Shown: piece after piece, positions 1 to 64,000 of the stretch
Position numbering within the stretch: the stretch's first letter is position 1
How the letters are laid out: each line of letters starts with the position of its first letter
Position numbers and translations under genes: made by a program
Origin: Xanthobacter sp. NM-59
GTDB taxonomy: Bacteria; Pseudomonadota; Alphaproteobacteria; Rhizobiales; Xanthobacteraceae
Direction of reading: 5' to 3'
NCBI RefSeq assembly: GCF_021401125.1
Contig: NZ_JACBFQ010000009.1
Span: forward strand, 62,001 to 126,000
Length of the DNA stretch: 64,000 nt
Notes under the pieces: generated by a model
What the model was told of the DNA's origin: nothing
What the model saw: only the letters and a program-made list of their open reading frames with translations
Database searches by the model: none

Positions 1-1112
1 TAGAGCGTGCCCACCAGCACCGCGGCCGTGGCGGCCGTGAGGAACAGGTTGTTCAGCACCAGCGCCCCTTCCCGCGACACGGGCGCGAACAGCCCGCCCT
101 GCTTCAGCTCTGACGCGCGGAAGGCGAACAGGGTGAGCCCACCGGCGATGAAGAAGGTGAGGATGCCCAGGATGAAAACGCCACGCGCCGGATCGGTGGC
201 GAAGGCGTGCACCGAGGTGAGCACGCCCGAACGCACCAGGAAGGTGCCCACCAGCGACAGCGAGAAGGCCAGGATGGCGAGCAGGATGGTCCACACCTTC
301 AGCGCGTCCCGCTTCTCCATCACCACGGCCGAGTGCAGGAGCGCGGTGGCGGCGAGCCACGGCATGAGGGAGGCGTTTTCCACCGGATCCCAGAACCACC
401 AGCCGCCCCAGCCGAGCTCGTAATAGGCCCAGTAGGAGCCCATGGCGATGCCGAGCGTGAGGAACACCCAGGCCGCCAGCGTCCAGGGCCGCACCCAGCG
501 CGCCCAGGCGGCGTCGATGCGCCCCTCGATCAGGGCCGCGATGGCGAAGGCGAACGAGACCGAAAGCCCCACATAGCCGAGATAGAGCAGCGGCGGATGG
601 ATGGCGAGGCCCGGGTCCTGGAGGATGGGATTGAGATCGCGCCCCTCCGCCGGCGGCGGGGCGAGGCGCAGAAAGGGATTGGAGGTGAACAGGATGAAGG
701 AGAGAAAGGCGAGGCCGATCAGCCCCTGCACCGCCAGCACATGGGCCTTCAGCCGATCCGGCAGGTTGCCACCGAAGGCCGCCACCAGCGCGCCGAACAG
801 CGCCAGCACGAACACCCACAGGAGCATGGAGCCCTCGTGGTTCCCCCAGGTGGAGGTGATCTTGTAGATCAGCGGCATCTGGGAGTGGGAGTTTTCCACC
901 ACGTTCAGGACCGTGAAGTCCGACGTGACATAAAGCTGGATGAGAGCCGCGAATGCGAAGCTCACGAAGCCCATGAGGCCGAAGGCGATGGGGGCGGCGG
1001 TGCCCATCAGCACCGCGTCGCCCCTGGCCGCGCCCCAGCTGGGCAGCACCACCTGGAGAATGGAGAGGGCGAACGCCAGGGCAAGGGCGTATTGGCCGAG
1101 TTCAGCGATCAC
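1..1112 (-). CDS. ccmF: Cytochrome c haem lyase subunit CcmF (3' end cut by window edge)
   Basis: Integral membrane subunit that, with CcmH/CcmI, attaches haem delivered by holo-CcmE to apocytochrome c on the periplasmic face. The minus-strand frame is open from a GTG at 1112 to the left edge, giving about 370 residues of a protein that is usually near 650. The diagnostic WWD haem-handling motif is visible as WGGWWFWDPVENAS starting near residue 235, between strongly hydrophobic segments. The GTG follows the ccmE stop (1119) by six bases, giving an N-terminus of V-I-A-E-L-G-Q-Y-A, typical of CcmF. It is third in the ccmI-ccmE-ccmF (cycHJK) order. ccmH would be expected just beyond the edge. 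Confidence 0.95.
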   Translation of the reverse strand, partial: MIAELGQYALALAFALSILQVVLPSWGAARGDAVLMGTAAPIAFGLMGFVSFAFAALIQLYVTSDFTVLNVVENSHSQMPLIYKITSTWGNHEGSMLLWVFVLALFGALVAAFGGNLPDRLKAHVLAVQGLIGLAFLSFILFTSNPFLRLAPPPAEGRDLNPILQDPGLAIHPPLLYLGYVGLSVSFAFAIAALIEGRIDAAWARWVRPWTLAAWVFLTLGIAMGSYWAYYELGWGGWWFWDPVENASLMPWLAATALLHSAVVMEKRDALKVWTILLAILAFSLSLVGTFLVRSGVLTSVHAFATDPARGVFILGILTFFIAGGLTLFAFRASELKQGGLFAPVSREGALVLNNLFLTAATAAVLVGTL

Positions 1113-1118
1113 GACAGC

Positions 1119-1604
1119 TCAGCTCCCCGTATTGGCGGCGCCGGTGGCGCGGGCGGGCACGGGCGCGCCATTCTCGCCCTCCTTCCACACGCCCTGCTTC
1201 TTGAGGGCGTCGGCCACCTCGCGCGGCATGTATTTCTCGTCGTGCTTGGCGAGCACGCTGTCGGCGCGGAAGGTGCCGTCGGGCAGAAGAGCGCCCTCGG
1301 CCACCACCCCCTGCCCCTCGCGGAACAGGTCCGGCAGGATGCCGGAATAGGCCACCTTCACGGCGGCATTGCCGTCGGTCACCGAAAAGGTGGTGAGCGT
1401 GCCGGCCTTGGTGACGGAGCCCGTCTCCACCAGCCCGCCCAGCCGCAGCCGCGAGCCGGGCGCCACCTGCTGCTGCGCCACCTCGGTGGGCGTGCGGAAG
1501 AACACGATGGTATCGTTGAGCGCCGACAGGATCAGGCCGGCGGCGAGCGCCAGCACGCCCAGTCCGGCGGCAATCAGCACGAGGCGACGGCCCTTGCGCG
1601 TCAT
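1119..1604 (-). CDS. ccmE: Cytochrome c maturation haem chaperone CcmE
   Basis: Periplasmic, membrane-anchored haem chaperone of 161 residues that carries covalently bound haem from CcmC to CcmF. It has a basic N-terminus and one membrane anchor (residues 8-28), then the OB-fold domain. The haem-binding signature [10 protein letters not shown] places the covalent histidine at 121 and the conserved tyrosine at 125. The start MTRKGRRL was preferred over an in-frame ATG 13 codons upstream because it begins directly before the anchor, as in the family. It sits between ccmI and ccmF on the same strand, with six bases to ccmF. Confidence 0.96.
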
Positions 1605-1774
1605 TGTGTGTCCTCCCGGTGTCCCACGTTTTCCGACACCCAAGCCTCAACTCGATTGGTCGGGCACCCCGGCGTTTCCCGATAAAACCCGGGAAAGCAA
1701 GGAGCGGTACCCGCCCGCTTTCTTCTTATGGAGCCCTTGAGGCGAGGGGCAGCCCTCACCCAAAGGCAGGCGCC

Positions 1775-2935
1775 TCAGCCTCCCTGCCCCAGGTCCTTCG
1801 CCGCGGCATCGATGCGCGCCAACGCCTCTGCATTGCCTGCGAACGCGGTCCGCGCGGAGGCCAGAGCTTCCTTCACCTTTTCGCCATCCCCCAGCACCTT
1901 GTAGGCGCGGGCGAGGCGCAGCCACCCCTCGAGGTCGTTGGGCGAGGCGGTCAGGCGGTCCTGCAGCCTCTGCACCATACCGCGAATCATGGTGCTTCTG
2001 TCATCCGCCGACATGGAGGCGGCGTTGGCCACATCGGAGGCGCTCGGCCCCGGCGCGGCCGCTGCGGCCGGGGGCCGCATGGCCGGGGCGCCGTTCACCC
2101 CGCCTTCCACGCGGGCGAGCGCCTTCTTCAAGAGAGGCAGATAGGGCGCATCGGCCGGCGTACGCTCCAGCATGGCCTTCCAGATGGCCGCCGCGTCAGC
2201 GTCGCGGCCATCCTGCTCGGCGGCAAGGCCCAGGAAATAGCTGGCGCGCGGCTCGGTCGGGTCGAGCTTCACCGACTCCTGGAACGCCTTGAGGGCCTCG
2301 GCGGTCACGATACCATTGGCCTGCATGGTCAGCACTTCGCCAAGGGCGGAATAGCGCAGCGCCGTGGGCCCCAGCACCCGGATGGCCTGGGCGTAGGCGC
2401 GGGCCGCGTCATCCAGCCGGCCGAGCCGCAGATAGATCGGTGCCAGCACCTCATAGCCGGCGCCGTCATTGGGGTTCTGCGCCAGGTGCTCTTCCACCTT
2501 GCGCACCAGAATCGCCACGTCGCCCCGGTCCGCCGGCCCCTCCATGCGCTCGGCGAGGGGCGCGCCGGGCAGATCGGGCGTGCCGAGATAGATATAGAGC
2601 CCGGCGCCGAACAGCGGCACCAGCACCAGCGCCATCACAGCGGCGGTGCGGCGACGGCCGGCATTGCCCTGGGCGGCGGAGCTCTCCGCGGCGCGGGCGG
2701 CGTCCGCGGCGATCATCCGGCGCGCGACTTCCGTGCGGGCGGCCTCGGCCTGCTCGGGCGGCAGGCGGCCGCTCTCCCGGTCGCGATCGATCTCCGCGAG
2801 CTGGTCTCGATAAACGGCAAGATCCGCCTCCCGCTCACCCTTCAGGGTGCGGGAGCGGCTCAGCGGCCACAGCACCGCCAGGGCGGCCAGGGCGGTCATG
2901 ATCGCGAACAGGGTGAACAGGGGGGCAGACATCAT
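1775..2935 (-). CDS. ccmI: Cytochrome c biogenesis protein CcmI (CycH type, TPR)
   Basis: Membrane protein of 386 residues that chaperones apocytochrome c to the haem lyase complex. The N-terminus (residues 1-120) shows the CcmI-1 module: a first membrane helix, a coiled segment rich in R/E/D (YRDQLAEIDRDRESGRL) and a second helix near 95-115. The periplasmic remainder has tetratricopeptide-like repeats (YEVLAPIYLRLGRLDDAARA, then WLRLARAYKVLGDGEKV near the C-terminus). The gene begins with two adjacent ATGs; the second, at 2932, is better spaced from the AAAGG stretch. It is probably the first gene of the ccm operon, but 170 bp separate it from ccmE, so an internal promoter is possible. Confidence 0.93.
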   Translation of the reverse strand: MMSAPLFTLFAIMTALAALAVLWPLSRSRTLKGEREADLAVYRDQLAEIDRDRESGRLPPEQAEAARTEVARRMIAADAARAAESSAAQGNAGRRRTAAVMALVLVPLFGAGLYIYLGTPDLPGAPLAERMEGPADRGDVAILVRKVEEHLAQNPNDGAGYEVLAPIYLRLGRLDDAARAYAQAIRVLGPTALRYSALGEVLTMQANGIVTAEALKAFQESVKLDPTEPRASYFLGLAAEQDGRDADAAAIWKAMLERTPADAPYLPLLKKALARVEGGVNGAPAMRPPAAAAAPGPSASDVANAASMSADDRSTMIRGMVQRLQDRLTASPNDLEGWLRLARAYKVLGDGEKVKEALASARTAFAGNAEALARIDAAAKDLGQGG

Positions 2936-3124
2936 CCTTTAGGCGTTAGCCGTACTCCCGCCGAAAGCAAAGGCCACATCCCGCCCCAGCGTCGCCGAGC
3001 CGCAGGGGCGCCGCGACTTGTGATCGACTCCGGGGCCGTCTTCCATTAGATGGGCAGGAGAGATACCGGGCGTTGCACGCCCTGCGCGTGCACCGCCGTA
3101 AACCGCGACAGAGGGGCTAAGGCC

Positions 3125-3544
3125 ATGGGACTGTTTGATCAGATGTTGGGCGGCGTTCTCAACAACGTTCTCTCCCAGGCGGGCAGCTCCGGCGGCCTTG
3201 GCAGCCTTTTGAATTCCGCGCTGAGCGGGCCCATGGCCCAGGCGCTGCCGGGCATGCTCAACGGCGCCCTGGCCAAGACCCCCTATGGCAGCCTCGACGG
3301 CCTTCTGGCCCAGCTCCAGGAATCCGGCCTGGGCGAGCAGGTTGCGAGCTGGCTGTCCAGCGGCGACAACCTGCCGGTGAGCGCGAGCGACATCGTCTCT
3401 GCCCTGGGTGACACGCAGCTTGCGCAGATGGCGGCGGGAATCGGCCTCACCCCCGACAAGCTCACCGAAATGCTCTCCCAATACCTCCCCGCTCTGGTGG
3501 ACAAGCTGAGCCCCAACGGCGTGCTGGAACTGCCCAAGTCCTGA
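3125..3544 (+). CDS. YidB-like DUF937 family protein
   Basis: Protein of 139 residues with no signal peptide or membrane helix, rich in Gly, Leu and Ser. It has the pattern of the YidB/DUF937 family: MGLFDQMLGGVLNN at the N-terminus, then repeated GSLLNSAL and GMLNGAL segments, and a C-terminal helical part (VSASDIVSALGD, LTPDKLTEMLSQYLPALVDKLSP). The function of the family is not established. The ATG at 3125 is preceded by a purine-rich site (GAGGGGCTAAGG), better than an upstream in-frame ATG at 3050. It is transcribed divergently from ccmI and appears to be a single gene. Confidence 0.85.
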   Translation: MGLFDQMLGGVLNNVLSQAGSSGGLGSLLNSALSGPMAQALPGMLNGALAKTPYGSLDGLLAQLQESGLGEQVASWLSSGDNLPVSASDIVSALGDTQLAQMAAGIGLTPDKLTEMLSQYLPALVDKLSPNGVLELPKS

Positions 3545-3735
3545 GCCGGCCTGCCGGGCGCGCGCCGTGCCGTGCCACGACACCGGGGCATGACATCAGG
3601 CATGACACGGGAGCATCGCGCTACGGACGTGTTGCGCCATGGTCGCGAAATCGCCACCTTCGAGGCGTGGCAAATGAGGTGGCGGGCATGGCCTGCCGCT
3701 TCCGTTGCATCCGCTCCAACCGGTGAGCCTGCCCC

Positions 3736-5973
3736 GTGTCCGAGCCCGAGCGTCATTCTTTCCTGACCTGGCTGCGCAATGCGGCGCTGGATTTCGACGC
3801 CTTTCTCGATTCGTCGCTGTTCGGCCTCGGCAGCCGCACCCGGCGTGCCCTGTCCGCCTATGCGGCCTTCACTGAAAACTTCAATATCAGCGGTATCCCG
3901 CGCTTCTTCATCGGCCTCGCCTCGGAAGCGCTCACCCTGGGCACCATCGGCTTCGTGGCGGTGCTGGCCCTCGCCATCCCCGCTTTCCACGAAACCTCGG
4001 ACGACTGGCTGAAGCGCACCGAGCTCGCCGTCACCTTCCTGGATCGCTACGGCAACATCATCGGCGAGCGCGGCGTCAAGCAGAACGACACCGTGCCGCT
4101 GGAGGATTTCCCCGACCACCTCATCAAGGCGGTGCTCGCCACCGAGGACCGGCGCTTCTACGAGCATTGGGGCATCGACGTTTCGGGCACGCTGCGCGCC
4201 GTGGTCACCAATGCGCGGGCCGGCGGCGTGCGGCAGGGCGGCTCATCCCTGTCCCAGCAGCTCGCCAAGAACCTGTTTTTGAGCAACGAGCGCACCATCG
4301 AGCGCAAGATCAAGGAAGCCTTTCTCGCCGTCTGGCTGGAAACCCGGCTCACCAAGGGCCAGATCCTGAAGCTCTATCTGGATCGCGCCTATCTGGGCGG
4401 CGGCGCCTATGGCGTGGATGCGGCGGCGCGCTACTATTTCGGCAAGTCGGTGCGGGAAGTGAACCTCGCCGAGGCCGCGATGCTCGCCGGCCTGTTCAAG
4501 GCGCCCTCCAAATATGCGCCCCATGTGAACCTGCCCGCCGCCCGCGCCCGCGCCTCCACCGTGCTCGACAATCTGGTGGATGCCGGCTTCATGACCGAAG
4601 GCCAGGTATTCGGCGCCCGCCGCAACCCCGCCACCCCCGTGGACCGCAGCGACGAAGCGGTGCCTGATTACTATCTGGATTACGCCTTCGCCGAGGTGAA
4701 GAAGCTGGTGGACCAGCTGCCCGCCTCGGTCACGGAGCGCATCTTCGTGGTGCGCACCGGCCTTGATCCCAATATCCAGAAGGTGTCAGAAGCCGCCCTC
4801 GACCAGTCGATCCGCGAGTTCGGGCGCGATTACAAAGTGACCCAGGGCGGTATTGTGGTGATGGAGCCCAATGGCACGCTGCGCGCCATGGTGGGCGGGC
4901 GCGACTATGGGGAGAGCCAGTTCAACCGCGCCACCGACGCGCTGCGCCAGCCCGGCTCCTCCTTCAAGCCCTTCGTCTACACCGTGGCGCTGATGAATGG
5001 GTACAAGCCCACCACCATCGTGCAGGATGCGCCCATCTGCCTGGGCAATTGGTGCCCGCAGAACTATGGCCGCTCTTATATGGGCTCCATCACCCTCGCC
5101 ACCGCACTCCAGCACTCGCTGAACACGGTGGCGGTGCGCCTAGCGGAGAAGTTCGGGCGCAAGAAGATCGTGGATCTTGCCCACCAGATGGGCATCCGCA
5201 CGCCCCTGCCCATCAGCGCGCCACTGCCCCTGGGCGCGGCCGAGGTGACACTCATCGACATGACCACCGCCTATTCGGTGTTCGCCAATGGCGGGCGCAG
5301 CGTCTATCCCCACGCGGTGGTGGAAATGCGCATCGGCAATGGCGAGGTGGTGTGGCGCTTCGACCGCGACGCGCCCTCCCCGGTGCAGATCATCCCGACG
5401 CCGCAGCTCAACGACATCAACAACATGCTCAACAACGTGGTGGAAAACGGCACCGGCCGCCGCGCCCGCCTCGTGAATTCCAAGGTCGCCGGCAAGACCG
5501 GCACCACCAATGCCTATCGCGATGCCTGGTTCATGGGCTTCACCGGCAACTACGTGGCCGGCGTGTGGTTTGGCAATGACGACTACGCTTCCATGAACAA
5601 GATGACGGGCGGCTCCCTGCCCGCCATGACCTGGCAGAAGGTGATGGCCTATGCCCACCAGGGCATTGAGATCAAACCCATTCCCGGCGTCAGCTCGCCC
5701 ATTCCCAAGCTCGATCCGCCGCCGCCGCCCATCGAGGTGCCGGGCCTGGCCGATTCGCTGCGGCCGGTGACGCTGTCGCCCAAGTCGGCGGAGCGGCTCG
5801 CCGCGCTGGAACGCCTGCTGAAGGAGGCGGAGGGCGTGGCCGGCGCCCAGCCCGCGCCGCAGCCCCGGGCGGCCCCGGCGGGCGCGTCACCAGCCGCGCC
5901 CCTCCCCGTCGCTCCCCTGCCTCCGACCAAGCCTCTGCGCACCGGCTCCACAGCGCCCGCCCCAAGAGGCTAG
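3736..5973 (+). CDS. Class A penicillin-binding protein (1A type)
   Basis: Bifunctional peptidoglycan synthase of 745 residues, inner membrane with periplasmic catalytic domains. One membrane helix lies near residues 62-83. The glycosyltransferase-51 domain follows, with catalytic Glu137 in ATEDRRFYEHWG and the QGGSSLSQQLAKN and RKIKEA motifs. The transpeptidase domain carries SxxK at Ser408-Lys411 (GSSFKPF), SxN in HSLNTV and the KTG box in GKTGTTN. The tail is proline/alanine-rich and low in complexity. The start is a GTG at 3736 with no strong Shine-Dalgarno. No partner genes are adjacent, so it is probably monocistronic. Confidence 0.95.
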   Translation: MSEPERHSFLTWLRNAALDFDAFLDSSLFGLGSRTRRALSAYAAFTENFNISGIPRFFIGLASEALTLGTIGFVAVLALAIPAFHETSDDWLKRTELAVTFLDRYGNIIGERGVKQNDTVPLEDFPDHLIKAVLATEDRRFYEHWGIDVSGTLRAVVTNARAGGVRQGGSSLSQQLAKNLFLSNERTIERKIKEAFLAVWLETRLTKGQILKLYLDRAYLGGGAYGVDAAARYYFGKSVREVNLAEAAMLAGLFKAPSKYAPHVNLPAARARASTVLDNLVDAGFMTEGQVFGARRNPATPVDRSDEAVPDYYLDYAFAEVKKLVDQLPASVTERIFVVRTGLDPNIQKVSEAALDQSIREFGRDYKVTQGGIVVMEPNGTLRAMVGGRDYGESQFNRATDALRQPGSSFKPFVYTVALMNGYKPTTIVQDAPICLGNWCPQNYGRSYMGSITLATALQHSLNTVAVRLAEKFGRKKIVDLAHQMGIRTPLPISAPLPLGAAEVTLIDMTTAYSVFANGGRSVYPHAVVEMRIGNGEVVWRFDRDAPSPVQIIPTPQLNDINNMLNNVVENGTGRRARLVNSKVAGKTGTTNAYRDAWFMGFTGNYVAGVWFGNDDYASMNKMTGGSLPAMTWQKVMAYAHQGIEIKPIPGVSSPIPKLDPPPPPIEVPGLADSLRPVTLSPKSAERLAALERLLKEAEGVAGAQPAPQPRAAPAGASPAAPLPVAPLPPTKPLRTGSTAPAPRG

Positions 5974-6363
5974 CGCGCTCAGCCCTTTGAGCTTTTCCGC
6001 GTTTCACGGAGTCGAAAAGCGGATTTGCGCGCAGATGCTTTTGACCGCGGCGTGCGTCACACGCTTCACGCCGCCGGCACAGCGTCAGCGCGTGGCAGAA
6101 CCGGCGGCGCGGGGCCTCCGCAAGGGGACACGGGCGCCGAACCCACGCGGATCGCCCCGCCACCGCGAAATGCCGCAAGGCCCAAGGCCGCCGCGCGCCC
6201 CGGCGACAGGATCGCTTGTCCGCGCCGCCATGTGAGCGACCAGTTGGCGCCAGTCAGGGGCACCACCTGCGGCAAAGCTTGGCCTTCAAGCGTTTGGCCA
6301 CCTGGACACCGCCGACCGCCCACTGGCGTCCCGTATCCGGCATCCTCTCCGAAGCGCCCGTCT
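5974..6363. other. Intergenic stretch between convergent PBP and efflux genes
   Basis: This 390-bp stretch lies between two convergent 3' ends. I see no convincing gene on either strand. The one structure noted is a 7-bp inverted repeat, GCTTTTC (5991-5997) with GAAAAGC (6014-6020), separated by 16 bases. It lies shortly after the penicillin-binding protein stop and may act as a weak terminator, but it has no T-run. Confidence 0.5.
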
Positions 6364-7233
6364 TCAGTTCGGCTGGATGCTCACGGTCACGGTCCGCCCC
6401 GCCACCACCTTCACGGCGTCGGGCACCTCGTCGATGCTCACGCGCACGGGCACGCGCTGGGCCAGCCGCACCCAGCTGAAGGTCGGGTTGATGTTGGCGA
6501 GCAGGTTGGACGAATCAGAGCGATCCCGATCCTCGATGGCCGCCGCGATACTCACCACGTGTCCGTGGAGATTGCCGCCGGTACCCATCAGCCGCATCAC
6601 GGCCCGATCGCCCACATGGATCCGCTCGAGCTTGGTTTCCTCGAAATAGCCCTGCACGTGGAAGGAATCATCATCCACCAGCGCCGTCACCGGCTGGCCG
6701 GCGCTCACATAATTTCCGGGCTGGAGGGTGAAATTCGTGATGACGCCGTTGACCGGCGCGCGCACCTGCGACCGCTCCAGATTGAGCTGGGCGAGCTCGC
6801 GATCAGCCTTCGCCTTCTGCACGGCGGCCTCGGCCTCGGCGGCGGCGGTCGACACCTCCTCCAGCTTCTGCCGGCTGACGGTGGTCTCGCTCAGCTGGCT
6901 GTAGCGCGCGAGATCGCGATGCGCTTGCTGCAGCGTGGCCTCGGAACTGGCGAGGGCGGCATCCGCCTGCTCGAGGGCGATGCGGAAGCGGGTGCCGTCA
7001 ATGGCGAACAGGACCTCGCCTTTCTTCACATGGGCATTGTCCGCGACGCTCACGCTCTCCACCAGCCCGGACACATCGGGTGCCACGCGCACCACGTCGG
7101 CGCGGATGCGGCCGTCGCGGGTCCAGGGTTCGTCCATGTAATAGATCCACAGGCCGCGCCCCACGACGGCTGCGGCGCAGACGAGGCCGAGGGTGAGAGC
7201 CACCCGGCCGAGACGGGGCAGAACGGTGCTCAT
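6364..7233 (-). CDS. HlyD/AaeA-type membrane fusion protein
   Basis: Periplasmic adaptor of 289 residues for an aromatic-acid or drug efflux pump. It has one N-terminal membrane helix (residues 8-28), then the biotinyl-lipoyl half (VAPDVSGLVESVSVADNAHV), a coiled-coil hairpin rich in Ala/Glu (residues 90-150), and the second lipoyl half (RSQVRAPVNGVITNFTLQPG). The start MSTVLPRL at 7233 follows the DUF1656 stop by two bases. It is last in a four-gene operon (marR, FUSC protein, DUF1656, this gene), the arrangement seen for AaeXAB-type exporters. The substrate is inferred only from that similarity. Confidence 0.9.
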   Translation of the reverse strand: MSTVLPRLGRVALTLGLVCAAAVVGRGLWIYYMDEPWTRDGRIRADVVRVAPDVSGLVESVSVADNAHVKKGEVLFAIDGTRFRIALEQADAALASSEATLQQAHRDLARYSQLSETTVSRQKLEEVSTAAAEAEAAVQKAKADRELAQLNLERSQVRAPVNGVITNFTLQPGNYVSAGQPVTALVDDDSFHVQGYFEETKLERIHVGDRAVMRLMGTGGNLHGHVVSIAAAIEDRDRSDSSNLLANINPTFSWVRLAQRVPVRVSIDEVPDAVKVVAGRTVTVSIQPN

Positions 7234-7235
7234 CG

Positions 7236-7439
7236 TCAAATTCCATGCAACAGAAAGGAGATGCCGCCGAGGCAGATCACGAACAGCGCGAAATCCGCGA
7301 GCGGGGGGTGCCACAGGGCGCGGTAGAGGCCCGCCCGCGCCATCAGCCGGCCGAGCAGCGCGCGCGCCACGAGGGCCAGCACCGCGCACAGCAGAAGTTC
7401 CGGCACAAACAGGCCGTAAATGTCGATGTCGCCTCTCAT
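7236..7439 (-). CDS. DUF1656 small membrane protein (AaeX-like)
   Basis: Protein of 67 residues with two predicted membrane helices (about residues 10-28 and 47-65). It matches the DUF1656/AaeX family, which almost always sits next to AaeA/AaeB efflux components and whose exact role is unknown. Conserved features include DIDIYGLFVPELLL at the N-terminus and the central Tyr-Arg-x-x-Trp-His (LYRALWHPPLADFALFV). It overlaps the end of the FUSC gene by four bases and precedes the fusion protein by two, so the three are translationally linked. Confidence 0.87.
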   Translation of the reverse strand: MRGDIDIYGLFVPELLLCAVLALVARALLGRLMARAGLYRALWHPPLADFALFVICLGGISFLLHGI

Positions 7440-9511
7440 GCGGCGGGACTCCAGCAGGCTTCGTCCAGCGGCACCGGCGCGGGCTCAGCCGCATCGGGCG
7501 CGAGCGCGCAGCGCAGGCCCACCAGCGCGCCGAGCGCCACCGCGCCCGCGGGGGTGGTGTCGCGCCGGTCGGTGAAGGTGGAAAGGACCCGGTCAATGTC
7601 CTCAAGCGGTGGCCGCGTGGCCGACGCCGCGCCACGGCTCCGGAAATGGGCGGCCAGGCGGGACAGCAGGCGCGCCACCGCCTGCCGCCGCAGCGGCGGC
7701 AATTGCGGCTCCACGCGCGCCAGATCCGCAATGTTGAGGCCAACCCGCAGATCAAGCAGCGCATTCTCCGGCTTGGGGGCGCCGGCTGGAGGGATGAGAA
7801 CGTGGCGCTGCACCAGCAGAGCGAACCGGTCCACCAGCCGACGCACCAGCGCCATCCGGTCGCCACCGCCACGCCCCTCGGCAATGGCCGCAAGATCGGC
7901 GCTGTTGGCGCGCAGCAGGCGGGCGATGCCGCGTTCCGCGCCCACCGCCGTCAGCATGCCGGCGGTGGAGGCCGCCGCCATCATGCCGATCAGCCCCGCG
8001 ACATTGCCGTTGACATAAGCCGCCAGGTCCACGCTCAAGCGGGTGTCGAGCATGGTGGCCAGGGGCACGTTCACGCACATCAGAAAGCCGAGCGGCCCCC
8101 ATTTCGGGGTCGCCATCAGGGCGCCGAACACGAGCAGGAAGGGGGCGCAGAGCGCCACCACCTCCACGAAGCTGTCGGCATAAGGCAGCGCCAGGAACTG
8201 CAGCAGCCCCACCGCGACGACCGCATAAAGGCTGTAGCGCGCAAACAGCCGCATCACCGGCACCGGATTGTCCATGACCGCGAACAGGGACAGGAAAATG
8301 GCCGCCATCTGGGCTGCGCCCGAGCCCTCATGCCATCCGGTGATGATCCAGAAGGCGCAGCACACCAGGATGCCGGCGCCCGCCGCGACCCCCGCCAGCG
8401 CCGCGCTGCGCACATCCACATGCAGCCGCGGATCACCAGAATAGCGCGCCACCATGCCGCGAAAACGCGTCCGCCGGGTGCGGCCATTGGCGATGTCCGC
8501 GCGCAGGGACAAGCAATTGTCCCACACAGCGATGAGCTCGGTGAGCCGCGCCAGCAGCGAACCCACCAGCAGGTCCCGCCAGGCCCACCGCTCCGGCCCC
8601 TCGCCGCGCAGCGTGGCCGTCAATTCGGCGATGCGGGCCCTGAGCGACACCGCATCGGCGGCGCTCTCGGCCCCGCCTGCGATCCAGGCGGCCACGTCGT
8701 CCAGCAGCGTGGTCACCCGCTGATCCAGCGGCCCGTCCCGGCGCAGCACGGACAGGCGATCACCGAGGCTTGAGAGGATGGGTAGCAGCGCGGTCATCTG
8801 CTGCTGCAGCTCCCGCGCCTGGCCGGCCACATGGCGCAGCTCCGAAGTGTCGTAGGGCAGATGGGTGGTGAGGGCGAGCAGATCCACCGTATCGGTGGCA
8901 AGCTTGCGCCGGTCGCGCTCCGAGGTCCTCGGGTCCGGCCGGCCGGACAGCACGTCGCCCGCCCAGCGGCCGGCATCGCTTACCCATGCATCGAGGCGCG
9001 CGGTCATCAGCGGGCCGAGATGGCGGGGCATGATCAGGCGCGCCACTACCGCGGTGCACAATATGCCCACCGTGATCTCTTCCGTGCGCGACAGGGCGGT
9101 TTGGAAGACGGCCTCCGGATTGCTGACACTCATGAAGGCGATGATGGCGCAGGTATAGCCGGCGAGCATCGCCACATAGCTGCGCGGGGTCCGATCGAGC
9201 AGGCTGATGAACAGGCACAGCCCCACCCAGCAGGCGAGCGCGAGGCACAATAGCTCTGGCACAGCCACCAGATTGGGCACCATCACCACCGCCGCGGCGG
9301 CGCCCAGAAAGGTGCCCATCACTCGGAACATGGCCTTGGACGTCACCGCCGCGGCCAGCGGCTGCATCACGATATAGGCCGTGGCCATGGCCCAATAGGG
9401 CTTTTCCAGATTGAGCTGGAGCGCGATCCAAAGGGCCACCACGGCGGCCCCGAAGGCCTTCAGGGAGAACAGAATTTCGTTGCGGCCGATGCCGAAGGGA
9501 AGCCGGATCAC
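7436..9511 (-). CDS. FUSC/AaeB-family inner-membrane efflux protein
   Basis: Inner-membrane component of 691 residues resembling AaeB (p-hydroxybenzoate efflux) and other FUSC proteins. It has the family layout of two similar membrane halves, each with about five or six helices (residues 15-165 and 355-510), each followed by a cytoplasmic region. The conserved start FSLKAFGAAVVALWIALQ and KPYWAMATAYIVMQP are clear. It overlaps marR upstream and the DUF1656 gene downstream by four bases each. The probable role is export of toxic aromatic carboxylic acids, by family and context only. Confidence 0.9.
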   Translation of the reverse strand: MIRLPFGIGRNEILFSLKAFGAAVVALWIALQLNLEKPYWAMATAYIVMQPLAAAVTSKAMFRVMGTFLGAAAAVVMVPNLVAVPELLCLALACWVGLCLFISLLDRTPRSYVAMLAGYTCAIIAFMSVSNPEAVFQTALSRTEEITVGILCTAVVARLIMPRHLGPLMTARLDAWVSDAGRWAGDVLSGRPDPRTSERDRRKLATDTVDLLALTTHLPYDTSELRHVAGQARELQQQMTALLPILSSLGDRLSVLRRDGPLDQRVTTLLDDVAAWIAGGAESAADAVSLRARIAELTATLRGEGPERWAWRDLLVGSLLARLTELIAVWDNCLSLRADIANGRTRRTRFRGMVARYSGDPRLHVDVRSAALAGVAAGAGILVCCAFWIITGWHEGSGAAQMAAIFLSLFAVMDNPVPVMRLFARYSLYAVVAVGLLQFLALPYADSFVEVVALCAPFLLVFGALMATPKWGPLGFLMCVNVPLATMLDTRLSVDLAAYVNGNVAGLIGMMAAASTAGMLTAVGAERGIARLLRANSADLAAIAEGRGGGDRMALVRRLVDRFALLVQRHVLIPPAGAPKPENALLDLRVGLNIADLARVEPQLPPLRRQAVARLLSRLAAHFRSRGAASATRPPLEDIDRVLSTFTDRRDTTPAGAVALGALVGLRCALAPDAAEPAPVPLDEACWSPAA

Positions 9512-9954
9512 GAGGTGAGCTCCTGCAGCAGCGCCGCCTCCAGCTTGGACAGGCCGCGCACCATGACCGCGAGTTCCTCGTCGGAGAGATCGGCAAAGAA
9601 CCGGTCGCGCAGCGTGGCCACCGTGGCCTCGATCTGCTCCACCTGCGCCGCCCCGCGCGGGGTGAGGCTGAGCAGCTTGGCCCTCCGGTCAGCAGGATCC
9701 TCGCGCCGCGACACCAGCCCTTCGGCCAGCAACGTGTCGACGATGCGCACCAGCGAGGGGCCTTCCAGCCCCAGCTCTTCGGCAATGGCGCCCTGGCGCA
9801 GCTCTCCACCCAGGCGGGCCAGCACCAGCAGCGGCAGCGCGGTGGCCTGGGACATGCCCCTTTCCCCCAACGCCTGGTCGATGGCGCGACGCCAATAGCG
9901 CGCCACCCGCGCCACCAGCTGACCAAGGATGTGACGTTCAAAGGAAGTAGGCAT
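9508..9954 (-). CDS. MarR-family transcriptional regulator
   Basis: Protein of 148 residues with the MarR winged-helix fold. The recognition region reads ELRQGAIAEELGLEGPSLVRIVDTLLAEGLV, followed by the wing SRREDPADRRAKLLSLTPRG, which carries the family D-x-R-x-x motif. The N- and C-terminal helices form the dimer interface. It is the first gene of the efflux operon and overlaps the FUSC gene by four bases, so it probably represses its own operon and is released by the exported aromatic acids. A candidate operator lies immediately upstream. Confidence 0.92.
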   Translation of the reverse strand: MPTSFERHILGQLVARVARYWRRAIDQALGERGMSQATALPLLVLARLGGELRQGAIAEELGLEGPSLVRIVDTLLAEGLVSRREDPADRRAKLLSLTPRGAAQVEQIEATVATLRDRFFADLSDEELAVMVRGLSKLEAALLQELTS

Positions 9955-9959
9955 GCCTT

Positions 9960-9986
9960 ATGTCTAACATCACAATAGATAACATG
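9960..9986. promoter_or_regulatory. Candidate MarR operator/promoter of the efflux operon
   Basis: This AT-rich segment sits directly upstream of the marR start in an otherwise very GC-rich context. Read on the minus strand it carries two copies of ATGTTA thirteen bases apart (ATGTTATCTAT and ATGTTAGACAT). The second forms an inverted repeat, ATGT-N3-ACAT in plus-strand sense. A TTGCAT element lies further upstream. Position and repeats fit autorepression by MarR. This is inference from sequence only. Confidence 0.45.
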
Positions 9987-10124
9987 CAATATATTAAGCC
10001 GCAAACCATTACGCGGGGCGCTCCGGCCCCGCAGCCTTGGCCGGCTGAGGGCCGAAAAGGCCAGCCGCGCGGGCAACGCCCGCCGTTGGCACTCCATGAT
10101 CGCTCATGGCGCGACGCCCGCGCC

Positions 10125-11162
10125 TCAGCCGCCGCGCCGGCCCTTTTCCCGCCAGGCTTTGGGGGAAACACCAAAGGCGCGCTTGAAGGCGGTGGAGAAA
10201 TTGGCCGCCGAACCATAGCCCGCCACGAAAGCGGCCTGGGCCACTGTGAGCCCCTCAGCGGCGAGGCCGTCGCGGGCCATCTCCAGCTTGCGGCGGCGGA
10301 CATATTCGAACACCGTGCTGCCGAACGCGCCGCGAAAGGCCCGCTGGAGCGAATTGATGCTCATGCCCGCCTCGCGGGCGATCTCCTCCAAGCTCATCTC
10401 GCGCTGAAGGTGGGCTTCGATGAAGTCGTGTACCGCCCACATGCGCTCACGCTCGCGCGGACGCAGCGCGGCCGGCGCCTCGCCCTCACTACCCGCATCG
10501 AGCAGGCCCAAAGCGCCGACCGCGAGCTCCATGGCCCGGCTTTCCGCATAAAGGCCGGCCAGCAGCGGGCCATAGGGAGGCGGCGCCAGGATCTGTTCGG
10601 CCAGAGCGGTCATGTGGGCGGAGGGGCGCCAGCGGGCATTGGCCCGGTGGTCGCGGGAGAAGGCCATCACCGCTTGGTGGCGCCGGTCATCATGTTCCTC
10701 GCGCTCCAGCCAGCCGGCGGGCAGGAAGACATTCACCTTGCGCACGCGCGCCCCGCGCCGGCCCTGGCGCACGAACAAATCGGGCTCGGCCCGGGCCATC
10801 AGCACCCCTTCGGCCCCCTCCGGCGTGCCCAGATGCAGCGGGCGGCCGCCCAGGAAGATGTCCGCCTCCCCCGCCAGGAACACGGAGATGGTGAGTCCCG
10901 CCCCATGCACGACGCGGGTGGTGGCATCGTGCAGGTCGGTGGCGTCGGTGGCGTGCAGCACCAGCCCGCTGCGCAGCGAACTGAGCACATAGCGCCCCCG
11001 CAGCAATGCGCCATCGGCCCCGAGGCGCGGCGTGACGAGGTGAAACCCCTGCTGCCCCGCGCCGCGGGATAAAGCGGCGATGTCGCGGGAGCGCACCAGG
11101 GCGCCACGCGGCGCGCCCTCGGCCGCGTCCGTCGATGGCGGAAGCGCATCGGAATGGGTCAT
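10125..11162 (-). CDS. AraC-family regulator of the siderophore receptor cluster
   Basis: Protein of 345 residues. The C-terminal ~100 residues form the two-helix-turn-helix AraC domain: MSLEEIAREAGMSINSLQRA, then VAQAAFVAGYGSAANFSTAF with the final FGVSPKAWR. The N-terminal ~230 residues are a ligand-sensing region like that of PchR/AlcR-type siderophore regulators (VLSSLRSGLVLHATDATDLHD). It is divergent from the TonB receptor across a 300-bp region. It therefore probably activates the receptor-esterase-reductase operon when the cognate ferric siderophore is present. The ligand is unknown. Confidence 0.9.
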   Translation of the reverse strand: MTHSDALPPSTDAAEGAPRGALVRSRDIAALSRGAGQQGFHLVTPRLGADGALLRGRYVLSSLRSGLVLHATDATDLHDATTRVVHGAGLTISVFLAGEADIFLGGRPLHLGTPEGAEGVLMARAEPDLFVRQGRRGARVRKVNVFLPAGWLEREEHDDRRHQAVMAFSRDHRANARWRPSAHMTALAEQILAPPPYGPLLAGLYAESRAMELAVGALGLLDAGSEGEAPAALRPRERERMWAVHDFIEAHLQREMSLEEIAREAGMSINSLQRAFRGAFGSTVFEYVRRRKLEMARDGLAAEGLTVAQAAFVAGYGSAANFSTAFKRAFGVSPKAWREKGRRGG

Positions 11163-11462
11163 GGATCATGAACAGAGCGCAAGCGGCACGCTGTCAAGCA
11201 CCAGAAGGCCGATTTAAATTTAGTATTATTCCAGATTAGGCCAATTCTTTGCCCAACCCATACGAAAGACGATGTTCAAACCGTTCCAGGTTTAAACAGA
11301 TGGGGATTTTGCAAACGAATTATACGATCCCACAAAGGCATTCGTACTGGAGAAGACACGGAGCCGTCCGTTAAGAAAGAACCACCAGCCGGGGCCAGCC
11401 ACACGCAAGTCAGCGCCACGCCCGGCGCAACTTGAACGATATTCGCCACCTGCGGGGATTTC
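11163..11462. other. Control region between araC-type gene and TonB receptor
   Basis: This 300-bp divergent region is clearly more AT-rich than its surroundings. It holds an Irr-box-like 17-mer (11219-11235) and a short inverted repeat AAACC-N6-GGTTT (11278-11293). No open reading frame in it looks coding. Both promoters and the AraC-type activator site should lie here. Confidence 0.6.
11219..11235. promoter_or_regulatory. Irr-box-like iron control element
   Basis: The sequence TTTAGTATTATTCCAGA matches 11 of 14 defined positions of the alphaproteobacterial Irr/ICE palindrome (TTTAGAA-N3-TTCTAAA). It lies about 55 bp from the araC-type start and 230 bp from the receptor start. Irr control of siderophore uptake is established in rhizobia; the assignment here is by motif match only. 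Confidence 0.45.
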
Positions 11463-13700
11463 ATGATTGTATTGAAACGCCTGCCCGTGCTGCGGCTTCG
11501 CACGGGCCATTTCATGTCGGGCACCCTTTTGTCGGGCACCGCGGCGGCTTTTCTCGCCGCCACCCCGGCCGCCCGCGCCCAGGACGCGGCGGCGCGCGAC
11601 ATCCAGCTGGAGACCGTGCAGGTCCAGCAGGAAAAGAAGCTGCAGGAAGAGGTCTTTACCGAAGGGCTCGACACCTATACGGCGGCCATCACCACCATCG
11701 GCGTCGGCACCCCCACCAATGTACGCGAAATCCCCCAATCCATCTCCACGGTAACCAGCCAGCGCATCGCCGACGAGAATTTCAGCGAGCTCGAGGACGC
11801 CATGCGCCGGACCACCGGCATGGTGGTGCTCGCCAACGACCAGGGCCGCTCCTCCATCTTCTCCCGCGGCTTTGAGATCGACACCATGCTGGTGAACAAC
11901 CTGCCGGCGCCGCTCTCCTCCATCCTGGGCACCCAGCCGGACCTGTTCATCTTCGACCGCCTGGACGTGCTGAAGGGCCCAGCCGGCCTCTTTTACGGCG
12001 GCTCGGCTGGCAACAATGCGGGCCCGGGCGGCATCGTCAATGGCACGCTGAAGCCCGCGCTCGCCAAGCCCTTCATCAATTCCAACCTCAGCTACGGCTC
12101 GTGGGACTTCGTGCGCGCCGAGGTGGATGCGGGCGGCAAGCTGAACGAGGCGGGCACCGTGCGGGCACGCATCGGCGGCGCCTTCCAGGACCGCAACTCA
12201 TTCGTCGACATCAACGACAACCAGGTGTGGGTGGGCTATGGCGCCCTCGATTTCGACATCACCGAAAACACCACCCTATCGGTCTATGCCTGGCACCAGG
12301 AACGGGACATCACGCCCTTCAACGGCCTGCCCGCCATCAATCTGGGCAACGGCACCGGCCAGCTCCTGAACGTACCCCGCTCCACTTTCGTGGGCGCCAC
12401 CTGGAACCGCTTCAACAATGAAAGCACCGACTATCTGGTGGAGCTGAAGCACGATTTGGACAATGGCGGCGAGGCCAAGGCCTCCCTGCGCTATTCGGAT
12501 CGCGACATCGACTACAAGTACGCCTATGGCAAGACCGCCGTGAGCACCGCCGCCGCCACCTGGGGCGATATCGGCATGCAATATACGGCGGCGCAGGTCT
12601 CCCAGACCACGCTTTCCGGCGATGCCCATATCGCCACGCCCTTCACTTTGTTCGGGCAAGAGCACCAGATCACCGTCGGCGCGGATTTCCAGCTTCTGGA
12701 CCAGGACCAGTGGGCGCCCACCTCCACCGGCCTGTCCGACATCTACAATGTCTATCTGCCGAACCCCTATGCGGTGGCCGAGCCGCTCACGATCTATAAT
12801 CGCGAGAGCACCACCGACCCCGATCAATATGGCCTCTACGCCCAGACGCGCATCAACCCGCTCGATCAGGTGCATGTGCTGCTGGGCGGGCGCTTCTCCT
12901 GGTATGACGCCAATTCCACGGTGAACACCTTCACCACCTCGGGCCTCACCACCACCAGCTCGGACGTGGATATCGACGGCAAGTTCCTGCCCTATGCGGG
13001 CCTCGTCATCGACATGACGAAGGAAATTTCCGTCTATGCCAGCTACAGCGCCACCTTCACACCGCAGACCGAGCTGAACGCCGCCGGCGACGTGATCGAC
13101 CCGCGCCAGGGCTACCAGTATGAAGGCGGCGTGAAGGGTTCTTTCTTCGACGGCGCGCTCAATGCCTCCGCCGCCATGTTCCTGATCCGTGACGACAATC
13201 GCGCCCTCGCCACCAATGTTGCCAATGTCTATGTGGCCTCGGGCGAAGTCGAGGTCTCCGGCTGGGAGGCGGAGGTGAGCGGACGCCTCGCGCCCGGCTG
13301 GGACATTTATGCCGGCTATACCTACACCAACACCGAATACCTCACCGCCACCGCCGCCCAGCTCCAGGCCGGCTTCAGCACCTACACGCCGCGGCACAAT
13401 TACAACCTGTGGACCAAGTATGAGTTCCAGGAGGGCGCCCTGCGCGGCTTCCATGTGGCGGGCGGCCTGAAGATCCTCTCCAGCTTCTACACCCAGTCCG
13501 GCAATGTGAAGCTCACGGCAGACGGCTATACCCTGGTGGACCTGCAGGCTGGCTACAAGTTCAACGACAATTGGAAGGCCACCCTCACCGTCACCAACCT
13601 GCTGGACGAGGTCTATTACACCCGCATCGGATCTGTCTCGGTGTTCAACTTCTATGGCGAGCCGCGCGGCTATTGGCTCAAGGTGAGCGCGACCTATTGA
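11463..13700 (+). CDS. TonB-dependent ferric-siderophore receptor
   Basis: Outer-membrane receptor of 745 residues. The cleavable signal ends near the Ala-Arg-Ala around residue 40. A candidate TonB box (LETVQVQ) follows, then the plug domain (REIPQSISTVTSQRI, LDVLKGPAGLFYGG) and a 22-strand barrel with alternating aromatic pairs, ending in an aromatic residue (WLKVSATY). It lacks the extra N-terminal signalling domain of FecA-type receptors, so regulation is probably through the adjacent AraC protein rather than a sigma/anti-sigma pair. Its stop overlaps the esterase start by one base. The siderophore cannot be named from sequence. Confidence 0.93.
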   Translation: MIVLKRLPVLRLRTGHFMSGTLLSGTAAAFLAATPAARAQDAAARDIQLETVQVQQEKKLQEEVFTEGLDTYTAAITTIGVGTPTNVREIPQSISTVTSQRIADENFSELEDAMRRTTGMVVLANDQGRSSIFSRGFEIDTMLVNNLPAPLSSILGTQPDLFIFDRLDVLKGPAGLFYGGSAGNNAGPGGIVNGTLKPALAKPFINSNLSYGSWDFVRAEVDAGGKLNEAGTVRARIGGAFQDRNSFVDINDNQVWVGYGALDFDITENTTLSVYAWHQERDITPFNGLPAINLGNGTGQLLNVPRSTFVGATWNRFNNESTDYLVELKHDLDNGGEAKASLRYSDRDIDYKYAYGKTAVSTAAATWGDIGMQYTAAQVSQTTLSGDAHIATPFTLFGQEHQITVGADFQLLDQDQWAPTSTGLSDIYNVYLPNPYAVAEPLTIYNRESTTDPDQYGLYAQTRINPLDQVHVLLGGRFSWYDANSTVNTFTTSGLTTTSSDVDIDGKFLPYAGLVIDMTKEISVYASYSATFTPQTELNAAGDVIDPRQGYQYEGGVKGSFFDGALNASAAMFLIRDDNRALATNVANVYVASGEVEVSGWEAEVSGRLAPGWDIYAGYTYTNTEYLTATAAQLQAGFSTYTPRHNYNLWTKYEFQEGALRGFHVAGGLKILSSFYTQSGNVKLTADGYTLVDLQAGYKFNDNWKATLTVTNLLDEVYYTRIGSVSVFNFYGEPRGYWLKVSATY

Positions 13701-14653
13701 TGATCCGCCCCGCCTCCTCCCTCGCGCACGCCTGCGCCCTTCTGCTCACCCTCGCCGGGTTTCTCGGCGGGGGACGGATGGCGGCCGCCGGCCCCGTCAC
13801 CCTGCCCGGCACCGAAGAGCGGCTGGTGATCGCGAAGAGCGGCCTTGCCTACCGCATCTTCATCGCTTTGCCCCAGGAGCCACCGCCGCCCGAGGGCTAT
13901 CCGGTGCTCTATGTGCTGGACGGAAATGCGGTGGCGGGAACGCTGTCCGACTACGCGCGAACCCAGGCCCGCAGCCAGGGCGGGCTGATCCAGCCGGCCG
14001 TGCTGGTGGCCGTGGGCTACCCCGGCGACGCGCCCCACAACATGCGTCGGCGCGCACCGGACCTCACCCCGGCCCCCGCCCCTGCCGGCGACCGCTCCAC
14101 CTATCTGAAGCCCGAGGACACCGGCGCGGCCGACGCCTTCCTGTCCTTCCTGCTGGACGAGCTCAGGCCGTCCATCAACAAGGACTTCGCCGTCAATCCG
14201 GCGCGCCAGGGGCTGATGGGCCATTCCTTCGGCGGCCTGTTCACGCTCCATGTGCTGTTCACGCGGCCCGATGCCTTTTCCACCTACATCGCCGCCAGCC
14301 CCTCAATCTGGTGGGCCGACAACGCCATCCTGAAAGAGGAGGCGGCCTTCGCCGCGCACCCGCCCGCCGGCAAGCGCCGGCTGCTGCTCACGGTCGGCGG
14401 CCAGGAGCAGCAGCTGCATCCCGGGCTGGCCGATCTGCCCGAAGCGGAATCGGTCGCGAGGCGCCTGGCGGACCGCCGCATGGTGGATGCCGCGCGCGAA
14501 CTCTCCAGCCGGCTCGCAGCCTTGCCCGGGCAGCCGGCGAACGTCACTCTCGAGGTCTTCCCCGGCCAGACCCACGCCTCCGCCGCCCCCCATGCGCTGC
14601 TGGCGGGCCTGGAATTCTTTCTCGGCCCTCAGGCCAAGGACGGCGCGCCATGA
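13700..14653 (+). CDS. Exported alpha/beta esterase, IroE/Fes-like (siderophore hydrolase)
   Basis: Protein of 317 residues with a signal peptide (about residues 1-30) and an alpha/beta-hydrolase fold of the IroE/Fes-like esterase family. The nucleophile elbow GHSFGG places the catalytic serine at 176, and the candidate histidine is at 292 (GQTHASA). It has the family substrate-facing segment SPSIWW. It overlaps the receptor stop by one base and the reductase start by four, so the three are coupled. Predicted role: cleave the ferric siderophore ester backbone in the periplasm. The substrate is inferred from context. Confidence 0.85.
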   Translation: MIRPASSLAHACALLLTLAGFLGGGRMAAAGPVTLPGTEERLVIAKSGLAYRIFIALPQEPPPPEGYPVLYVLDGNAVAGTLSDYARTQARSQGGLIQPAVLVAVGYPGDAPHNMRRRAPDLTPAPAPAGDRSTYLKPEDTGAADAFLSFLLDELRPSINKDFAVNPARQGLMGHSFGGLFTLHVLFTRPDAFSTYIAASPSIWWADNAILKEEAAFAAHPPAGKRRLLLTVGGQEQQLHPGLADLPEAESVARRLADRRMVDAARELSSRLAALPGQPANVTLEVFPGQTHASAAPHALLAGLEFFLGPQAKDGAP

Positions 14654-15516
14654 CCGCCCCCCTTCACACGACATCGGCCGCCCCCGCCCGCTATCGGGGC
14701 ATGCGGGTGCTTGAAGTGCTGCGGGTGGAGGCGGTCACCGCGCACATGCAGCGGGTGGTGCTCGGCGGGCCCGAGATCGCAGGCTTCGGCACCGGCCCCA
14801 CCATCAAGCTGCTCATCCCGCCGGAGGGACTCGCGGAGCCGGAATGGCCGGTCGAGGGTCCCGATGGCCGCGCCATCTGGCCACCGGAGCCGCGCCGGCC
14901 GATTCCGCGCACCTATTCGGTGCGCCGGTTCGAGCCGCAGCGGGGCGAGCTCTGGGTGGATTTCGCGCTGCATGGCCATGACGGCCCGGCCGCGCGCTTC
15001 GTGCGGCGGGCGCGGCCCGGAGAGCGGATCGGCGTGGGGGGACCCGGTGGGCGTGTGCTGCCTGCGGCACAGACGGTGCTGCTGGCGGGTGACCTCAGCG
15101 GGCTGCCCTCCATCGCCGCGATCCTGGAGCGCCTGCCGCCCACCACCCACGGCTTCGCCTTCCTGGAGGTGCCGGACGCCAGGGATGAACAGGACATCGC
15201 CGCCCCGCCGGGCGTGCAGGTGCGCTACCTCCACCGCAACGGCGCGGAGCCCGGAACGACACGTCTGCTGGAAAATGCCGTCCGCGCCACCGACCTTCCC
15301 CCGGCCGGCGCCATGGCCGCCTGGGTGGCCGCGGAATCGGGCGCCGCGCGCGCGCTGCGTACTTATCTGCGGGACGAAAGGGGATTACCGCCCCGCGACC
15401 TGGTGGCGGTGGGCTATTGGAAGCGCGGCATGAGCGAGCCCGCCTACCATGCCGCGCACGACCATGACCGCGATTCGGACTACCACGAGGCGGCCCGCGA
15501 GGCCGGCGCCGCCTGA
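14650..15516 (+). CDS. Siderophore-interacting protein (FAD/NAD(P)H ferric-siderophore reductase)
   Basis: Protein of 288 residues of the SIP (ViuB/YqjH-like) branch of the ferredoxin-reductase superfamily. It is cytoplasmic, with no signal peptide. The FAD-binding motif PRTYSVRRF is followed by the GPGGR loop, then the nicotinamide-binding half (LLAGDLSGLPSIAAILERLP) and the family C-terminal VGYWKRGMSE. It releases iron by reduction inside the cell. It is the third gene of the receptor operon with an ATGA overlap. No siderophore ABC permease is encoded next to it. Confidence 0.93.
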   Translation: MTAPLHTTSAAPARYRGMRVLEVLRVEAVTAHMQRVVLGGPEIAGFGTGPTIKLLIPPEGLAEPEWPVEGPDGRAIWPPEPRRPIPRTYSVRRFEPQRGELWVDFALHGHDGPAARFVRRARPGERIGVGGPGGRVLPAAQTVLLAGDLSGLPSIAAILERLPPTTHGFAFLEVPDARDEQDIAAPPGVQVRYLHRNGAEPGTTRLLENAVRATDLPPAGAMAAWVAAESGAARALRTYLRDERGLPPRDLVAVGYWKRGMSEPAYHAAHDHDRDSDYHEAAREAGAA

Positions 15517-15561
15517 CGCCATGTGGGCAGGAGGCCCCGGCCGGAGCCGGAGCCTGCGCCC

Positions 15562-16881
15562 TCAATTGTCGTCGGCGTGGGGAACATCGTCCATGGAAAC
15601 GTTGGAGCAGCTATAGGCCCCCTCGGGCTCATCGAAGCCGGCATGGGTGAGGAAGTCGCAGCGCGAATTTTCCGCCGCCGCCAGCCACGACACCAGCCGG
15701 TGGTCGATGCCAGTGGCCATCGCCTCGTCGTCCACGGGCTTGAAGGCGTTGTCGGCGGGCATCTGGGCGCCCGCCTTCTTCGCCGTCTTCAGGTCCGTCA
15801 CGGCGGGGATCAGGGAGATGGTGTCGGCCGCGTCGGTCGCGGTGATGACCGGTCGCACCGACAGGGTGAACTGGTCCCACCCGCCCCGCGCAAGGCGCGA
15901 GGCCTCCGATTCCGCCGTCACACGGGCGGAGAAGACCGGGCCGCCATCGGCGCCCTTGGCCACGCTCACGTCCGCCAGCTTGAACTTGCGGCCGCCGACG
16001 GCGCCGCCTTCCGCGCTGCCGCCGGAGTACAGACGATTGAGCATGCCTTCAAGGTAGCTCTTCAGCTTGGCATCGGAGAGCGTGCCGCCATCGCTGATCC
16101 TGGCGCGCGGCACCACGGCCAGGGCCATTTCGGTGCAGGCATTGGGCAAGGTCACCGCGGCCACCGCCGGCTCGGCCCGCAGTGCCTTCGCCGTGCTGGC
16201 CTCGGCCCCCACGGGCACGGCCACGTCGATGGCGATGTCGTCGCCGTCATAGGCCGCGAGGCGCAGCCGGCTCCACACATCCTTCAGCTTCGCCCTCACC
16301 GCCCCATGGGACAGGCTGGTGGCCGACACGTCGAGATCGGCCAGGGCCGCGGGCGGCGTGGCCATGGACTTCAGCGACTGCGAGCGCAGCACCACGGAAA
16401 GGCCGCCATAAACCTGCCCGCACCAGTCATCCCCCATGTGCTGCACTGCCAGAGCCGCGCTGGAGAATCCGGCGGCGGGGCGGAAGAAGGAGACCCGGTC
16501 CAGATCGCCCACTGCCAGCGTCTCGTCCCACACCTGCTGGATGCCGCGCTCATCCTCGCTGAAGCTCAACGTGTAGGCGTCCGCGCCGCTCCCCACGGTC
16601 AGCTTCAGCGTGCCGTCGGCCAGGGTGCCGGTGATGGGCAGAGCGGGGCGCGGATCGCCCGCGGGCGCGGCCAGCGTTCCGGTAACCTTGCCGCCATTGA
16701 TGTCGAGGGTGGCGATGGCGGCGCGATACGGCTCGAAGAAGGGCAGCCCCAGCGTCATGTACTGTTCCGCGGCACTGGCGCCGGAGCCCGGGGCCGCGAT
16801 TCCGAGGGCGAGCATGAACGCTCCAAGGCCCAGGCCGTGGGCGCGTGGCGGAAAACGATGGGGCTTGAAGCATCCCGACAT
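15562..16881 (-). CDS. Secreted protein of unknown function
   Basis: Protein of 439 residues that I do not recognise. It has an N-terminal export signal (hydrophobic stretch about residues 16-36, cleavage likely near SGASAAEQ). The mature part is rich in Ala, Gly, Asp and beta-prone segments, with no repeats and no second membrane helix. Cysteines at scattered positions (DDWCGQVY, PNACTEMA, SRCDFLTH, YSCSNVS) suggest disulphides in the periplasm. The start has a good ribosome site (GGGAAGG). It stands alone, convergent with the siderophore reductase and divergent from a hydrolase, so context gives no function. Confidence 0.8.
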   Translation of the reverse strand: MSGCFKPHRFPPRAHGLGLGAFMLALGIAAPGSGASAAEQYMTLGLPFFEPYRAAIATLDINGGKVTGTLAAPAGDPRPALPITGTLADGTLKLTVGSGADAYTLSFSEDERGIQQVWDETLAVGDLDRVSFFRPAAGFSSAALAVQHMGDDWCGQVYGGLSVVLRSQSLKSMATPPAALADLDVSATSLSHGAVRAKLKDVWSRLRLAAYDGDDIAIDVAVPVGAEASTAKALRAEPAVAAVTLPNACTEMALAVVPRARISDGGTLSDAKLKSYLEGMLNRLYSGGSAEGGAVGGRKFKLADVSVAKGADGGPVFSARVTAESEASRLARGGWDQFTLSVRPVITATDAADTISLIPAVTDLKTAKKAGAQMPADNAFKPVDDEAMATGIDHRLVSWLAAAENSRCDFLTHAGFDEPEGAYSCSNVSMDDVPHADDN

Positions 16882-17170
16882 GATGAGATTCCTTCCCGGA
16901 CTCGGGACAGCCGCAGAGCGACCGGGCGCAAGCCGTGGGTCCGCCCGCAGGGCGCGAGTTCCTTCTTCCTGCTAGAAATGGGTTGCGGATGCTTTAATGC
17001 ACCCGCCTCGCGGGGCTGCCCGCCGGCGCTGTCCGCAGGCGAATTTGCGGCTCATGCCATCCCGCCATTTTCCACCGGCGCCCAGCGTGCGCTCCCGCGC
17101 CGAGGTGGCCGGAGCGCGGTACCAGGGGGCAACTCCACCGCCTTTGGTATAAGCTGCCCATCCTTCCGAG

Positions 17171-18061
17171 ATGCCGCGAGCCTTCCCCATGACCGCCTTC
17201 GTGAACGCCACCCCGGACACCGCGCCGAGCCTTGTGCCCCGCCCGGCCCACGCCTTTCGCGTCACCACGCCCGACGGGCTTTCCATCAAGGTTCAGGAAT
17301 GGGGCACGCGTGAGGGGCCGGAGCTGCTGTTCATCCACGGCTTCTCCCATTGCGGCATGGTCTGGATGAACCAGCTGAACGCGCCGGAGCTGGCCCATTG
17401 CCGGCTCGTGGCCTACGACTTTCGCGGCCACGGCGCCTCCGACAAACCGTTGGAGCCGGACTATTACAAGGACCAGCAGCGATGGGCCGGGGAGTTGGCC
17501 GCCGTGATCGCCCAGAGCGGGCTCAAGCGCCCCATCCTCGTGGGATGGTCCTATGCCGGGCGGATCATCGGCGACTATCTGGCCGCGCACGGCAGTTCCG
17601 CCCTCGGCGGCATCGTGTTCGTGGATGCGGCCACCGCCAATGCCCGGGAATTCTACGGCACCTGCAATCGCCTGATGCGGCGCATGTGCTCACCCGATCT
17701 CGCCGAGAATATCGCCGCCACCCGCACCTTCGTGCGCCGCTGCTTCGCCGGCGCGCAGCCCCAGGACCTAGTCGAAACCCTCATCGGCTTCAACATGGTG
17801 GTGCCCGCCGAAGTGCGCGCCGCCCTGTTCGACCGGGCCGCGGAATATGAGGATGTACTGCGCGGCCTCTCGCTGCCGGTCCTGGTGGCCCAGGGCGAGC
17901 GGGACGAGGTGGTGGCCCCCGCCATGGCCCGCCATATCGCCGCGACTGTGCCCGGCGCCCGCCTTGCCCTTTATCCGGAAGCAGGCCATGCCCCGTTCCT
18001 GGAAGCGAGCGCGGCCTTCAATGCCGACCTCGCCTCCTTCGTTCACGTCGTCGGGCGCTGA
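17171..18061 (+). CDS. Alpha/beta-fold hydrolase
   Basis: Protein of 296 residues with no signal peptide. It shows the oxyanion motif FIHGFSHCG, the nucleophile elbow GWSYAG with Ser127, an acid in QGERDEVVAP and the late histidine in EAGHAPFLE, so the triad is complete. It belongs to the broad haloperoxidase/epoxide-hydrolase-like group; the substrate cannot be assigned. The start is uncertain: neither the ATG at 17171 nor the in-frame ATG at 17189 has a clear ribosome site. It is a single gene. Confidence 0.85.
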   Translation: MPRAFPMTAFVNATPDTAPSLVPRPAHAFRVTTPDGLSIKVQEWGTREGPELLFIHGFSHCGMVWMNQLNAPELAHCRLVAYDFRGHGASDKPLEPDYYKDQQRWAGELAAVIAQSGLKRPILVGWSYAGRIIGDYLAAHGSSALGGIVFVDAATANAREFYGTCNRLMRRMCSPDLAENIAATRTFVRRCFAGAQPQDLVETLIGFNMVVPAEVRAALFDRAAEYEDVLRGLSLPVLVAQGERDEVVAPAMARHIAATVPGARLALYPEAGHAPFLEASAAFNADLASFVHVVGR

Positions 18062-18304
18062 GCGCCACCTGAGGCTGAACCCCGCTGCGGCGCAACGAAA
18101 GCGTGGCTTTGGGAACGCACGACCGAAAAAAGTATGCCGCACCCCGCTGCAGCGGGAACCCAAGGGCCACAAAGCGGTTGCGGTCATGTCCGTTTGTGGC
18201 GAAAAAATGGATGCCGCTGGTGCGGGGCGGCGCGTATCGCATGCGTTGTTATCCACCGGTCCAGTATGTCCCCGACTGAGACCGACGACACGAGACCGAG
18301 CGCC

Positions 18305-18898
18305 ATGATGCACTTCAAAGCCCTCGCCGCCGCAGCGATCGCGGCCGCACTGGTATCGGCGGGCCCGGCACGGGCCAATGATCGCATTGAACTTTTCCCG
18401 TTCGCGAAGCTGTTCCTCGCCACGCCGTCTGACGTGGGCGTGGTGAGCAGCTCCTCGCCCATTCCGCGCCAGATGGTGGCCTTCGACTCCAAGTACAGGC
18501 CGGGCACCATCGTCATCCGGACCTCGGAGCGGCGGCTTTACTATGTGACCTCGCCTGGACACGCCATCCGCTATGGCGTGGGCGTGGGCCGCGACGGCTT
18601 CCAGTGGTCGGGCGTGAAGACGGTGAGCGCAAAGCGCGAGTGGCCCGGCTGGACCCCGCCCGCGCAGATGCTGAAGCGCCGCCCGGACCTTCCGCGCTAC
18701 ATGCCCGGCGGCATCGACAATCCGCTCGGCGCGCGCGCCATGTATCTGGGATCGAGCCTCTACCGCATCCACGGCTCCAACGAGCCGGAAACCATCGGCC
18801 AAGCGGTGTCATCAGGCTGCATCCGCATGACCAATGACGATGTGGTGGACCTTTATAACCGCGTGCGCGTGGGCGCCACGGTCTACGTGCAGCGCTGA
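18305..18898 (+). CDS. L,D-transpeptidase (YkuD domain)
   Basis: Exported enzyme of 197 residues that forms 3-3 crosslinks in peptidoglycan or attaches proteins to it. The signal peptide spans about residues 1-24, and the YkuD domain covers residues 65-197. The catalytic motif has His156 in YRIHGSN and Cys172 in SSGCIRM, with Arg174 conserved. The start is one of two adjacent ATGs (18305, 18308) directly before the signal. A strong terminator follows. It probably acts alone; it is a typical alphaproteobacterial Ldt of the ErfK/YbiS/YcfS group. Confidence 0.93.
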   Translation: MMHFKALAAAAIAAALVSAGPARANDRIELFPFAKLFLATPSDVGVVSSSSPIPRQMVAFDSKYRPGTIVIRTSERRLYYVTSPGHAIRYGVGVGRDGFQWSGVKTVSAKREWPGWTPPAQMLKRRPDLPRYMPGGIDNPLGARAMYLGSSLYRIHGSNEPETIGQAVSSGCIRMTNDDVVDLYNRVRVGATVYVQR

Positions 18899-19237
18899 GG
18901 CGTGGGCTTCGGCCCGGCCCCGTTGCCGCGCAAGCCAAGGGGCGGCACCCCCTCAGAACACACAAAAGCCCGGGCTGAGCCCGGGCTTTTTGATGTGGGG
19001 ACGACAGAGATCGGCCCCTTCCCCAACAAGGTCGTCCCTCCGCGCATCAAAGACATGCGGCGGAGGAACGAAGTCCTCGTTACCCTGAAAGCGGAGTACA
19101 TCCGTCCGTCTTCCATGGCGCCCCCGGACCACATTTGCGATCCGACGGGCTTTCAACCAGGACAAATCCTATATGGGCACGGCATGAGGGCTTTTCAAGG
19201 GGCGGGAGACAGGCGCCCGCCCCGAGAACACGCCCAG
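18899..19237. other. Gene-free stretch between ldt and the ABC transporter
   Basis: This 339-bp stretch lies between two convergent 3' ends. It holds one strong hairpin terminator (18964-18990). Beyond that I see no gene, RNA or repeat. Confidence 0.6.
18964..18990. terminator. Bidirectional rho-independent terminator
   Basis: A perfect 12-bp stem, AAAAGCCCGGGC with GCCCGGGCTTTT, closes a three-base loop (TGA) and runs into a T-run. It lies 66 bp after the L,D-transpeptidase stop and, being A-flanked on the other side, could also end transcription of the convergent ABC operon. Confidence 0.85.
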
Positions 19238-20263
19238 TCAGTTCGCCCCGGACGCCTTCTTCACAAAGGTCCCGTCGAACGTCTTGCCGAGATCGATGTT
19301 CGCGGCCTTCAGCTCCGGGTCGAACTCCACCAGCATGCCCAGCGCGGTCTTGCGCGCGCTCTCGGGAATGAGGCCGGTGATGGAATACATGGGCATGGAG
19401 TTCTTCACGGCCGCCTCATACAGCGCCGTGTCGCCCAGCAGGTATTCCTGCGGCACCACGGCGGCCACATCGGCCGGGCTCGCGGTGTGCAGCCACTTCA
19501 GGGCCTTGTAAAAGGCGTTCACCAGCTTCTGCGTGGTGACCGGATTCTGGGCAGTGAAGTCCCGCTTCAGGTAGAGCACGGCCGCCGGGTTGGGCCCGCC
19601 GAAAATCTTGTCACTTCCTTCTTCGGTCCGGCTGTCGGCCAGGATGATGACGTCGCCGTCGCTCTCCAGCTTGGTGATGACGGGGTCGAGGTTGGACATG
19701 GCCTCGATACCGCCATGCTTCATCTGCGCAACCGAGGAGGCGCCGCCACCGACCCCCACGAAGGACACGTCCTCCGGCTTCAAGCCGTCCTTCGCCAGCA
19801 GGAAATTGACGAAGAAGTTGGTGGAGGAACCGGGGGCGGTGACGCCCACCTTCTTGCCCTTCAGATCCTTCACGCTCTTGATACCGGTGTCCTTGCCCGC
19901 CACCAGCACGATGCCGGGGAAGCGGCCGAGCTCGATCACCGAAACGATGTCCTGGCCCTTGGCCTGCATGCGGATGGTGTGCTCATAGGCACCCGTCACC
20001 GCATCCACCGATCCGCCGATGAGGGCCTGAAGCGACTTCGCGCCGCCACCAAAATCATTGATGGTGACGTCGAGCCCCTCGTCCTTGAAGTAGCCCTTCC
20101 GCTCCGCAATGGTCAGCGGCAAATAATACAGCAGCGGCTTGCCACCAACGCCGATGGTGACCTGCGGCTTCTCCGCCTGCTGGGCGGCCGCCGGCCCGGT
20201 CACCACCGCGGCAAGGCCGGCCAGCGCGAGCGCGCCTGCGGCGAGGGTCTTCAACATTCCCAT
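19238..20263 (-). CDS. ABC transporter substrate-binding protein (NMT1/SsuA-like)
   Basis: Periplasmic binding protein of 341 residues of the nitrate/sulfonate/pyrimidine-precursor class. The signal peptide ends near PAAAQQA (about residue 28). The conserved ERKGYFKDEGLDV and the SMPQV-type ligand loop (GGSVDAVTGAYEHTI) are visible, with the lobe-linking KGKKVGVTAPGSSTNFFV. The start MGMLKTL at 20263 has an excellent ribosome site (GGGAGGAAG); the ATG six codons upstream overlaps the permease gene and is less likely. It is last in an ATPase-permease-binding protein operon. The substrate is unknown. Confidence 0.9.
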   Translation of the reverse strand: MGMLKTLAAGALALAGLAAVVTGPAAAQQAEKPQVTIGVGGKPLLYYLPLTIAERKGYFKDEGLDVTINDFGGGAKSLQALIGGSVDAVTGAYEHTIRMQAKGQDIVSVIELGRFPGIVLVAGKDTGIKSVKDLKGKKVGVTAPGSSTNFFVNFLLAKDGLKPEDVSFVGVGGGASSVAQMKHGGIEAMSNLDPVITKLESDGDVIILADSRTEEGSDKIFGGPNPAAVLYLKRDFTAQNPVTTQKLVNAFYKALKWLHTASPADVAAVVPQEYLLGDTALYEAAVKNSMPMYSITGLIPESARKTALGMLVEFDPELKAANIDLGKTFDGTFVKKASGAN

Positions 20264-20277
20264 TGTCTTCCTCCCTG

Positions 20278-21090
20278 TCATTGCGCCGTGGCCGGCGCCG
20301 GGCGCCAGACCAGAAGCCGCTTTTCAATGGCACTCACCAGCATGTCGATGATGATGACGAAGATGGAGAGCACCACCATGCCCGAAAACACGCCGGTGAC
20401 GTCGAACACGCCCTCGGCCTGATGGATGCGGTAGCCGAGCCCGGCCGCCGCGCCCAGATATTCACCCACCACCGCGCCCACCAGCGCGAAGCCCACGGCC
20501 GTGTGCAGCGAGGAGAACATCCAGGTGAGGGCGGACGGCCAGAACACGTTGCGCATGAGCTGGCGCTCATTCATGCCCAGCATGCGCGCATTGGCGAGCA
20601 AGGTCGGGCTCACCTCCTTCACGCCCTGATAGACGTTGAAGAAGACGATGAAGAACACCAGCGTGACGCCCAGCGCCACCTTGGACCAGATGCCCAGCCC
20701 CAGCCACAGCGCAAAAATAGGCGCCAGCACCACGCGCGGCAGCGCGTTCGCCATCTTCACATAGGGGTCGAACACGGCTGCCAGAACCGCCTTGCGGGCA
20801 AACCAGAAGCCGATGAGCACCCCGCCCGCGGCGCCGATGGCGAAGGCCAGCAGCGTTTCCAGCAGCGTGATGCCAAGGTGATACCAGATGGCCCCCGAGT
20901 AGAAGTCGAGGAAGGTGCGCTGGAACACCGCCACCGGGGTAGAGAAGAAGAACGGATCCAGCACATAGAACGGCTTGGCCGAGATGGCGGGAATGTTCAG
21001 CTTCACCGTGGAGCCGAGATGCCAGATGGCCAGCAGCACCACGGCCACCAGCAGTTGAAGCCCCAGCAGAGTTGAGCGGCTGCGCATCAT
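20278..21090 (-). CDS. ABC transporter permease (SsuC/TauC-like)
   Basis: Inner-membrane permease of 270 residues with about six helices. The ABC-permease EAA loop reads MLGMNERQLMRNVFWPSALTW near residues 150-172, and the segment GFWFARKAVLAAVFDPYVKMANALP is characteristic of the SsuC/TauC/NrtB group. It begins with two adjacent ATGs that overlap the ATPase stop by four bases. It works with the flanking ATPase and binding protein to import a small organic anion or heterocycle. Confidence 0.92.
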   Translation of the reverse strand: MMRSRSTLLGLQLLVAVVLLAIWHLGSTVKLNIPAISAKPFYVLDPFFFSTPVAVFQRTFLDFYSGAIWYHLGITLLETLLAFAIGAAGGVLIGFWFARKAVLAAVFDPYVKMANALPRVVLAPIFALWLGLGIWSKVALGVTLVFFIVFFNVYQGVKEVSPTLLANARMLGMNERQLMRNVFWPSALTWMFSSLHTAVGFALVGAVVGEYLGAAAGLGYRIHQAEGVFDVTGVFSGMVVLSIFVIIIDMLVSAIEKRLLVWRPAPATAQ

Positions 21091-21944
21091 TGCCCTTGCT
21101 CCACCGTTTCCGATTGTCTGTAGCCCTTCACCACCTCATCCTTCAGCGCCGCCCAGATCTCCTTGTGCAGCCGGTGGAATTCGGGATCGAGCCGCACGTC
21201 GATGTCGCGCGGGCGGGCGATGGGCACCTTCCATTCGCCAATGATGCGCGCCGCCGGCCCCGCGCCCATGATGACCACCCGATCCGCGAGCGCGATCGCC
21301 TCTTCCAGATCGTGGGTCACGAACATCACCGCCTTGCGGTCGGCGCTCCACAGGTCCAGCAGCAGGTTGCCCATGATCTGGCGCGTCTGCGCGTCGAGGG
21401 GACCGAAAGGCTCGTCCATCAGCAGGATCTTGGGGTGGCGGATCAGCACCTGGGCGAGGCCTACGCGCTTCCTCTGCCCGCCCGAGAGCATGTGTGGATA
21501 GCGATCCGCGAAGGCGGCCAGGCCCACGCGCGCCAGCCATTCGCGCGCCTCGGCCCGCGCCTCCGCCTTGGGGGTGCCGACGATGTCGAGGCCGATGGCC
21601 ACATTCTCGACCGCCGTCTTCCAGGGAAACAGCGCTTCCGCCTGGAACAGGTAGCCAGCCTTCCGGTTCAGGCCGGACAAGGCCTCGCCGAAGATGGAGA
21701 CGCTGCCGGAGGCGGGCTTCAGCAGGCCGGCGGTGGCATTGAGAAGGGTGGACTTGCCGCAGCCCGTGGGCCCCACGATGGCCACGAACTCACCATCCGC
21801 GACCGCAAGGTTCGCGTCATCCACGGCGACGAAGGAGGCCCCGCCGCGCTTGGCATTGGGAAAGGCGATCCGCACCTTCTCCAGAACCACGGCGCTCGTC
21901 TGCACCTGTGGAGCCGGCTGGACCACACTGAGAACTGGCGACAC
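21087..21944 (-). CDS. ABC transporter ATP-binding protein (SsuB/TauB-like)
   Basis: ATPase of 285 residues. Walker A is GPTGCGKST, the signature is LSGGQRKRVGLAQ, Walker B is KILLMDEPFGPLDA and the switch histidine is in FVTHDLEEA. The C-terminus has the short helical end typical of the SsuB/TauB/NrtD group, with no regulatory domain. The N-terminus carries about 15 extra residues before the first strand, so the true start might be slightly downstream. It is the first gene of the three-gene importer. Confidence 0.92.
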   Translation of the reverse strand: MSPVLSVVQPAPQVQTSAVVLEKVRIAFPNAKRGGASFVAVDDANLAVADGEFVAIVGPTGCGKSTLLNATAGLLKPASGSVSIFGEALSGLNRKAGYLFQAEALFPWKTAVENVAIGLDIVGTPKAEARAEAREWLARVGLAAFADRYPHMLSGGQRKRVGLAQVLIRHPKILLMDEPFGPLDAQTRQIMGNLLLDLWSADRKAVMFVTHDLEEAIALADRVVIMGAGPAARIIGEWKVPIARPRDIDVRLDPEFHRLHKEIWAALKDEVVKGYRQSETVEQGQ

Positions 21945-22130
21945 CCTTCCCTCCCTGGGTCGCTGAAATTGTACCCGCCGCGTGTTCTTACCGCCGCGGA
22001 CGGGCGCGCAACGTAGCGGGGCCTCGGTTACGGAAGCAACCCACCGCGTGCAGGAAAGGGAGGAAATGAAAGACTTTTCAGCGCTTGAGCGGTGTGCGGT
22101 GCAGCAGACGAACGCCGCCAGCGGAGGTCG

Positions 22131-22625
22131 TCACGCCGGATCGCGCTCCGGTAATGCGACCAGGATCAGCACGCCGAGCACGGCCATATAGATGCGGAAA
22201 GCGGCGTCCTGGCCATTCCACTCCCGCGATTGCCACATGGCGAAATATTCGCCAGCGACCACCATGAAGCCGAAGAACCAGACCAGGAAGGCGAGCGCGG
22301 CGCCCATATAAACGAGCCCCTTCGCGCATTCGAAGACGGCGGCGGGCGCGCGCAAGCGGGCCAGCATGGCCAGGGCACCAGCGGCGAGAAGCAGGCCGCT
22401 CAGCCCCTCCGCGGCGATGATGGCGGCGTAGGCCGCCCGCCAGATCCGCTCATCGGTAATGGCCCGCCCCATCAGGGCGTTGCCGGGAAAGGTCGTGTCC
22501 ATGCTCAGCACATGGCCCACGAACGCATAGTTCGAGCCGTAGTCGACCAGGTTTCCGTAGGCGACGATCAGCGCATAGGCGGCGAGCGACGCCACCAGTA
22601 CGACCTTTGCAAGGCGCAATCCCAT
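22131..22625 (-). CDS. DUF2165 integral membrane protein
   Basis: Protein of 164 residues with four membrane helices (about residues 8-28, 63-85, 100-122 and 140-158). It has the DUF2165 pattern: an early YGNLVDYGSNYAFVGHVLSMDTTFPG loop and the late EYFAMWQSREWNGQDAAFR segment. Members are small membrane proteins with no known function. The start MGLRLAK at 22625 is preferred over a second in-frame ATG five codons upstream. It stands alone between the ABC operon and infA. Confidence 0.82.
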   Translation of the reverse strand: MGLRLAKVVLVASLAAYALIVAYGNLVDYGSNYAFVGHVLSMDTTFPGNALMGRAITDERIWRAAYAAIIAAEGLSGLLLAAGALAMLARLRAPAAVFECAKGLVYMGAALAFLVWFFGFMVVAGEYFAMWQSREWNGQDAAFRIYMAVLGVLILVALPERDPA

Positions 22626-22717
22626 CTCTGGCTCCCGCATCGCGGCGCAAGGCTCCGAGCGGCGCGAGGAGCATCATCTCCCCGCCGCCGGCGGGCCGGC
22701 TGGAACCAGAGGATATA

Positions 22718-22993
22718 TCAGCGCCGACGGAAATTCTGCTGGCGGCGCGCGCCGGGAGGCGGTGCGGAACCCTCGACCTTGTGCCGGAAGTTGATGCGGC
22801 CGCGATCGAGATCATACGGCGACATCTCAACCACCACCCGGTCACCTTCGATGGTGCGGATGCGGTTCTTCTTCATCTTGCCGGCGGCATAGGCCAGGAT
22901 CTGATGATCATTGTCCAGTCGCACGCGGAAATTGCCGTCGGGCAGGACTTCCGTGACGGTGCCCTCGAACTCCAGCAGCTCTTCTTTCGCCAT
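22718..22993 (-). CDS. infA: Translation initiation factor IF-1
   Basis: S1/OB-fold factor of 91 residues that binds the ribosomal A site during initiation. It opens [20 protein letters not shown] and contains the conserved [25 protein letters not shown] core. Compared with the usual ~72 residues it carries a short basic C-terminal tail ([13 protein letters not shown]), as in some alphaproteobacterial copies. It lies downstream of, and on the same strand as, the RhlE-type helicase gene with 137 bp between them. Confidence 0.97.
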
Positions 22994-23130
22994 ATAGCCT
23001 TCTCCAGTGACCCCGATCGGGGCGGAATTGGCGGGCCTTATCTCACGTTTCCGCGTTCCGGCCCATAGGTGTCATGCATGCGGGAAGCGCTTTTCGGCGC
23101 CCCCGCACCTGGTTTGAACCTTCGCGAACC

Positions 23131-24825
23131 TCAGCGGCCCGGGCGCTTGGCGCCCTTGCCCTGGGTCTCACCGCGCGGTGCGGAGCGAGACGGCACCGCC
23201 TTCATGAAGCCGATACCACCCAGCTCGCCACCGGTGGGCCGGCTGCCGGAACGCTCCCCGCGTGCGGCACGGCCTTCGGGACGCTCGGAGCGGCTGGGGG
23301 CGCGGCCATCCTCATGACGGGGCTGGCCGCCACGGGACTGCCCGCCACGCGGCGGCTGGCCGCCACGCCCTTCGCGACTCTCGCCGCCCCGCGCCTCGCG
23401 CGGCTGGCCATCGCGGCCCTCCGCACGAGCGGGGGCCGGGCGCTTCTCGCGACGCGGCGCCTCGTCCCGTCCGCCCTCACGCCGGCCACCTTCGGCCCGC
23501 GCATTCTCGCGGCGATCACCATCCTGGCGCTGCCCGCCATTGCGACCGCCCTCGGGACGGCGCGGACGACGCGGCGGACGACCGCCACGCACTTCCTCAC
23601 GCGCCTCCACGGGGGACACCTCCAGCGGCGTGCCTTCCGGCACCTCGAAGGCGGCGCCCGAGCCACGACGGTCACTCGAGGGGATCTGCATCTTGATCAG
23701 CCGCTCGATGGAGCGCAGGTAAGCGCGCTCCTCGTGATCGCAGAAGGAAATGGCGATGCCCTCGCGGCCGGCGCGCGCGGTGCGGCCGATGCGGTGGACA
23801 TAACTCTCGGGCACGTTCGGCAGATCGAAATTGATGACGTGGCTCACGCCCGTCACGTCGATGCCGCGGGCGGCGATATCGGTGGCCACCAGGGTGCGCA
23901 CGGTGCCCTCGCGGAAGGCGGCGAGCACGCGGTCGCGCTGGTTCTGGGACTTATTGCCGTGGATCGCCTCGGCAGCGATGCCCACCTTGGCCAGCACACG
24001 CACCACCTTGTCGGCGCCGTGCTTGGTGCGGGTGAACACCAGGGCCCGGTCGATCTCTTCCTTGGCGAGGACCTCGGCCAGCAGCTGGCCCTTGTTGGGC
24101 TTGTCCACCAGCACCACGCGCTGGTCCACGCGATCGGCGGTCTTGGAGACGGGGGTCACCGCCACCTGCGCCGGATCATGCAGCATGGAACCCGCCAGCT
24201 CGGCGATGGCCGAGGGCATGGTGGCGGAGAAGAACAGCGAGTGCCGCTTGTGGGGCAGCCGGCGCACGATGGCGCGGATGGCGTGGACGAAGCCCATGTC
24301 CAGCATCTGGTCCGCCTCGTCGAGAACGAACACTTCCACCTGGTCGAGCCGCACCGCATTGTTCTCGGCAAGGTCGATGAGGCGGCCGGGGGTGGCCACC
24401 AGCACGTCGACGCCGCGCGAAAGGGAGCGGATCTGGCGGCCCATGGGCACGCCACCGATGGCGAGCGCCACCGAGATGCGCGCATGGCGGCCGAACTTCT
24501 GGAAATTGTCGACGATCTGGCCCGACAGCTCGCGGGTGGGCGAGAGCACCAGAGCGCGCACCGCACGCGGCTCCGGCCGGCGCGGATGGCGCAGCAGGCG
24601 GTCAAGAATGGGAAGGGCGAAAGCGGCGGTCTTGCCGGTGCCGGTCTGGGCGATACCGATCAGGTCGCGGCCGGCGAGAATTTCAGGAATGGCCTGGGCT
24701 TGAATGGGGGTCGGCGTGACGTGCCGCTCTTCATCGAGGGCACGAACGATGGGCTCGGCGAGGCCGAGGGCAGAAAAAGAGGTCAAGCTCTGTCTTTCAT
24801 GGGCGAACGGCGCCGGAGCGCGCAC
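23131..24825 (-). CDS. rhlE: DEAD-box RNA helicase, RhlE subfamily
   Basis: ATP-dependent RNA helicase of up to 564 residues. The Q motif (TPTPIQAQAIP), Walker A (AQTGTGKT, 59-66), PTREL, TPGRL, the DEAD box (169-172), SAT, ATDIAARGIDV and HRIGRTARAG occur in canonical order. The last ~180 residues are an arginine/glycine-rich, low-complexity RNA-binding tail. The ATG at 24825 gives 13 unusual residues before the family start; a TTG at 24786 (encoding L-T-S-F-S-A-L-G) matches the usual N-terminus better and may be the real start. It is implicated in ribosome assembly or cold adaptation in relatives. Confidence 0.93.
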   Translation of the reverse strand: MRAPAPFAHERQSLTSFSALGLAEPIVRALDEERHVTPTPIQAQAIPEILAGRDLIGIAQTGTGKTAAFALPILDRLLRHPRRPEPRAVRALVLSPTRELSGQIVDNFQKFGRHARISVALAIGGVPMGRQIRSLSRGVDVLVATPGRLIDLAENNAVRLDQVEVFVLDEADQMLDMGFVHAIRAIVRRLPHKRHSLFFSATMPSAIAELAGSMLHDPAQVAVTPVSKTADRVDQRVVLVDKPNKGQLLAEVLAKEEIDRALVFTRTKHGADKVVRVLAKVGIAAEAIHGNKSQNQRDRVLAAFREGTVRTLVATDIAARGIDVTGVSHVINFDLPNVPESYVHRIGRTARAGREGIAISFCDHEERAYLRSIERLIKMQIPSSDRRGSGAAFEVPEGTPLEVSPVEAREEVRGGRPPRRPRRPEGGRNGGQRQDGDRRENARAEGGRREGGRDEAPRREKRPAPARAEGRDGQPREARGGESREGRGGQPPRGGQSRGGQPRHEDGRAPSRSERPEGRAARGERSGSRPTGGELGGIGFMKAVPSRSAPRGETQGKGAKRPGR

Positions 24826-25260
24826 GCGTGGCGCTCACGCGGCGGCACAGCTCGCGAGGATCTTCGACATCCCGCGTGGCCAGGGGTGTCCAAAAGAAAC
24901 ATGGAATTCGGGCTAAGCCGCCTGAGACGCTTCCAGGATAATGAAGCTCCGAGCGGTCTCCGCTACGCGGCCCGACAGCGCCGTCACGCGCAGGTGTCAC
25001 TCGCGATCCTCTCTGGATCTCGGGAACGCCGCCTGCCGACGGATCACTATGGCAGTGCATATGACGCATCCCCATGACGATTTCAAGGCGGCGGCGCCAA
25101 CACCAGCCGCTTTTCAGCGACGAAACGTCGGGCGCGCGTACTCTTTTCTGCCGCACTGCATCTCCATATAGAGCGCGAGAATCCCGTGCCATTGCGGCGC
25201 GGGCCATATCCCGTCATCTCCCCAGCGCAACCACCGGGGCATATGACGGGCGGAGGCGCC
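24826..25260. other. Divergent intergenic region, rhlE and dedA
   Basis: This 435-bp region is where both genes should have their promoters and leaders. I find no coding frame with conserved features, no tRNA and no clear hairpin. Long leaders are common ahead of cold-responsive helicase genes, but nothing specific is visible here. Confidence 0.5.
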
Positions 25261-25785
25261 ATGTTCGACCCCCAGGCTTTGATCGACGCCACGACCACCT
25301 TCGTGCAGGAGCATCAGGCCCTGGCCCCGGCCATCGTGTTCGCCCTTGCGTTCGGCGAGTCGCTGGCGCTCGTGTCCTTCCTTGTGCCCGCGACCGTGCT
25401 GCTGCTGGCCATCGGCGCGCTGGTCGAGGCATCCGGCCTCCACTTCTTCCCCATCTGGCTTGCGGCGGTCGTGGGCGCGTCCCTCGGCGATGCCGTCTCC
25501 TATTGGTTCGGCTTCTATTACAAAGAGCGCGCGAAGACCTTCTGGCCGCTGTCCAGGCGCCCCGATCTGGTGGCGCGCGCCGAGGACTTCTTCACCCGGT
25601 TTGGAATCTGGGGCGTGGCAGTCGGCCGCTTTTTCGGGCCCGTGCGAGCCGTGGTCCCGCTCATCGCCGGCATTCTCGCCATGCGCCAAAGCCATTTCCA
25701 GGTCGCGAACGTGGCCAGCGCGGCGGTCTGGGCCTTTGCCATGCTCGCGCCCGGCGCACTGGCGCTGAAGCTGATCGGCGGCTGA
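25261..25785 (+). CDS. DedA-family membrane protein
   Basis: Inner-membrane protein of 174 residues of the DedA/VTT family, linked to lipid flipping and envelope homeostasis. It shows the family motifs: an acidic residue in the early helix (FALAFGESLALVSFLVPATVLL), the G-x-x-x-G-D core (VVGASLGDAVSYWFGFYYKERAK) and the arginine motif FTRFGIWGVAVGRFFGPVRAVVPLIAG. The start at 25261 has a clear ribosome site (GGCGGAGG). It is a single gene upstream of the molybdate operon, 141 bp before modA. Confidence 0.92.
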   Translation: MFDPQALIDATTTFVQEHQALAPAIVFALAFGESLALVSFLVPATVLLLAIGALVEASGLHFFPIWLAAVVGASLGDAVSYWFGFYYKERAKTFWPLSRRPDLVARAEDFFTRFGIWGVAVGRFFGPVRAVVPLIAGILAMRQSHFQVANVASAAVWAFAMLAPGALALKLIGG

Positions 25786-25870
25786 GGCCGCACGGCTCCG
25801 GCCCCCGTCATACCGGAGCGCCACCGCACCGGACGCGCTTACCGTGTTCATGCGGCAATGCCGAAGCTTG

Positions 25871-25918
25871 TCTCCCCCGGGTATCCTATATATGAATGGA
25901 TATACCAACCGGGGGAGA
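25871..25918. promoter_or_regulatory. Long inverted repeat upstream of modA, candidate Mo-box
   Basis: Perfect 10-bp arms TCTCCCCCGG (25871-25880) and CCGGGGGAGA (25909-25918) flank an AT-rich core with nested half-sites (GTATCC-TATATA and GGATATACC). The core resembles ModE operators, which pair TATA-rich half-sites. The right arm overlaps the modA ribosome site (GGGGGAGA), nine bases before the ATG, so ModE binding or an RNA hairpin here would block translation or transcription. The assignment to ModE is inference. Confidence 0.55.
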
Positions 25919-25926
25919 TAATTTCC

Positions 25927-26742
25927 ATGATCGATTTTGCCATCCGGCGGCGCGGCCTTGTGCTGGGCCTTGTCCTTGCCAGCACAGCATTTTTCGGCCC
26001 CGCGCGCGCCGAAGAGGCGGCCCGCGCGACCGCAGCTTCCGCCGACACCACGGTCACCACCTTCGCCGCGGCGAGCCTCACCAATGCCTTCCAGGATATC
26101 GGCAAGGCTTATGAAGCCAAGAACAAGGCCTCGCTGAAATTCTCCTTCGCCGCCTCTTCCGCCCTCGCCAAGCAGATGGAAGCGGGTGCGCCGGCCAACA
26201 TCTTCGCCTCCGCCGACCTGAAGTGGATGGACTTCGCCGAGCAGAAGGGCCTCATCGTGCCGTCCTCGCGCGTGGTTCCCATCGGCAATGAGCTGGTGCT
26301 GGTTGCCCCGGCGGACAGCGCCAAGCCCGTCACCATTTCCAAGGGCATGGACATCGAGGCCCTGCTGGGCCCCAAGGGCCGCATCGCCACGGGCCTGACC
26401 GACAGCGTGCCGGTGGGCATCTACACCAAGACCGCCTTCACCAATCTCGGCGTGTGGGACAAGGTCGCTCCCCGCATCGTCGGCGCCGAAAGCGTGCGCG
26501 CCGCCCTTGCCCTGGTGGAGCGCGGCGAGGTGCCTTACGGCGTGGTCTACGCCACTGATGCCGCCATCGCCAAGAACGTGAAGGTGGTCGCGGTGTTCCC
26601 GGCCGACAGCCATCCGCCGGTGCAATATCCCTTCGCCCTCGTGAAGGAGCACGACACGCCGGAAGCCAAGGCCTTCTTCGCCTTCCTCACCAGCCCCGAG
26701 GCCAAGGACATCTACAAGAAGTACGGCTTCTCGGTGAAGTGA
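25927..26742 (+). CDS. modA: Molybdate ABC transporter substrate-binding protein
   Basis: Periplasmic molybdate/tungstate-binding protein of 271 residues. The signal peptide ends near GPARAEEA (about residue 28). The oxyanion-binding segments are recognisable: TTFAAASLTNAFQDI, FSFAASSALAKQMEAGAPANIFASAD and the hinge TDSVPVGIYTKTAF, then VERGEVPYGVVYATDA. The ATG at 25927 follows the purine-rich right arm of the inverted repeat. It is first in modABC; a 14-bp stem-loop separates it from modB. Confidence 0.96.
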   Translation: MIDFAIRRRGLVLGLVLASTAFFGPARAEEAARATAASADTTVTTFAAASLTNAFQDIGKAYEAKNKASLKFSFAASSALAKQMEAGAPANIFASADLKWMDFAEQKGLIVPSSRVVPIGNELVLVAPADSAKPVTISKGMDIEALLGPKGRIATGLTDSVPVGIYTKTAFTNLGVWDKVAPRIVGAESVRAALALVERGEVPYGVVYATDAAIAKNVKVVAVFPADSHPPVQYPFALVKEHDTPEAKAFFAFLTSPEAKDIYKKYGFSVK

Positions 26743-26798
26743 GGCACCGCGGCGGTGGCCCAGCGGCGGCGACCCGCGTGCCTTGCATGAGAAAAAGA

Positions 26799-26831
26799 CT
26801 GCAGGTGCGAAGATACGCTTCGCACCTGCAG
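26799..26831 (+). terminator. Strong stem-loop between modA and modB
   Basis: A perfect 14-bp stem, CTGCAGGTGCGAAG with CTTCGCACCTGCAG, closes a five-base loop (ATACG). It sits 57 bases after modA and 47 before modB. There is no immediate T-run (a TTTTTG lies about 16 bases on), so it more likely stabilises the modA message or attenuates read-through than ends transcription fully. Confidence 0.65.
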
Positions 26832-26877
26832 CACTTCGGTTTACAATTTTTGTGACATTGCTTTTCGGAATTTTCAC

Positions 26878-27570
26878 ATGCTGCTGACACCAGAAGAATG
26901 GACAGCGGTGGCCCTGAGCCTGAAGGTTGCCTTCTGGTCCACCATCTGGAGCATGCCGCCGGCCATCGTGGTGGGCTGGATCCTGTCCCGCACCGAATTT
27001 CCCGGCAAAGGTCTGTTCGACGGTTTCGTGCATCTGCCGCTGGTTTTGCCCAAGGTCGTGGTCGGCTACATCCTCCTGCTCACCCTCGGCACCCGCGGCT
27101 ATCTCGGACAATTTCTATATGAGTGGTTCGGCATCAGCCTGATGTTCACCACCGCGGGCGCCACCGTGGCAGCCGCAGTGGTGAGCTTTCCGCTGATGGT
27201 CAATGCCATCCGCCTCGCCCTCGATGGTGTCGACAGGGGCATCGAGACCGCCGCCCGCACCCTTGGCGCCAGCCGGCTCGACGCCTTCTTCACCGTGACC
27301 CTGCCGTTGATGACGCCCGGCATCCTCTCCGGCGCCCTCATCTCGCTGGCATCGGCGCTGGGCGAATTCGGCGCCACCATCACCTTCGTGTCCAATGTCG
27401 AGGGCCAGACGCGCACCATTCCCCTCGCCATCTACAGCGCCACCCACATGCCGGACGGAGACGCCATGGCGCTGCGCCTCACCGCAGTCTCGGTGGTGCT
27501 GGCGCTGAGCGCGCTCGTGCTCGCGGAGATGGCAGACCGTCGCATCAAGATCGCGCTGGGCCGGATATGA
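26878..27570 (+). CDS. modB: Molybdate ABC transporter permease
   Basis: Inner-membrane permease of 230 residues with five or six helices. The family signature is present: LPLVLPKVVVGYILLL, the EAA loop ETAARTLGASRLDAFFTVTLPLMTPGIL and GEFGATITFVSN. Length and order are those of ModB. The stop overlaps the modC start in an ATGA, so the two are translationally coupled. Confidence 0.96.
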   Translation: MLLTPEEWTAVALSLKVAFWSTIWSMPPAIVVGWILSRTEFPGKGLFDGFVHLPLVLPKVVVGYILLLTLGTRGYLGQFLYEWFGISLMFTTAGATVAAAVVSFPLMVNAIRLALDGVDRGIETAARTLGASRLDAFFTVTLPLMTPGILSGALISLASALGEFGATITFVSNVEGQTRTIPLAIYSATHMPDGDAMALRLTAVSVVLALSALVLAEMADRRIKIALGRI

Positions 27571-28748
27571 TCGATATTGACGTCACCCTTGACCGCGGCA
27601 CCGGCTTCAAGCTCAGCGCGCAGTTCACTGCCCCGGATTCCGGTGTCACCGCTTTGTTCGGCCGTTCCGGCTCGGGCAAGACCACCATCATCCAGATCGT
27701 CGCCGGCTCCGTGCAGCCCAATCAGGGCCGCGTCCAGGTGGGCGACGAGGTGTTCGTGGACGTGGAGAAGGGCATCAACCTGCCCATCGAGAAGCGGCGC
27801 GTGGGCTATGTGTTCCAGGATGCGCGGCTGTTCCCCCACCTCTGCGTGGACAGCAACCTGCGCTATGGCCAGCGCCGCGCCAAGCACGACCACTCCATCA
27901 GCTTCGACGCGGTGGTGGACATGCTCGGCATCGGCCACCTGCTGAAGCGCCGGCCGCACACCCTTTCCGGCGGCGAACGTCAGCGCGTGGCCATCGGCCG
28001 CGCCCTGCTGGCCCAGCCCCGCCTGCTGCTGATGGACGAGCCGCTCGCCTCCCTGGACGAGCAGCGCAAGCAGGAGATCCTGCCTTATCTTGAGCGCCTG
28101 AGAGACGATCTGCGCCTTCCCATCCTGTATGTGAGCCACTCCATCGAGGAAGTCCTGCGCCTCGCCGACACGGTGACCGCCCTGAAGGACGGAACCATGA
28201 TCGCCAGCGGCCCACTGGCGGATGTGCTCTCGCGCACGGATCTGGCCCCCGTTCTCGGCCGGTTTGATCTCGGGACCATCCTCGATTGCACCGTGAAGGC
28301 GCACGACACAAACCTCTCCCTCTCCACCCTCTCCTTCGCGGACGGGGAACTGCGCGTGCCGCTGGTGGACCGGCGCGTCGGCTCGCCGGTGCGCGCGCGC
28401 ATCCGCTCGCGCGACGTGTCGCTGTGCCTGTCACGGCCCATTGATGTTTCGGTGACCAACCGATTGGCGGGCACCATCGGCTCCATCCGCAAGGAAGGCG
28501 GGCCTTATGCGAATGTGGAGGTGGTGCTGCCCCACGGCAAGCTCCAGTCGCTCGTCACGCTGGAGAGCGTTGAACGACTGGCGTTCGAGGAAGGCATGCC
28601 GGTGTGGGCCATGATCAAGGCTGTCGCGGTGGACAGTCGCTCGCCGAACTTCCCGCTGCAGGACGAGCCCTTCACCCCGCCTGCGCATTCAGCGGCGCCG
28701 GCTCTTCGCCTGGTTGCCGGGCGGTCTCATCCGCCAGAGCCTGAGTAA
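27567..28748 (+). CDS. modC: Molybdate ABC transporter ATP-binding protein
   Basis: ATPase of 393 residues. Walker A is GRSGSGKT (32-39), the signature LSGGERQR (133-140) and Walker B LLLMDEP (153-159), with the switch in YVSHSIEEV. The C-terminal third contains a TOBE/Mop molybdate-binding domain (TNRLAGTIGSIRKEGG through MPVWAMIKAVAVD), which allows trans-inhibition by bound molybdate. After that there is an extra ~35-residue Pro/Ala-rich tail whose DNA overlaps the 3' end of the convergent ModE gene by 77 bp. Confidence 0.95.
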   Translation: MIDIDVTLDRGTGFKLSAQFTAPDSGVTALFGRSGSGKTTIIQIVAGSVQPNQGRVQVGDEVFVDVEKGINLPIEKRRVGYVFQDARLFPHLCVDSNLRYGQRRAKHDHSISFDAVVDMLGIGHLLKRRPHTLSGGERQRVAIGRALLAQPRLLLMDEPLASLDEQRKQEILPYLERLRDDLRLPILYVSHSIEEVLRLADTVTALKDGTMIASGPLADVLSRTDLAPVLGRFDLGTILDCTVKAHDTNLSLSTLSFADGELRVPLVDRRVGSPVRARIRSRDVSLCLSRPIDVSVTNRLAGTIGSIRKEGGPYANVEVVLPHGKLQSLVTLESVERLAFEEGMPVWAMIKAVAVDSRSPNFPLQDEPFTPPAHSAAPALRLVAGRSHPPEPE

Positions 28749-29076
28749 GCTCATCCAAGGTGGAGCGGGTGGCCTTGGCAGCCTGCCGCTCCATGGCGCG
28801 ATAGAGCGCGATGAGCCTCTCGCCGAAAGCGGTCACCTCCGTCCCTGCCCCGCGCCGGCCGGGATAGGTCACGATCACCTTCTGCTCGAACATGCGATCG
28901 AGCTCATCCACCAGCAGCCACGCGCGGCGATAGCTCATGCCAATCGCCTTAGCCGCGGACAGGATGGAACGGTGCTCGCGAATAGCTTCGAGCAGCATGA
29001 TCTTTCCCGGGCCCAGGCGGCGTCCATCGGGAAAATCGACCCGCAGGAACAGGCGGGATGACAAGTCTTGACTCAC
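28672..29076 (-). CDS. Short ModE-type molybdate regulator (HTH domain only)
   Basis: Protein of 134 residues matching the N-terminal DNA-binding domain of ModE (winged helix: GPGKIMLLEAIREHRSILSAAKAIGMSYRRAWLLVDELDRMF, then the wing GRRGAGTEVTAFGERLI). The usual C-terminal Mop domains that bind molybdate are absent, so sensing must rely on another partner, for example ModC or a Mop protein. The start is a GTG at 29076, chosen for its excellent ribosome site (GAGGAGG, six bases upstream); the upstream ATG is poorer. It is convergent with modC and overlaps it by 77 bp. Confidence 0.88.
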   Translation of the reverse strand: MSQDLSSRLFLRVDFPDGRRLGPGKIMLLEAIREHRSILSAAKAIGMSYRRAWLLVDELDRMFEQKVIVTYPGRRGAGTEVTAFGERLIALYRAMERQAAKATRSTLDELTQALADETARQPGEEPAPLNAQAG

Positions 29077-29389
29077 GGCGCCTCCTCGACGTCTCAGGGC
29101 CACATGCTTTGTGCCCTGGGGCGGGCGGACGGCACCCCCCAGTATCGCCCGACAAGCTTTCCTTTTACCGCAGATCCGGTGCCCACGCCACAGATCAACT
29201 TTTGCTGAGCACGCTCGCCACCGGCGGCCGCATCCAGCGCCGCTTTAAATCCGCGAAAAAGTGAGCAGCCGCAGGCTTGGAAACCACGGGGAGAACGACG
29301 CGGGTGCCTCGCGGCCCGGCGGAAAAGCCAGGACCAGCGCTCAGCCTGCGCAACACGCCGCAGTGCAGGCCCTGCCCACCAAGGGAGGT
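29077..29389. other. Gene-free stretch between modE-type gene and FTR1 gene
   Basis: This 313-bp stretch lies upstream of the ModE-type gene and downstream of the FTR1 gene, both on the minus strand. No coding frame looks real. It should hold the ModE-type promoter. A part near 29325-29385 superficially recalls a cobalamin riboswitch core but fails on order and context. Confidence 0.5.
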
Positions 29390-30232
29390 TCAGGCCCGCG
29401 CGGGCCGGCCGATCCGCTTGGCCTTGGCAATGCGGTTGTTGACGAGGCTGGAGAGGATGACGATCACCGCCACCGTGGTCACATAAGCGATGACCTGCAT
29501 GCCCGTGGGCTCCGCGCGGTAACCCACGAGCGTGCGTAGCACCCGCCCGAGGGCGCCCTCGTCCGACAGCAGCCAGCTGCTGTTCCACACCGGATCCGCG
29601 AGCGACTGAATGAAGCCGGCATCCTGCAAGATCCCAACGACCTGCGCAGAGAGCCCCGCCGCCAGCAGCGTGATGACGAAAGCCGTCACCTTGAACAGAT
29701 ATTTCAAGGGCACCGCGACCAGCCCGCGATAGAGGATGAAGGCCACCACCGCGCCGGCCAGCAGCCCGAGCAGGCCCCCGCTGACCACGTTCGGCACGCT
29801 CTCCATGCCTGTGGACATGATGCCGTAGACGAACAGGACGATCTCGACGCCCTCCCGCAACACCGCCATGCCCACCACCACGGCGAGGGCTGTGAGGGGC
29901 TTGCGGCCTTCCTTCACATCCTTGCCCACCGCCTGCATCTGAATGACCATTTCGCGGCCGTGGCTCGCCATCCACACGACGGTCCACACCAGCATGACCA
30001 CCGCCACCGCAAGAATGGAGGCGTTCAGCAGCTCCTGGCCCGACCCGTCGAAGAGGTTGGAGATGCGTTCGGCAAACACCGCGAGGACCGCCGAGCCGAG
30101 CATGCCGCCGAGCACGCCGGCGCTGATCCAGAGCCCGCGCCCACGGATGCCCTCGGACGCCGCGAGCACCACACCAATGACGATGCCCGCCTCGAGCACC
30201 TCACGAAACACGACGAGGAGGGCCGCCAGCAT
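29390..30232 (-). CDS. FTR1-family high-affinity iron permease (EfeU-like)
   Basis: Inner-membrane iron permease of 280 residues with seven helices. Both REXXE iron-passage motifs are present: REVLE (10-14) in helix 1 and REGVE (126-130) in helix 4. In yeast Ftr1 and bacterial EfeU these carry Fe3+. The start at 30232 has a strong ribosome site (AGGAGATGTGAC); an upstream in-frame ATG at 30322 would add 30 non-conserved residues. It faces an operon encoding a multicopper oxidase and imelysins, which gives a ferroxidase/permease pair. Confidence 0.93.
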   Translation of the reverse strand: MLAALLVVFREVLEAGIVIGVVLAASEGIRGRGLWISAGVLGGMLGSAVLAVFAERISNLFDGSGQELLNASILAVAVVMLVWTVVWMASHGREMVIQMQAVGKDVKEGRKPLTALAVVVGMAVLREGVEIVLFVYGIMSTGMESVPNVVSGGLLGLLAGAVVAFILYRGLVAVPLKYLFKVTAFVITLLAAGLSAQVVGILQDAGFIQSLADPVWNSSWLLSDEGALGRVLRTLVGYRAEPTGMQVIAYVTTVAVIVILSSLVNNRIAKAKRIGRPARA

Positions 30233-30374
30233 GTCACATCTCCTTTCAGGCCACACCGGAACCAAAGGCCAGACACCCGCCGCGACCCCGCAGGGCCACA
30301 GCCGCGCCACGGCCCGGTGCACCAGGAACTGAGTTGAAGCGCGAAGAACCGCTTCTGGAAGATTTCGCGAACAA

Positions 30375-30391
30375 TTTAGAATGACTCAAAA
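30375..30391. promoter_or_regulatory. Irr-box-like iron control element
   Basis: TTTAGAATGACTCAAAA matches 12 of 14 defined positions of the Irr/ICE palindrome (TTTAGAA-N3-TTCTAAA), with a perfect left half. It lies 143 bp upstream of the FTR1 start. Irr represses or activates iron genes through this site in rhizobia. Identified by motif only. Confidence 0.5.
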
Positions 30392-30706
30392 ATTCAAAGC
30401 TTCAGCCGCATGTTCATGGGCCAGATAGATGCCACTTATTTTTAACACTGCCGCCAGCTCCATGTCAGCCGGGCGCCATTAGATTGGAATGAGTTTAAAT
30501 TGGCCTGACAGGCAGAGGCGCGGTGGAAGACAACCAAAGAGCGGCCGCATGCGGGCGCTGCGCGCAATTCAACAGGGGCCGCACCCACGACCGGCACTTT
30601 GCAGCTGTGGCAAACGGCATCATCGGCGCGACTGTGACTTTCATCCCAAACGGAATACCAGCTCCTGCAGCGAAGATGCTTGCACGCCGATACCTGTAAT
30701 GTAATT

Positions 30707-30719
30707 TGACCTAGGGTCA
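30707..30719. promoter_or_regulatory. Palindromic candidate operator of the imelysin operon
   Basis: TGACC-TAG-GGTCA is a perfect 13-bp inverted repeat, 145 bp before the imelysin start. Its TGA...TCA ends recall iron-responsive sites, but the spacing (seven bases) differs from the RirA box (nine). The regulator is unknown. Confidence 0.35.
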
Positions 30720-30863
30720 TCGCGACATAGAACAATTCCATTATTTGGCCACGACCTTGCGAGGCCGGCGACCCCTCCCTAAGCTGCCCGCGCTGGGGAG
30801 GCGGAGCCTTTGCGGTCGCCCCTGTCGTTTGAATGTTATTGGCCCGAACCAGGAGACAGGTTG

Positions 30864-32138
30864 ATGCGCGCGCATTTCATTGCCGGCGCGATCGCCGCCG
30901 TGGTGAGCTTCGCGGCGCCGGCTTTTGCCGAAGCGCCCAAGCCCCGCGATGTGATCACCCACTATGCCGACCTCGCACAGACCATGTATGGCGCGTCCTA
31001 CGAGACCGCCAAGCAGATGCAACAGGCCATCGACGCCTTCGTTGCGGCCCCCAGCGCCGAGACCCAGCAAAAGGCGAAGGATGCGTGGAAAAACGCCCGC
31101 ACCTTCTACCAGCAGACGGAGGCCTTTCGTTTCGGCAACAAGATTGTCGATGACTGGGAAGGCAATGTGAACGCCTGGCCGCTGGACGAGGGCCTTATCG
31201 ATTACGTGGACAAGTCCAAGTATGGTGAAACCTCGGACGAAAATCCGCTCTACACGGCCAATGTCATCGCCTCCAAGACGATCCGCATCGGCAAGAAGAC
31301 CATCGACGTCACCAAGATCACTCCGGACCTGCTGCACGACCTGAACACGGCGGGCGGGGTGGAGGCCAATGTCGGCTCGGGCTGGCACGCCATCGAATTC
31401 CTGCTGTGGGGTCAGGACCTCAACGGCACCGGGCCCGGCGCCGGCGCCCGCTCCTGGACCGATTATGACCTGAAGGCCTGCACCAACGGCAATTGCGACC
31501 GTCGCGGCCAGTATCTGAAGGTAGCCACCCAGACCCTGGTGGATGACCTGAAGGAAATGACCGACTCGTGGGCCCCCAAGGGCGCCGCGCGCAAGGCGCT
31601 TTTGAAGAAGAAGGACAATGCGGGCCTGGCTGTCATCTTCACCGGCCTCGGCTCCCTCTCCTATGGCGAGCTGGCGGGCGAGCGCATGAAGCTCGGCCTG
31701 ATCCTGCACGACCCGGAAGAGGAGCATGACTGCTTCTCCGACAACACCCACAACTCGCATTATTACGACGAAGTGGGCATCCGCGACGTGTATTACGGCC
31801 GCTTCACCAAGCCCGACGGCACCACCGTCACCGGCCCGTCCGTCGCCGATCTGGTGCGCGCCAAGGATCCGAAGGTCGCCGACGAGATCGACCAGAAGTC
31901 GGACGCCGCCCTCGCCGCGCTGAAGGCCATCAAGGACACCGCCGATTCCGGCGAGATGGCCTATGACCAGATGCTGGGCGAAGGCAATGAGAAGGGCGCC
32001 AAGCTCGTGCAGGCCGGTGTGGACGCCCTGGTGGCCCAGGCCCACGCCATCGAGCGCGGCGTGGCCGTCCTCAAGCTGCAGATCAAGGTTGAAGGCTCCC
32101 AGAGCCTCGACGAGCCCGCGGCCATCGGCAAGAAGTGA
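30864..32138 (+). CDS. Imelysin-family iron-regulated protein (peptidase M75)
   Basis: Exported protein of 424 residues. The signal peptide ends near PAFAEAPK (residue 23), followed by an all-helical imelysin fold. The diagnostic GxHxxE motif is intact: GWHAIE, with His175 and Glu178. The late half holds the second conserved part (GSLSYGELAGERMKLGL, EEHDCFSDNTHNSHYYD). IrpA-type imelysins are iron-regulated periplasmic or surface proteins thought to bind iron. It has a good ribosome site (AGGAGACAGG). It is first in a five-gene operon opposite FTR1. Confidence 0.93.
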   Translation: MRAHFIAGAIAAVVSFAAPAFAEAPKPRDVITHYADLAQTMYGASYETAKQMQQAIDAFVAAPSAETQQKAKDAWKNARTFYQQTEAFRFGNKIVDDWEGNVNAWPLDEGLIDYVDKSKYGETSDENPLYTANVIASKTIRIGKKTIDVTKITPDLLHDLNTAGGVEANVGSGWHAIEFLLWGQDLNGTGPGAGARSWTDYDLKACTNGNCDRRGQYLKVATQTLVDDLKEMTDSWAPKGAARKALLKKKDNAGLAVIFTGLGSLSYGELAGERMKLGLILHDPEEEHDCFSDNTHNSHYYDEVGIRDVYYGRFTKPDGTTVTGPSVADLVRAKDPKVADEIDQKSDAALAALKAIKDTADSGEMAYDQMLGEGNEKGAKLVQAGVDALVAQAHAIERGVAVLKLQIKVEGSQSLDEPAAIGKK

Positions 32139-32148
32139 GGCTTTGGCG

Positions 32149-33630
32149 GTGATCTCACGCCGTGCATTGATGCTGGGAGGGGCCGCGGCGGGAGCCGCGG
32201 CCTTCGTGCCATCCGCCCTCGTGGGCGAGGAGCTTCCCAAGGCCATCGACACCCTGCCCCCCGATGCCCCCCAGCTGCGCCTGTCGCTGGCGGCGGAGGA
32301 GATCAAGGTGCCCCTGCTCGGCGCGGACAAGCCGCCCACGCCCCGCTTCTGCTCCTATAATGGAAAGCCGTTCTTCACCCTGCGTGCCCCGCAAGGCACG
32401 CGCCTGATGGTGGAGTTCGACAACAGGCTTCCCGACCCGACCACCGTGCACTGGCACGGCATTCGCGGACCCTACATCTTCGATGGCGTCGCGCCCATCA
32501 CGCAGCCCGTCGTGCCCGCCGGGGGCCGCTTCTTCTACAATGTGCCGCTGCCGGATCCCGGCTTCTATTTCTTCCACCCCCATTGCGACGAGACCGGCCA
32601 GGTGGGGCGCGGGCTGGTGGGCCTTCTGTTCGTGGAGCACCCGCGCGAGAAGGAGGTGCATTTCGACCTGGAGCACATCATCGTCGTGAAGGACTGGCGC
32701 CTGGATGAAGCGGACGGCCGCTGGCTCCAGATGTTCACCGATGAAGGCGCCTCCACGGCCGGTTCCTTCGGCAATGTGCGCGCGGTCAACGGCTCCGTCG
32801 TTCCGCCGCGGGTGGAGGCCCCCGCTTATGGCGATGTGCGCGTGCGCGCCATCGTCGCCGATGCCACCCGCGTCATTGATTTCGGCTGCGACGTCGAAGA
32901 GGCGGCGGTTATCGCCATTGATGGCCAGGCCACCAAGCCCTTCGCCCTCGATGATGCCCCTGATGGCGTCTGGCGCATGGGCCCGGCCATGCGGCTCGAT
33001 GTGCATGTGCGCATGCCGGCGCCCGGGCAGGAAGTGAAGATCTATGATTACCGCACCGCCGAACCGTATCTGCTGACCACCCTGGTGGCGGTGGACAAGG
33101 GGCGCAGGAAGGTCCCTTTCAAGCCCAAGGCGCTGCCCACGCCCGCCGAGCTGCCCCTGCCGGATGTGGCGAAGGCCTCCCACCTTGATTTCCTGGTGCA
33201 GACCGCCGCCGGCGCCACCGCCATCGCCCCGCCCTTGCCGCCGGACGATCCGCTGGCGAAGGCGCTCATCGATTCCCTATGCGTGGGCGACAAGACCTTC
33301 TGGGCCATCAACCGCAATTCCTGGGGCGCGGGGGCGGACCTGCGCCTGCCGCCGCCGCTGAACGTGCTGAAGAACGGCGAGAGCTACGTGCTCACCATCA
33401 CCAACGTGACCAAGCACGTTCACCCGATGCATTTGCACGGGCACGTCTTCAAGGTACTCTCCTCCTCCAAGAAGAAGAACCTGCCGCAATTCCTGGCGGA
33501 TACGGTGATCGTCGAGCCCAATGAGAGCGTCGACATCGCCTTCAAGGCCGCCAGCGGCAACTGGGTGTTCCATTGCCACATCCTCGAGCACATGGATTCC
33601 GGCCTCATGGGCTGGTTCCGGGTAGCGTGA
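32149..33630 (+). CDS. Multicopper oxidase, probable ferroxidase
   Basis: Periplasmic copper oxidase of 493 residues. A twin-arginine signal (SRRALMLGG) directs export of the folded, copper-loaded enzyme. All four copper-binding motifs are intact: HWHG (His101, His103), HPHC, HPMHLHGH and HCHILEHM. The start is a GTG at 32149, eight bases after a GTGAGG ribosome site. Between an imelysin and a di-haem protein, and opposite FTR1, the likely role is oxidation of Fe2+ to Fe3+ for the permease. Laccase or cuprous oxidase activity is not excluded. The stop overlaps the next start by one base. Confidence 0.92.
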   Translation: MISRRALMLGGAAAGAAAFVPSALVGEELPKAIDTLPPDAPQLRLSLAAEEIKVPLLGADKPPTPRFCSYNGKPFFTLRAPQGTRLMVEFDNRLPDPTTVHWHGIRGPYIFDGVAPITQPVVPAGGRFFYNVPLPDPGFYFFHPHCDETGQVGRGLVGLLFVEHPREKEVHFDLEHIIVVKDWRLDEADGRWLQMFTDEGASTAGSFGNVRAVNGSVVPPRVEAPAYGDVRVRAIVADATRVIDFGCDVEEAAVIAIDGQATKPFALDDAPDGVWRMGPAMRLDVHVRMPAPGQEVKIYDYRTAEPYLLTTLVAVDKGRRKVPFKPKALPTPAELPLPDVAKASHLDFLVQTAAGATAIAPPLPPDDPLAKALIDSLCVGDKTFWAINRNSWGAGADLRLPPPLNVLKNGESYVLTITNVTKHVHPMHLHGHVFKVLSSSKKKNLPQFLADTVIVEPNESVDIAFKAASGNWVFHCHILEHMDSGLMGWFRVA

Positions 33631-34901
33631 TGGCCCGCACCAAGATTCATGCGGCGCTTCTCGCCACCGCCCTCGCCTGCGCCCTGCCGCTGGTGGCGAC
33701 GCCAGCGCGCGCCCTCGACGATCTGGACGTGCACATGGGCAAGGCCCTGTTCAAGCGCCCCTGGACGCCCGCCCCCACCACAACCCAGGCCGATGATGGC
33801 CTTGGCCCCCTGTTCGATGCGCGCTCCTGCGCCTCCTGCCACCCGGCCAGCGGGCGGGCGGCGGCGGCCTTCGACGCAAAGGGCCAGGTGGAAGGGCGCG
33901 GCATGGTTCTGATGATCGGCCAGCCGGATGGCGCGGCCGATCCCATCTATGGCCGGCGCCTGCAGATCGACGCGGTGCCGGGCCTCACGGCGGAAGGCAT
34001 CATCGCGGCGGACGACACCGCCTTGCCGGATGGCCGGCGGGCGCGCAAGCCCCGCATCGACGCGCCGGCTTACGGCCCGCTCAGCGCCAGGAGCGGCCTC
34101 TCCCTGCGCGTTGCGCCGGACCTCCACGGTCGCGGCGCCATGGCGGCGGTCTCCGATGCCACGCTGTTGGCCTTGGAGCAGGAGCAGGCGGCGGGGCACG
34201 ACGGCATTTCCGGCAAGGCGCGCCGCGTTCCGCAGGCGGACGGCAGCGTGCGCATCGGCCGGTTCGGCTGGAAAGCGAGCCACCCCACCATCGAGAGCCA
34301 GAGCGCGGAAGCCTTCTTCCTCGATCTCGGCCTGTCGAACCCGCTCCATCCCGAGCCCTGGGGGGATTGCACGGCGGCCCAGGCCGCCTGCCGCGGCGCG
34401 CCTCATGGCGCCCCTTATGGCGCCCCCACCGCGGCGCCGGGTGGCGCGCCGGGCTTCGAGATCGGCGCGGCGGTGCTGGACCGCGTGGTGGCCTATGTGG
34501 CCTCGCTTCCGGTGCCCCACGGCGCGACGCCGAGCGGCGGCGAAGGCGCGCGCTTGTTCGCCTCCGTGGGCTGCGCCGCCTGCCACCGCCCCGAATTGCC
34601 GACAGCGGACGGCGGCAAGGCACGCCTGTATTCGGATCTGCTGCTCCATGACATGGGACCCGATCTGGGTGACACCATGCCGGAGCCCCGCGCCGGCGCG
34701 TCCGACTGGCGCACCGCGCCGCTCATGGGTATCTCGCAGGCCATCGGCCGTGATACCGGTCTGCTGCACGATGGCCGTGCCCGCTCCGTTTCGGAGGCGG
34801 TGGGATGGCATGGGGGCGAGGCCGCCCCGGCGGCGGCCCGCTTCCGCGCCTTGCCCGACCGCGAGCGCGCCGCATTGCTCGACTATGTTTCATCCCTCTA
34901 G
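33630..34901 (+). CDS. Di-haem oxidoreductase, putative peroxidase (DHOR/DUF1111)
   Basis: Periplasmic c-type cytochrome of 423 residues. The signal peptide ends near TPARALDD (about residue 28). Two haem c sites are visible: CASCH (Cys67, Cys70, His71) and CAACH (Cys315, Cys318, His319). The family is distantly related to MauG/CcpA peroxidases and is often next to imelysin genes. The substrate is unknown; it may exchange electrons with the ferroxidase or with iron. The start overlaps the oxidase stop (TGATG). Haem attachment would use the Ccm system encoded at the left of the window. Confidence 0.9.
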   Translation: MARTKIHAALLATALACALPLVATPARALDDLDVHMGKALFKRPWTPAPTTTQADDGLGPLFDARSCASCHPASGRAAAAFDAKGQVEGRGMVLMIGQPDGAADPIYGRRLQIDAVPGLTAEGIIAADDTALPDGRRARKPRIDAPAYGPLSARSGLSLRVAPDLHGRGAMAAVSDATLLALEQEQAAGHDGISGKARRVPQADGSVRIGRFGWKASHPTIESQSAEAFFLDLGLSNPLHPEPWGDCTAAQAACRGAPHGAPYGAPTAAPGGAPGFEIGAAVLDRVVAYVASLPVPHGATPSGGEGARLFASVGCAACHRPELPTADGGKARLYSDLLLHDMGPDLGDTMPEPRAGASDWRTAPLMGISQAIGRDTGLLHDGRARSVSEAVGWHGGEAAPAAARFRALPDRERAALLDYVSSL

Positions 34902-34920
34902 GTTCTGGAAGTCGTAACGG

Positions 34921-36021
34921 ATGCTTGAGAACATTGCCCGCCCAGCCTTCGCCACGGCGCGCAAGGCACTCGCCGGCCTCGCCTGCGCCGCGACGCTCGC
35001 CACGGCTCCCGCCCTCGCGGCGAACCCCACCTTCGACGCGCCCGCCGTCATCGAGAGCTGGCTTCTGCCACGCTATGACGCCTTGGCCGGCGCCGCCGAG
35101 GCCCAGAAGACCGCCTGGAGCAGCTTCTGCGCCAAGCCCGATGCCGACGGCATTGCGGGCCTGAAGGAGGCCTATGGCAAGACCGCCGACGCCTGGAACG
35201 CGGTGGAATTCATCACCTTCGGCCCCATCAGCCAGGAGCTGCGGGCCGACCGCTTCAGCTTCTTCCCCGACCGGCGCAACGGCATCGCCCGCGGCATGGC
35301 CGAAATCATTTCCGACAGCGATCCCGCGCGCCTCTCGCCCGAGCGTTTCCCGCAGGCAAGCGCCGCCGTGCAGGGCCTGCCGGCGCTGGAGCGGCTGCTT
35401 TATGAGCAGAGCGCCGCGGAGGCGCTGGCGACGGGGCCGGAATCGGCGCGCCGCTGCGCCTTTGGCGTCGCTGTCGCCACCAATCTCGCCACGATCTCCC
35501 ACGACATCCGCGGCCAGTGGGGCGACCGCACCAGGGGGCTTCTGGGCGGGCTTGTCGCCGGCAAGGGCGACCCTGCCCTGTTCCCCGACGCGGCGGCGGT
35601 GCCCGGCATGATCCTCACTGACCTTTCCGGCGCCTTCCAGCGCGTGACCGACACCAAGATCCTGCCCGTGCTGGGCGCCGGCCCCTCGGAGGCCAAGCCC
35701 CTTTCCGCCGACAGCTGGCGTTCCGGCCGTTCCGGCCGCGTGGCGGCGAACATGGTGAAGAGCGCGGACGAGCTGCTGCGCACCATCGCGACCCAGATGC
35801 CGAGCCGGCCGCAATGGGTGGTGAACAAGGCCGCGAAGGAAGCGGACGCCGCCGCCGACAAGCTGCCCGCCGACCTCGGCGCCGCCGCGCAGACCGCCAG
35901 CGGCGCCGCGGCTCTGCAAGCGGACATCAAGACCTTCAAGGCCGCCCAGCTCGTGGTTTACCGGCCGATGGCCTCCTATTTCGGCATTTCCCTGGGCTTC
36001 AACGCCCTCGACGGCGACTGA
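34921..36021 (+). CDS. Second imelysin-family protein with altered GxHxxE motif
   Basis: Exported protein of 366 residues, signal peptide ending near PALAANPT (about residue 34), then an all-helical imelysin-like fold (AYGKTADAWNAVEFITFGPI, VYRPMASYFGISLGF). At the place of GxHxxE it reads GLPALE (152-157): the histidine is replaced by proline and only the glutamate is kept. It is therefore a divergent paralogue of the first imelysin and may bind metal differently or act structurally. It lies 19 bp after the di-haem protein and 11 bp before the DUF1513 gene. Confidence 0.88.
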   Translation: MLENIARPAFATARKALAGLACAATLATAPALAANPTFDAPAVIESWLLPRYDALAGAAEAQKTAWSSFCAKPDADGIAGLKEAYGKTADAWNAVEFITFGPISQELRADRFSFFPDRRNGIARGMAEIISDSDPARLSPERFPQASAAVQGLPALERLLYEQSAAEALATGPESARRCAFGVAVATNLATISHDIRGQWGDRTRGLLGGLVAGKGDPALFPDAAAVPGMILTDLSGAFQRVTDTKILPVLGAGPSEAKPLSADSWRSGRSGRVAANMVKSADELLRTIATQMPSRPQWVVNKAAKEADAAADKLPADLGAAAQTASGAAALQADIKTFKAAQLVVYRPMASYFGISLGFNALDGD

Positions 36022-36032
36022 GGAGTCCTTCG

Positions 36033-37166
36033 ATGGGATCCGACGAAGAGCGCTCCACGTTTCTGCTCTCGCGCCGCGCATTTGTGGCCGGCGGGCTGCT
36101 GGCGGTTCCGGCCTTCTCGCGCCTCAAGGCGGCAACGGCGGACGCCGGCTGGCTCTCCACCGCCGGGCTCGCGGAGGGCTTTGCCGCCGTCTGCGTCGAT
36201 GGCGCGGGTGACGCTGATGTGGATGCCCCGTCCGCCGCCCGCCTGCACGGGGTGGAGGCAAGCCCCACCGGTCCGCTGGCGGTGGCGGTCGGGCGGCGTC
36301 CCGGCAAGCTGGCGGTGGTGTTCCGGCGCGACCGGCCGGGCGTGCTCAGCACCCTGCAGCCAGGGGAAGGCCGCGTGTTCTCCGGCCATGGCCGGTTCTC
36401 TGCGGACGGCCGCTTCTTCTTCATGGCGGAGATCGAGCACAGCCAGCTGGAGAATGGCCGGCGGACCATGGGGCGCGGCGTGCTGACATGCCGCGACGTG
36501 GCCGGCGGCTTCGCCATCCGCGACCAGTGGTCCACCGGCGGCGACGGCCCCCATGACCTGATGCTCTCCGGCAACGTGCTGGTGATCGCCAATGGCGGCA
36601 TTGAGCCCAACACGCCCGAGGCGCTCGACGCCGAGGTGACCGGCTCCACCATCGCGCTGCTGGACCCCTCTTCCGGCGGACAGAGGGGCGAGGGGCGGCT
36701 TAGCGCTGATCTCGCCAGCCTGTCGCTGCGCCATCTTTCCCGCGATGGAAACGGCAATACGGTGGTGGCCGCCCAGGACCTGCTGAAGGACGGGGTCGCC
36801 CGCCCGCTGCTATTCTCCATCGTCGCCGACGGCGCGCTGCGCCCGTTCGATGCGCCGGAAAACGCTTGGCGCGAGCTGCGCGGCTATGTGGGCTCGGTGG
36901 CCCATGATGCGTCGGGCCGCTTCGTGGCCTGCTCTTCCCCCCGCGGCGGACGAGTGGCCGTGTGGAAGGCCGACGGGCGCTATATCGGCGCCGTTCCATT
37001 GGTGGACGGCTGCGGCCTAGCCATGACTTATGAGCCGGGCAGTTTCATTGCCGCCAGCGGCTATGGCGAGGTGGTGCGCATCGCGGTGAAGGATGATGGC
37101 GTCGCCATCGTCGCCCGGCACACGGGCGGCCCCCGCTTCGACAACCACATGGTGCGCATCGGCTGA
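36033..37166 (+). CDS. DUF1513 protein with Tat signal
   Basis: Protein of 377 residues. The N-terminus has a twin-arginine motif (LSRRAFVAGGLL), so it is exported folded. The rest is beta-rich with repeated SADGRFF, DASGRFVAC and DGPHDLML segments, consistent with a beta-propeller, as predicted for DUF1513. Function is unknown, but the family is regularly found with imelysin and DHOR genes in iron-regulated loci. The ribosome site is good (GAGGAG). It is last in the operon. Confidence 0.88.
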   Translation: MGSDEERSTFLLSRRAFVAGGLLAVPAFSRLKAATADAGWLSTAGLAEGFAAVCVDGAGDADVDAPSAARLHGVEASPTGPLAVAVGRRPGKLAVVFRRDRPGVLSTLQPGEGRVFSGHGRFSADGRFFFMAEIEHSQLENGRRTMGRGVLTCRDVAGGFAIRDQWSTGGDGPHDLMLSGNVLVIANGGIEPNTPEALDAEVTGSTIALLDPSSGGQRGEGRLSADLASLSLRHLSRDGNGNTVVAAQDLLKDGVARPLLFSIVADGALRPFDAPENAWRELRGYVGSVAHDASGRFVACSSPRGGRVAVWKADGRYIGAVPLVDGCGLAMTYEPGSFIAASGYGEVVRIAVKDDGVAIVARHTGGPRFDNHMVRIG

Positions 37167-37233
37167 GCCCGGCCCGCAGCTTCCCCGGGACAGCTTAGCT
37201 AAAGGTATGACACCGGCGCGCAATTGTGCTGAT

Positions 37234-37265
37234 CTTCAGGGCCGGCAATCGGCCGGCGCCTGAAG
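37234..37265 (+). promoter_or_regulatory. Leader hairpin before the FMN reductase gene
   Basis: Inverted arms CTTCAGGGCCGGC (37234-37246) and GCCGGCGCCTGAAG (37252-37265) pair over 13 bp with one bulged C and a five-base loop. It ends 13 bases before the ATG, so it could mask the ribosome site. It has no T-run, so it is unlikely to be a simple terminator of the iron operon. Confidence 0.4.
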
Positions 37266-37278
37266 ATGAGGTCTCGCC

Positions 37279-37836
37279 ATGAAGTGGGTCGTTCTGGTGG
37301 GCAGCGTGCGCAAGGGTTCCTACAATGCCGCCATCGCCCGTGCGCTTTCGGGGCTCGCGCCGGAGGGCGTGAGCGTCGAGATCCTGCCGTCCATCGCCCT
37401 CTTGCCCATCTATGACGGCGACATCGAAGCAGCCGGCATTCCCGAATCCGTCACCGCTTTGTCGAACGCCATCACCGGTGCCGACGCGCTCGTGATCGTG
37501 ACGCCGGAATACAACTATTCGGTCCCCGGCGGGCTCAAGAATGCCATCGACTGGCTCTCCCGGCTCAAGGAAAAGCCGCTGAAGGGCAAGCCCACCGTCC
37601 TCCAGTCCGCCTCCATGGGCGGGTTCGGTGGCGCGCGGGCGCAGTATCATCTCCGCCAGGTGCTGGTGTGCCTCGACGTGCCGGTGATGAATGTGCCGGA
37701 AGTGATGGTGGGACAGGTCCATACCAAGGTTACCGACGGCACCCTGACCGACCAGGGCACCTTGAGCTTCATCGAGGGGCAGCTCGCCGCCTTCCACGAT
37801 TTCGTGCGGCGCCAGAAGGCCGGCGCCGGCGCCTGA
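37279..37836 (+). CDS. NADPH-dependent FMN reductase
   Basis: Flavodoxin-fold quinone/metal reductase of 185 residues, similar to ChrR/YieF and yeast Lot6. The phosphate-binding loop GSVRKGSYNAAIA and the FMN loop TPEYNYSVPGGLKNAIDWLSR are conserved. It is cytoplasmic. It reduces quinones and may reduce chromate or ferric complexes non-specifically. It lies 112 bp after the iron operon, behind a hairpin, so whether it is co-regulated with iron uptake is open. Confidence 0.93.
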   Translation: MKWVVLVGSVRKGSYNAAIARALSGLAPEGVSVEILPSIALLPIYDGDIEAAGIPESVTALSNAITGADALVIVTPEYNYSVPGGLKNAIDWLSRLKEKPLKGKPTVLQSASMGGFGGARAQYHLRQVLVCLDVPVMNVPEVMVGQVHTKVTDGTLTDQGTLSFIEGQLAAFHDFVRRQKAGAGA

Positions 37837-38005
37837 GCTGCCGCCGCGCGGCGTCCAGACGATGCCGCGCGGCCGCACGGGCGTTGCAATCACAGGGAAG
37901 GTCCGCCAGCATGGCGGCCTGTTCAAGGGGCCCGGAAACAAGGGCCCGACAGCACCGCAGCCAAGACAGCATCGCGAACAAGACGGTGCCGGGAGGAAAG
38001 AGCTG

Positions 38006-40000
38006 ATGCAGGGACTTGACCGCCACGGCGGCCGGAGTGTGCCTATTCGCGCCCCAGAGCAAGGAGACGGCAGCGCCGCCGCGACCCTGGCCCGAGCGCC
38101 CCAGCCCCCATCCCCTCACGGCCACGCGCATCATCCCCCGGCCGGCGCCGTCTTCTCCGGGCCGCCAAACGCGTTCACGCGCGCCGCGGCCGCGATCGAG
38201 AGCGTTCTGGCCGCGCTGGTGGAGTGGCCCGCCGGGCTGCTGGTGGCGGCGGAAATCGTCATTCTGTTCGCCGGCGTCATCTCCCGCTATGTCTTCCACG
38301 CGCCGCTCATCTGGTCCGACGAGCTCGCCTCCATCCTGTTCCTGTGGCTCGCCATGCTGGGGGCCGCCGTGGCGTTCCGGCGGGGCGAGCACATGCGTAT
38401 GAACATCATTGCCGGAATGGTGGGGCCGGAGGCCCGCGCCTTCCTGGAGGTGATCGCGGTGGTGGCCGGCCTCGCCTTCTGCGCGCTGCTGTTGCCCCAT
38501 GCGCTGGAATATGCCGAGGAGGAAGCCTTCATCCGCACACCGGCGCTGGACCTGCAGAATTCCTGGCGAGCGGGCGCCCTGTTCACCGGGCTCGGCCTGA
38601 TGGTGGCCTTCGCGGTGCTGAAGCTGGCGCGGCTGGGCCGCCCCCTGCTGGTGCTGAAAGCCCTGGTGGTGGCCGGCCTCGTCATCGCCGGGTTCTGGAT
38701 GGTGGGCCCGGCCCTGAAGGGGCTCGGCAACATCAACCTGCTCATCTTCTTCGTGGGCGTCGTGGCCTTCTGCGTGCTGGCGGGGGTGCCCATCGCGTTC
38801 GCCTTCGGGCTCGCCACCTTCGGCTATCTGGCGCTCACCACCCGCACGCCCATGCTTACCATGGTGGGCCGCCTGGACGAGGGCATGAGCCACCTCATCC
38901 TGCTGGCGGTGCCGCTGTTCGTGTTCCTGGGTCAGCTCATCGAGATGACGGGGATGGCGCGGGCCATGGTGAGCTTCCTCGCCAGCCTGCTCGGCCATGT
39001 GCGCGGCGGCCTGCATTATGTACTGGTGGGCGCCATGTATCTCGTCTCCGGCATTTCCGGCGCCAAGGCGGCGGACATGGCGGCGGTGGCGCCCGTGCTG
39101 TTTCCCGAGATGAAGCAGCGCGGCGCCGACGAAGGCGACCTCGTGGCCCTGCTGTCCGCCACCGGTGCGCAGACGGAAACGATTCCGCCCTCTATCGTGC
39201 TCATCACCATCGGCTCGGTCACCGGTGTGTCCATCGCCGCCCTGTTCACCGGCGGGCTGCTGCCGGCGGTGGTGCTGGGGGCCATGCTGTGTTTCGTGGT
39301 GTGGCGCCGCCATCGCGGCGAAGACCTCTCCCATGTGAGGCGCGCCTCCGGGGGCGAGATCGGGCGCGCCCTGCTCATCTCGCTGCCGGCCATCGCCCTG
39401 CCGTTCGTCATCCGCGCGGCGGTCATCGAAGGGGTGGCCACCGCGACGGAGGTTTCCACCATCGGCATCGCCTATTCCGTGGTGGTGGGCCTTCTCATCT
39501 ATCGTCGCTTCGAGTGGCGGAAGCTGAAGCCCATGCTGGTGGACACGGCCAGCCTGTCCGGCGCCATCCTGCTCATCATCGGCACCGCCACGGCCATGGC
39601 GTGGGGGCTTACCCAGTCCGGCTTCTCGCGCGCGCTGGCGGAAACCATGACGCACCTGCCCGGCGGCGCCATCACCTTCATGGCGGTGTCGGTGGTGGCG
39701 TTCATCATGCTCGGCTCGCTGCTGGAAGGCATTCCCGCCATCGTGCTGTTCGGGCCGCTGCTGTTCCCCATCGCGCGGGCGGTGGGCATTCACGAGGTGC
39801 ACTATGCCATGGTGGTCATTCTGGCCATGGGCATCGGCCTGTTCGCGCCGCCGTTCGGCGTTGGCTATTACGCCGCCTGCGCCATCAGCCGTGTCGACCC
39901 CGTCGCCGGCATGCGCCCCATCCTGGCCTATCTGGCGGCCCTGTTCCTGGGGCTCGTGATCGTCGCCGCCGTGCCGTGGATCTCCACGGGCTTCCTGTGA
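38006..40000 (+). CDS. TRAP transporter permease, fused DctQ-DctM
   Basis: Protein of 664 residues joining both membrane subunits of a TRAP transporter. Residues ~55-205 are the four-helix DctQ-like small subunit (FAGVISRYVFHAPLIWSDELASILFLWLAMLG). The rest is the DctM-like large subunit (GVPIAFAFGLATFGYL, VPLFVFLGQLIEMTGMA, LLSATGAQTETIPPSIVL). The start at 38006 has an ideal ribosome site (GGGAGGAAAG); the upstream in-frame ATG would add 48 non-conserved residues. TRAP systems need a periplasmic DctP protein, and none is encoded nearby. The substrate is probably an organic acid. Confidence 0.93.
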   Translation: MQGLDRHGGRSVPIRAPEQGDGSAAATLARAPQPPSPHGHAHHPPAGAVFSGPPNAFTRAAAAIESVLAALVEWPAGLLVAAEIVILFAGVISRYVFHAPLIWSDELASILFLWLAMLGAAVAFRRGEHMRMNIIAGMVGPEARAFLEVIAVVAGLAFCALLLPHALEYAEEEAFIRTPALDLQNSWRAGALFTGLGLMVAFAVLKLARLGRPLLVLKALVVAGLVIAGFWMVGPALKGLGNINLLIFFVGVVAFCVLAGVPIAFAFGLATFGYLALTTRTPMLTMVGRLDEGMSHLILLAVPLFVFLGQLIEMTGMARAMVSFLASLLGHVRGGLHYVLVGAMYLVSGISGAKAADMAAVAPVLFPEMKQRGADEGDLVALLSATGAQTETIPPSIVLITIGSVTGVSIAALFTGGLLPAVVLGAMLCFVVWRRHRGEDLSHVRRASGGEIGRALLISLPAIALPFVIRAAVIEGVATATEVSTIGIAYSVVVGLLIYRRFEWRKLKPMLVDTASLSGAILLIIGTATAMAWGLTQSGFSRALAETMTHLPGGAITFMAVSVVAFIMLGSLLEGIPAIVLFGPLLFPIARAVGIHEVHYAMVVILAMGIGLFAPPFGVGYYAACAISRVDPVAGMRPILAYLAALFLGLVIVAAVPWISTGFL

Positions 40001-40045
40001 TCGCGAAGGCTGGCGCGCGGGCCAGCCGGCGGCAGACATGAAAAA

Positions 40046-40078
40046 GCCCGCCGCATGCCTGCGGCGGGCCTTCTTTTT
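40046..40078. terminator. Bidirectional rho-independent terminator
   Basis: A perfect 10-bp stem, GCCCGCCGCA with TGCGGCGGGC, closes a four-base loop and is flanked by AAAAA on one side and TTCTTTTT on the other. It lies between the convergent TRAP permease and the pim operon and can serve both. Confidence 0.9.
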
Positions 40079-40092
40079 CGCGCGCGAAGCGG

Positions 40093-41247
40093 TCAGGCCG
40101 CGGCGACGAGACCGCCCTCGCCGGCCACCCGGCGCTGGTGGTAGGGCGTGTCGCCGAACATCAGCTCGATCATGGCGAGGCGCCGGAAATGGTGGGCGCC
40201 GATATATTCCATGGTCATGCCGATGCCGCCGTGCAGTTGCACCGCCGTCTGGCCCACGAAGCGGGCCGAACGGTTGATCTGCACCTTGGCGGCGGAAAGG
40301 GCCACGCGGCGCTCGGCCGGGTCTTCCGCCTCCACCATCATGGCGGCGTAGAGGGCCATGGAGCGGGCCTGCTCCAGGGCCACGAACATGTCCACCGCCT
40401 TGTGCTGAAGCGCCTGGAACGATCCGATAGCGACCCCGAACTGCTTACGGGTCTTCAGATAGTCCACCGTCAGCGCGTTGAGCGCCTCCATCAGGCCCAC
40501 CGCCTCGGCGCACAGAGCGGCAATGGCGCCTTCCACCACCCGCTCCACCACCGGCAGGCCCGCGCCCACGGTGCCGAGCACGGCATCGGCGGGCACGAAC
40601 ACGTCGGTCAGGATCACATCCGCCGCGCGGCCGCCATCCTGGGTGGCATAGGCTTCGAGCGTCACGCCAGCCGCATCCACGGGCACCACGAACAAGGTGA
40701 TACCCACTTCGTCGCGCCGGTCGCCGGAGGTGCGCGCGCTCACCACCAGGGTCTTCGCCGCGTCCGCGTTCAGCGCGACGCTCTTGCGCCCATCGAGGCG
40801 GAAGCCGCCGTCCACCGCGCGGGCGGAGGTGGCGACATCGTTCAGGTCATAGCGGGCCTGGAGCTCTGAATGGGCGAAGGCCAGCCGGACCGAGCCGTCG
40901 ATGAGGCCCGGCAGCAAAGCCGCCTTCTGCGCCTCGCTGCCGGCAAGGCGCACCGCCCCACCGCCCAGGATCACGCTGGCGAGATAGGGCTCGGGCGCCA
41001 AAGCGCGGCCGAGAGCCTCCATCACCACCTGCGTTTCCACCGGCCCGCCGCCGAAACCGCCATCCGCTTCCGCAAACGGCAGGCCGAGCAGCCCCAGCTC
41101 AGCCAGCTCAGCCCATTTGGCCTCGGGAAAGCCCAGGGGCTCGGCGCGGGCGGCGGTGAGCTGCTCGATGCTGGAATACGTGTCGCTGGCCCAGCGCTGG
41201 GCCGTGTCCTTCAGGAGCGACTGTTCGTCGGTAAGATCGAAATCCAT
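40093..41247 (-). CDS. pimD: Acyl-CoA dehydrogenase (PimD-like small subunit)
   Basis: FAD-dependent dehydrogenase of 384 residues. The N-terminal helical domain, middle beta-domain (LAFAHSELQARYDLNDVATSA) and C-terminal domain (QLHGGIGMTMEYIGAHHFRR) follow the family. The middle-domain FAD/substrate loop is less conserved than in its partner. With PimC it would form the heteromeric acyl-CoA dehydrogenase of pimelyl-CoA/dicarboxyl-CoA beta-oxidation. It is last in the operon, ten bases after pimC, and ends at the shared terminator. Assigned as PimD from gene order and pairing. Confidence 0.85.
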   Translation of the reverse strand: MDFDLTDEQSLLKDTAQRWASDTYSSIEQLTAARAEPLGFPEAKWAELAELGLLGLPFAEADGGFGGGPVETQVVMEALGRALAPEPYLASVILGGGAVRLAGSEAQKAALLPGLIDGSVRLAFAHSELQARYDLNDVATSARAVDGGFRLDGRKSVALNADAAKTLVVSARTSGDRRDEVGITLFVVPVDAAGVTLEAYATQDGGRAADVILTDVFVPADAVLGTVGAGLPVVERVVEGAIAALCAEAVGLMEALNALTVDYLKTRKQFGVAIGSFQALQHKAVDMFVALEQARSMALYAAMMVEAEDPAERRVALSAAKVQINRSARFVGQTAVQLHGGIGMTMEYIGAHHFRRLAMIELMFGDTPYHQRRVAGEGGLVAAA

Positions 41248-41257
41248 GCGCTCCTCC

Positions 41258-42454
41258 TCACAGGCCCAGGATCGCCTTGGCGATCACATTGTGCTGGATC
41301 TCGTTGGACCCGCCGTAAATGGACACCTTGCGGTGGTTGAAATAGACGGGCGCCGCCGCGTCCGCCCAGGCAAACAGGGCCTCGGCATCATTGTGCCCGG
41401 CATCGGGCCGCGAGGCGGGAAGCGCCTGGGGCCCGGCCAGTTCCACCAGGAGCTCGGTGGTGGCCTGCTGCAGCTCGGAGCCCTTGATCTTCAGGATCGA
41501 GGAAGCCGGATCGGGCTTGGTGGGATCGCGCGTCGCCTGCGCCGCCACGACGCGCATCTGGGTGATCTCCAGCGCCTTCAGCTCAATTTCCACCGCCGCG
41601 AGGCGCGAACGGAAATCAAGATCGTCCCACATGGTGCCGGCACCGGCCGGGGTCACCTTGGCGAGGCGCTTGATGCGGGCGATGCGCTCCTTCGACATGC
41701 CGATGCGGGCGATGCCGGTGCGCTCATTGGCGAGCAGGAACTTGGCATAGTCCCAGCCCTTGTTCTCCTCGCCCACCAGGTTCTCGACCGGCACCTTCAC
41801 GCTGTCGAGGAAGACCTCGTTCACCTCATGCCGGCCATCGATGGTGATGATGGGCCGCACGGTGACGCCGGGCGTCTTCATGTCGATAAGGATGAAGGAG
41901 ATGCCCTTCTGCTTCTTCGCCTCGAAGTCGGTGCGGGCGAGGCAGAACATCCAGTCGGCATACTGGCCGAGGGTGGTCCAGGTCTTCTGCCCGTCGATGA
42001 TGTAATGGTCGCCCTCGCGCACCGCGCGGGTCTTCAGCGAAGCGAGGTCGGAGCCGGCGCCGGGCTCGGAGAAGCCCTGGCACCACCAGTCCTCCAGGCT
42101 CTTGATGCGCGGCAAAAAACGCTCTTTCTGCGCCTCGTTGCCAAAGGTGGCGATCACCGGACCCACCATGAAGCAGTTGAACTGCAAAGGCAGCGGCACC
42201 GCCGCCTGCATCAGCTCCTCCATGAAGATATAACGCTGCACGGCGCTCCAGGACTGGCCGCCATAGGCCACCGGCCAGTTGGGCACGGCCCAGCCCTTGT
42301 CGTTCAGGATGCGCTGGGAGGTCACGTAGTCCTCCCGTGCCAGCTTGCGGCCCTCGGAGACCTTGGCGCGGATCTCGGCCGGGATCTTCGTGTGGAAGAA
42401 GGTGCGCACTTCCTCGCGGAAGGCGATCTCTTCGGGTGTGAAGCGCAGATCCAT
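41258..42454 (-). CDS. pimC: Acyl-CoA dehydrogenase (PimC-like large subunit)
   Basis: FAD-dependent dehydrogenase of 398 residues that catalyses the first oxidation of the acyl-CoA. It has the signature CQGFSEPGAGSDLASLKTRA in the FAD-contact region and YGGSNEIQHNVIAKAILGL at the C-terminus, both canonical. It is four bases after the thiolase and ten before the second dehydrogenase, which suggests a two-subunit enzyme. The name follows the pimFABCD order known from Rhodopseudomonas palustris; a role on other medium-chain acyl-CoAs is equally possible. Confidence 0.88.
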   Translation of the reverse strand: MDLRFTPEEIAFREEVRTFFHTKIPAEIRAKVSEGRKLAREDYVTSQRILNDKGWAVPNWPVAYGGQSWSAVQRYIFMEELMQAAVPLPLQFNCFMVGPVIATFGNEAQKERFLPRIKSLEDWWCQGFSEPGAGSDLASLKTRAVREGDHYIIDGQKTWTTLGQYADWMFCLARTDFEAKKQKGISFILIDMKTPGVTVRPIITIDGRHEVNEVFLDSVKVPVENLVGEENKGWDYAKFLLANERTGIARIGMSKERIARIKRLAKVTPAGAGTMWDDLDFRSRLAAVEIELKALEITQMRVVAAQATRDPTKPDPASSILKIKGSELQQATTELLVELAGPQALPASRPDAGHNDAEALFAWADAAAPVYFNHRKVSIYGGSNEIQHNVIAKAILGL

Positions 42455-42457
42455 GGC

Positions 42458-43645
42458 TCAGGCTCCCGGATTGATTTCGATGAGGCCCGCAGCCCCCATG
42501 CCGCCGGCGATGCACATGGTGACCACCGCATAGCGCACGCCGCGCCGGCGCCCTTCCAGCACAGCGTGGCCCACCAGCCGGGCCCCGCTCATGCCGAAGG
42601 GATGGCCCACCGAAATGGCGCCGCCATTCACGTTGCAGAGCTCGGGGTCGATGCCGAGGGTGTCGCGGCAATAGACCGACTGGGAGGCGAACGCCTCGTT
42701 GAGCTCCCAAAGGCCGATGTCGGACACCTTGAGACCCTGGCGCTCCAGAAGGCGCGGCACCGCATGGATGGGGCCGATGCCCATCTCGTCCGGCTCGCAG
42801 CCAGCGGTGGCATAGCCGCGGAAGATGCCGAGCACGTCCGCGCCCCGCCGCGCCGCCTCGGTGGAGGACATGAGCACGCTGGCGGAGGCGCCATCGGACA
42901 GCTGGCTGGCATTGCCGGCGGTCACGAAATAATCGTCGCCGCGCACGGGCTTCAGCTTGGAAAGGCCCTCCAGGGTCGTCTCGGGGCGATTGCCCTCGTC
43001 CTTGGCGAGGGTGACGGTCTGGCGGGCGGTCTCGCCGGTGTCCTTGTTGGTCACCGCCTTCTCGACGGTGATCGGCACGATCTCATTGTCGAACAGGCCC
43101 GCCGCCTGGGCCGCCGCCGTGCGCTGCTGGCTCGCGAAGGAGAACGCATCCTGCGCCTCGCGGGTGACGCCATAGCGCTTGGCCACGGTATCGCCGGTCT
43201 CGATCATGGTCACGTAGATGTCCGGCTTGTTGGCCATCAGCCAGTCATTGCGGAACAGCTCGCGATTGATGGGCTGCACCAAAGAGATGGATTCCACCCC
43301 GCCGGCCACCGCCACCGGCACGCCATCCATGACGATGCGCTTGGCGGCATGGGCAATCGCCTCCAGGCCCGAGGCGCAGAAGCGGCTCACGGTGACACCC
43401 GTGGCGGTCACCGGGATGCCGGCCACCAGGGCGCCATGGCGGGCGACATTGCCGCCCGTCGCGCCTTCCGGATAGCCGCAGCCCATGACGACTTCCTCGA
43501 CCTCCGCCGGGTCCACCTTGCCGCGCGAGAGGGCGTGGCGGATGGCGTGGGCGGCCATGTCCGCCCCCTTGGTGATGTTGAGCGCACCGCGCTGCGCCTT
43601 GCCGATGGGCGTGCGCGCGGTGGAAACGATGACGGCTTCGACCAT
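42458..43645 (-). CDS. pimB: Acetyl-CoA acyltransferase (thiolase, PimB-like)
   Basis: Thiolase of 395 residues that cleaves 3-oxoacyl-CoA to acetyl-CoA. The catalytic set is complete: Cys90 in VSRFCASGLEAI, His348 in VGHPFGMSG and Cys378 in MCIAGGMGAAG, with the NEAFA motif present. It is cytosolic and of normal length. It follows the CoA-ligase gene by 21 bases in the pimFABCD order. Confidence 0.92.
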   Translation of the reverse strand: MVEAVIVSTARTPIGKAQRGALNITKGADMAAHAIRHALSRGKVDPAEVEEVVMGCGYPEGATGGNVARHGALVAGIPVTATGVTVSRFCASGLEAIAHAAKRIVMDGVPVAVAGGVESISLVQPINRELFRNDWLMANKPDIYVTMIETGDTVAKRYGVTREAQDAFSFASQQRTAAAQAAGLFDNEIVPITVEKAVTNKDTGETARQTVTLAKDEGNRPETTLEGLSKLKPVRGDDYFVTAGNASQLSDGASASVLMSSTEAARRGADVLGIFRGYATAGCEPDEMGIGPIHAVPRLLERQGLKVSDIGLWELNEAFASQSVYCRDTLGIDPELCNVNGGAISVGHPFGMSGARLVGHAVLEGRRRGVRYAVVTMCIAGGMGAAGLIEINPGA

Positions 43646-43666
43646 GAACGCTTCCTCTTTTGATCT

Positions 43667-45394
43667 TCAGTGTGTTGTGTTGGCTTCCGCAGCCTTGATG
43701 GCCGCTTGTGCCGCGGCCTCGACCTCGGCCGCGGCTTCCGCCATGAGCACCTTCGGCAGCAGCTTGCCGACCGGGCTGCGGGGCAGTTGATCGCGGAATT
43801 CCAGGGCGCGGGGCATTTCGTGGCGCCCCAGCCGGTCAGCGAGGAACCCTGTCAGCTCGTCGAGGGTGAAGGGCGCGGCGCCGGCCTTGAGCTTCACATA
43901 GGCCTTGGCCGATTGGCCGCGATACGCATCGGGAACGCCGATGACGATCACCTCTTCCACCGCCGGGTGCTCGTAAATGGCGTTCTCCACCGCCGCCGGA
44001 TAGACGTTGAAGCCCGACGAGATGATCATGTTCTTGCGGCGATCCACGATCTCGAAAAGGCCGCGCTCGTCCATCCGCCCCATGTCGCCGGTGAGGAACC
44101 AGCCATCATGGAAGGCGGACGCCGTTCCCGCCTCGTCATTCAGGTAGCCCTTGAACACATTGGGCCCGCGAATGGCGATCTCGCCCACCTCACCGGTGGC
44201 CAAGGCGCGGCCCGGCTCGTCCATGGCGACGATGCGCAGCGCGAGCCCAGGGAGCGGAATGCCGATGAGCCCAGGCCGCCGCTCCACGCCAAACGGCACG
44301 CGCGAGCCGGCGGGCGCCGTCTCCGTCATGCCCCAGCCATTGTTGAGCTGGTTGCCGACCAGCGCCTCGATCTTCGATTGCACCTCGAACGGCAGCGGCG
44401 CCCCGCCCGAGACGCAGGATTTCAGCGTGGAGAAATCCACCGCCTCCACGCCCGGCCGATTCAGAAGCGCCACCCACATGGTGGGCACGCCGGAAAAGGC
44501 GCTGGCCTTCAGTTCGCTAATGTCGCGGATCAACGTTTCCACATCGAAGCGCTGGCGCAGCAGCACCTCGTTGCCATCGCGCAGATGGCGCAGCAGCACG
44601 GTGGTGAGCGCGTAAATGTGGAACAGCGGCAGCACCGCCACCACCTTCTCGCTGCCCGGCACCAGCGGCCGGCCCATATCCCGCCACAGCCGATACATGC
44701 TCACCGCCGAGGTGAGATTGCCGTGGCTCAGCATGGCCGCCTTGGGCAGGCCCGTGGTGCCGCCGGTGAACTGCAGCACCGCAATGTCGTCCACCCCGGG
44801 CGGCGGCGCCATCAGGGGGGCATCGCTGAAGAGCTCGGACAGGAGCCGCACGCCCGCGCGCTCGGGAAGCGGCAGCGGTGCCACCTCGCCCGCGCCCCAG
44901 CGGGCATCATCTCCCACCAGCACCTCGTCCACCACGCCTTCCTCGATCATTTCCAGGGCGCTGGGCAGGAAGCCGGGCAGATTGGTGGTGACGAGCCGGC
45001 GCGCGCCGGTCGCCTTCAGCTTGTGGACGATCTCGCGCCGGGCATCGAGCGCGCTGATGTGCACCACCCGCGCGCCCAACCGCGTGAGGGCGAAAAAGCA
45101 GAGCGGGTGATAGGGCGTGTTGGGCAGGAGCAGCGCGACATTGTCGCCCCGCTTCACACCGGCCCCGGCCAGCCCGCTGGCGAGGCGCTCCACCTCGCGC
45201 GCCAGATCGCCATAGCTGATCTTGGCGCCGCGAAAATCGAGCGCCGGCTTGCTGCCGCCGGCCGCCACGCCGGCGGCGAGCAGATCCGGCAGAGTGGTGA
45301 TTTCCAGCCCCGCCGCCCAGTCGCAGACCTCCGGGAAGGCGGCCTGCCAGGGGAGCGCCGATGGGTGCGGCGCCGAAGCGCCAGAAGCCGCCAT
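43667..45394 (-). CDS. pimA: Acyl-CoA synthetase (PimA-like)
   Basis: ATP-dependent CoA ligase of 575 residues. The AMP-binding P-loop is TGGTTGLPK (210-218), the A5 motif is NGWGMTETAP, A7/A8 read WFLTGDMGRMDERGLFEIVDRRKNMI, and the late lysine lies in SPVGKLLPKVL. It would activate pimelate or another dicarboxylic/fatty acid to its CoA ester. The ATG at 45394 overlaps the pimF stop by one base (TGATG), so the two are coupled; upstream in-frame codons belong to the pimF coding region. Confidence 0.9.
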   Translation of the reverse strand: MAASGASAPHPSALPWQAAFPEVCDWAAGLEITTLPDLLAAGVAAGGSKPALDFRGAKISYGDLAREVERLASGLAGAGVKRGDNVALLLPNTPYHPLCFFALTRLGARVVHISALDARREIVHKLKATGARRLVTTNLPGFLPSALEMIEEGVVDEVLVGDDARWGAGEVAPLPLPERAGVRLLSELFSDAPLMAPPPGVDDIAVLQFTGGTTGLPKAAMLSHGNLTSAVSMYRLWRDMGRPLVPGSEKVVAVLPLFHIYALTTVLLRHLRDGNEVLLRQRFDVETLIRDISELKASAFSGVPTMWVALLNRPGVEAVDFSTLKSCVSGGAPLPFEVQSKIEALVGNQLNNGWGMTETAPAGSRVPFGVERRPGLIGIPLPGLALRIVAMDEPGRALATGEVGEIAIRGPNVFKGYLNDEAGTASAFHDGWFLTGDMGRMDERGLFEIVDRRKNMIISSGFNVYPAAVENAIYEHPAVEEVIVIGVPDAYRGQSAKAYVKLKAGAAPFTLDELTGFLADRLGRHEMPRALEFRDQLPRSPVGKLLPKVLMAEAAAEVEAAAQAAIKAAEANTTH

Positions 45395-47478
45395 CACACC
45401 GCTTCCTTCGCCGAGAAGGTGCCGGCGCCTTCCGCCAGACGCTTCAGAAGCGCCGCAGGCTTGAGGCTGTCGTCCCCCGTCTCGGCGGCAAGCTCTTCCA
45501 GGCCGGCGACGATCTTGGCGAGACCTACATCCTCGGCCCAGTGCATGGGACCGCCGGTGAAGGACGGCCAATTGTAGCCGTTCACCCAGATGATATCGAT
45601 GTCGCCCGCCCGCGCGGCGATGCCCTCTTCCAGGATCTTCGCGCCCTCATTCACCATCGGGTAGAACAAGCGAGCCTGGATCTCCTCCTTGGAGAAGCTG
45701 CGGCGGGTGATTCCCCGCGCCTGTGACAGCGCCACGATGAGCGCCTCCGTCTCCGGATCGCGCGCACCGGCTCGGGCGCCGGCGGGATAAAGATAGAAGC
45801 CGCGCCCCGTCTTCTGGCCGAAGCGACCCTGCTCAGCCAAAGCGTCCGCCACCGGGGCCTTCACCGCCTTGTCGCCGGCCGCCTTGCGCGCGCGCCAGCC
45901 GATGTCGATGCCGGCCAGGTCCGCCATGGCGAAGGGGCCCATGCGGAAGCCGAAATCGGTCACCGCCGCATCCACCTCATGAGGCAGCGCGCCGGCCAGC
46001 AGCAGCCGCTCGGCGGCCTCGGTGCGCTTGGCCAGCATGCGATTGCCCACGAAGCCGTAGCACACGCCCACCGCCACCGGCAGCTTGCCCAGCTTGCGGC
46101 CAAGATCGAGGCTCGTCACCAGCACGTCGGGCGCGGTCTTCGCCCCGCGCACCACTTCCAGCAGGCGCATCACGTTGGCGGGGCTGAAGAAATGCAGGCC
46201 CACCACATCCTGCGGGCGCGACGTGGTAGCGGCGATGGCGTCCACGTCCAGATAGGACGTGTTGGTGGCGAGAATGGTGCCGGGCTTCGTCACCTTGTCC
46301 AGGGTGCCGAAGATGTCCGCCTTCACGCCCATATCCTCGAACGCCGCTTCCACCACGATGTCGGCATCCGCCGCCGCCTCAAGCCCGACAGCCGGCAGAA
46401 TGCGCAGCAGCCGCTCCTCCATGGCCTCCCGGGAGAGCGAGCCGCGCTTCACCGAGGTCTCGTAATTGGCGCGGATGCGGGCGACGCCGGTTTCCAGCGC
46501 CTCCGGCTTCACCTCGATGAGGGTCACGGGAATGCCGGCCTGCGCGAAGCACATGGCGATGCCGCCGCCCATGGTGCCAGCGCCGATGACCGCCGCCTTG
46601 GTGATGGGCCGCGCCTTCACCTCCTTGCCGATGCCGGGAATGCGGGCGGCCTCGCGCTCGGCGAAAAAGATGTGACGGAGCGCCTTGGAGGAGGGATCCG
46701 CCACCAGCGCCTTGAAATGCTCCCGCTCCGCCGCAAGGGCGGCATCGAACGGCTTGTCCAGGCAGCCGCGCACCGAATCGACCAAGGCCGGCACGTTGGG
46801 AATGCGCGCGGAGCGCTTGAGCGCCTCCTCCGCCGCCGCTTCAAAGGCGGCGCGGTCCTCCACCGTGAGCTTTTCGGCGCGCTCACGCGCCTTGGTCCAG
46901 GCTCCCGCGTCCGCCAGCCGCAGCGCGACGGCGCAGGCAGTGGCGACCAGATCGCCGGTCGCCACCTCATCCGCCAGTCCGGACGCGACAGCCTTTTCCG
47001 CCGACACCGGATCACCGGACAGCATCATGGCAAAGGCGGGCGCGGCGCCGATGAGGCGCGGCAGGCGCTGGGTGCCGCCGGCGCCCGGAATAAGGCCGAG
47101 CTTGATCTCCGGAAGGCCCAACTTCGCGGCCGGCGCAACCACCCGGGCATGGCAGGCAAGCGCCACTTCCAGCCCGCCGCCGAGCGCCATTCCGTTGATG
47201 GCCGCCACCACCGGCTTCGCGCTGTCCTCAATGGCCGCAACCACATCGGGAAGGGAGGGAGGCGCCGGCGGCTTGCCGAATTCGGAGATATCGGCGCCCG
47301 CCACGAACACCTTGCCCTGCGCGGCGAGCACGATGGCCTTCACCGCCGGATCGGCCACCGCCTGCGCCACACCGGCGGCAAGGGCGGCGCGCACCGCCGC
47401 GCCCAGCGCATTGACCGGCGGATTGTCGATGGTGAGCACGGCGACGCCATTCAGGGTCGCGCTGTGGACCGGTGCCAT
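45394..47478 (-). CDS. pimF: Bifunctional enoyl-CoA hydratase / 3-hydroxyacyl-CoA dehydrogenase (PimF-like)
   Basis: Multifunctional beta-oxidation enzyme of 694 residues. The N-terminal crotonase domain (1-185) has the oxyanion segments FVAGADISEF and GMALGGGLEVAL, with the catalytic glutamates at 104 and 124. The NAD domain begins at AAVIGAGTMGGGIAM (295-309), and two C-terminal dehydrogenase helical domains follow. The start MAPVHSATL has a strong ribosome site (GGGAGGATCC). It is first in pimFABCD; two overlapping inverted repeats lie just upstream. Confidence 0.93.
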   Translation of the reverse strand: MAPVHSATLNGVAVLTIDNPPVNALGAAVRAALAAGVAQAVADPAVKAIVLAAQGKVFVAGADISEFGKPPAPPSLPDVVAAIEDSAKPVVAAINGMALGGGLEVALACHARVVAPAAKLGLPEIKLGLIPGAGGTQRLPRLIGAAPAFAMMLSGDPVSAEKAVASGLADEVATGDLVATACAVALRLADAGAWTKARERAEKLTVEDRAAFEAAAEEALKRSARIPNVPALVDSVRGCLDKPFDAALAAEREHFKALVADPSSKALRHIFFAEREAARIPGIGKEVKARPITKAAVIGAGTMGGGIAMCFAQAGIPVTLIEVKPEALETGVARIRANYETSVKRGSLSREAMEERLLRILPAVGLEAAADADIVVEAAFEDMGVKADIFGTLDKVTKPGTILATNTSYLDVDAIAATTSRPQDVVGLHFFSPANVMRLLEVVRGAKTAPDVLVTSLDLGRKLGKLPVAVGVCYGFVGNRMLAKRTEAAERLLLAGALPHEVDAAVTDFGFRMGPFAMADLAGIDIGWRARKAAGDKAVKAPVADALAEQGRFGQKTGRGFYLYPAGARAGARDPETEALIVALSQARGITRRSFSKEEIQARLFYPMVNEGAKILEEGIAARAGDIDIIWVNGYNWPSFTGGPMHWAEDVGLAKIVAGLEELAAETGDDSLKPAALLKRLAEGAGTFSAKEAV

Positions 47479-47493
47479 GGATCCTCCCAATGG

Positions 47494-47522
47494 TTCTGCA
47501 ATGCAGAATATCAATCTGCATT
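47494..47522. promoter_or_regulatory. Overlapping inverted repeats, candidate operator of pimF
   Basis: Two palindromes share bases: TTCTGCA-A-TGCAGAA (47494-47508) and AATGCAGA-N7-TCTGCATT (47500-47522). Their centres are ten bases, one helical turn, apart, which suits cooperative binding by a dimer pair. The site ends 16 bases before the pimF start. The IclR protein at 54366 is one candidate binder; this is inference. Confidence 0.6.
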
Positions 47523-47923
47523 TTTGAAAGAGGTGCCGCGCAATTTCCAGATTGTCAATCCGCATTGGATCCCGAATATGGCCACCAGATACCGTCACAA
47601 CATTTTTCGTTCTGACCTGCGGAATTCTTGTCTGCATAAATTGACACCGGCCCGGCCACCGTGCCATTCATCGATGGCCCTGGAGCGAACCGCCGCTCGA
47701 AGGGCTCAGAACGCGGAAAAACCGCGCAGCGGGGAGGAAGACGCAGCATGTTCCAGCGCCTGTGGCGCGGGAGCTTCAGGGCCCTTTGAACCGAAGGCCC
47801 ACGCTGCTGGCGACGCCATGAATCAGCGCCACCTCCCCTTGCCGGATCACCCGCAGGAGCCGGAAGAGACGCCCGGGCCGCCCCCGGACGCAGCCTTCGT
47901 CTCCACCTGATCTTGGAAGCTCA

Positions 47924-47945
47924 TCCGAACGAGCGCTCGTTCGGA
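47924..47945. promoter_or_regulatory. 22-bp perfect palindrome, candidate TetR-type operator
   Basis: The half-site TCCGAACGAGC is followed directly by its exact complement GCTCGTTCGGA. It lies 40 bp upstream of the binding-protein start. The core AACGAGCGCTCGTT is the kind of site bound by TetR-family repressors. No TetR gene lies in this window, so the regulator would act from elsewhere. Confidence 0.65.
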
Positions 47946-47984
47946 ATTGCTTTCCGGCGCTGGATTCGCTCTGGGAGGAAAAAC

Positions 47985-49175
47985 ATGGTCCGCAAGATGA
48001 TCGCGTCAGCCACGCTCGCCATCGCCCTCACGGCGGGCGCGACCGGCGCGAAGGCACAGGATGCCGGAAAGCCGGAGGCGCAGACCTTCACCATCGGCGC
48101 CCACATGCCGCTCACGGGCACGCTCGCCCGCTCGGGGCAGGCCTTCAACGAAGGCATGCAGGTGGCGGTGAAGATGTGCAACGCCATCTCGCCCAAGTAT
48201 CAGGTGAAGATCGACCTGATCGACGACGAAAGCACCCCCGCCAAGGCCGTGTCCGCCGTGGAGAAGCTGGCGGCGGACGGCTCGGTGGCCATCATCGGCG
48301 GCTATGGCTCCAACATCATCGGCCCGGCGTCGGATGCTTCCGACAAGCTGGGCAAGGTCTACATCACCGCCGGCGCGGTCTCCGACGAATTGACCAAGCG
48401 CGGCCTGAAGACCTTCTTCCGCATCAACAACAATGCCGGCTACGAGCGCGGCATCGCAACCCTGATCGGTGATCTGAAGCCGCAGAAGGTTTCCATCATC
48501 GCGTCCACCAAGGAAGCCCCGGCGCTGCTCGCGGAAGGCCTGGAAAAGGACCTTGAGGCCAAGGGCATCAAGGTGACCGTGCACAAGTTCGACCCCGCCA
48601 TCACCGATTTCAAGCCGATCATCAACAAGATCAAGCTGCAGGACAAGCCGGACATCATCATGATGTCGGCCTACGAGAATGACTATGTGGGCATCATCCG
48701 CGCCGCCAAGGTGCTGAAGCCCAATGTGAAGCTCATGGTGGGCACCTGGTCGCTGGCCACCCCGAAGATGTACACCGAGTTTCCCGACCTCATGAACAAC
48801 GTGGTCGGCACCTCCTTCCTGCCCTTCCCGGTGGAAGTGAAGAGCGAGGAAGGCAAGAAGTTCGCCGAGGTCTACAAGCAGACCTACAACAAGGACATCG
48901 AGTATCTCTCCACCCTCAGCTTCGTCGAAACGATGGTGCTGTGCGAGGCCATCTTCCGCGCCGCCGAGGACGGCTCGCTGGAGAAGGGCGGCCTTGCGGA
49001 GCAGATGCGCAAGACCGATCGCGACAGCCTGCTCGGCCGCATCCAGTTCGACGCCACCGGCGACAACCCCAACTTCTCGCTCTCCATGGGCCAGCATCGC
49101 GACGGCAAGATCGTGCTCGTCTCCCCGAAGTCGGCCGCCAATGGCGAGGTCGTCTATCCGGGCCTGCCCTGGTGA
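47985..49175 (+). CDS. ABC transporter substrate-binding protein (Liv/HAAT type)
   Basis: Periplasmic binding protein of 396 residues in the branched-chain amino acid (type I) family. The signal peptide ends near GAKAQDAG (about residue 24). The lobes show FTIGAHMPLTGTLARSGQAF, VAIIGGYGSNIIGPASDAS and YERGIATLIGDLKPQKVSII. The start at 47985 has a strong ribosome site (GGGAGGAAAAAC). It is first in an operon with two permeases and two ATPases. Because it faces the pim genes, the ligand is more likely a dicarboxylic, fatty or aromatic acid than an amino acid, but that is inference. Confidence 0.92.
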   Translation: MVRKMIASATLAIALTAGATGAKAQDAGKPEAQTFTIGAHMPLTGTLARSGQAFNEGMQVAVKMCNAISPKYQVKIDLIDDESTPAKAVSAVEKLAADGSVAIIGGYGSNIIGPASDASDKLGKVYITAGAVSDELTKRGLKTFFRINNNAGYERGIATLIGDLKPQKVSIIASTKEAPALLAEGLEKDLEAKGIKVTVHKFDPAITDFKPIINKIKLQDKPDIIMMSAYENDYVGIIRAAKVLKPNVKLMVGTWSLATPKMYTEFPDLMNNVVGTSFLPFPVEVKSEEGKKFAEVYKQTYNKDIEYLSTLSFVETMVLCEAIFRAAEDGSLEKGGLAEQMRKTDRDSLLGRIQFDATGDNPNFSLSMGQHRDGKIVLVSPKSAANGEVVYPGLPW

Positions 49176-49196
49176 TCCTTTCCTGAGAGCCCCTCT

Positions 49197-49221
49197 CCCG
49201 CGGAGGCATCGCCTCCGCGGG
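49197..49221 (+). terminator. Stem-loop after the binding-protein gene
   Basis: A perfect 11-bp stem, CCCGCGGAGGC with GCCTCCGCGGG, closes a three-base loop. It lies 21 bases after the binding-protein stop and 35 before the permease start. There is no proper T-run, so partial termination or message protection, keeping the binding protein in excess, is likely. Confidence 0.65.
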
Positions 49222-49256
49222 TTCCTTCAGGACACGATGTTCCCCGTCGAGGTGAC

Positions 49257-50129
49257 ATGACCGATCTCATTTTGCAGGCGCTGTTTTCCGGCGTGCTCAT
49301 CGGCGGCGTCTATGCGCTGGTGGCGCTCGGCCTGGCGCTCGCTTTCGGCGCCATGCGCATCATCAATCTGGCCCACGGCGAGCTGGTGCTGCTCGCCGCC
49401 TACATGGCCTATCTGGTGGAATCGCGCACCGGGCTCGACCCCTATTGGGCCATCCCCCTCGCTTTGGTGGTGGTGATGGCGGTGAGCTGGGCGCTGTTCG
49501 TGCTGGTGGACAAGATCAAGGACCACCGCGAGCTCAACTCGCTGATCCTCACCTTCGCCATCGGCATCATCCTCACCAACGCCATCCTGCTCATCTTCGC
49601 CAGTGACATGCGCAGCACCTCCTCCGCCTTCCTGCAGGATGCAGTGTCGTTCGGAGATCTGTTCGCCATGCGCGGCGAGATCATCGCCTTCGTGCTGTCC
49701 GTGGTGCTCATGGGCGTGCTGTGGTGGTGGCTCAAGTCGAGCTGGTACGGCCGCGCCGTGCGCGCCGTCTCCTCCAACCGCAATGCCGCACGCCTCATGG
49801 GCATCAACCCCGCGCGCATCGAAACGGTCTCATTCCTGGTGGCGGGGGCGCTGGCCTCGTTCGCGGGCGTCGCGCTCTACACCATGAGCGTGGTGCAGCC
49901 GGCCACCGGCCATGCGCTCACCGTGAAGGCCTTCATCATCACCGTGCTGGCGGGCGTGGGCTCCATTCCCGGCGTGTTCCTGGGCGCGGTGCTGCTGGGC
50001 GTCACCGAGGCGCTCACCGTCACCCTCGCCTCTTCCGCCCTTCAGGAGCTCGCCGGCATGGTGCTGTTCCTCCTGGTCCTGTTCCTCCTGCCGAACGGCC
50101 TGTTCGGCGCGCGCGCCCGGCGCGGCTGA
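49257..50129 (+). CDS. ABC transporter permease, LivH type
   Basis: Inner-membrane permease of 290 residues with about eight helices. The opening LFSGVLIGGVYALVALGLALAFG and RIINLAHGELVLLAAYMAY are the LivH hallmarks, and the EAA-like loop reads GRAVRAVSSNRNAARLMGINPARIE. It is followed after ten bases by the LivM gene. Confidence 0.94.
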   Translation: MTDLILQALFSGVLIGGVYALVALGLALAFGAMRIINLAHGELVLLAAYMAYLVESRTGLDPYWAIPLALVVVMAVSWALFVLVDKIKDHRELNSLILTFAIGIILTNAILLIFASDMRSTSSAFLQDAVSFGDLFAMRGEIIAFVLSVVLMGVLWWWLKSSWYGRAVRAVSSNRNAARLMGINPARIETVSFLVAGALASFAGVALYTMSVVQPATGHALTVKAFIITVLAGVGSIPGVFLGAVLLGVTEALTVTLASSALQELAGMVLFLLVLFLLPNGLFGARARRG

Positions 50130-50139
50130 AAGGCAAGCC

Positions 50140-51168
50140 ATGAGTGTGACTTCGCCCGCAACCTCCGCCCCGGTGGCCTCATCCCGCTTCCAGGGCCGCG
50201 GCGCCCTGCTCGGCGCCGGCCTCGTCATCCTGGCCCTGCTGCCGCTGCTGACCGGCGCCAGTCCCTATATGCTCGGCCTTCTGATCTCGGCCCTCATCCT
50301 GTCGGGCCTTGCTTTGTCCTGGGCGCTCCTGGGCAATCTCGGGGGCATGGTCTCGTTCGGCCATGCGGCCTTCTTCGGCGTCGGCTCCTATGCCTCGGCG
50401 CTGCTGGCGGCCAAGCTCGGCGTGCCGGTGCTGCTGGCCATTCCGCTGGGCGGGGTGGTCGCCACCCTGTCATCCATCGCCATGCTGCCGGCGCTGCGCC
50501 TGTCGGGCCCCTATTTCGCTTTGGCGATCCTGGCCTATGCGCAGATCTTCCGCATCCTCGCCACCGAGCTCGACTGGCTCACGGGCGGGGCCGCCGGATT
50601 GCAGCGCTATCCGGGCCTGCCCACCCTTTTCGGCATCGATCTCGCCGATCGGGCCGGAAGCTATGTGGTGGTGCTCGCCTGCGTGGTGCTGTTCGCGGTG
50701 GTCTATGTGCTGCTGCGCAAGAGCCATGTGGGCACCGCCTTGCGCGCCATCGCCGAGAGCGAGGACGCCACCCGCGTGGTGGGCGTGAACGCCACCCTGC
50801 TGAAGTCCTGGATGCTGTTCCTCTCCGCCTTCATCGCCGGCGTGTTCGGGGCGCTCAACGCGCACATCATCGGCTTCCTGGAGCCGGACTATGCCTTTTC
50901 CGGCGTGTGGAGCGTCATGCCCATCATCGCGGCCGTGTTCGGCGGCTACCGTTCGGTGCTGGGACCCATCTTCGGCGCGGTGGTGATCTATCTGTTCGAC
51001 CAGGTGATCGCCAAAAGCCTGATCCCGGTGGGCCACCAGATCCTGCTGGGCATCGTGCTCGCCATCATGGTGCTGCTGGCGCCCAATGGCCTCGCCGGTC
51101 TTGTCAGACGCTTCTTCACCAAGGGCCAGTTCAACAAGACCTCGGAGAAGAGCCATGCTGGAGCTTGA
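50140..51168 (+). CDS. ABC transporter permease, LivM type
   Basis: Inner-membrane permease of 342 residues. It shows LivM features: ALSWALLGNLGGMVSFGHAAFFGVGSY, RLSGPYFALAILAYAQIFRI and the loop GTALRAIAESEDATRVVGVN. Its 3' end overlaps the start of the LivG-type ATPase by 14 bases. It works with LivH as the heterodimeric membrane channel. Confidence 0.94.
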   Translation: MSVTSPATSAPVASSRFQGRGALLGAGLVILALLPLLTGASPYMLGLLISALILSGLALSWALLGNLGGMVSFGHAAFFGVGSYASALLAAKLGVPVLLAIPLGGVVATLSSIAMLPALRLSGPYFALAILAYAQIFRILATELDWLTGGAAGLQRYPGLPTLFGIDLADRAGSYVVVLACVVLFAVVYVLLRKSHVGTALRAIAESEDATRVVGVNATLLKSWMLFLSAFIAGVFGALNAHIIGFLEPDYAFSGVWSVMPIIAAVFGGYRSVLGPIFGAVVIYLFDQVIAKSLIPVGHQILLGIVLAIMVLLAPNGLAGLVRRFFTKGQFNKTSEKSHAGA

Positions 51169-51865
51169 CGCCGTCACCGTCCGCTTCGGCGGGCTCACCG
51201 CACTGTCCGACATCTCGTTCCATATCAAAAAGGGCGAGATCCTGGGGCTGGTGGGTCCCAATGGGGCGGGCAAGACCACCTTGTTCAACTCCATTTCGGG
51301 CCTCGTGAAGGCGCGCGGGCGCATCACCTTCAACGGCACCGACGTCACCGGCCTGCCGCTGCACAAACGGGCGCGGGCGGGCATCGGCCGCACCTTCCAG
51401 ATCCCCCAGCCCATGCACCACCTTTCGGTGCGGGAAAATCTGGCGGTGGCGCAGGTGTTCGGCGCCGGGCGGCATGACGAAAACCGCATCGACGAGATCC
51501 TCGCCGTGATGGAGCTCTCCCACAAGGCGGACGCGGACGCGGCCAACGCCCTCGCGTTGCAGGAACTGAAGCGGCTGGAGATCGCCAAGGCGCTCGCCAC
51601 CGAGCCCAAGCTCTTGCTGCTCGACGAGGTGCTGGCGGGCCTGGAAAGCAACGCCAAGCGCTCCTTCATGATGAAGCTGAAGGAGCTGCACAAGTTGTTC
51701 GGCCTCACCATCGTGATCGTCGAGCACGACATCGAGACCATTTCGGGGCTCTGCACCCGCGCGGTGGTGTTGAATTTCGGCCAGCTCATCGCCGACGGCA
51801 GCCCCACCGAGGTGTTCAACAATCCGGCCGTGGTGGAAAGCTATACGGGGACCGCCCATGCTTGA
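51155..51865 (+). CDS. ABC transporter ATP-binding protein, LivG type, with atypical signature
   Basis: ATPase of 236 residues. Walker A is GPNGAGKT (34-41), Walker B LLLLDEVLAGL, and the switch His lies in VEHDIETI. The usual LSGGQ-like signature is replaced by ALALQELKRLEIAKA, so the conserved Ser-Gly-Gly is missing; the partner LivF has a normal signature, and asymmetric pairs of this kind occur in heterodimeric ABC systems. The start at 51155 lies inside the LivM gene and begins MLELDAVTVRFGGL, as in the family. Confidence 0.92.
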   Translation: MLELDAVTVRFGGLTALSDISFHIKKGEILGLVGPNGAGKTTLFNSISGLVKARGRITFNGTDVTGLPLHKRARAGIGRTFQIPQPMHHLSVRENLAVAQVFGAGRHDENRIDEILAVMELSHKADADAANALALQELKRLEIAKALATEPKLLLLDEVLAGLESNAKRSFMMKLKELHKLFGLTIVIVEHDIETISGLCTRAVVLNFGQLIADGSPTEVFNNPAVVESYTGTAHA

Positions 51866-52580
51866 GACGCGCAACCTCACCTCCGGCTACGGCGCCATCA
51901 CCGTCCTGTGGGACGTGAACCTCACCTTCCGCGAGGGTGCGCTCACCGCCATCGTGGGGCCGAACGGGGCCGGCAAGACCACCTTGCTGCGCACCCTCAC
52001 GGGCCTTCTGCCCTATCAGGGCGAGATCCTCATGGGCGGCCAGCCGCTCAAGGGCAAGACCTGGGACCTGGCAGCCCAGGGCCTCGTCATGGTGCCCGAG
52101 GGTCGGCTCGTGTTCCGGGACATGACGGTGGAAGAAAACCTGTGCCTGGGCGCCTATCCCGAGCGCTGCCGGGCCGACCTCGCCACCAATATCGAGCGCA
52201 TGTACGCCTTCTTCCCGCGGCTGAAGGAGCGCCGGCACCAGCTCGCCGGCTCCCTCTCCGGCGGCGAGGCACAGATGGTGGCCATGGGGCGCGGGCTGAT
52301 GGCAAAGCCGCGCATCCTGCTCATCGACGAGCCCTCCCTCGGCCTTGCCCCGGTGATCGTGAACGAGGTGTTCGACATCATCCGCAAGCTGAAGGAAGAG
52401 GGCACCACCATCGTTCTCATCGAGCAGAACACCCGCATCGCCTTGTCGGTGGCGGACGATCTGCATCTGATGCGCTCAGGCAAGGTGATCCTGTCCGAAA
52501 AGGCGGCCGGCATCGATCTCGATCGGCTGCACGACCTCTATTTCGCCCGCGAGGGCGTCAAGGAGGAGGCCGCCCAATGA
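51858..52580 (+). CDS. ABC transporter ATP-binding protein, LivF type
   Basis: ATPase of 240 residues. Walker A is GPNGAGKT (34-41), the signature LSGGEAQMVAMGRGLM is intact and Walker B is RILLIDEPSLGLAP, followed by FDIIRKLKEEGTTIVLIEQN. It overlaps the LivG-type gene by eight bases and the next gene by four, so the transporter genes are tightly coupled. Confidence 0.94.
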   Translation: MLETRNLTSGYGAITVLWDVNLTFREGALTAIVGPNGAGKTTLLRTLTGLLPYQGEILMGGQPLKGKTWDLAAQGLVMVPEGRLVFRDMTVEENLCLGAYPERCRADLATNIERMYAFFPRLKERRHQLAGSLSGGEAQMVAMGRGLMAKPRILLIDEPSLGLAPVIVNEVFDIIRKLKEEGTTIVLIEQNTRIALSVADDLHLMRSGKVILSEKAAGIDLDRLHDLYFAREGVKEEAAQ

Positions 52581-53560
52581 GTGCCAGCCGCCTGCCGGAG
52601 GCCTTCCGAAACAGCCTCACTTTGCCGGTGATCGCCTCGCCCATGTTCATCGTCTCCGGGCCGGAGTTGGTGATCGCCGAGTGCCTCTCGGGCATCGTGG
52701 GTTCGTTCCCCGCCCTGAATGCCCGCGCGCCCGACACGCTGGACGGCTGGCTCACCCGCATCAAGGCGGAGCTCGCCGCCGCCAAGGCCGCCGACCCCAC
52801 CCGCCGCATCGCGCCGTTCGCCGTGAACCAGATCGTCCACGCCTCCAACGACCGGCTGGAGCGGGACATGGAGACGTGCGTCGCCCATGAGGTGCCGCTC
52901 ATCATCACTTCGCTGCGCGCGCCGGGGGATGTGGTGCGCCAGGCCCATTCCTATGGTGGCGTCGTGTTCCACGATGTCACCACCGTGCGCCACGCGGAAA
53001 AGGCGCTGGAAGCGGGCGTCGATGGCCTCATCCTGGTGTGCGCCGGTGCCGGTGGCCATGCGGGCACGCTGAGCCCGTTCGCTTTGCTGGGCGAGGTCCG
53101 GCGCTTCTTCGACGGGCCCATCGCGCTCGCGGGCGCCATCACCACGGGCGAAGCCATCCTCGCCGCCCAGGCGCTGGGGGCGGATTTCGCCTATATGGGC
53201 ACGCGCTTCCTGGCCACGGCGGAATCCCGCGCCGTGGAGCCCTACAAGGAGATGATCGCCTCCTCTTCGGCGGCGGATATCCTCTATTCGCCCTTCTTCA
53301 CGGGCGTGCCGGGCAATTACCTGAAGCCGTCCGTCGTCGCCGCCGGGCTCGATCCGGATGCCCTGCCCCACCAGGACAAGAGCGCCATGAATTTCGGCTC
53401 CACCCGCGTGAAAGCTTGGCGCGACGTGTGGGGCGCCGGCCAGGGCGTGGGCACCATCGCCGATGTGCCGCCTGTGGCGGAGGTGGTGGCACGCCTCTCC
53501 AGCGAATATCAGGACGCCCGCGCCCGCCTCGCGGCCCGCGCGGCGAGCTTCGCCGCCTGA
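52577..53560 (+). CDS. NAD(P)H-dependent flavin oxidoreductase (nitronate monooxygenase-like)
   Basis: TIM-barrel flavoprotein of 327 residues of the nitronate monooxygenase/2-nitropropane dioxygenase family. It begins with the typical [19 protein letters not shown] and has [49 protein letters not shown] and [15 protein letters not shown]. It overlaps the LivF-type stop by four bases, so it is part of the transporter operon. Members also include enoyl-ACP-reductase-like and NADH:quinone reductase activities, so its substrate is open. Confidence 0.9.
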
Positions 53561-53615
53561 GCGGCCACCGCGCACGAGGCGGCACAAGCCCCCGCCACCC
53601 ACAGGAGACGCCGCC

Positions 53616-54362
53616 ATGAGCCCCAGCCTCATCATCACCGATCCGCACGAGGGCGTGCGCCAGCTCACCATTTCCCGCCCCGAGCGCCGCAACGCACTGG
53701 ATCGCGCCACCTATGGCGCCCTGGCCGAGGCGCTGAAGGCCGCCGCACCCGATGACAGCGTGCGCGCCGTGGTGCTCACCGGCGCGGCCGGCTGCTTCAC
53801 CGCCGGCAACGACCTCGCCGATTTCCAGGACACCTCCAATGCCGGCGAGCCCAGCGCGGGGCTCACCTATCTCGGCGTGCTCTCCACCTTCCCGAAGCCC
53901 GTGGTGGCCGCGGTGGAAGGCTTCGCGGTGGGCATCGGCACCACCATGCTACTGCATTGCGATCTCGCCTATGCTGGCGCCGGCGCCCGCTTCCGCCTGC
54001 CCTTCGTCAATCTCGGCCTGTGCCCGGAGGGCGCCTCCAGCTACCTGCTGCCCCGCATCGCCGGCACCAAGCGCGCCGCGGAGCTGCTGCTTTTGGGCGA
54101 GCTGTTCGGCGCGGCTGAGGCGGCTGAGGCCGGCATCGTGAACGCGGTGACCGAGGAGGGCGCCGCCCTTTCCCACGCGCTGGAAAGGGCAAAAGCCCTC
54201 GCTGCGCTGCCGCCCGCGTCGCTCGCCGCCACCAAGAGCCTGCTGCGCCATGCCACCGCAGAGCCCGTCGCCCGCGCCCTGGCGCTGGAAGCGGAGCACT
54301 TCCATGCGCTGCGGCTCCAGCCCGCCGCCCAGGCCGCGTTCGCGGCCTTCTTCAAGAGGTAA
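53616..54362 (+). CDS. Enoyl-CoA hydratase/isomerase
   Basis: Crotonase-fold enzyme of 248 residues. The oxyanion-hole segments are [12 protein letters not shown] and [17 protein letters not shown], and the active-site region reads [18 protein letters not shown] with one glutamate in CPEG. It resembles the hydratases that handle cis or branched enoyl-CoA, or PaaG-like isomerases. The start has a good ribosome site (ACAGGAGACG), and the IclR gene follows four bases after the stop. Confidence 0.92.
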
Positions 54363-54365
54363 GGG

Positions 54366-55280
54366 ATGAGCGATGCGCCCCGCCCCGAATCCCCGATAAT
54401 GGGGGCACCGACGGCACCCCGCCGCGGCGCCCGCGCCCCGGCGCGGCGTGGCCCTGAAAGCCCGACCATGAGAGCGAACGACACGCCCCCGACCGAGATC
54501 GACACTGACGGCGAAGGCAAGGACGACCGCCACTTCGTCACCGCTCTGGCGCGGGGGCTGGAGGTGCTCGCCTGCTTCAAGCGGGGCGAGACGTTCCTTG
54601 CCAATCACGAGATCGCGGAGCGCTGCAAGCTGCCGCGCTCCACCGTCTCGCGCCTCACCTACACGCTGACGAAGCTCGGCTACCTGCATTTCGTGGAGGA
54701 AGTGGGCAAGTATCGCCTGGGCACCCAGCTGGTGGCCCTCAGCACCGTTGCACTGGGCGGGCTCGACGTGCGCCAGATCGCCCGGCCCGCCATGCGCGAA
54801 TTGGCCAACTTCTCCAACGCCACGGTGGGCCTTGCCGTGCGCGACCGGCTCTCCATGCGCTATGTGGAATGCCTCAGGGGACCGGCCGCCATCTCGCTCA
54901 ACATCGATGTGGGCGTGCGCATGTCGATGGTGCGCTCCTCCATCGGCCGCGCGTTCATCTCCGTCCTCACCGAGGCGGAGCGCGCACCGTTGTTCGAGGA
55001 GATCAAGATGCTGGATTCCCTCGCCTGGCCCCAGGTGCGCGCGGACCTGGAAAGGGCCATGGAGGACCACGCCACCCTCGGCTGCTGCTGCTCCTTCGGC
55101 GACTGGCAGCCGAGCGTGAGCGCCATCGCGGTGGGCTTCCGCCCTGGCGGCGGGCTGCCGCCCATGGCCATCAATTGCGGCGCCCCCACCGTTATTTCCG
55201 AACCCAAGTTCCTGCTCGACGAGGTGCGCCCGCGCCTGATCGAGATGGTGCGCCGCCTGGACGGCGTGATGGGCGCCTGA
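54366..55280 (+). CDS. IclR-family transcriptional regulator
   Basis: Regulator of 304 residues. A poorly conserved, proline/arginine-rich stretch of ~55 residues precedes the winged helix (LANHEIAERCKLPRSTVSRLTYTL), so the real start may be the internal ATG near 54468. The C-terminal IclR effector domain follows (ATVGLAVRDRLSMRYVECL, RMSMVRSSIGRAFIS). It lies between the hydratase and a CoA-transferase and probably controls this operon and perhaps pimFABCD. The effector is unknown. Confidence 0.9.
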   Translation: MSDAPRPESPIMGAPTAPRRGARAPARRGPESPTMRANDTPPTEIDTDGEGKDDRHFVTALARGLEVLACFKRGETFLANHEIAERCKLPRSTVSRLTYTLTKLGYLHFVEEVGKYRLGTQLVALSTVALGGLDVRQIARPAMRELANFSNATVGLAVRDRLSMRYVECLRGPAAISLNIDVGVRMSMVRSSIGRAFISVLTEAERAPLFEEIKMLDSLAWPQVRADLERAMEDHATLGCCCSFGDWQPSVSAIAVGFRPGGGLPPMAINCGAPTVISEPKFLLDEVRPRLIEMVRRLDGVMGA

Positions 55281-55306
55281 CGCCCCGTTCCCCGGAGTCC
55301 GTTTCG

Positions 55307-56494
55307 ATGAGTGAAGCCGTGTCCCCGCAAGATGCCGCCGACCTGCCCCTGTCGGGCGTGAAGGTTCTGGATCTGTCGCGCATCCTGGCGGGCCCGTGGT
55401 GCGCGCAGGTGCTGGGAGATCTGGGGGCCGACGTCGTCAAGGTCGAGCATCCGGTGCGCGGTGACGACACCCGGGACTGGGGCCTGCGCACAGGCAAGAC
55501 CAACACCTCCTATTTCGACAGCGTGAACCGCAACAAGCGCTCCATCGGCGCCGACCTCACCACGCCCGAGGGCCTCGCTCTGGTGAAGTCCCTGGCGCGG
55601 GAAGCGGACATCGTGGTGCAGAACTTCAAGACCGGCGGCGCCGACAGGCTGGGCCTGGGCTATGGGGACCTTTCCGCCGAAAATCCCCGCCTCATCTATT
55701 GCTCCATCGCCGGCTACGGCTCCGATGGCCCGGAAGCCACCCGCCCCGGCTATGATCTCGTTGTGCAGGGCGAGGCGGGCCTGATGGCGCTGAATGGCGA
55801 AGCCGACCAGCCGCCGCTGAAGTTCGGCGTGGCGGCGGTGGACCTGTTCACCGGCCAATATGCGGCGCAGGCGGTGCTCGCCGCCCTCTACCAGCGCGAG
55901 CGCACCGGGCGCGGGCGCAAGTTGGAGTTGGCGCTGTATGACTGCGGCCTCACCCTCACCTGCTATTACGGCCTGGAGGCGCTGGCCCAGCAGAAGGATC
56001 CGCCGCGCTACGGCAATGCGCACCCCTCGATCGTACCCTATGGCGTGTTCCCCGCCGCCGACGGGCCGCTGGTGCTCACCGTGGGCAACAACGCCCAGTT
56101 CAAGCGCTTCTGCGATGTCATCATCGAGCGGCCCGATCTGCCCGAGGATCCGCGCTTCGCCACCAATCTGGAGCGCTCGCGCAATCGGGCGGAGCTGCTG
56201 CCCATCCTGAAAGCCGAGCTGCTGAAGCATCGCCGCGCTGATCTGCTGGCGGCGCTCAAGGCGGCGGATATCCCGGCCGGCGAGGTTCTCGGCCTGCTGG
56301 AAGCCCTCACCTCCCCCCGCGCGGCCCAGACCGGAATGGTGGTGCGCCGCACCTCCCTGGACGGTGTCGACCAGAACGTGCTCGCCCCGCCCTACCGCTT
56401 CGATGGCGAGCGCCTGCCAGTACGCCGCATGCCCCCCCGCCTCGCCGAGCACACCGCCGACATCATCGCCGCGGGCACTCCCCTCGCGGACTGA
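55307..56494 (+). CDS. Class III CoA-transferase (CaiB/BaiF family)
   Basis: CoA-transferase of 395 residues that moves CoA between carboxylic acids. Family features are LPLSGVKVLDLSRILAGPWCAQ at the N-terminus, DLGADVVKVEHPVRGDDTRDWG, VNRNKRSIGADL, and the candidate catalytic Asp179 in VAAVDLFTG. It would be a second way, besides PimA, to activate the imported acid, using succinyl-CoA or another donor. It ends the operon that began with the binding protein. Confidence 0.93.
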   Translation: MSEAVSPQDAADLPLSGVKVLDLSRILAGPWCAQVLGDLGADVVKVEHPVRGDDTRDWGLRTGKTNTSYFDSVNRNKRSIGADLTTPEGLALVKSLAREADIVVQNFKTGGADRLGLGYGDLSAENPRLIYCSIAGYGSDGPEATRPGYDLVVQGEAGLMALNGEADQPPLKFGVAAVDLFTGQYAAQAVLAALYQRERTGRGRKLELALYDCGLTLTCYYGLEALAQQKDPPRYGNAHPSIVPYGVFPAADGPLVLTVGNNAQFKRFCDVIIERPDLPEDPRFATNLERSRNRAELLPILKAELLKHRRADLLAALKAADIPAGEVLGLLEALTSPRAAQTGMVVRRTSLDGVDQNVLAPPYRFDGERLPVRRMPPRLAEHTADIIAAGTPLAD

Positions 56495-56788
56495 GCGGTC
56501 CCGGGGGCGCTGCCGGCGATGGGAACCGGGGGGCCGACCTAAGACCTATCGCCGCGCTCCCGCCCAATGCCATGGTGGTGACATCGAAGGGGGTGATATC
56601 CAGTCTCAACGCCGCGACTCGCGCCGCCGGCCGGAGGAAGCTCCGGCGGTGACGTGATCCGGCGACGGCTGGACAAGATCCATCGGCCTCCCGGCCCTGG
56701 TCCGGGCAGCCGATGACGTGTAGCGGTCGCCGGCGCGGACCCCTTTTCCCTCCGCGGGTTTCCCGCAAACGCGCCCAGATCCTGCGCC

Positions 56789-58429
56789 ATGGCCACCATC
56801 ACCGCGACCCTGCTGCTGCTTGTCGGCGTCGTTCTCAGCGGCTCCATCACCCGCGCTTTGCCCATCCCGGTCCCCCTGCCGCTGGTGCAGATCGCCCTCG
56901 GCTTCTCCATCGCCGCCGTAGCGGACCTGGGCGTGGAGCTTCAGCCGGACATCTTCTTTCTCCTTTTCCTGCCGCCGCTGCTGTTCCTCGACGGCTGGCG
57001 CATTCCCAAGGAAGGGCTGCTGACGGACCGGGGCGCCATCCTGGAGCTGGCGTTCGGGCTGGTGGTGTTCACGGTTCTGGGGCTGGGTCTGTTCATCAAC
57101 TGGATGATCCCGGCCATTCCGCTGGCGGTCGCCTTCGCCATCGCCGCCATTCTCTCGCCCACCGACCCCATCGCGGTGTCCGCTATTGCCGCCCGCGTGC
57201 CCATTCCCAAGCGGCTGATGCACATTCTGGAGGGCGAGTCGCTGCTGAACGATGCCTCCGGCCTCGTGTGCATGCGCTTTGCGGTGGCCGCCGCGCTCAC
57301 CGGCAGCTTCTCGCTGGTGGAGGCCGCCGGCACCTTCGTGTGGCTGGCCGCCGGCGGTATCGGTATCGGCATCGCCGTGACCCTGGGCGTGACCCAGGCG
57401 AAGAATTGGATTTCCCACCGGCTGGGCGAGGAAACCGGATCGCAGGTGCTCATCAGCCTGCTCATTCCCTTCGCCGCCTACCTGCTGGCCGAGCACCTCC
57501 ACTGCTCGGGCATCCTTGCGGCCGTGGCGGCGGGCATCACCATGAGCTATGCCGAGCAGACTGGCCAGGCGCTCGCCATCACCCGCATGCAGCGCACCGC
57601 CGTATGGGACATGGTGCAGTTCGCCGCCAATGGCGTCATCTTCGTGCTCCTGGGCGAGCAGCTGCCCTCCATCATCTCCGGTGCCGCGCGGGTGGTGCGC
57701 GAGGCCGGGCATCACGAACCCATCTGGCTGATCGTCTATGTGCTCGCCATCAATGTGGCGCTGGCGGCGCTGCGGTTCGTGTGGGCGTGGTTCTCGCTCA
57801 ATTTCACCCTCTACCGCGCCGCGCGGCGCGGCCACCGCATGGAGCGGCCAAGCTGGCGCCTGGTGGCGGTGACCTCGCTGGCGGGCGTGCGCGGCGCCAT
57901 CACCCTGGCCGGCGTGCTCAGCCTGCCCATCTTCATGAATGACGGCTCCTTCTTCCCCGGCCGCGACCTCGCCATCTTCCTGGCAGCGGGCGTCATCATC
58001 GTCTCGCTGGTGGCTGCCAGCATCGGGCTGCCGGTGCTGCTGAAGGGCCTGAAGCTACCGGCCGAGCCCACCCACCAGAAGGAGGAAGACCGCGCCCGCG
58101 CCGCCGCCGCCGAGGCCGCCATCAAGGCCATCGAGCAAGCCCAGCACAGCCTCTCCAGGGGGCGCCACGATGCGGACCTCTACACGGAAATGAGCGCCCG
58201 CCTGATGGAGCTCTATCGCCAGCGCATCGACGGTCACGGCCGCGGTGGCGCCGATGGCGAGCGCTATCGCCAGGCCGAGAGCATCGAGCAGGAGCTGCGC
58301 CTTGCGGCCCTGCGCGCGGAGCGCCAGGAATTCTACCGCCGCGGTCGCGCCAACGAGCTTTCCGACGAAATGGTGCGCAAGCTGGTGCGCGAGATCGACC
58401 TTCAGGAAGCCCGCCTGCTTCCAAGCTGA
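56789..58429 (+). CDS. CPA1-family Na+/H+ antiporter
   Basis: Cation/proton antiporter of 546 residues. Twelve or so helices fill residues 1-430, with the NhaP-type motifs FLLFLPPLLFLDGWR, AAILSPTDPIAVSAI, EGESLLNDASGLV and RGAITLAGVLSLP. The cytoplasmic C-terminal ~120 residues are charged and helical, including a region rich in Ala/Glu/Arg that may regulate activity. It follows a 294-bp gap after the CoA-transferase and is probably monocistronic. Confidence 0.93.
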   Translation: MATITATLLLLVGVVLSGSITRALPIPVPLPLVQIALGFSIAAVADLGVELQPDIFFLLFLPPLLFLDGWRIPKEGLLTDRGAILELAFGLVVFTVLGLGLFINWMIPAIPLAVAFAIAAILSPTDPIAVSAIAARVPIPKRLMHILEGESLLNDASGLVCMRFAVAAALTGSFSLVEAAGTFVWLAAGGIGIGIAVTLGVTQAKNWISHRLGEETGSQVLISLLIPFAAYLLAEHLHCSGILAAVAAGITMSYAEQTGQALAITRMQRTAVWDMVQFAANGVIFVLLGEQLPSIISGAARVVREAGHHEPIWLIVYVLAINVALAALRFVWAWFSLNFTLYRAARRGHRMERPSWRLVAVTSLAGVRGAITLAGVLSLPIFMNDGSFFPGRDLAIFLAAGVIIVSLVAASIGLPVLLKGLKLPAEPTHQKEEDRARAAAAEAAIKAIEQAQHSLSRGRHDADLYTEMSARLMELYRQRIDGHGRGGADGERYRQAESIEQELRLAALRAERQEFYRRGRANELSDEMVRKLVREIDLQEARLLPS

Positions 58430-58462
58430 GGGCGCCGGGCGGCCGCGACCCGGCGAGCCCCC

Positions 58463-59392
58463 TCACCGCGCGTCCTGGCTTTTGCCCGGCGGAGAGGCGC
58501 GGGAGACGGCGGCGAGATGGTCCGCCATCCACCGGGTAGCGGGGCCCAAGGCGTCGCGGGTGCGATGCACCACGCACATGGGCAGGGAAAGGCCGCTTGC
58601 GCGCCCGTCCCAATCCTCCGGCACGATGCGCACCAGATCACCGGAGGCAAGGTCCGCCTCCACCATCGGGCGCGGCATGGAGCCATAGCCCAGGCCCGCC
58701 CGCAGCATGGCGTGCTTGGCCCCAAGATCGCCGATGCGCCAGGTCTGGGTGGCATGCACCCCGCGATCAGGCTCGCCGGGCCCGGACCGCTCGGTGAGCA
58801 CAAGCTGCACATAATCGCGCAGGTCCTCTGACGGCACCGGCCCGGTGCGCCCCGCCAGCGGATGGGAGGGCGCGGCCACCAGCACCAGCTCCACTTCCAG
58901 CAGCGGCACCCGCGTGAGCACCGACGTGTCGGTGGCCGAAGCCACCACCACGCCCAGCGCGCAGCCTCCGTCGGTGACGAGCTGGGCTGCGCCGCACAGG
59001 CTCTCCACATAAAGCCGGGTCTGGACCGTGGGAAAGTGCGCGCGAAAGCCCTTCAGTGCTTCCAGCAGCACCGGCATGGGAAACATGGAGTCCACCACGA
59101 GCGACAGCTCCGGCTCCAGCCCCCCGGCGATGCCGCGCGCCTCCATTCGCAGCGCGCCCACCGCCTCGGCAATGCGCCGGGCGCGCGGCAGCAGGGCGCG
59201 GCCGGCCTCGTTCAGCGTCGGGCGATAGGCATCGCGATCAAACAGCGACACGCCGCACTGCTCCTCCAGCCGCTGCACCGCATAGGTGACCGCGGACTGG
59301 GTGCGGTTCATGGCCCGGGCCGCCGCCGAGAAGCTGCCCGTTTCCACCACGGTGAGAAACACCTGGATCTGATCGAGGGTCAGGCCGTCCAT
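58463..59392 (-). CDS. LysR-family transcriptional regulator
   Basis: LTTR of 309 residues with the N-terminal helix-turn-helix (LDQIQVFLTVVETGSFSAAARAMNRTQSAVTYAV) and a periplasmic-binding-protein-like effector domain. The start MDGLTLDQ at 59392 is the canonical LTTR N-terminus; an upstream in-frame ATG would run through the divergent promoter. It faces a DODA-type dioxygenase gene, with a T-N11-A site between them, so it most likely regulates that gene and itself. Confidence 0.92.
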   Translation of the reverse strand: MDGLTLDQIQVFLTVVETGSFSAAARAMNRTQSAVTYAVQRLEEQCGVSLFDRDAYRPTLNEAGRALLPRARRIAEAVGALRMEARGIAGGLEPELSLVVDSMFPMPVLLEALKGFRAHFPTVQTRLYVESLCGAAQLVTDGGCALGVVVASATDTSVLTRVPLLEVELVLVAAPSHPLAGRTGPVPSEDLRDYVQLVLTERSGPGEPDRGVHATQTWRIGDLGAKHAMLRAGLGYGSMPRPMVEADLASGDLVRIVPEDWDGRASGLSLPMCVVHRTRDALGPATRWMADHLAAVSRASPPGKSQDAR

Positions 59393-59406
59393 ATCATCAT
59401 CGCATT

Positions 59407-59427
59407 TTTCGATATTGAATGCCGAAA
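59407..59427. promoter_or_regulatory. LysR-type T-N11-A box
   Basis: A perfect inverted repeat TTTCG-N11-CGAAA lies between the divergent lysR and dioxygenase genes, 15 bases from the lysR start. The spacing is the classic LTTR arrangement. The neighbourhood is AT-rich. Confidence 0.6.
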
Positions 59428-59516
59428 GTTTCCCAGTTTTTTTCGATGATGGGAAGTCCCACATTCCCCTCACGCAAACGGCGCCTGACGCCGGACCGCG
59501 AGAAAGGGACACCCTC

Positions 59517-60350
<834 letters not shown>

Positions 60351-60438
60351 GCGCCCGGCCCATCACACGTTCCGCGTCCTGTCGGCGAGCAGGGCGCTGA
60401 CTGCCCCCGCCCTCGCCGGCATCTTTCAAGGTAACATC

Positions 60439-60843
60439 ATGCTCTCGAACGACTTCTTCGACGCCTGGCGCCCGCGCATCCTGTCCGTGCTGCGCATCAT
60501 GGCCGCGCTCATGTTCCTGGCCCACGGCACGGCGAAGCTGTTCGCCTTCCCGCTGGTGCCCATGTTCGCGAACCTGCAAATTCTGTCGCGGTTCGGCGTC
60601 GCCGGGATCATCGAGCTGGTGGGTGGCGTGCTGCTGGCGCTGGGCCTGTTCACGCGACCGGTGGCCTTCCTGCTCTCCGGCCAGATGGCAGTGGCCTATT
60701 TCATGGTGCACGCCCCGCAGAACTTCTTCCCCATCCTGAATGGCGGTGAGCTGGCGGCGCTCTATTCCTTCGTGTTCCTCTATCTTGCCGTCGCCGGCGG
60801 CGGCGCCTGGAGCCTGGACAAGCTGCGCTCCGCCGACGCCTGA
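60439..60843 (+). CDS. DoxX-family membrane protein
   Basis: Inner-membrane protein of 134 residues with four helices. It has the DoxX pattern RIMAALMFLAHGTAKLF, GVAGIIELVGGVLLALGLFTRPVAFLL and the aromatic/His motif YFMVHAPQNFFPILNGGELA. DoxX proteins are thought to act in redox or sulphur chemistry at the membrane; here it probably works with the upstream dioxygenase. A hairpin terminator follows. Confidence 0.92.
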   Translation: MLSNDFFDAWRPRILSVLRIMAALMFLAHGTAKLFAFPLVPMFANLQILSRFGVAGIIELVGGVLLALGLFTRPVAFLLSGQMAVAYFMVHAPQNFFPILNGGELAALYSFVFLYLAVAGGGAWSLDKLRSADA

Positions 60844-60916
60844 GCACCCCGCTGATGCCCTCCCCGCATCACGACCGTGGGGAAGGCTTTCACTGACCGA
60901 TACGACGTATCTCCAG

Positions 60917-60943
60917 CGCCGCCGCGGCTCGTCCACGGCGGCG
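60917..60943. terminator. Candidate terminator between doxX and GNAT genes
   Basis: CGCCGCCGCGG pairs with CCACGGCGGCG over 11 bp with one mismatch, around a five-base loop. It sits between two convergent genes and is followed by a T-containing but imperfect run. Confidence 0.45.
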
Positions 60944-60957
60944 TTCGTGTTTCCGCG

Positions 60958-61494
60958 TCAGGGCAGCGGCAGCATCATGGCGCAGCGGCGCCGACGCGGC
61001 AGGCCCGCCGCCGCCTCGCGATCTAGAATGCGCATCAAGGCGGGCGAGAGAGCGTCATCCTTCAGGGCCGCGAAGCCCAGCCGCGCATAAAAGGGCCCGT
61101 TCCACGGCACATCGCGAAAGGTCGTCAGCGTCAATGCCGTGAAGCCCCCGCCCGTGGCCCAGCCGCGCGCCGCCGCCAGCAAGGCGCGGCCGATGCCCTC
61201 CCCCTGCCGCTCGGGAACAACGCTGAGCTCATGGATGTGGAAAGCCGTGTCCAGCGCGGCGCCATTCAGAAAGCCGATAAGCCTTCCGCTGGCATCCTCC
61301 GCCACCCAGGCGCCGCCGCTGGCGATAAGCTCGCGGCGGCACGTCTCCGACTGCACCGCGTCGTCCGCAATCCAGGAGAGATCGGGCAGCGCGCGGAACA
61401 CCTCCCCCGCGGCACGTTCCACGGCCGGGAGGGCGGGAGCATCGGCAGCCACGGCGGGACGGACGCGGAAACCGCCCCCCTCAGAGCGTTCCAT
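60958..61494 (-). CDS. GNAT-family N-acetyltransferase
   Basis: Acetyl-CoA-dependent transferase of 178 residues. The acetyl-CoA loop is the V-P-E-R-Q-G-E-G-I-G-R-A-L segment of motif A (ELSVVPERQGEGIGRALL), followed by the beta-strand LTLTTFRDVPWNGPFYARLGF. The start at 61494 has an AGGAGC ribosome site. The substrate is unknown; it is a single gene upstream of a convergent terminator. Confidence 0.9.
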   Translation of the reverse strand: MERSEGGGFRVRPAVAADAPALPAVERAAGEVFRALPDLSWIADDAVQSETCRRELIASGGAWVAEDASGRLIGFLNGAALDTAFHIHELSVVPERQGEGIGRALLAAARGWATGGGFTALTLTTFRDVPWNGPFYARLGFAALKDDALSPALMRILDREAAAGLPRRRRCAMMLPLP

Positions 61495-61588
61495 GCCGAT
61501 ATTGCTCCTCACAAGCTCCGCCGTCTCCGCCCTTTGCGCGAAGGGCGGACGGAGGGAACACCTTCGGCGCACCGAATGGAGAGGCCCC

Positions 61589-62245
61589 TCAGGCGGTGCG
61601 GAACATCATGTCGATGCGCGTTTCGCTGGCGCGGTGGATGTGGGAACGCGCAGCTTCCTCCGCCAATTCCGGCTTGCGGGCGGTAATGGCGTCCAGGATG
61701 GCGCGATGCTCCACCAAGGCCGAAGGCGAACGCCCCGCAGCCTCGAAGGTCGTGCCCGGCAGCAGGGTCAGCGCATCGGACAATTGCGCCAGCGCCTGCG
61801 ACAGGTAGCGATTACGGGCCGCCTCATAAATCGCCTGATGGAACAGGCGGTTGAAGCGGGCCGTCTCGCTCGGGTCGTCGAGCACGTCCGCGCTCTGGTC
61901 CAGCAGGTCGGCCATGGCCTTCACCTCGGACGGCGAGGCATATTGGGCGGCGAGGGCCGCGGCGGCCCCCTCCAGCACCGCGCGCAGGAAATAGATTTCC
62001 CGCACCTGCTGCATGGAGAATTGCGCCACCGCGAGGCCACGGCCGGGCACCAGCTCCAACAGGCCATCTGCGGTGATGCGCCGTATGGCTTCCCGGATGG
62101 GGGTCCGGCTAACCTTGAAGTGCTCGGCGAGGTCGGCCTCTCGCAGCCGCTGGCCCGGCTGGAACTCTCCCGACCGGATCGCATCGCGAATCCGCTGGTA
62201 GGCGTATTCCGCACGGGAAAGATTGGTGTCCGAAGGCTCGTCCAT
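61589..62245 (-). CDS. GntR-family regulator, FCD type
   Basis: Regulator of 218 residues. The N-terminal winged helix (YQRIRDAIRSGEFQPGQRLR, then VSRTPIREAIRRI) is followed by an FCD effector domain with the metal-binding residues in RFNRLFHQAIYEAARN and HRAILDAITARKPELAEEAARSHI. FCD regulators respond to organic acids or sugars. It is upstream of the GNAT gene and downstream of the AcuI-type reductase gene, on the same strand, with its own promoter region. Confidence 0.93.
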   Translation of the reverse strand: MDEPSDTNLSRAEYAYQRIRDAIRSGEFQPGQRLREADLAEHFKVSRTPIREAIRRITADGLLELVPGRGLAVAQFSMQQVREIYFLRAVLEGAAAALAAQYASPSEVKAMADLLDQSADVLDDPSETARFNRLFHQAIYEAARNRYLSQALAQLSDALTLLPGTTFEAAGRSPSALVEHRAILDAITARKPELAEEAARSHIHRASETRIDMMFRTA

Positions 62246-62314
62246 GGTCCTCTGTCATCATCTGCGAGCCGGCCGGTGACAATCGCCCCACCCCGCCGGC
62301 GCATGCCGTATCCA

Positions 62315-62326
62315 CTCGTATACTTC
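62315..62326. promoter_or_regulatory. Candidate GntR autoregulatory site
   Basis: CTCGTATACTTC contains the palindromic core GTATAC, the typical core of FCD-GntR operators, 73 bases upstream of the gntR start. A second GTATCC half-copy lies close by (62307 onward). Low certainty. Confidence 0.35.
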
Positions 62327-62460
62327 GATCCGGGGCCGACTGCATCATAAGCGTGCTGTCCGCGGCCGGCCGCGCGCACATGTCGCGGCGGCCGGACGGT
62401 GTTGCCCGCGTGGTGCCACGGGGCACCCCATCCCGGGATACCCCGTCGCAAGGCATGCCC

Positions 62461-63453
62461 TCAGCGGCGCACGGCCACGACGGTCCGCCCGCGCACATGG
62501 CCCGCGAGGATCTCGCCGGCGAGGTCGAAGAGCTCATCCAGCCCAACCTCACGCGTCACCAGGGCAAAATCCGCCTCGGTGAGAAGGACCGCGAGCCGGT
62601 TCCATGCCGCGATCCGCCGCGCCACCGGACAATTCACCGAATCGACCCCGAGCAGCGCGACGTTGCGCAGGATGAACGGAAACACGGTGGTGACAAGCTC
62701 GGAACTGCCCGCAAGGCCGCAGGCCGCCACGGCGCCGCCATAAGCGGTGGATGCCAGCACATTGGCCAGCACCGGCCCGCCCACCGTGTCCACGGCGCCG
62801 GCCCAGCGCTCGCCCGCCAGCGGCTTGCCGGGCGCGGCATAATCGGCCCGATCCACGATGGCGCTGGCGCCGAGGCTCTTCAGGAAGTCCTCTTCGCTGC
62901 GCCGGCCGGTGAGCGCGCTCACCTTGTAGCCGAGGCGCGACAGCAGGCGCACCGCCACCGAGCCCACACCGCCCACCGCGCCCGTCACCAGCACCTCGCC
63001 GCCAGCCGCGATGCCGTGGCGCTCCAGCGCATCCACGCAGAGCATGGCGGTGAGGCCGGCGGTGCCGATGGCCATGGCCTGCCGGGGGGAAAGGCCGGCC
63101 GGCAGCTTCACCAGCCACTCGCCCTTCACCTTTGCCCGCTCGGAGAAGCCGCCGGACCAGTTCTCGCCCACGCCCCAGCCGGTGAGCACCACCTTGTCGC
63201 CGGGCTTGAAATCCACGTGTCCGCTCGCGCGCACTGTCCCGGCGAAATCGATGCCGGGCACCATGGGAAAGGTGCGCAGGATGCGCCCGAGCCCCTTCAG
63301 GGCCAGCCCGTCCTTATAATTGAAGGAGGAGTATTCCACGTCCACCGTGACGTCGCCCTCCGGAAGGTCCGCCTCGGTGATCTGCTCCAGGGCGACAGCC
63401 TGTCCCCCCTCGGCCTTGCGCGCGACCAGCGCCCGGAACGTTTCCTGCGTCAT
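62461..63453 (-). CDS. acuI: Acryloyl-CoA reductase-like MDR oxidoreductase (AcuI/YhdH)
   Basis: Zinc-free medium-chain dehydrogenase of 330 residues that reduces acryloyl-CoA to propionyl-CoA with NADPH in relatives. It shows the YhdH/AcuI features: VEYSSFNYKDGLALKG, PMVPGIDFAGTV, the nucleotide-binding GAVGGVGSVAVRLL and the late DLAGEILAGHVRGRTVVAVRR. The start at 63453 has a GGGAGA ribosome site. It is divergent from an aldehyde dehydrogenase gene, which suggests C3 aldehyde/acyl metabolism. Confidence 0.9.
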   Translation of the reverse strand: MTQETFRALVARKAEGGQAVALEQITEADLPEGDVTVDVEYSSFNYKDGLALKGLGRILRTFPMVPGIDFAGTVRASGHVDFKPGDKVVLTGWGVGENWSGGFSERAKVKGEWLVKLPAGLSPRQAMAIGTAGLTAMLCVDALERHGIAAGGEVLVTGAVGGVGSVAVRLLSRLGYKVSALTGRRSEEDFLKSLGASAIVDRADYAAPGKPLAGERWAGAVDTVGGPVLANVLASTAYGGAVAACGLAGSSELVTTVFPFILRNVALLGVDSVNCPVARRIAAWNRLAVLLTEADFALVTREVGLDELFDLAGEILAGHVRGRTVVAVRR

Positions 63454-63660
63454 GGGCCATTCTCCCTGGCATCTTGCGGGCTTGCCGCGCTCGCGGTGCC
63501 CTTGTGCGTGCCTATTGCGGCCCGCTTTCGGAAACAAGCCCCGCCGCGGTGCGCAACCGACGGCGGCGAGCCGAGGGCGCTTCATCCCCCCGCCTTCGAG
63601 GGCTATAGGTGCGCGGTGGCGCGCGCCGGCGCGACCGCGGAACACAGTGAGGATCCGCCC

Positions 63661-64000
63661 ATGCTTCAGGACCAGACCTACCCGAACGTCCAGCTCCATA
63701 TTGACGGGATCTGGCGGGATGCCGAGGGTGGACGCCGCATCGCGGTCCTCAACCCGGCCACTGAGGAGGAGATCGGCAGCGTCGCCCACGCCTCCCGCGG
63801 CGACCTGGACGCGGCCCTGGAGGCGAGCGCCCGTGGCTTTGCCGTCTGGCGGAAGGTGTCGGCCTATGATCGCTCCAAGCTCATGCGCCGCGCCGCCGAC
63901 CTGCTGCGCGAGCGGGCGGAGGGCATTGCCCGCCTCATGACCCAGGAGCAGGGCAAGCCGCTGGCGGAAGCGCGCGGCGAAACCCTCGCCGCCGCCGACA
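63661..64000 (+). CDS. Aldehyde dehydrogenase (succinate-semialdehyde type), 5' part only
   Basis: The first 113 codons of an NAD(P)-dependent aldehyde dehydrogenase, cut by the right edge. The visible N-terminus reads HIDGIWRDAEGGRRIAVLNP, then EEIGSVAHASRGDLDAALE and LMTQEQGKPLAEARGE, which matches the GabD-like succinate-semialdehyde group. The catalytic Cys and Glu lie outside the window, so activity cannot be judged. The upstream region (63454-63660) holds both divergent promoters. Confidence 0.88.
   Translation, partial: MLQDQTYPNVQLHIDGIWRDAEGGRRIAVLNPATEEEIGSVAHASRGDLDAALEASARGFAVWRKVSAYDRSKLMRRAADLLRERAEGIARLMTQEQGKPLAEARGETLAAAD

What the first reader, a model, noticed from the sequence alone, without database searches (positions are those of the whole stretch)
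29390..37166. Ferroxidase/permease iron locus: FTR1 opposite imelysin, multicopper oxidase, di-haem protein, second imelysin and DUF1513
Sequence shows an FTR1 permease with both REXXE motifs facing a tightly packed five-gene operon in which a Tat-exported multicopper oxidase with all copper ligands sits between an imelysin and a di-haem oxidoreductase. Known systems pair FTR1 with EfeO/EfeB, or in yeast with the multicopper ferroxidase Fet3. Imelysin-DHOR-DUF1513 clusters are known separately. Here they seem to be merged, suggesting a bacterial Fet3-Ftr1-like path with imelysins as periplasmic iron carriers and the di-haem protein as electron partner.
Basis: partly seen in the sequence, partly recalled or inferred. 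Interest (0 to 1): 0.72.

Follow-up and report, generated by a model that had tools for sequence, protein, structure and literature searches.

The report
Copper-oxidase-linked bacterial iron uptake operon
A Xanthobacter-like bacterium carries an iron-permease gene back to back with a five-gene operon that sets a multicopper oxidase inside a known imelysin iron cluster, a layout present in all seven genomes of its genus that were sampled; it would be a bacterial counterpart of the oxidase-plus-permease iron uptake of yeast, although the oxidase's action on iron is only predicted.

Summary
In detail: FTR1 (-) faces imelysin-MCO-DHOR-imelysin-DUF1513 (+) at 29390-37166 of a Xanthobacter-like genome. 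The 4-gene imelysin cluster is widespread. The less known part is a 5-gene form with a multicopper oxidase (MCO) between first imelysin and di-haem protein: 5 of 58 non-self loci in a class survey, 10 of 248 genomes in the family of a Microvirga, Azospirillum plasmids, and all 24 DUF1513-bearing genomes among 149 of the window's family. FTR1 is a later, single addition: adjacent in 15 of 15 readable loci of one clade (Xanthobacter, Aquabacter, Azorhizobium), while 26 of 29 searched MCO-operon genome handles outside it have no FTR1. So a Fet3-Ftr1-like pairing is plausible in this clade only. Three features mark that clade: adjacent FTR1; Leu, as in Fet3, at the T1-copper axial place (15 of 15) against Met (17 of 17 without adjacent FTR1); and a RGAAYNRTTCY palindrome 116-155 nt before the imelysin start (15 of 15; 0.12 expected), with a weaker element on the FTR1 side. 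These are one evolutionary event, not three independent ones. The genome encodes Irr. Ferroxidase activity, iron flow and Irr binding are inferred. New variant of a known kind.

The parts
29390..30232 (-). FTR1-family permease (280 aa; REVLE and REGVE motifs)
   Evidence: Pfam PF03239 118 bits; NCBIfam EfeU 137 bits, below its 255 cut-off; only FTR1 of the genome; adjacent in 15 of 15 clade loci, window included
30375..30391 (.). FTR1-side palindrome TTTAGAATGACTCAAAA, Irr-box (ICE)-like, 143 nt before the FTR1 start
   Evidence: 2 mismatches to TTTAGAANNNTTCTAAA (consensus recalled); 2 sites with up to 3 mismatches in 64 kb, 0.09 expected, 1 of 100 shuffles has as many; best FTR1-side site has 2-4 mismatches to a degenerate form in 15 of 15 loci, without a shuffle control
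30483..30499 (.). second, weaker FTR1-side palindrome ATTGGAATGAGTTTAAA
   Evidence: 3 mismatches to the degenerate ICE form; weak
30729..30739 (.). IML1-side palindrome core AGAACAATTCC, 135 nt before the imelysin start
   Evidence: only RGAAYNRTTCY in the 64 kb; one copy at -116 to -155 in 15 of 15 FTR1-clade loci, 0.12 expected in all 15 together
30864..32138 (+). IML1, imelysin with GxHxxE motif (GWHAIE), Sec-type leader by eye
   Evidence: PF09375 292 bits; GWHAIE in 15 of 15 FTR1-clade loci, GYHA(I/V)E in 17 of 17 others with the MCO
32149..33630 (+). multicopper oxidase with Tat-type leader, T1 axial Leu486
   Evidence: Pfam; ligands; AF2 model pLDDT 78, best PDB match 6vow TM 0.75/0.90
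33630..34901 (+). DHOR di-haem oxidoreductase, short form, two CxxCH
   Evidence: PF06537 173 bits
34921..36021 (+). IML2, imelysin without GxHxxE
   Evidence: PF09375 117 bits; GxHxxE absent in 15 of 15 and 17 of 17
36033..37166 (+). DUF1513 protein with Tat-like leader (LSRRAF, by eye)
   Evidence: PF07433 262 bits; sequence
37279..37836 (+). FMN_red flavoprotein downstream; possible accessory, also downstream in the two Xanthobacter-type loci checked
   Evidence: PF03358; same family in L006 and L190

Best explanation
In the Xanthobacter-Aquabacter-Azorhizobium clade this divergent locus likely works as one iron-uptake unit in which an exported multicopper oxidase is predicted to oxidise ferrous iron, an imelysin would take up the ferric product, and the FTR1 permease facing the operon would carry it into the cell, under likely control by Irr. 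Shown here: the gene order, its conservation, the nested distribution (4-gene cluster, MCO form, MCO form with FTR1), the Met/Leu difference at the T1 copper, the conserved palindromes and the presence of Irr. Inferred: the direction of that history; the MCO substrate is Fe2+; iron passes to IML1 (GxHxxE site) and then FTR1; DHOR, of a family described as putative peroxidases, removes peroxide or handles electrons; Irr binds both palindromes and switches both transcripts on at low iron. In relatives without FTR1 the same oxidase-imelysin module would feed another importer.
For: FTR1 adjacent in 15 of 15 loci (L135-L147, L190, window); 2 more genomes (G098, G116) have MCO and FTR1 on different contigs. 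The genome's only FTR1 and only M75 proteins lie here, so no EfeO is there as another partner. MCO and DUF1513 co-occur: all 24 DUF1513 genomes of 149 in the family are among the 25 with the MCO clade. Axial Leu in 15 of 15 with adjacent FTR1, Met in 17 of 17 without and in 10 of 10 further loci (one shared with the 17); Leu is the Fet3 state and goes with higher T1 potential (passages). D or E at 248 in 15 of 15. Palindrome 15 of 15 and FTR1-side elements; Irr in the genome, NF045678 221 bits, cut-off 150, with a GCPFHD stretch; a review notes the haem regulatory motif in Xanthobacter Irr (passage). The Pseudomonas imelysin operon is Fur-regulated (passage). That EfeO acts like Fet3 towards EfeU had been suggested before (passage in PMC3577903); here a real MCO is present.
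Against: The MCO operon exists without any FTR1 over the cut-off in 26 of 29 genome handles, so oxidation cannot always serve FTR1. Adjacent FTR1, Leu486, the Trp in GWHAIE and the palindrome mark one clade, hence one shared history, not independent events. Thr421 stands where Fet3 D409 is expected, in 31 of 31 operon MCOs. No DXXE in the last loop of FTR1. 7 of 16 hand-picked non-operon MCOs also carry Leu or Phe there, so Leu alone does not mean ferroxidase. Methylocella-type MCOs (P0037, P0038), nested in the Leu clade, have Met. One member of the MCO clade (L189) stands with no imelysin gene near. No expression or activity data.
Confidence: 0.5

Rival explanations
1. The MCO is a guard rather than a feeder: it and the di-haem protein remove Fe2+ or Cu+ and peroxide in the periplasm, limiting Fenton damage around the imelysins, and FTR1 is just another iron gene under the same regulator.
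For: MCO operon without FTR1 in 26 of 29 genome handles. DHOR is described as a putative peroxidase family (Pfam text). In one relative a ferritin-like gene sits between IML1 and the MCO (L013).
Against: FTR1 adjacency in 15 of 15 loci of the clade with a co-occurring T1 difference; FTR1 is the sole copy there.
Confidence: 0.25
2. The MCO is a cuprous oxidase or laccase-type enzyme of the CueO/CopA kind that was trapped in an iron operon; its substrate is not iron.
For: Best NCBIfam profiles are CopA and CueO; nearest solved structures are bacterial laccases and MCOs; Thr421 at the expected D409 place; an orphan clade member exists (L189).
Against: Scores are far below the curated cut-offs (122 of 479 and 98 of 525 bits); no copper-handling family among the 22 neighbour proteins scanned in the window and relatives; all 9 of 80 named loci with MCO identity of 40% or more have it between imelysin and DHOR, as have 10 of 10.
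Confidence: 0.2
3. The MCO matures the neighbouring imelysin or di-haem protein (for instance by oxidative modification) and takes no part in iron flux.
For: Conserved neighbour order MCO-DHOR; di-haem relatives of the MauG type modify partner proteins (recalled).
Against: 51 of 58 class loci have both imelysins and DHOR with no MCO in the operon, so it is not needed for them in general.
Confidence: 0.05

Closest known systems
Pseudomonas aeruginosa PA4370-PA4373 / Vibrio VC1264-VC1266 type imelysin operon (GxHxxE imelysin, DUF1111/DHOR, variant imelysin)
   Same: Two imelysins (GxHxxE and variant) with a di-haem protein; iron-regulated in Pseudomonas (passages in PMC3143127). That its fourth gene is DUF1513 is recalled
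   Different: No multicopper oxidase named there; [quoted passage not shown] the DHOR here is shorter than in the common 4-gene cluster
Yeast Fet3-Ftr1 ferroxidase-permease
   Same: FTR1 with two REXXE motifs beside an exported MCO with Leu at the T1 axial place
   Different: Thr at the expected D409 place, no DXXE in the last FTR1 loop, imelysins and DHOR added, MCO widespread without FTR1
EfeUOB
   Same: FTR1-family permease plus M75 (imelysin) periplasmic protein
   Different: No cupredoxin-M75 EfeO in the genome (one search finds only IML1 and IML2, both M75 only); MCO and DHOR at the locus; EfeB not searched
FtrABCD / P19-cFtr1
   Same: FTR1 permease with a copper protein nearby
   Different: None of the eight locus proteins scanned matches P19 or polyferredoxin families; not searched elsewhere in the genome

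Membership tests
Imelysin-DHOR-imelysin-DUF1513 operon (PA4370 type) | Four families in this order | tested here: met
   Window. 56 of 58 non-self class loci hold all four (51 without and 5 with an MCO); 55 of these 56 in one order and strand (L164 has IML1 on the other strand); L175 cut by contig end, L184 without DHOR
Imelysin-DHOR-imelysin-DUF1513 operon (PA4370 type) | First imelysin GxHxxE, second variant | tested here: met
   GWHAIE 15 of 15; GxHxxE absent from IML2 15 of 15
Fet3-Ftr1 ferroxidase-permease | FTR1 with two REXXE motifs | tested here: met
   REVLE and REGVE in 15 of 15
Fet3-Ftr1 ferroxidase-permease | T1 axial Leu in the MCO | tested here: met
   Leu486; 15 of 15 in the clade; Fet3 state from a passage
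Fet3-Ftr1 ferroxidase-permease | Acidic iron site (E185, D283, D409) | tested here: inconclusive
   D/E248 at the probable E185 place (15 of 15), Thr421 at the probable D409 place; Fet3 sequence recalled and placed by motif, no structural superposition; D283 not placed
Fet3-Ftr1 ferroxidase-permease | DXXE in the last outer loop of Ftr1 | tested here: not met
   In the window DxxE occurs only near residue 104, before the second REXXE; 6 of 15 clade FTR1s have no DxxE at all
Fet3-Ftr1 ferroxidase-permease | Ferroxidase activity and complex with the permease | not testable with these tools
   Needs biochemistry
EfeUOB | EfeO (cupredoxin plus M75) present | tested here: not met
   Only two M75 proteins in the genome, both without a cupredoxin hit
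EfeUOB | EfeB DyP peroxidase | not tested
   No genome search made for it
CueO/CopA copper-resistance MCO | Curated NCBIfam cut-off | tested here: not met
   122 of 479 (CopA) and 98 of 525 bits (CueO)
Irr regulon | Irr encoded in the genome | tested here: met
   L193, NF045678 221 bits, cut-off 150
Irr regulon | ICE box at the promoters | tested here: inconclusive
   Conserved palindromes, but the ICE consensus is recalled and binding was not measured

The most novel reading that the evidence does not exclude
Bacteria evolved their own Fet3-Ftr1: an imelysin operon that had already taken in a multicopper oxidase recruited an FTR1 permease once, at the root of the Xanthobacter-Aquabacter-Azorhizobium clade, and in the same step the oxidase lost its T1 axial methionine (raising its potential to ferroxidase level) and both sides came under Irr, giving an oxidase-driven, imelysin-relayed ferric import route.
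Probability: 0.35. Interest if true: 0.78.

Novelty: new variant of a known kind. Interest (0 to 1): 0.56.

Why it matters
What imelysin operons do is an old open question. A lineage in which the operon gained an oxidase and then a permease, with a single-residue change at the copper site mapped to the same branch, turns it into a direct test: the same operon with and without FTR1, Leu against Met. It would also give a bacterial, genetically easy model of oxidase-coupled FTR1 transport, described in the review seen here for yeast.

Tried and rejected
DHOR structure prediction failed (pLDDT 43), so no fold search was made with it. Upstream genes of FTR1-less operons were scanned for a substitute importer: TonB receptor and TonB in L009, FecCD permease in L008, ferritin-like gene in L013, but molybdopterin, TPP, HI0933-like, TRAP-type and other genes elsewhere; no common partner. 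L079 (Rhizobium) has an MCO and an FTR1 about 2 kb apart with transposase-like and fragmentary ORFs between: not counted as linkage. An obligate FTR1-MCO pairing was rejected. Short DHOR as a consequence of MCO presence was rejected: L133, without MCO, also has the short form.

Rows dropped or odd: the tree used 27 of 51 four-gene MCO-less loci, 11 of 15 FTR1 loci, 6 of 8 Ancylobacter-type and 9 other MCO loci. Searches left out L189 (orphan MCO, labelled 'op') and L191 (frame problem), and their 'non-operon' column wrongly holds L006 (an operon MCO); no number from that column is used here. One search compared 16 hand-picked non-operon MCOs. One search examined 9 of 11 listed other MCO loci (L241, L242 had no profile assignment) and chose start codons by a crude rule. 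In one search the gap was misbounded (about 11 kb) for L140, L141, L145 and L146. Of the 56 four-gene class loci, L132 and L157 hold under 2 kb upstream of IML1, so FTR1 could be missed there.
Full report
What is there. FTR1 lies on the - strand at 29390-30232; the + strand group IML1-MCO-DHOR-IML2-DUF1513 runs from 30864 to 37166 with spacings of 10 nt, a 1-nt overlap, 19 and 11 nt. All five operon products have export-type leaders by eye, two of them twin-arginine-like (MCO, DUF1513). Beyond FTR1 lie molybdate-type transport genes and a ModE-like regulator; among the 9 named MCO-operon loci that regulator is seen only in the Xanthobacter one (L006). The genome is Xanthobacter-like: the nearest named matches of the MCO and FTR1 are from Xanthobacter.

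Context in its own genome. It has one FTR1 and two M75 proteins, both in this operon. So no EfeO is present, and if FTR1 uses an imelysin it must be one of these.

The cluster across the class. A DUF1513 profile search of 385 genomes of the class gave 59 strong loci including our own. All 58 others were fetched and scanned with profiles built here (recount). 56 of 58 hold both imelysins, DHOR and DUF1513, 55 of them in one order and strand; 5 of 58 also have the MCO between IML1 and DHOR (L123, L134, L180, L185, L186); FTR1 was found in none of the stretches (median 5.8 kb upstream of IML1; two under 2 kb). Named loci from a separate scan agree: all 9 of 80 loci with MCO identity of 40% or more (three Ancylobacter, Microvirga, Xanthobacter, Arenibaculum, and Parvibaculaceae, Rhodospirillum and Hyphomicrobiales MAGs) have the 5-gene order, and none of the other 71 (38% or less) shows imelysin, DHOR or DUF1513 matches to the window proteins. 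Two Azospirillum plasmids show the 5 genes in public annotation, with no FTR1 annotated in the 19 kb read. In the family of the Microvirga locus L005, 10 of 248 genomes have this MCO clade, and all 10 loci show imelysin-MCO-DHOR.

Within the window's family (149 genomes) 25 have the MCO clade at 51% identity or more and 24 have DUF1513; the odd one (G048) is a fragmentary assembly. A further genome (G138, 39% identity, L189) has a clade member with no imelysin gene near. FTR1 was searched in the same 149. In 15 of the 17 genomes with MCO identity of 67% or more FTR1 is divergent and adjacent; in the other two (G098, G116) MCO and FTR1 lie on different contigs. The six Ancylobacter-type genomes (g23) have no FTR1; G001 and G048 have one elsewhere.

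FTR1 is not needed for the operon. Of 29 MCO-operon genome handles outside the FTR1 clade that were searched, 26 have no FTR1 over the Pfam cut-off (G786 has a sub-threshold fragment; several are MAGs) and 3 (G001, G048, G199) have one on another contig. L002 and G084 are one genome, so 28 genomes at most.

History. On a tree of the four shared proteins (53 rows; quick method) the MCO-bearing operons lie on one side of a branch (SH-aLRT 100) with one MCO-less member inside (L133, same genus code as three MCO-bearing genomes): one gain and one loss if the root is outside. FTR1-bearing loci are one nested clade (SH-aLRT 100). The root is a midpoint, so direction is inferred.

The copper site. 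The T1 axial place is Leu in 15 of 15 FTR1-linked operon MCOs and Met in 17 of 17 operon MCOs without adjacent FTR1 (two of those genomes, G001 and G199, have an FTR1 elsewhere); all keep 10 His and the Cys except L191, which has a local frame problem. Met also stands in 10 of 10 loci (one shared). Among the nearest 41 database proteins 39 have Leu. Passages in PMC11817551 and PMC10741624 say that Fet3 has the non-coordinating Leu and that Leu or Phe goes with higher potential, Met with lower. The two exceptions, P0037 and P0038 (Methylocella), sit inside the Leu clade on a quick tree, so Met probably came back there. Other fixed differences of the FTR1 clade include Thr310, Val420 and Lys422 and GWHAIE for GYHA(I/V)E in IML1. 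An acidic residue at 248 (15 of 15 in the clade, 13 of 16 outside) may match Fet3 E185, but Thr421 stands where D409 is expected; this rests on a recalled Fet3 sequence and motif alignment. PMC10741624 says that a fungal enzyme with only one of the acids still shows ferroxidase activity (passage). 7 of 16 hand-picked non-operon MCOs have Leu or Phe at the axial place, so Leu is not proof. The model (pLDDT 78) is weak at the T1 loop and was used only for fold: nearest 6vow, a Pseudomonas MCO.

Regulation. The core RGAAYNRTTCY occurs once in the 64 kb window, at 30729, 135 nt before IML1; one copy lies at -116 to -155 in 15 of 15 FTR1-clade loci (expected total 0.12 from dinucleotide shuffles), with 0 of 8 Ancylobacter-type, 0 of 9 other MCO loci and 1 of 52 MCO-less loci. 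The 15 loci are related, so conservation by descent counts in part. ICE-like 17-mers also lie on the FTR1 side, with 2 to 4 mismatches to a degenerate form and no shuffle control. With the strict 17-mer, sites with up to 3 mismatches lie in 10 of 15 FTR1-clade, 5 of 8 Ancylobacter-type, 1 of 9 other MCO and 0 of 52 MCO-less regions, against 0.0, 0.1, 0.0 and 0.7 expected. The genome encodes Irr. The ICE consensus is recalled; the passages seen describe ICE boxes without printing it.

Reading. The most economical account is a known iron-linked imelysin operon that gained an MCO early and FTR1 late. In the late form, oxidation by a high-potential MCO followed by FTR1 import is the likeliest mechanism, at about even odds; a protective role is the main rival. 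An earlier suggestion that EfeO itself acts like Fet3 for EfeU (passage in PMC3577903) shows that a bacterial oxidase partner for FTR1 has been looked for; the same passage notes that EfeO-like structures hold no bound metal.

Literature. Searches for imelysin with multicopper oxidase, FTR1, DUF1111, DUF1513, di-heme and genus names showed no paper that, from the rows listed or the passages seen, describes an MCO inside an imelysin operon. Lists were capped (10 of 578 papers, 12 of 56) and only open-licence papers are held, so this is not proof of absence. The three papers that hold imelysin, multicopper oxidase and FTR1 together were looked at in passages and name Fet3 or SufI, not such an operon. 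Passages only were seen of PMC3143127, PMC9174327, PMC7762939, PMC3413700, PMC10374146, PMC11817551, PMC10741624, PMC3827258 and PMC3577903.

Noticed in passing
L013:4412-5464: A transposase-type ORF and a ferritin-like gene sit between IML1 and the MCO of a Hyphomicrobiales MAG.
   Followed up: partly
L189 (G138), MCO at 8368-9825: An orphan member of the operon MCO clade (39% identity, axial Met) stands beside a c-type cytochrome with no imelysin genes near.
   Followed up: partly
L133 against L134, L185, L186: Within one genus code (g86) one genome has the operon without MCO and three with it: a natural loss to compare.
   Followed up: partly
L185 and L186: The second imelysin gene seems to occur twice in a row in two genomes.
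   Followed up: no
window 33630-34901 and L112-L134: DHOR of the MCO lineage lacks an N-terminal stretch and some loops that DHOR of the common 4-gene cluster has.
   Followed up: partly
window 37279-37836: An FMN reductase follows the operon here and in two Xanthobacter-type loci; a possible ferric reductase partner.
   Followed up: no
window 11219-11235: The only other ICE-like 17-mer of the window with up to 3 mismatches, TTTAGTATTATTCCAGA.
   Followed up: no
L079:8839-13073: In a Rhizobium a distant MCO and an FTR1 lie about 2 kb apart with transposase-like debris between.
   Followed up: partly
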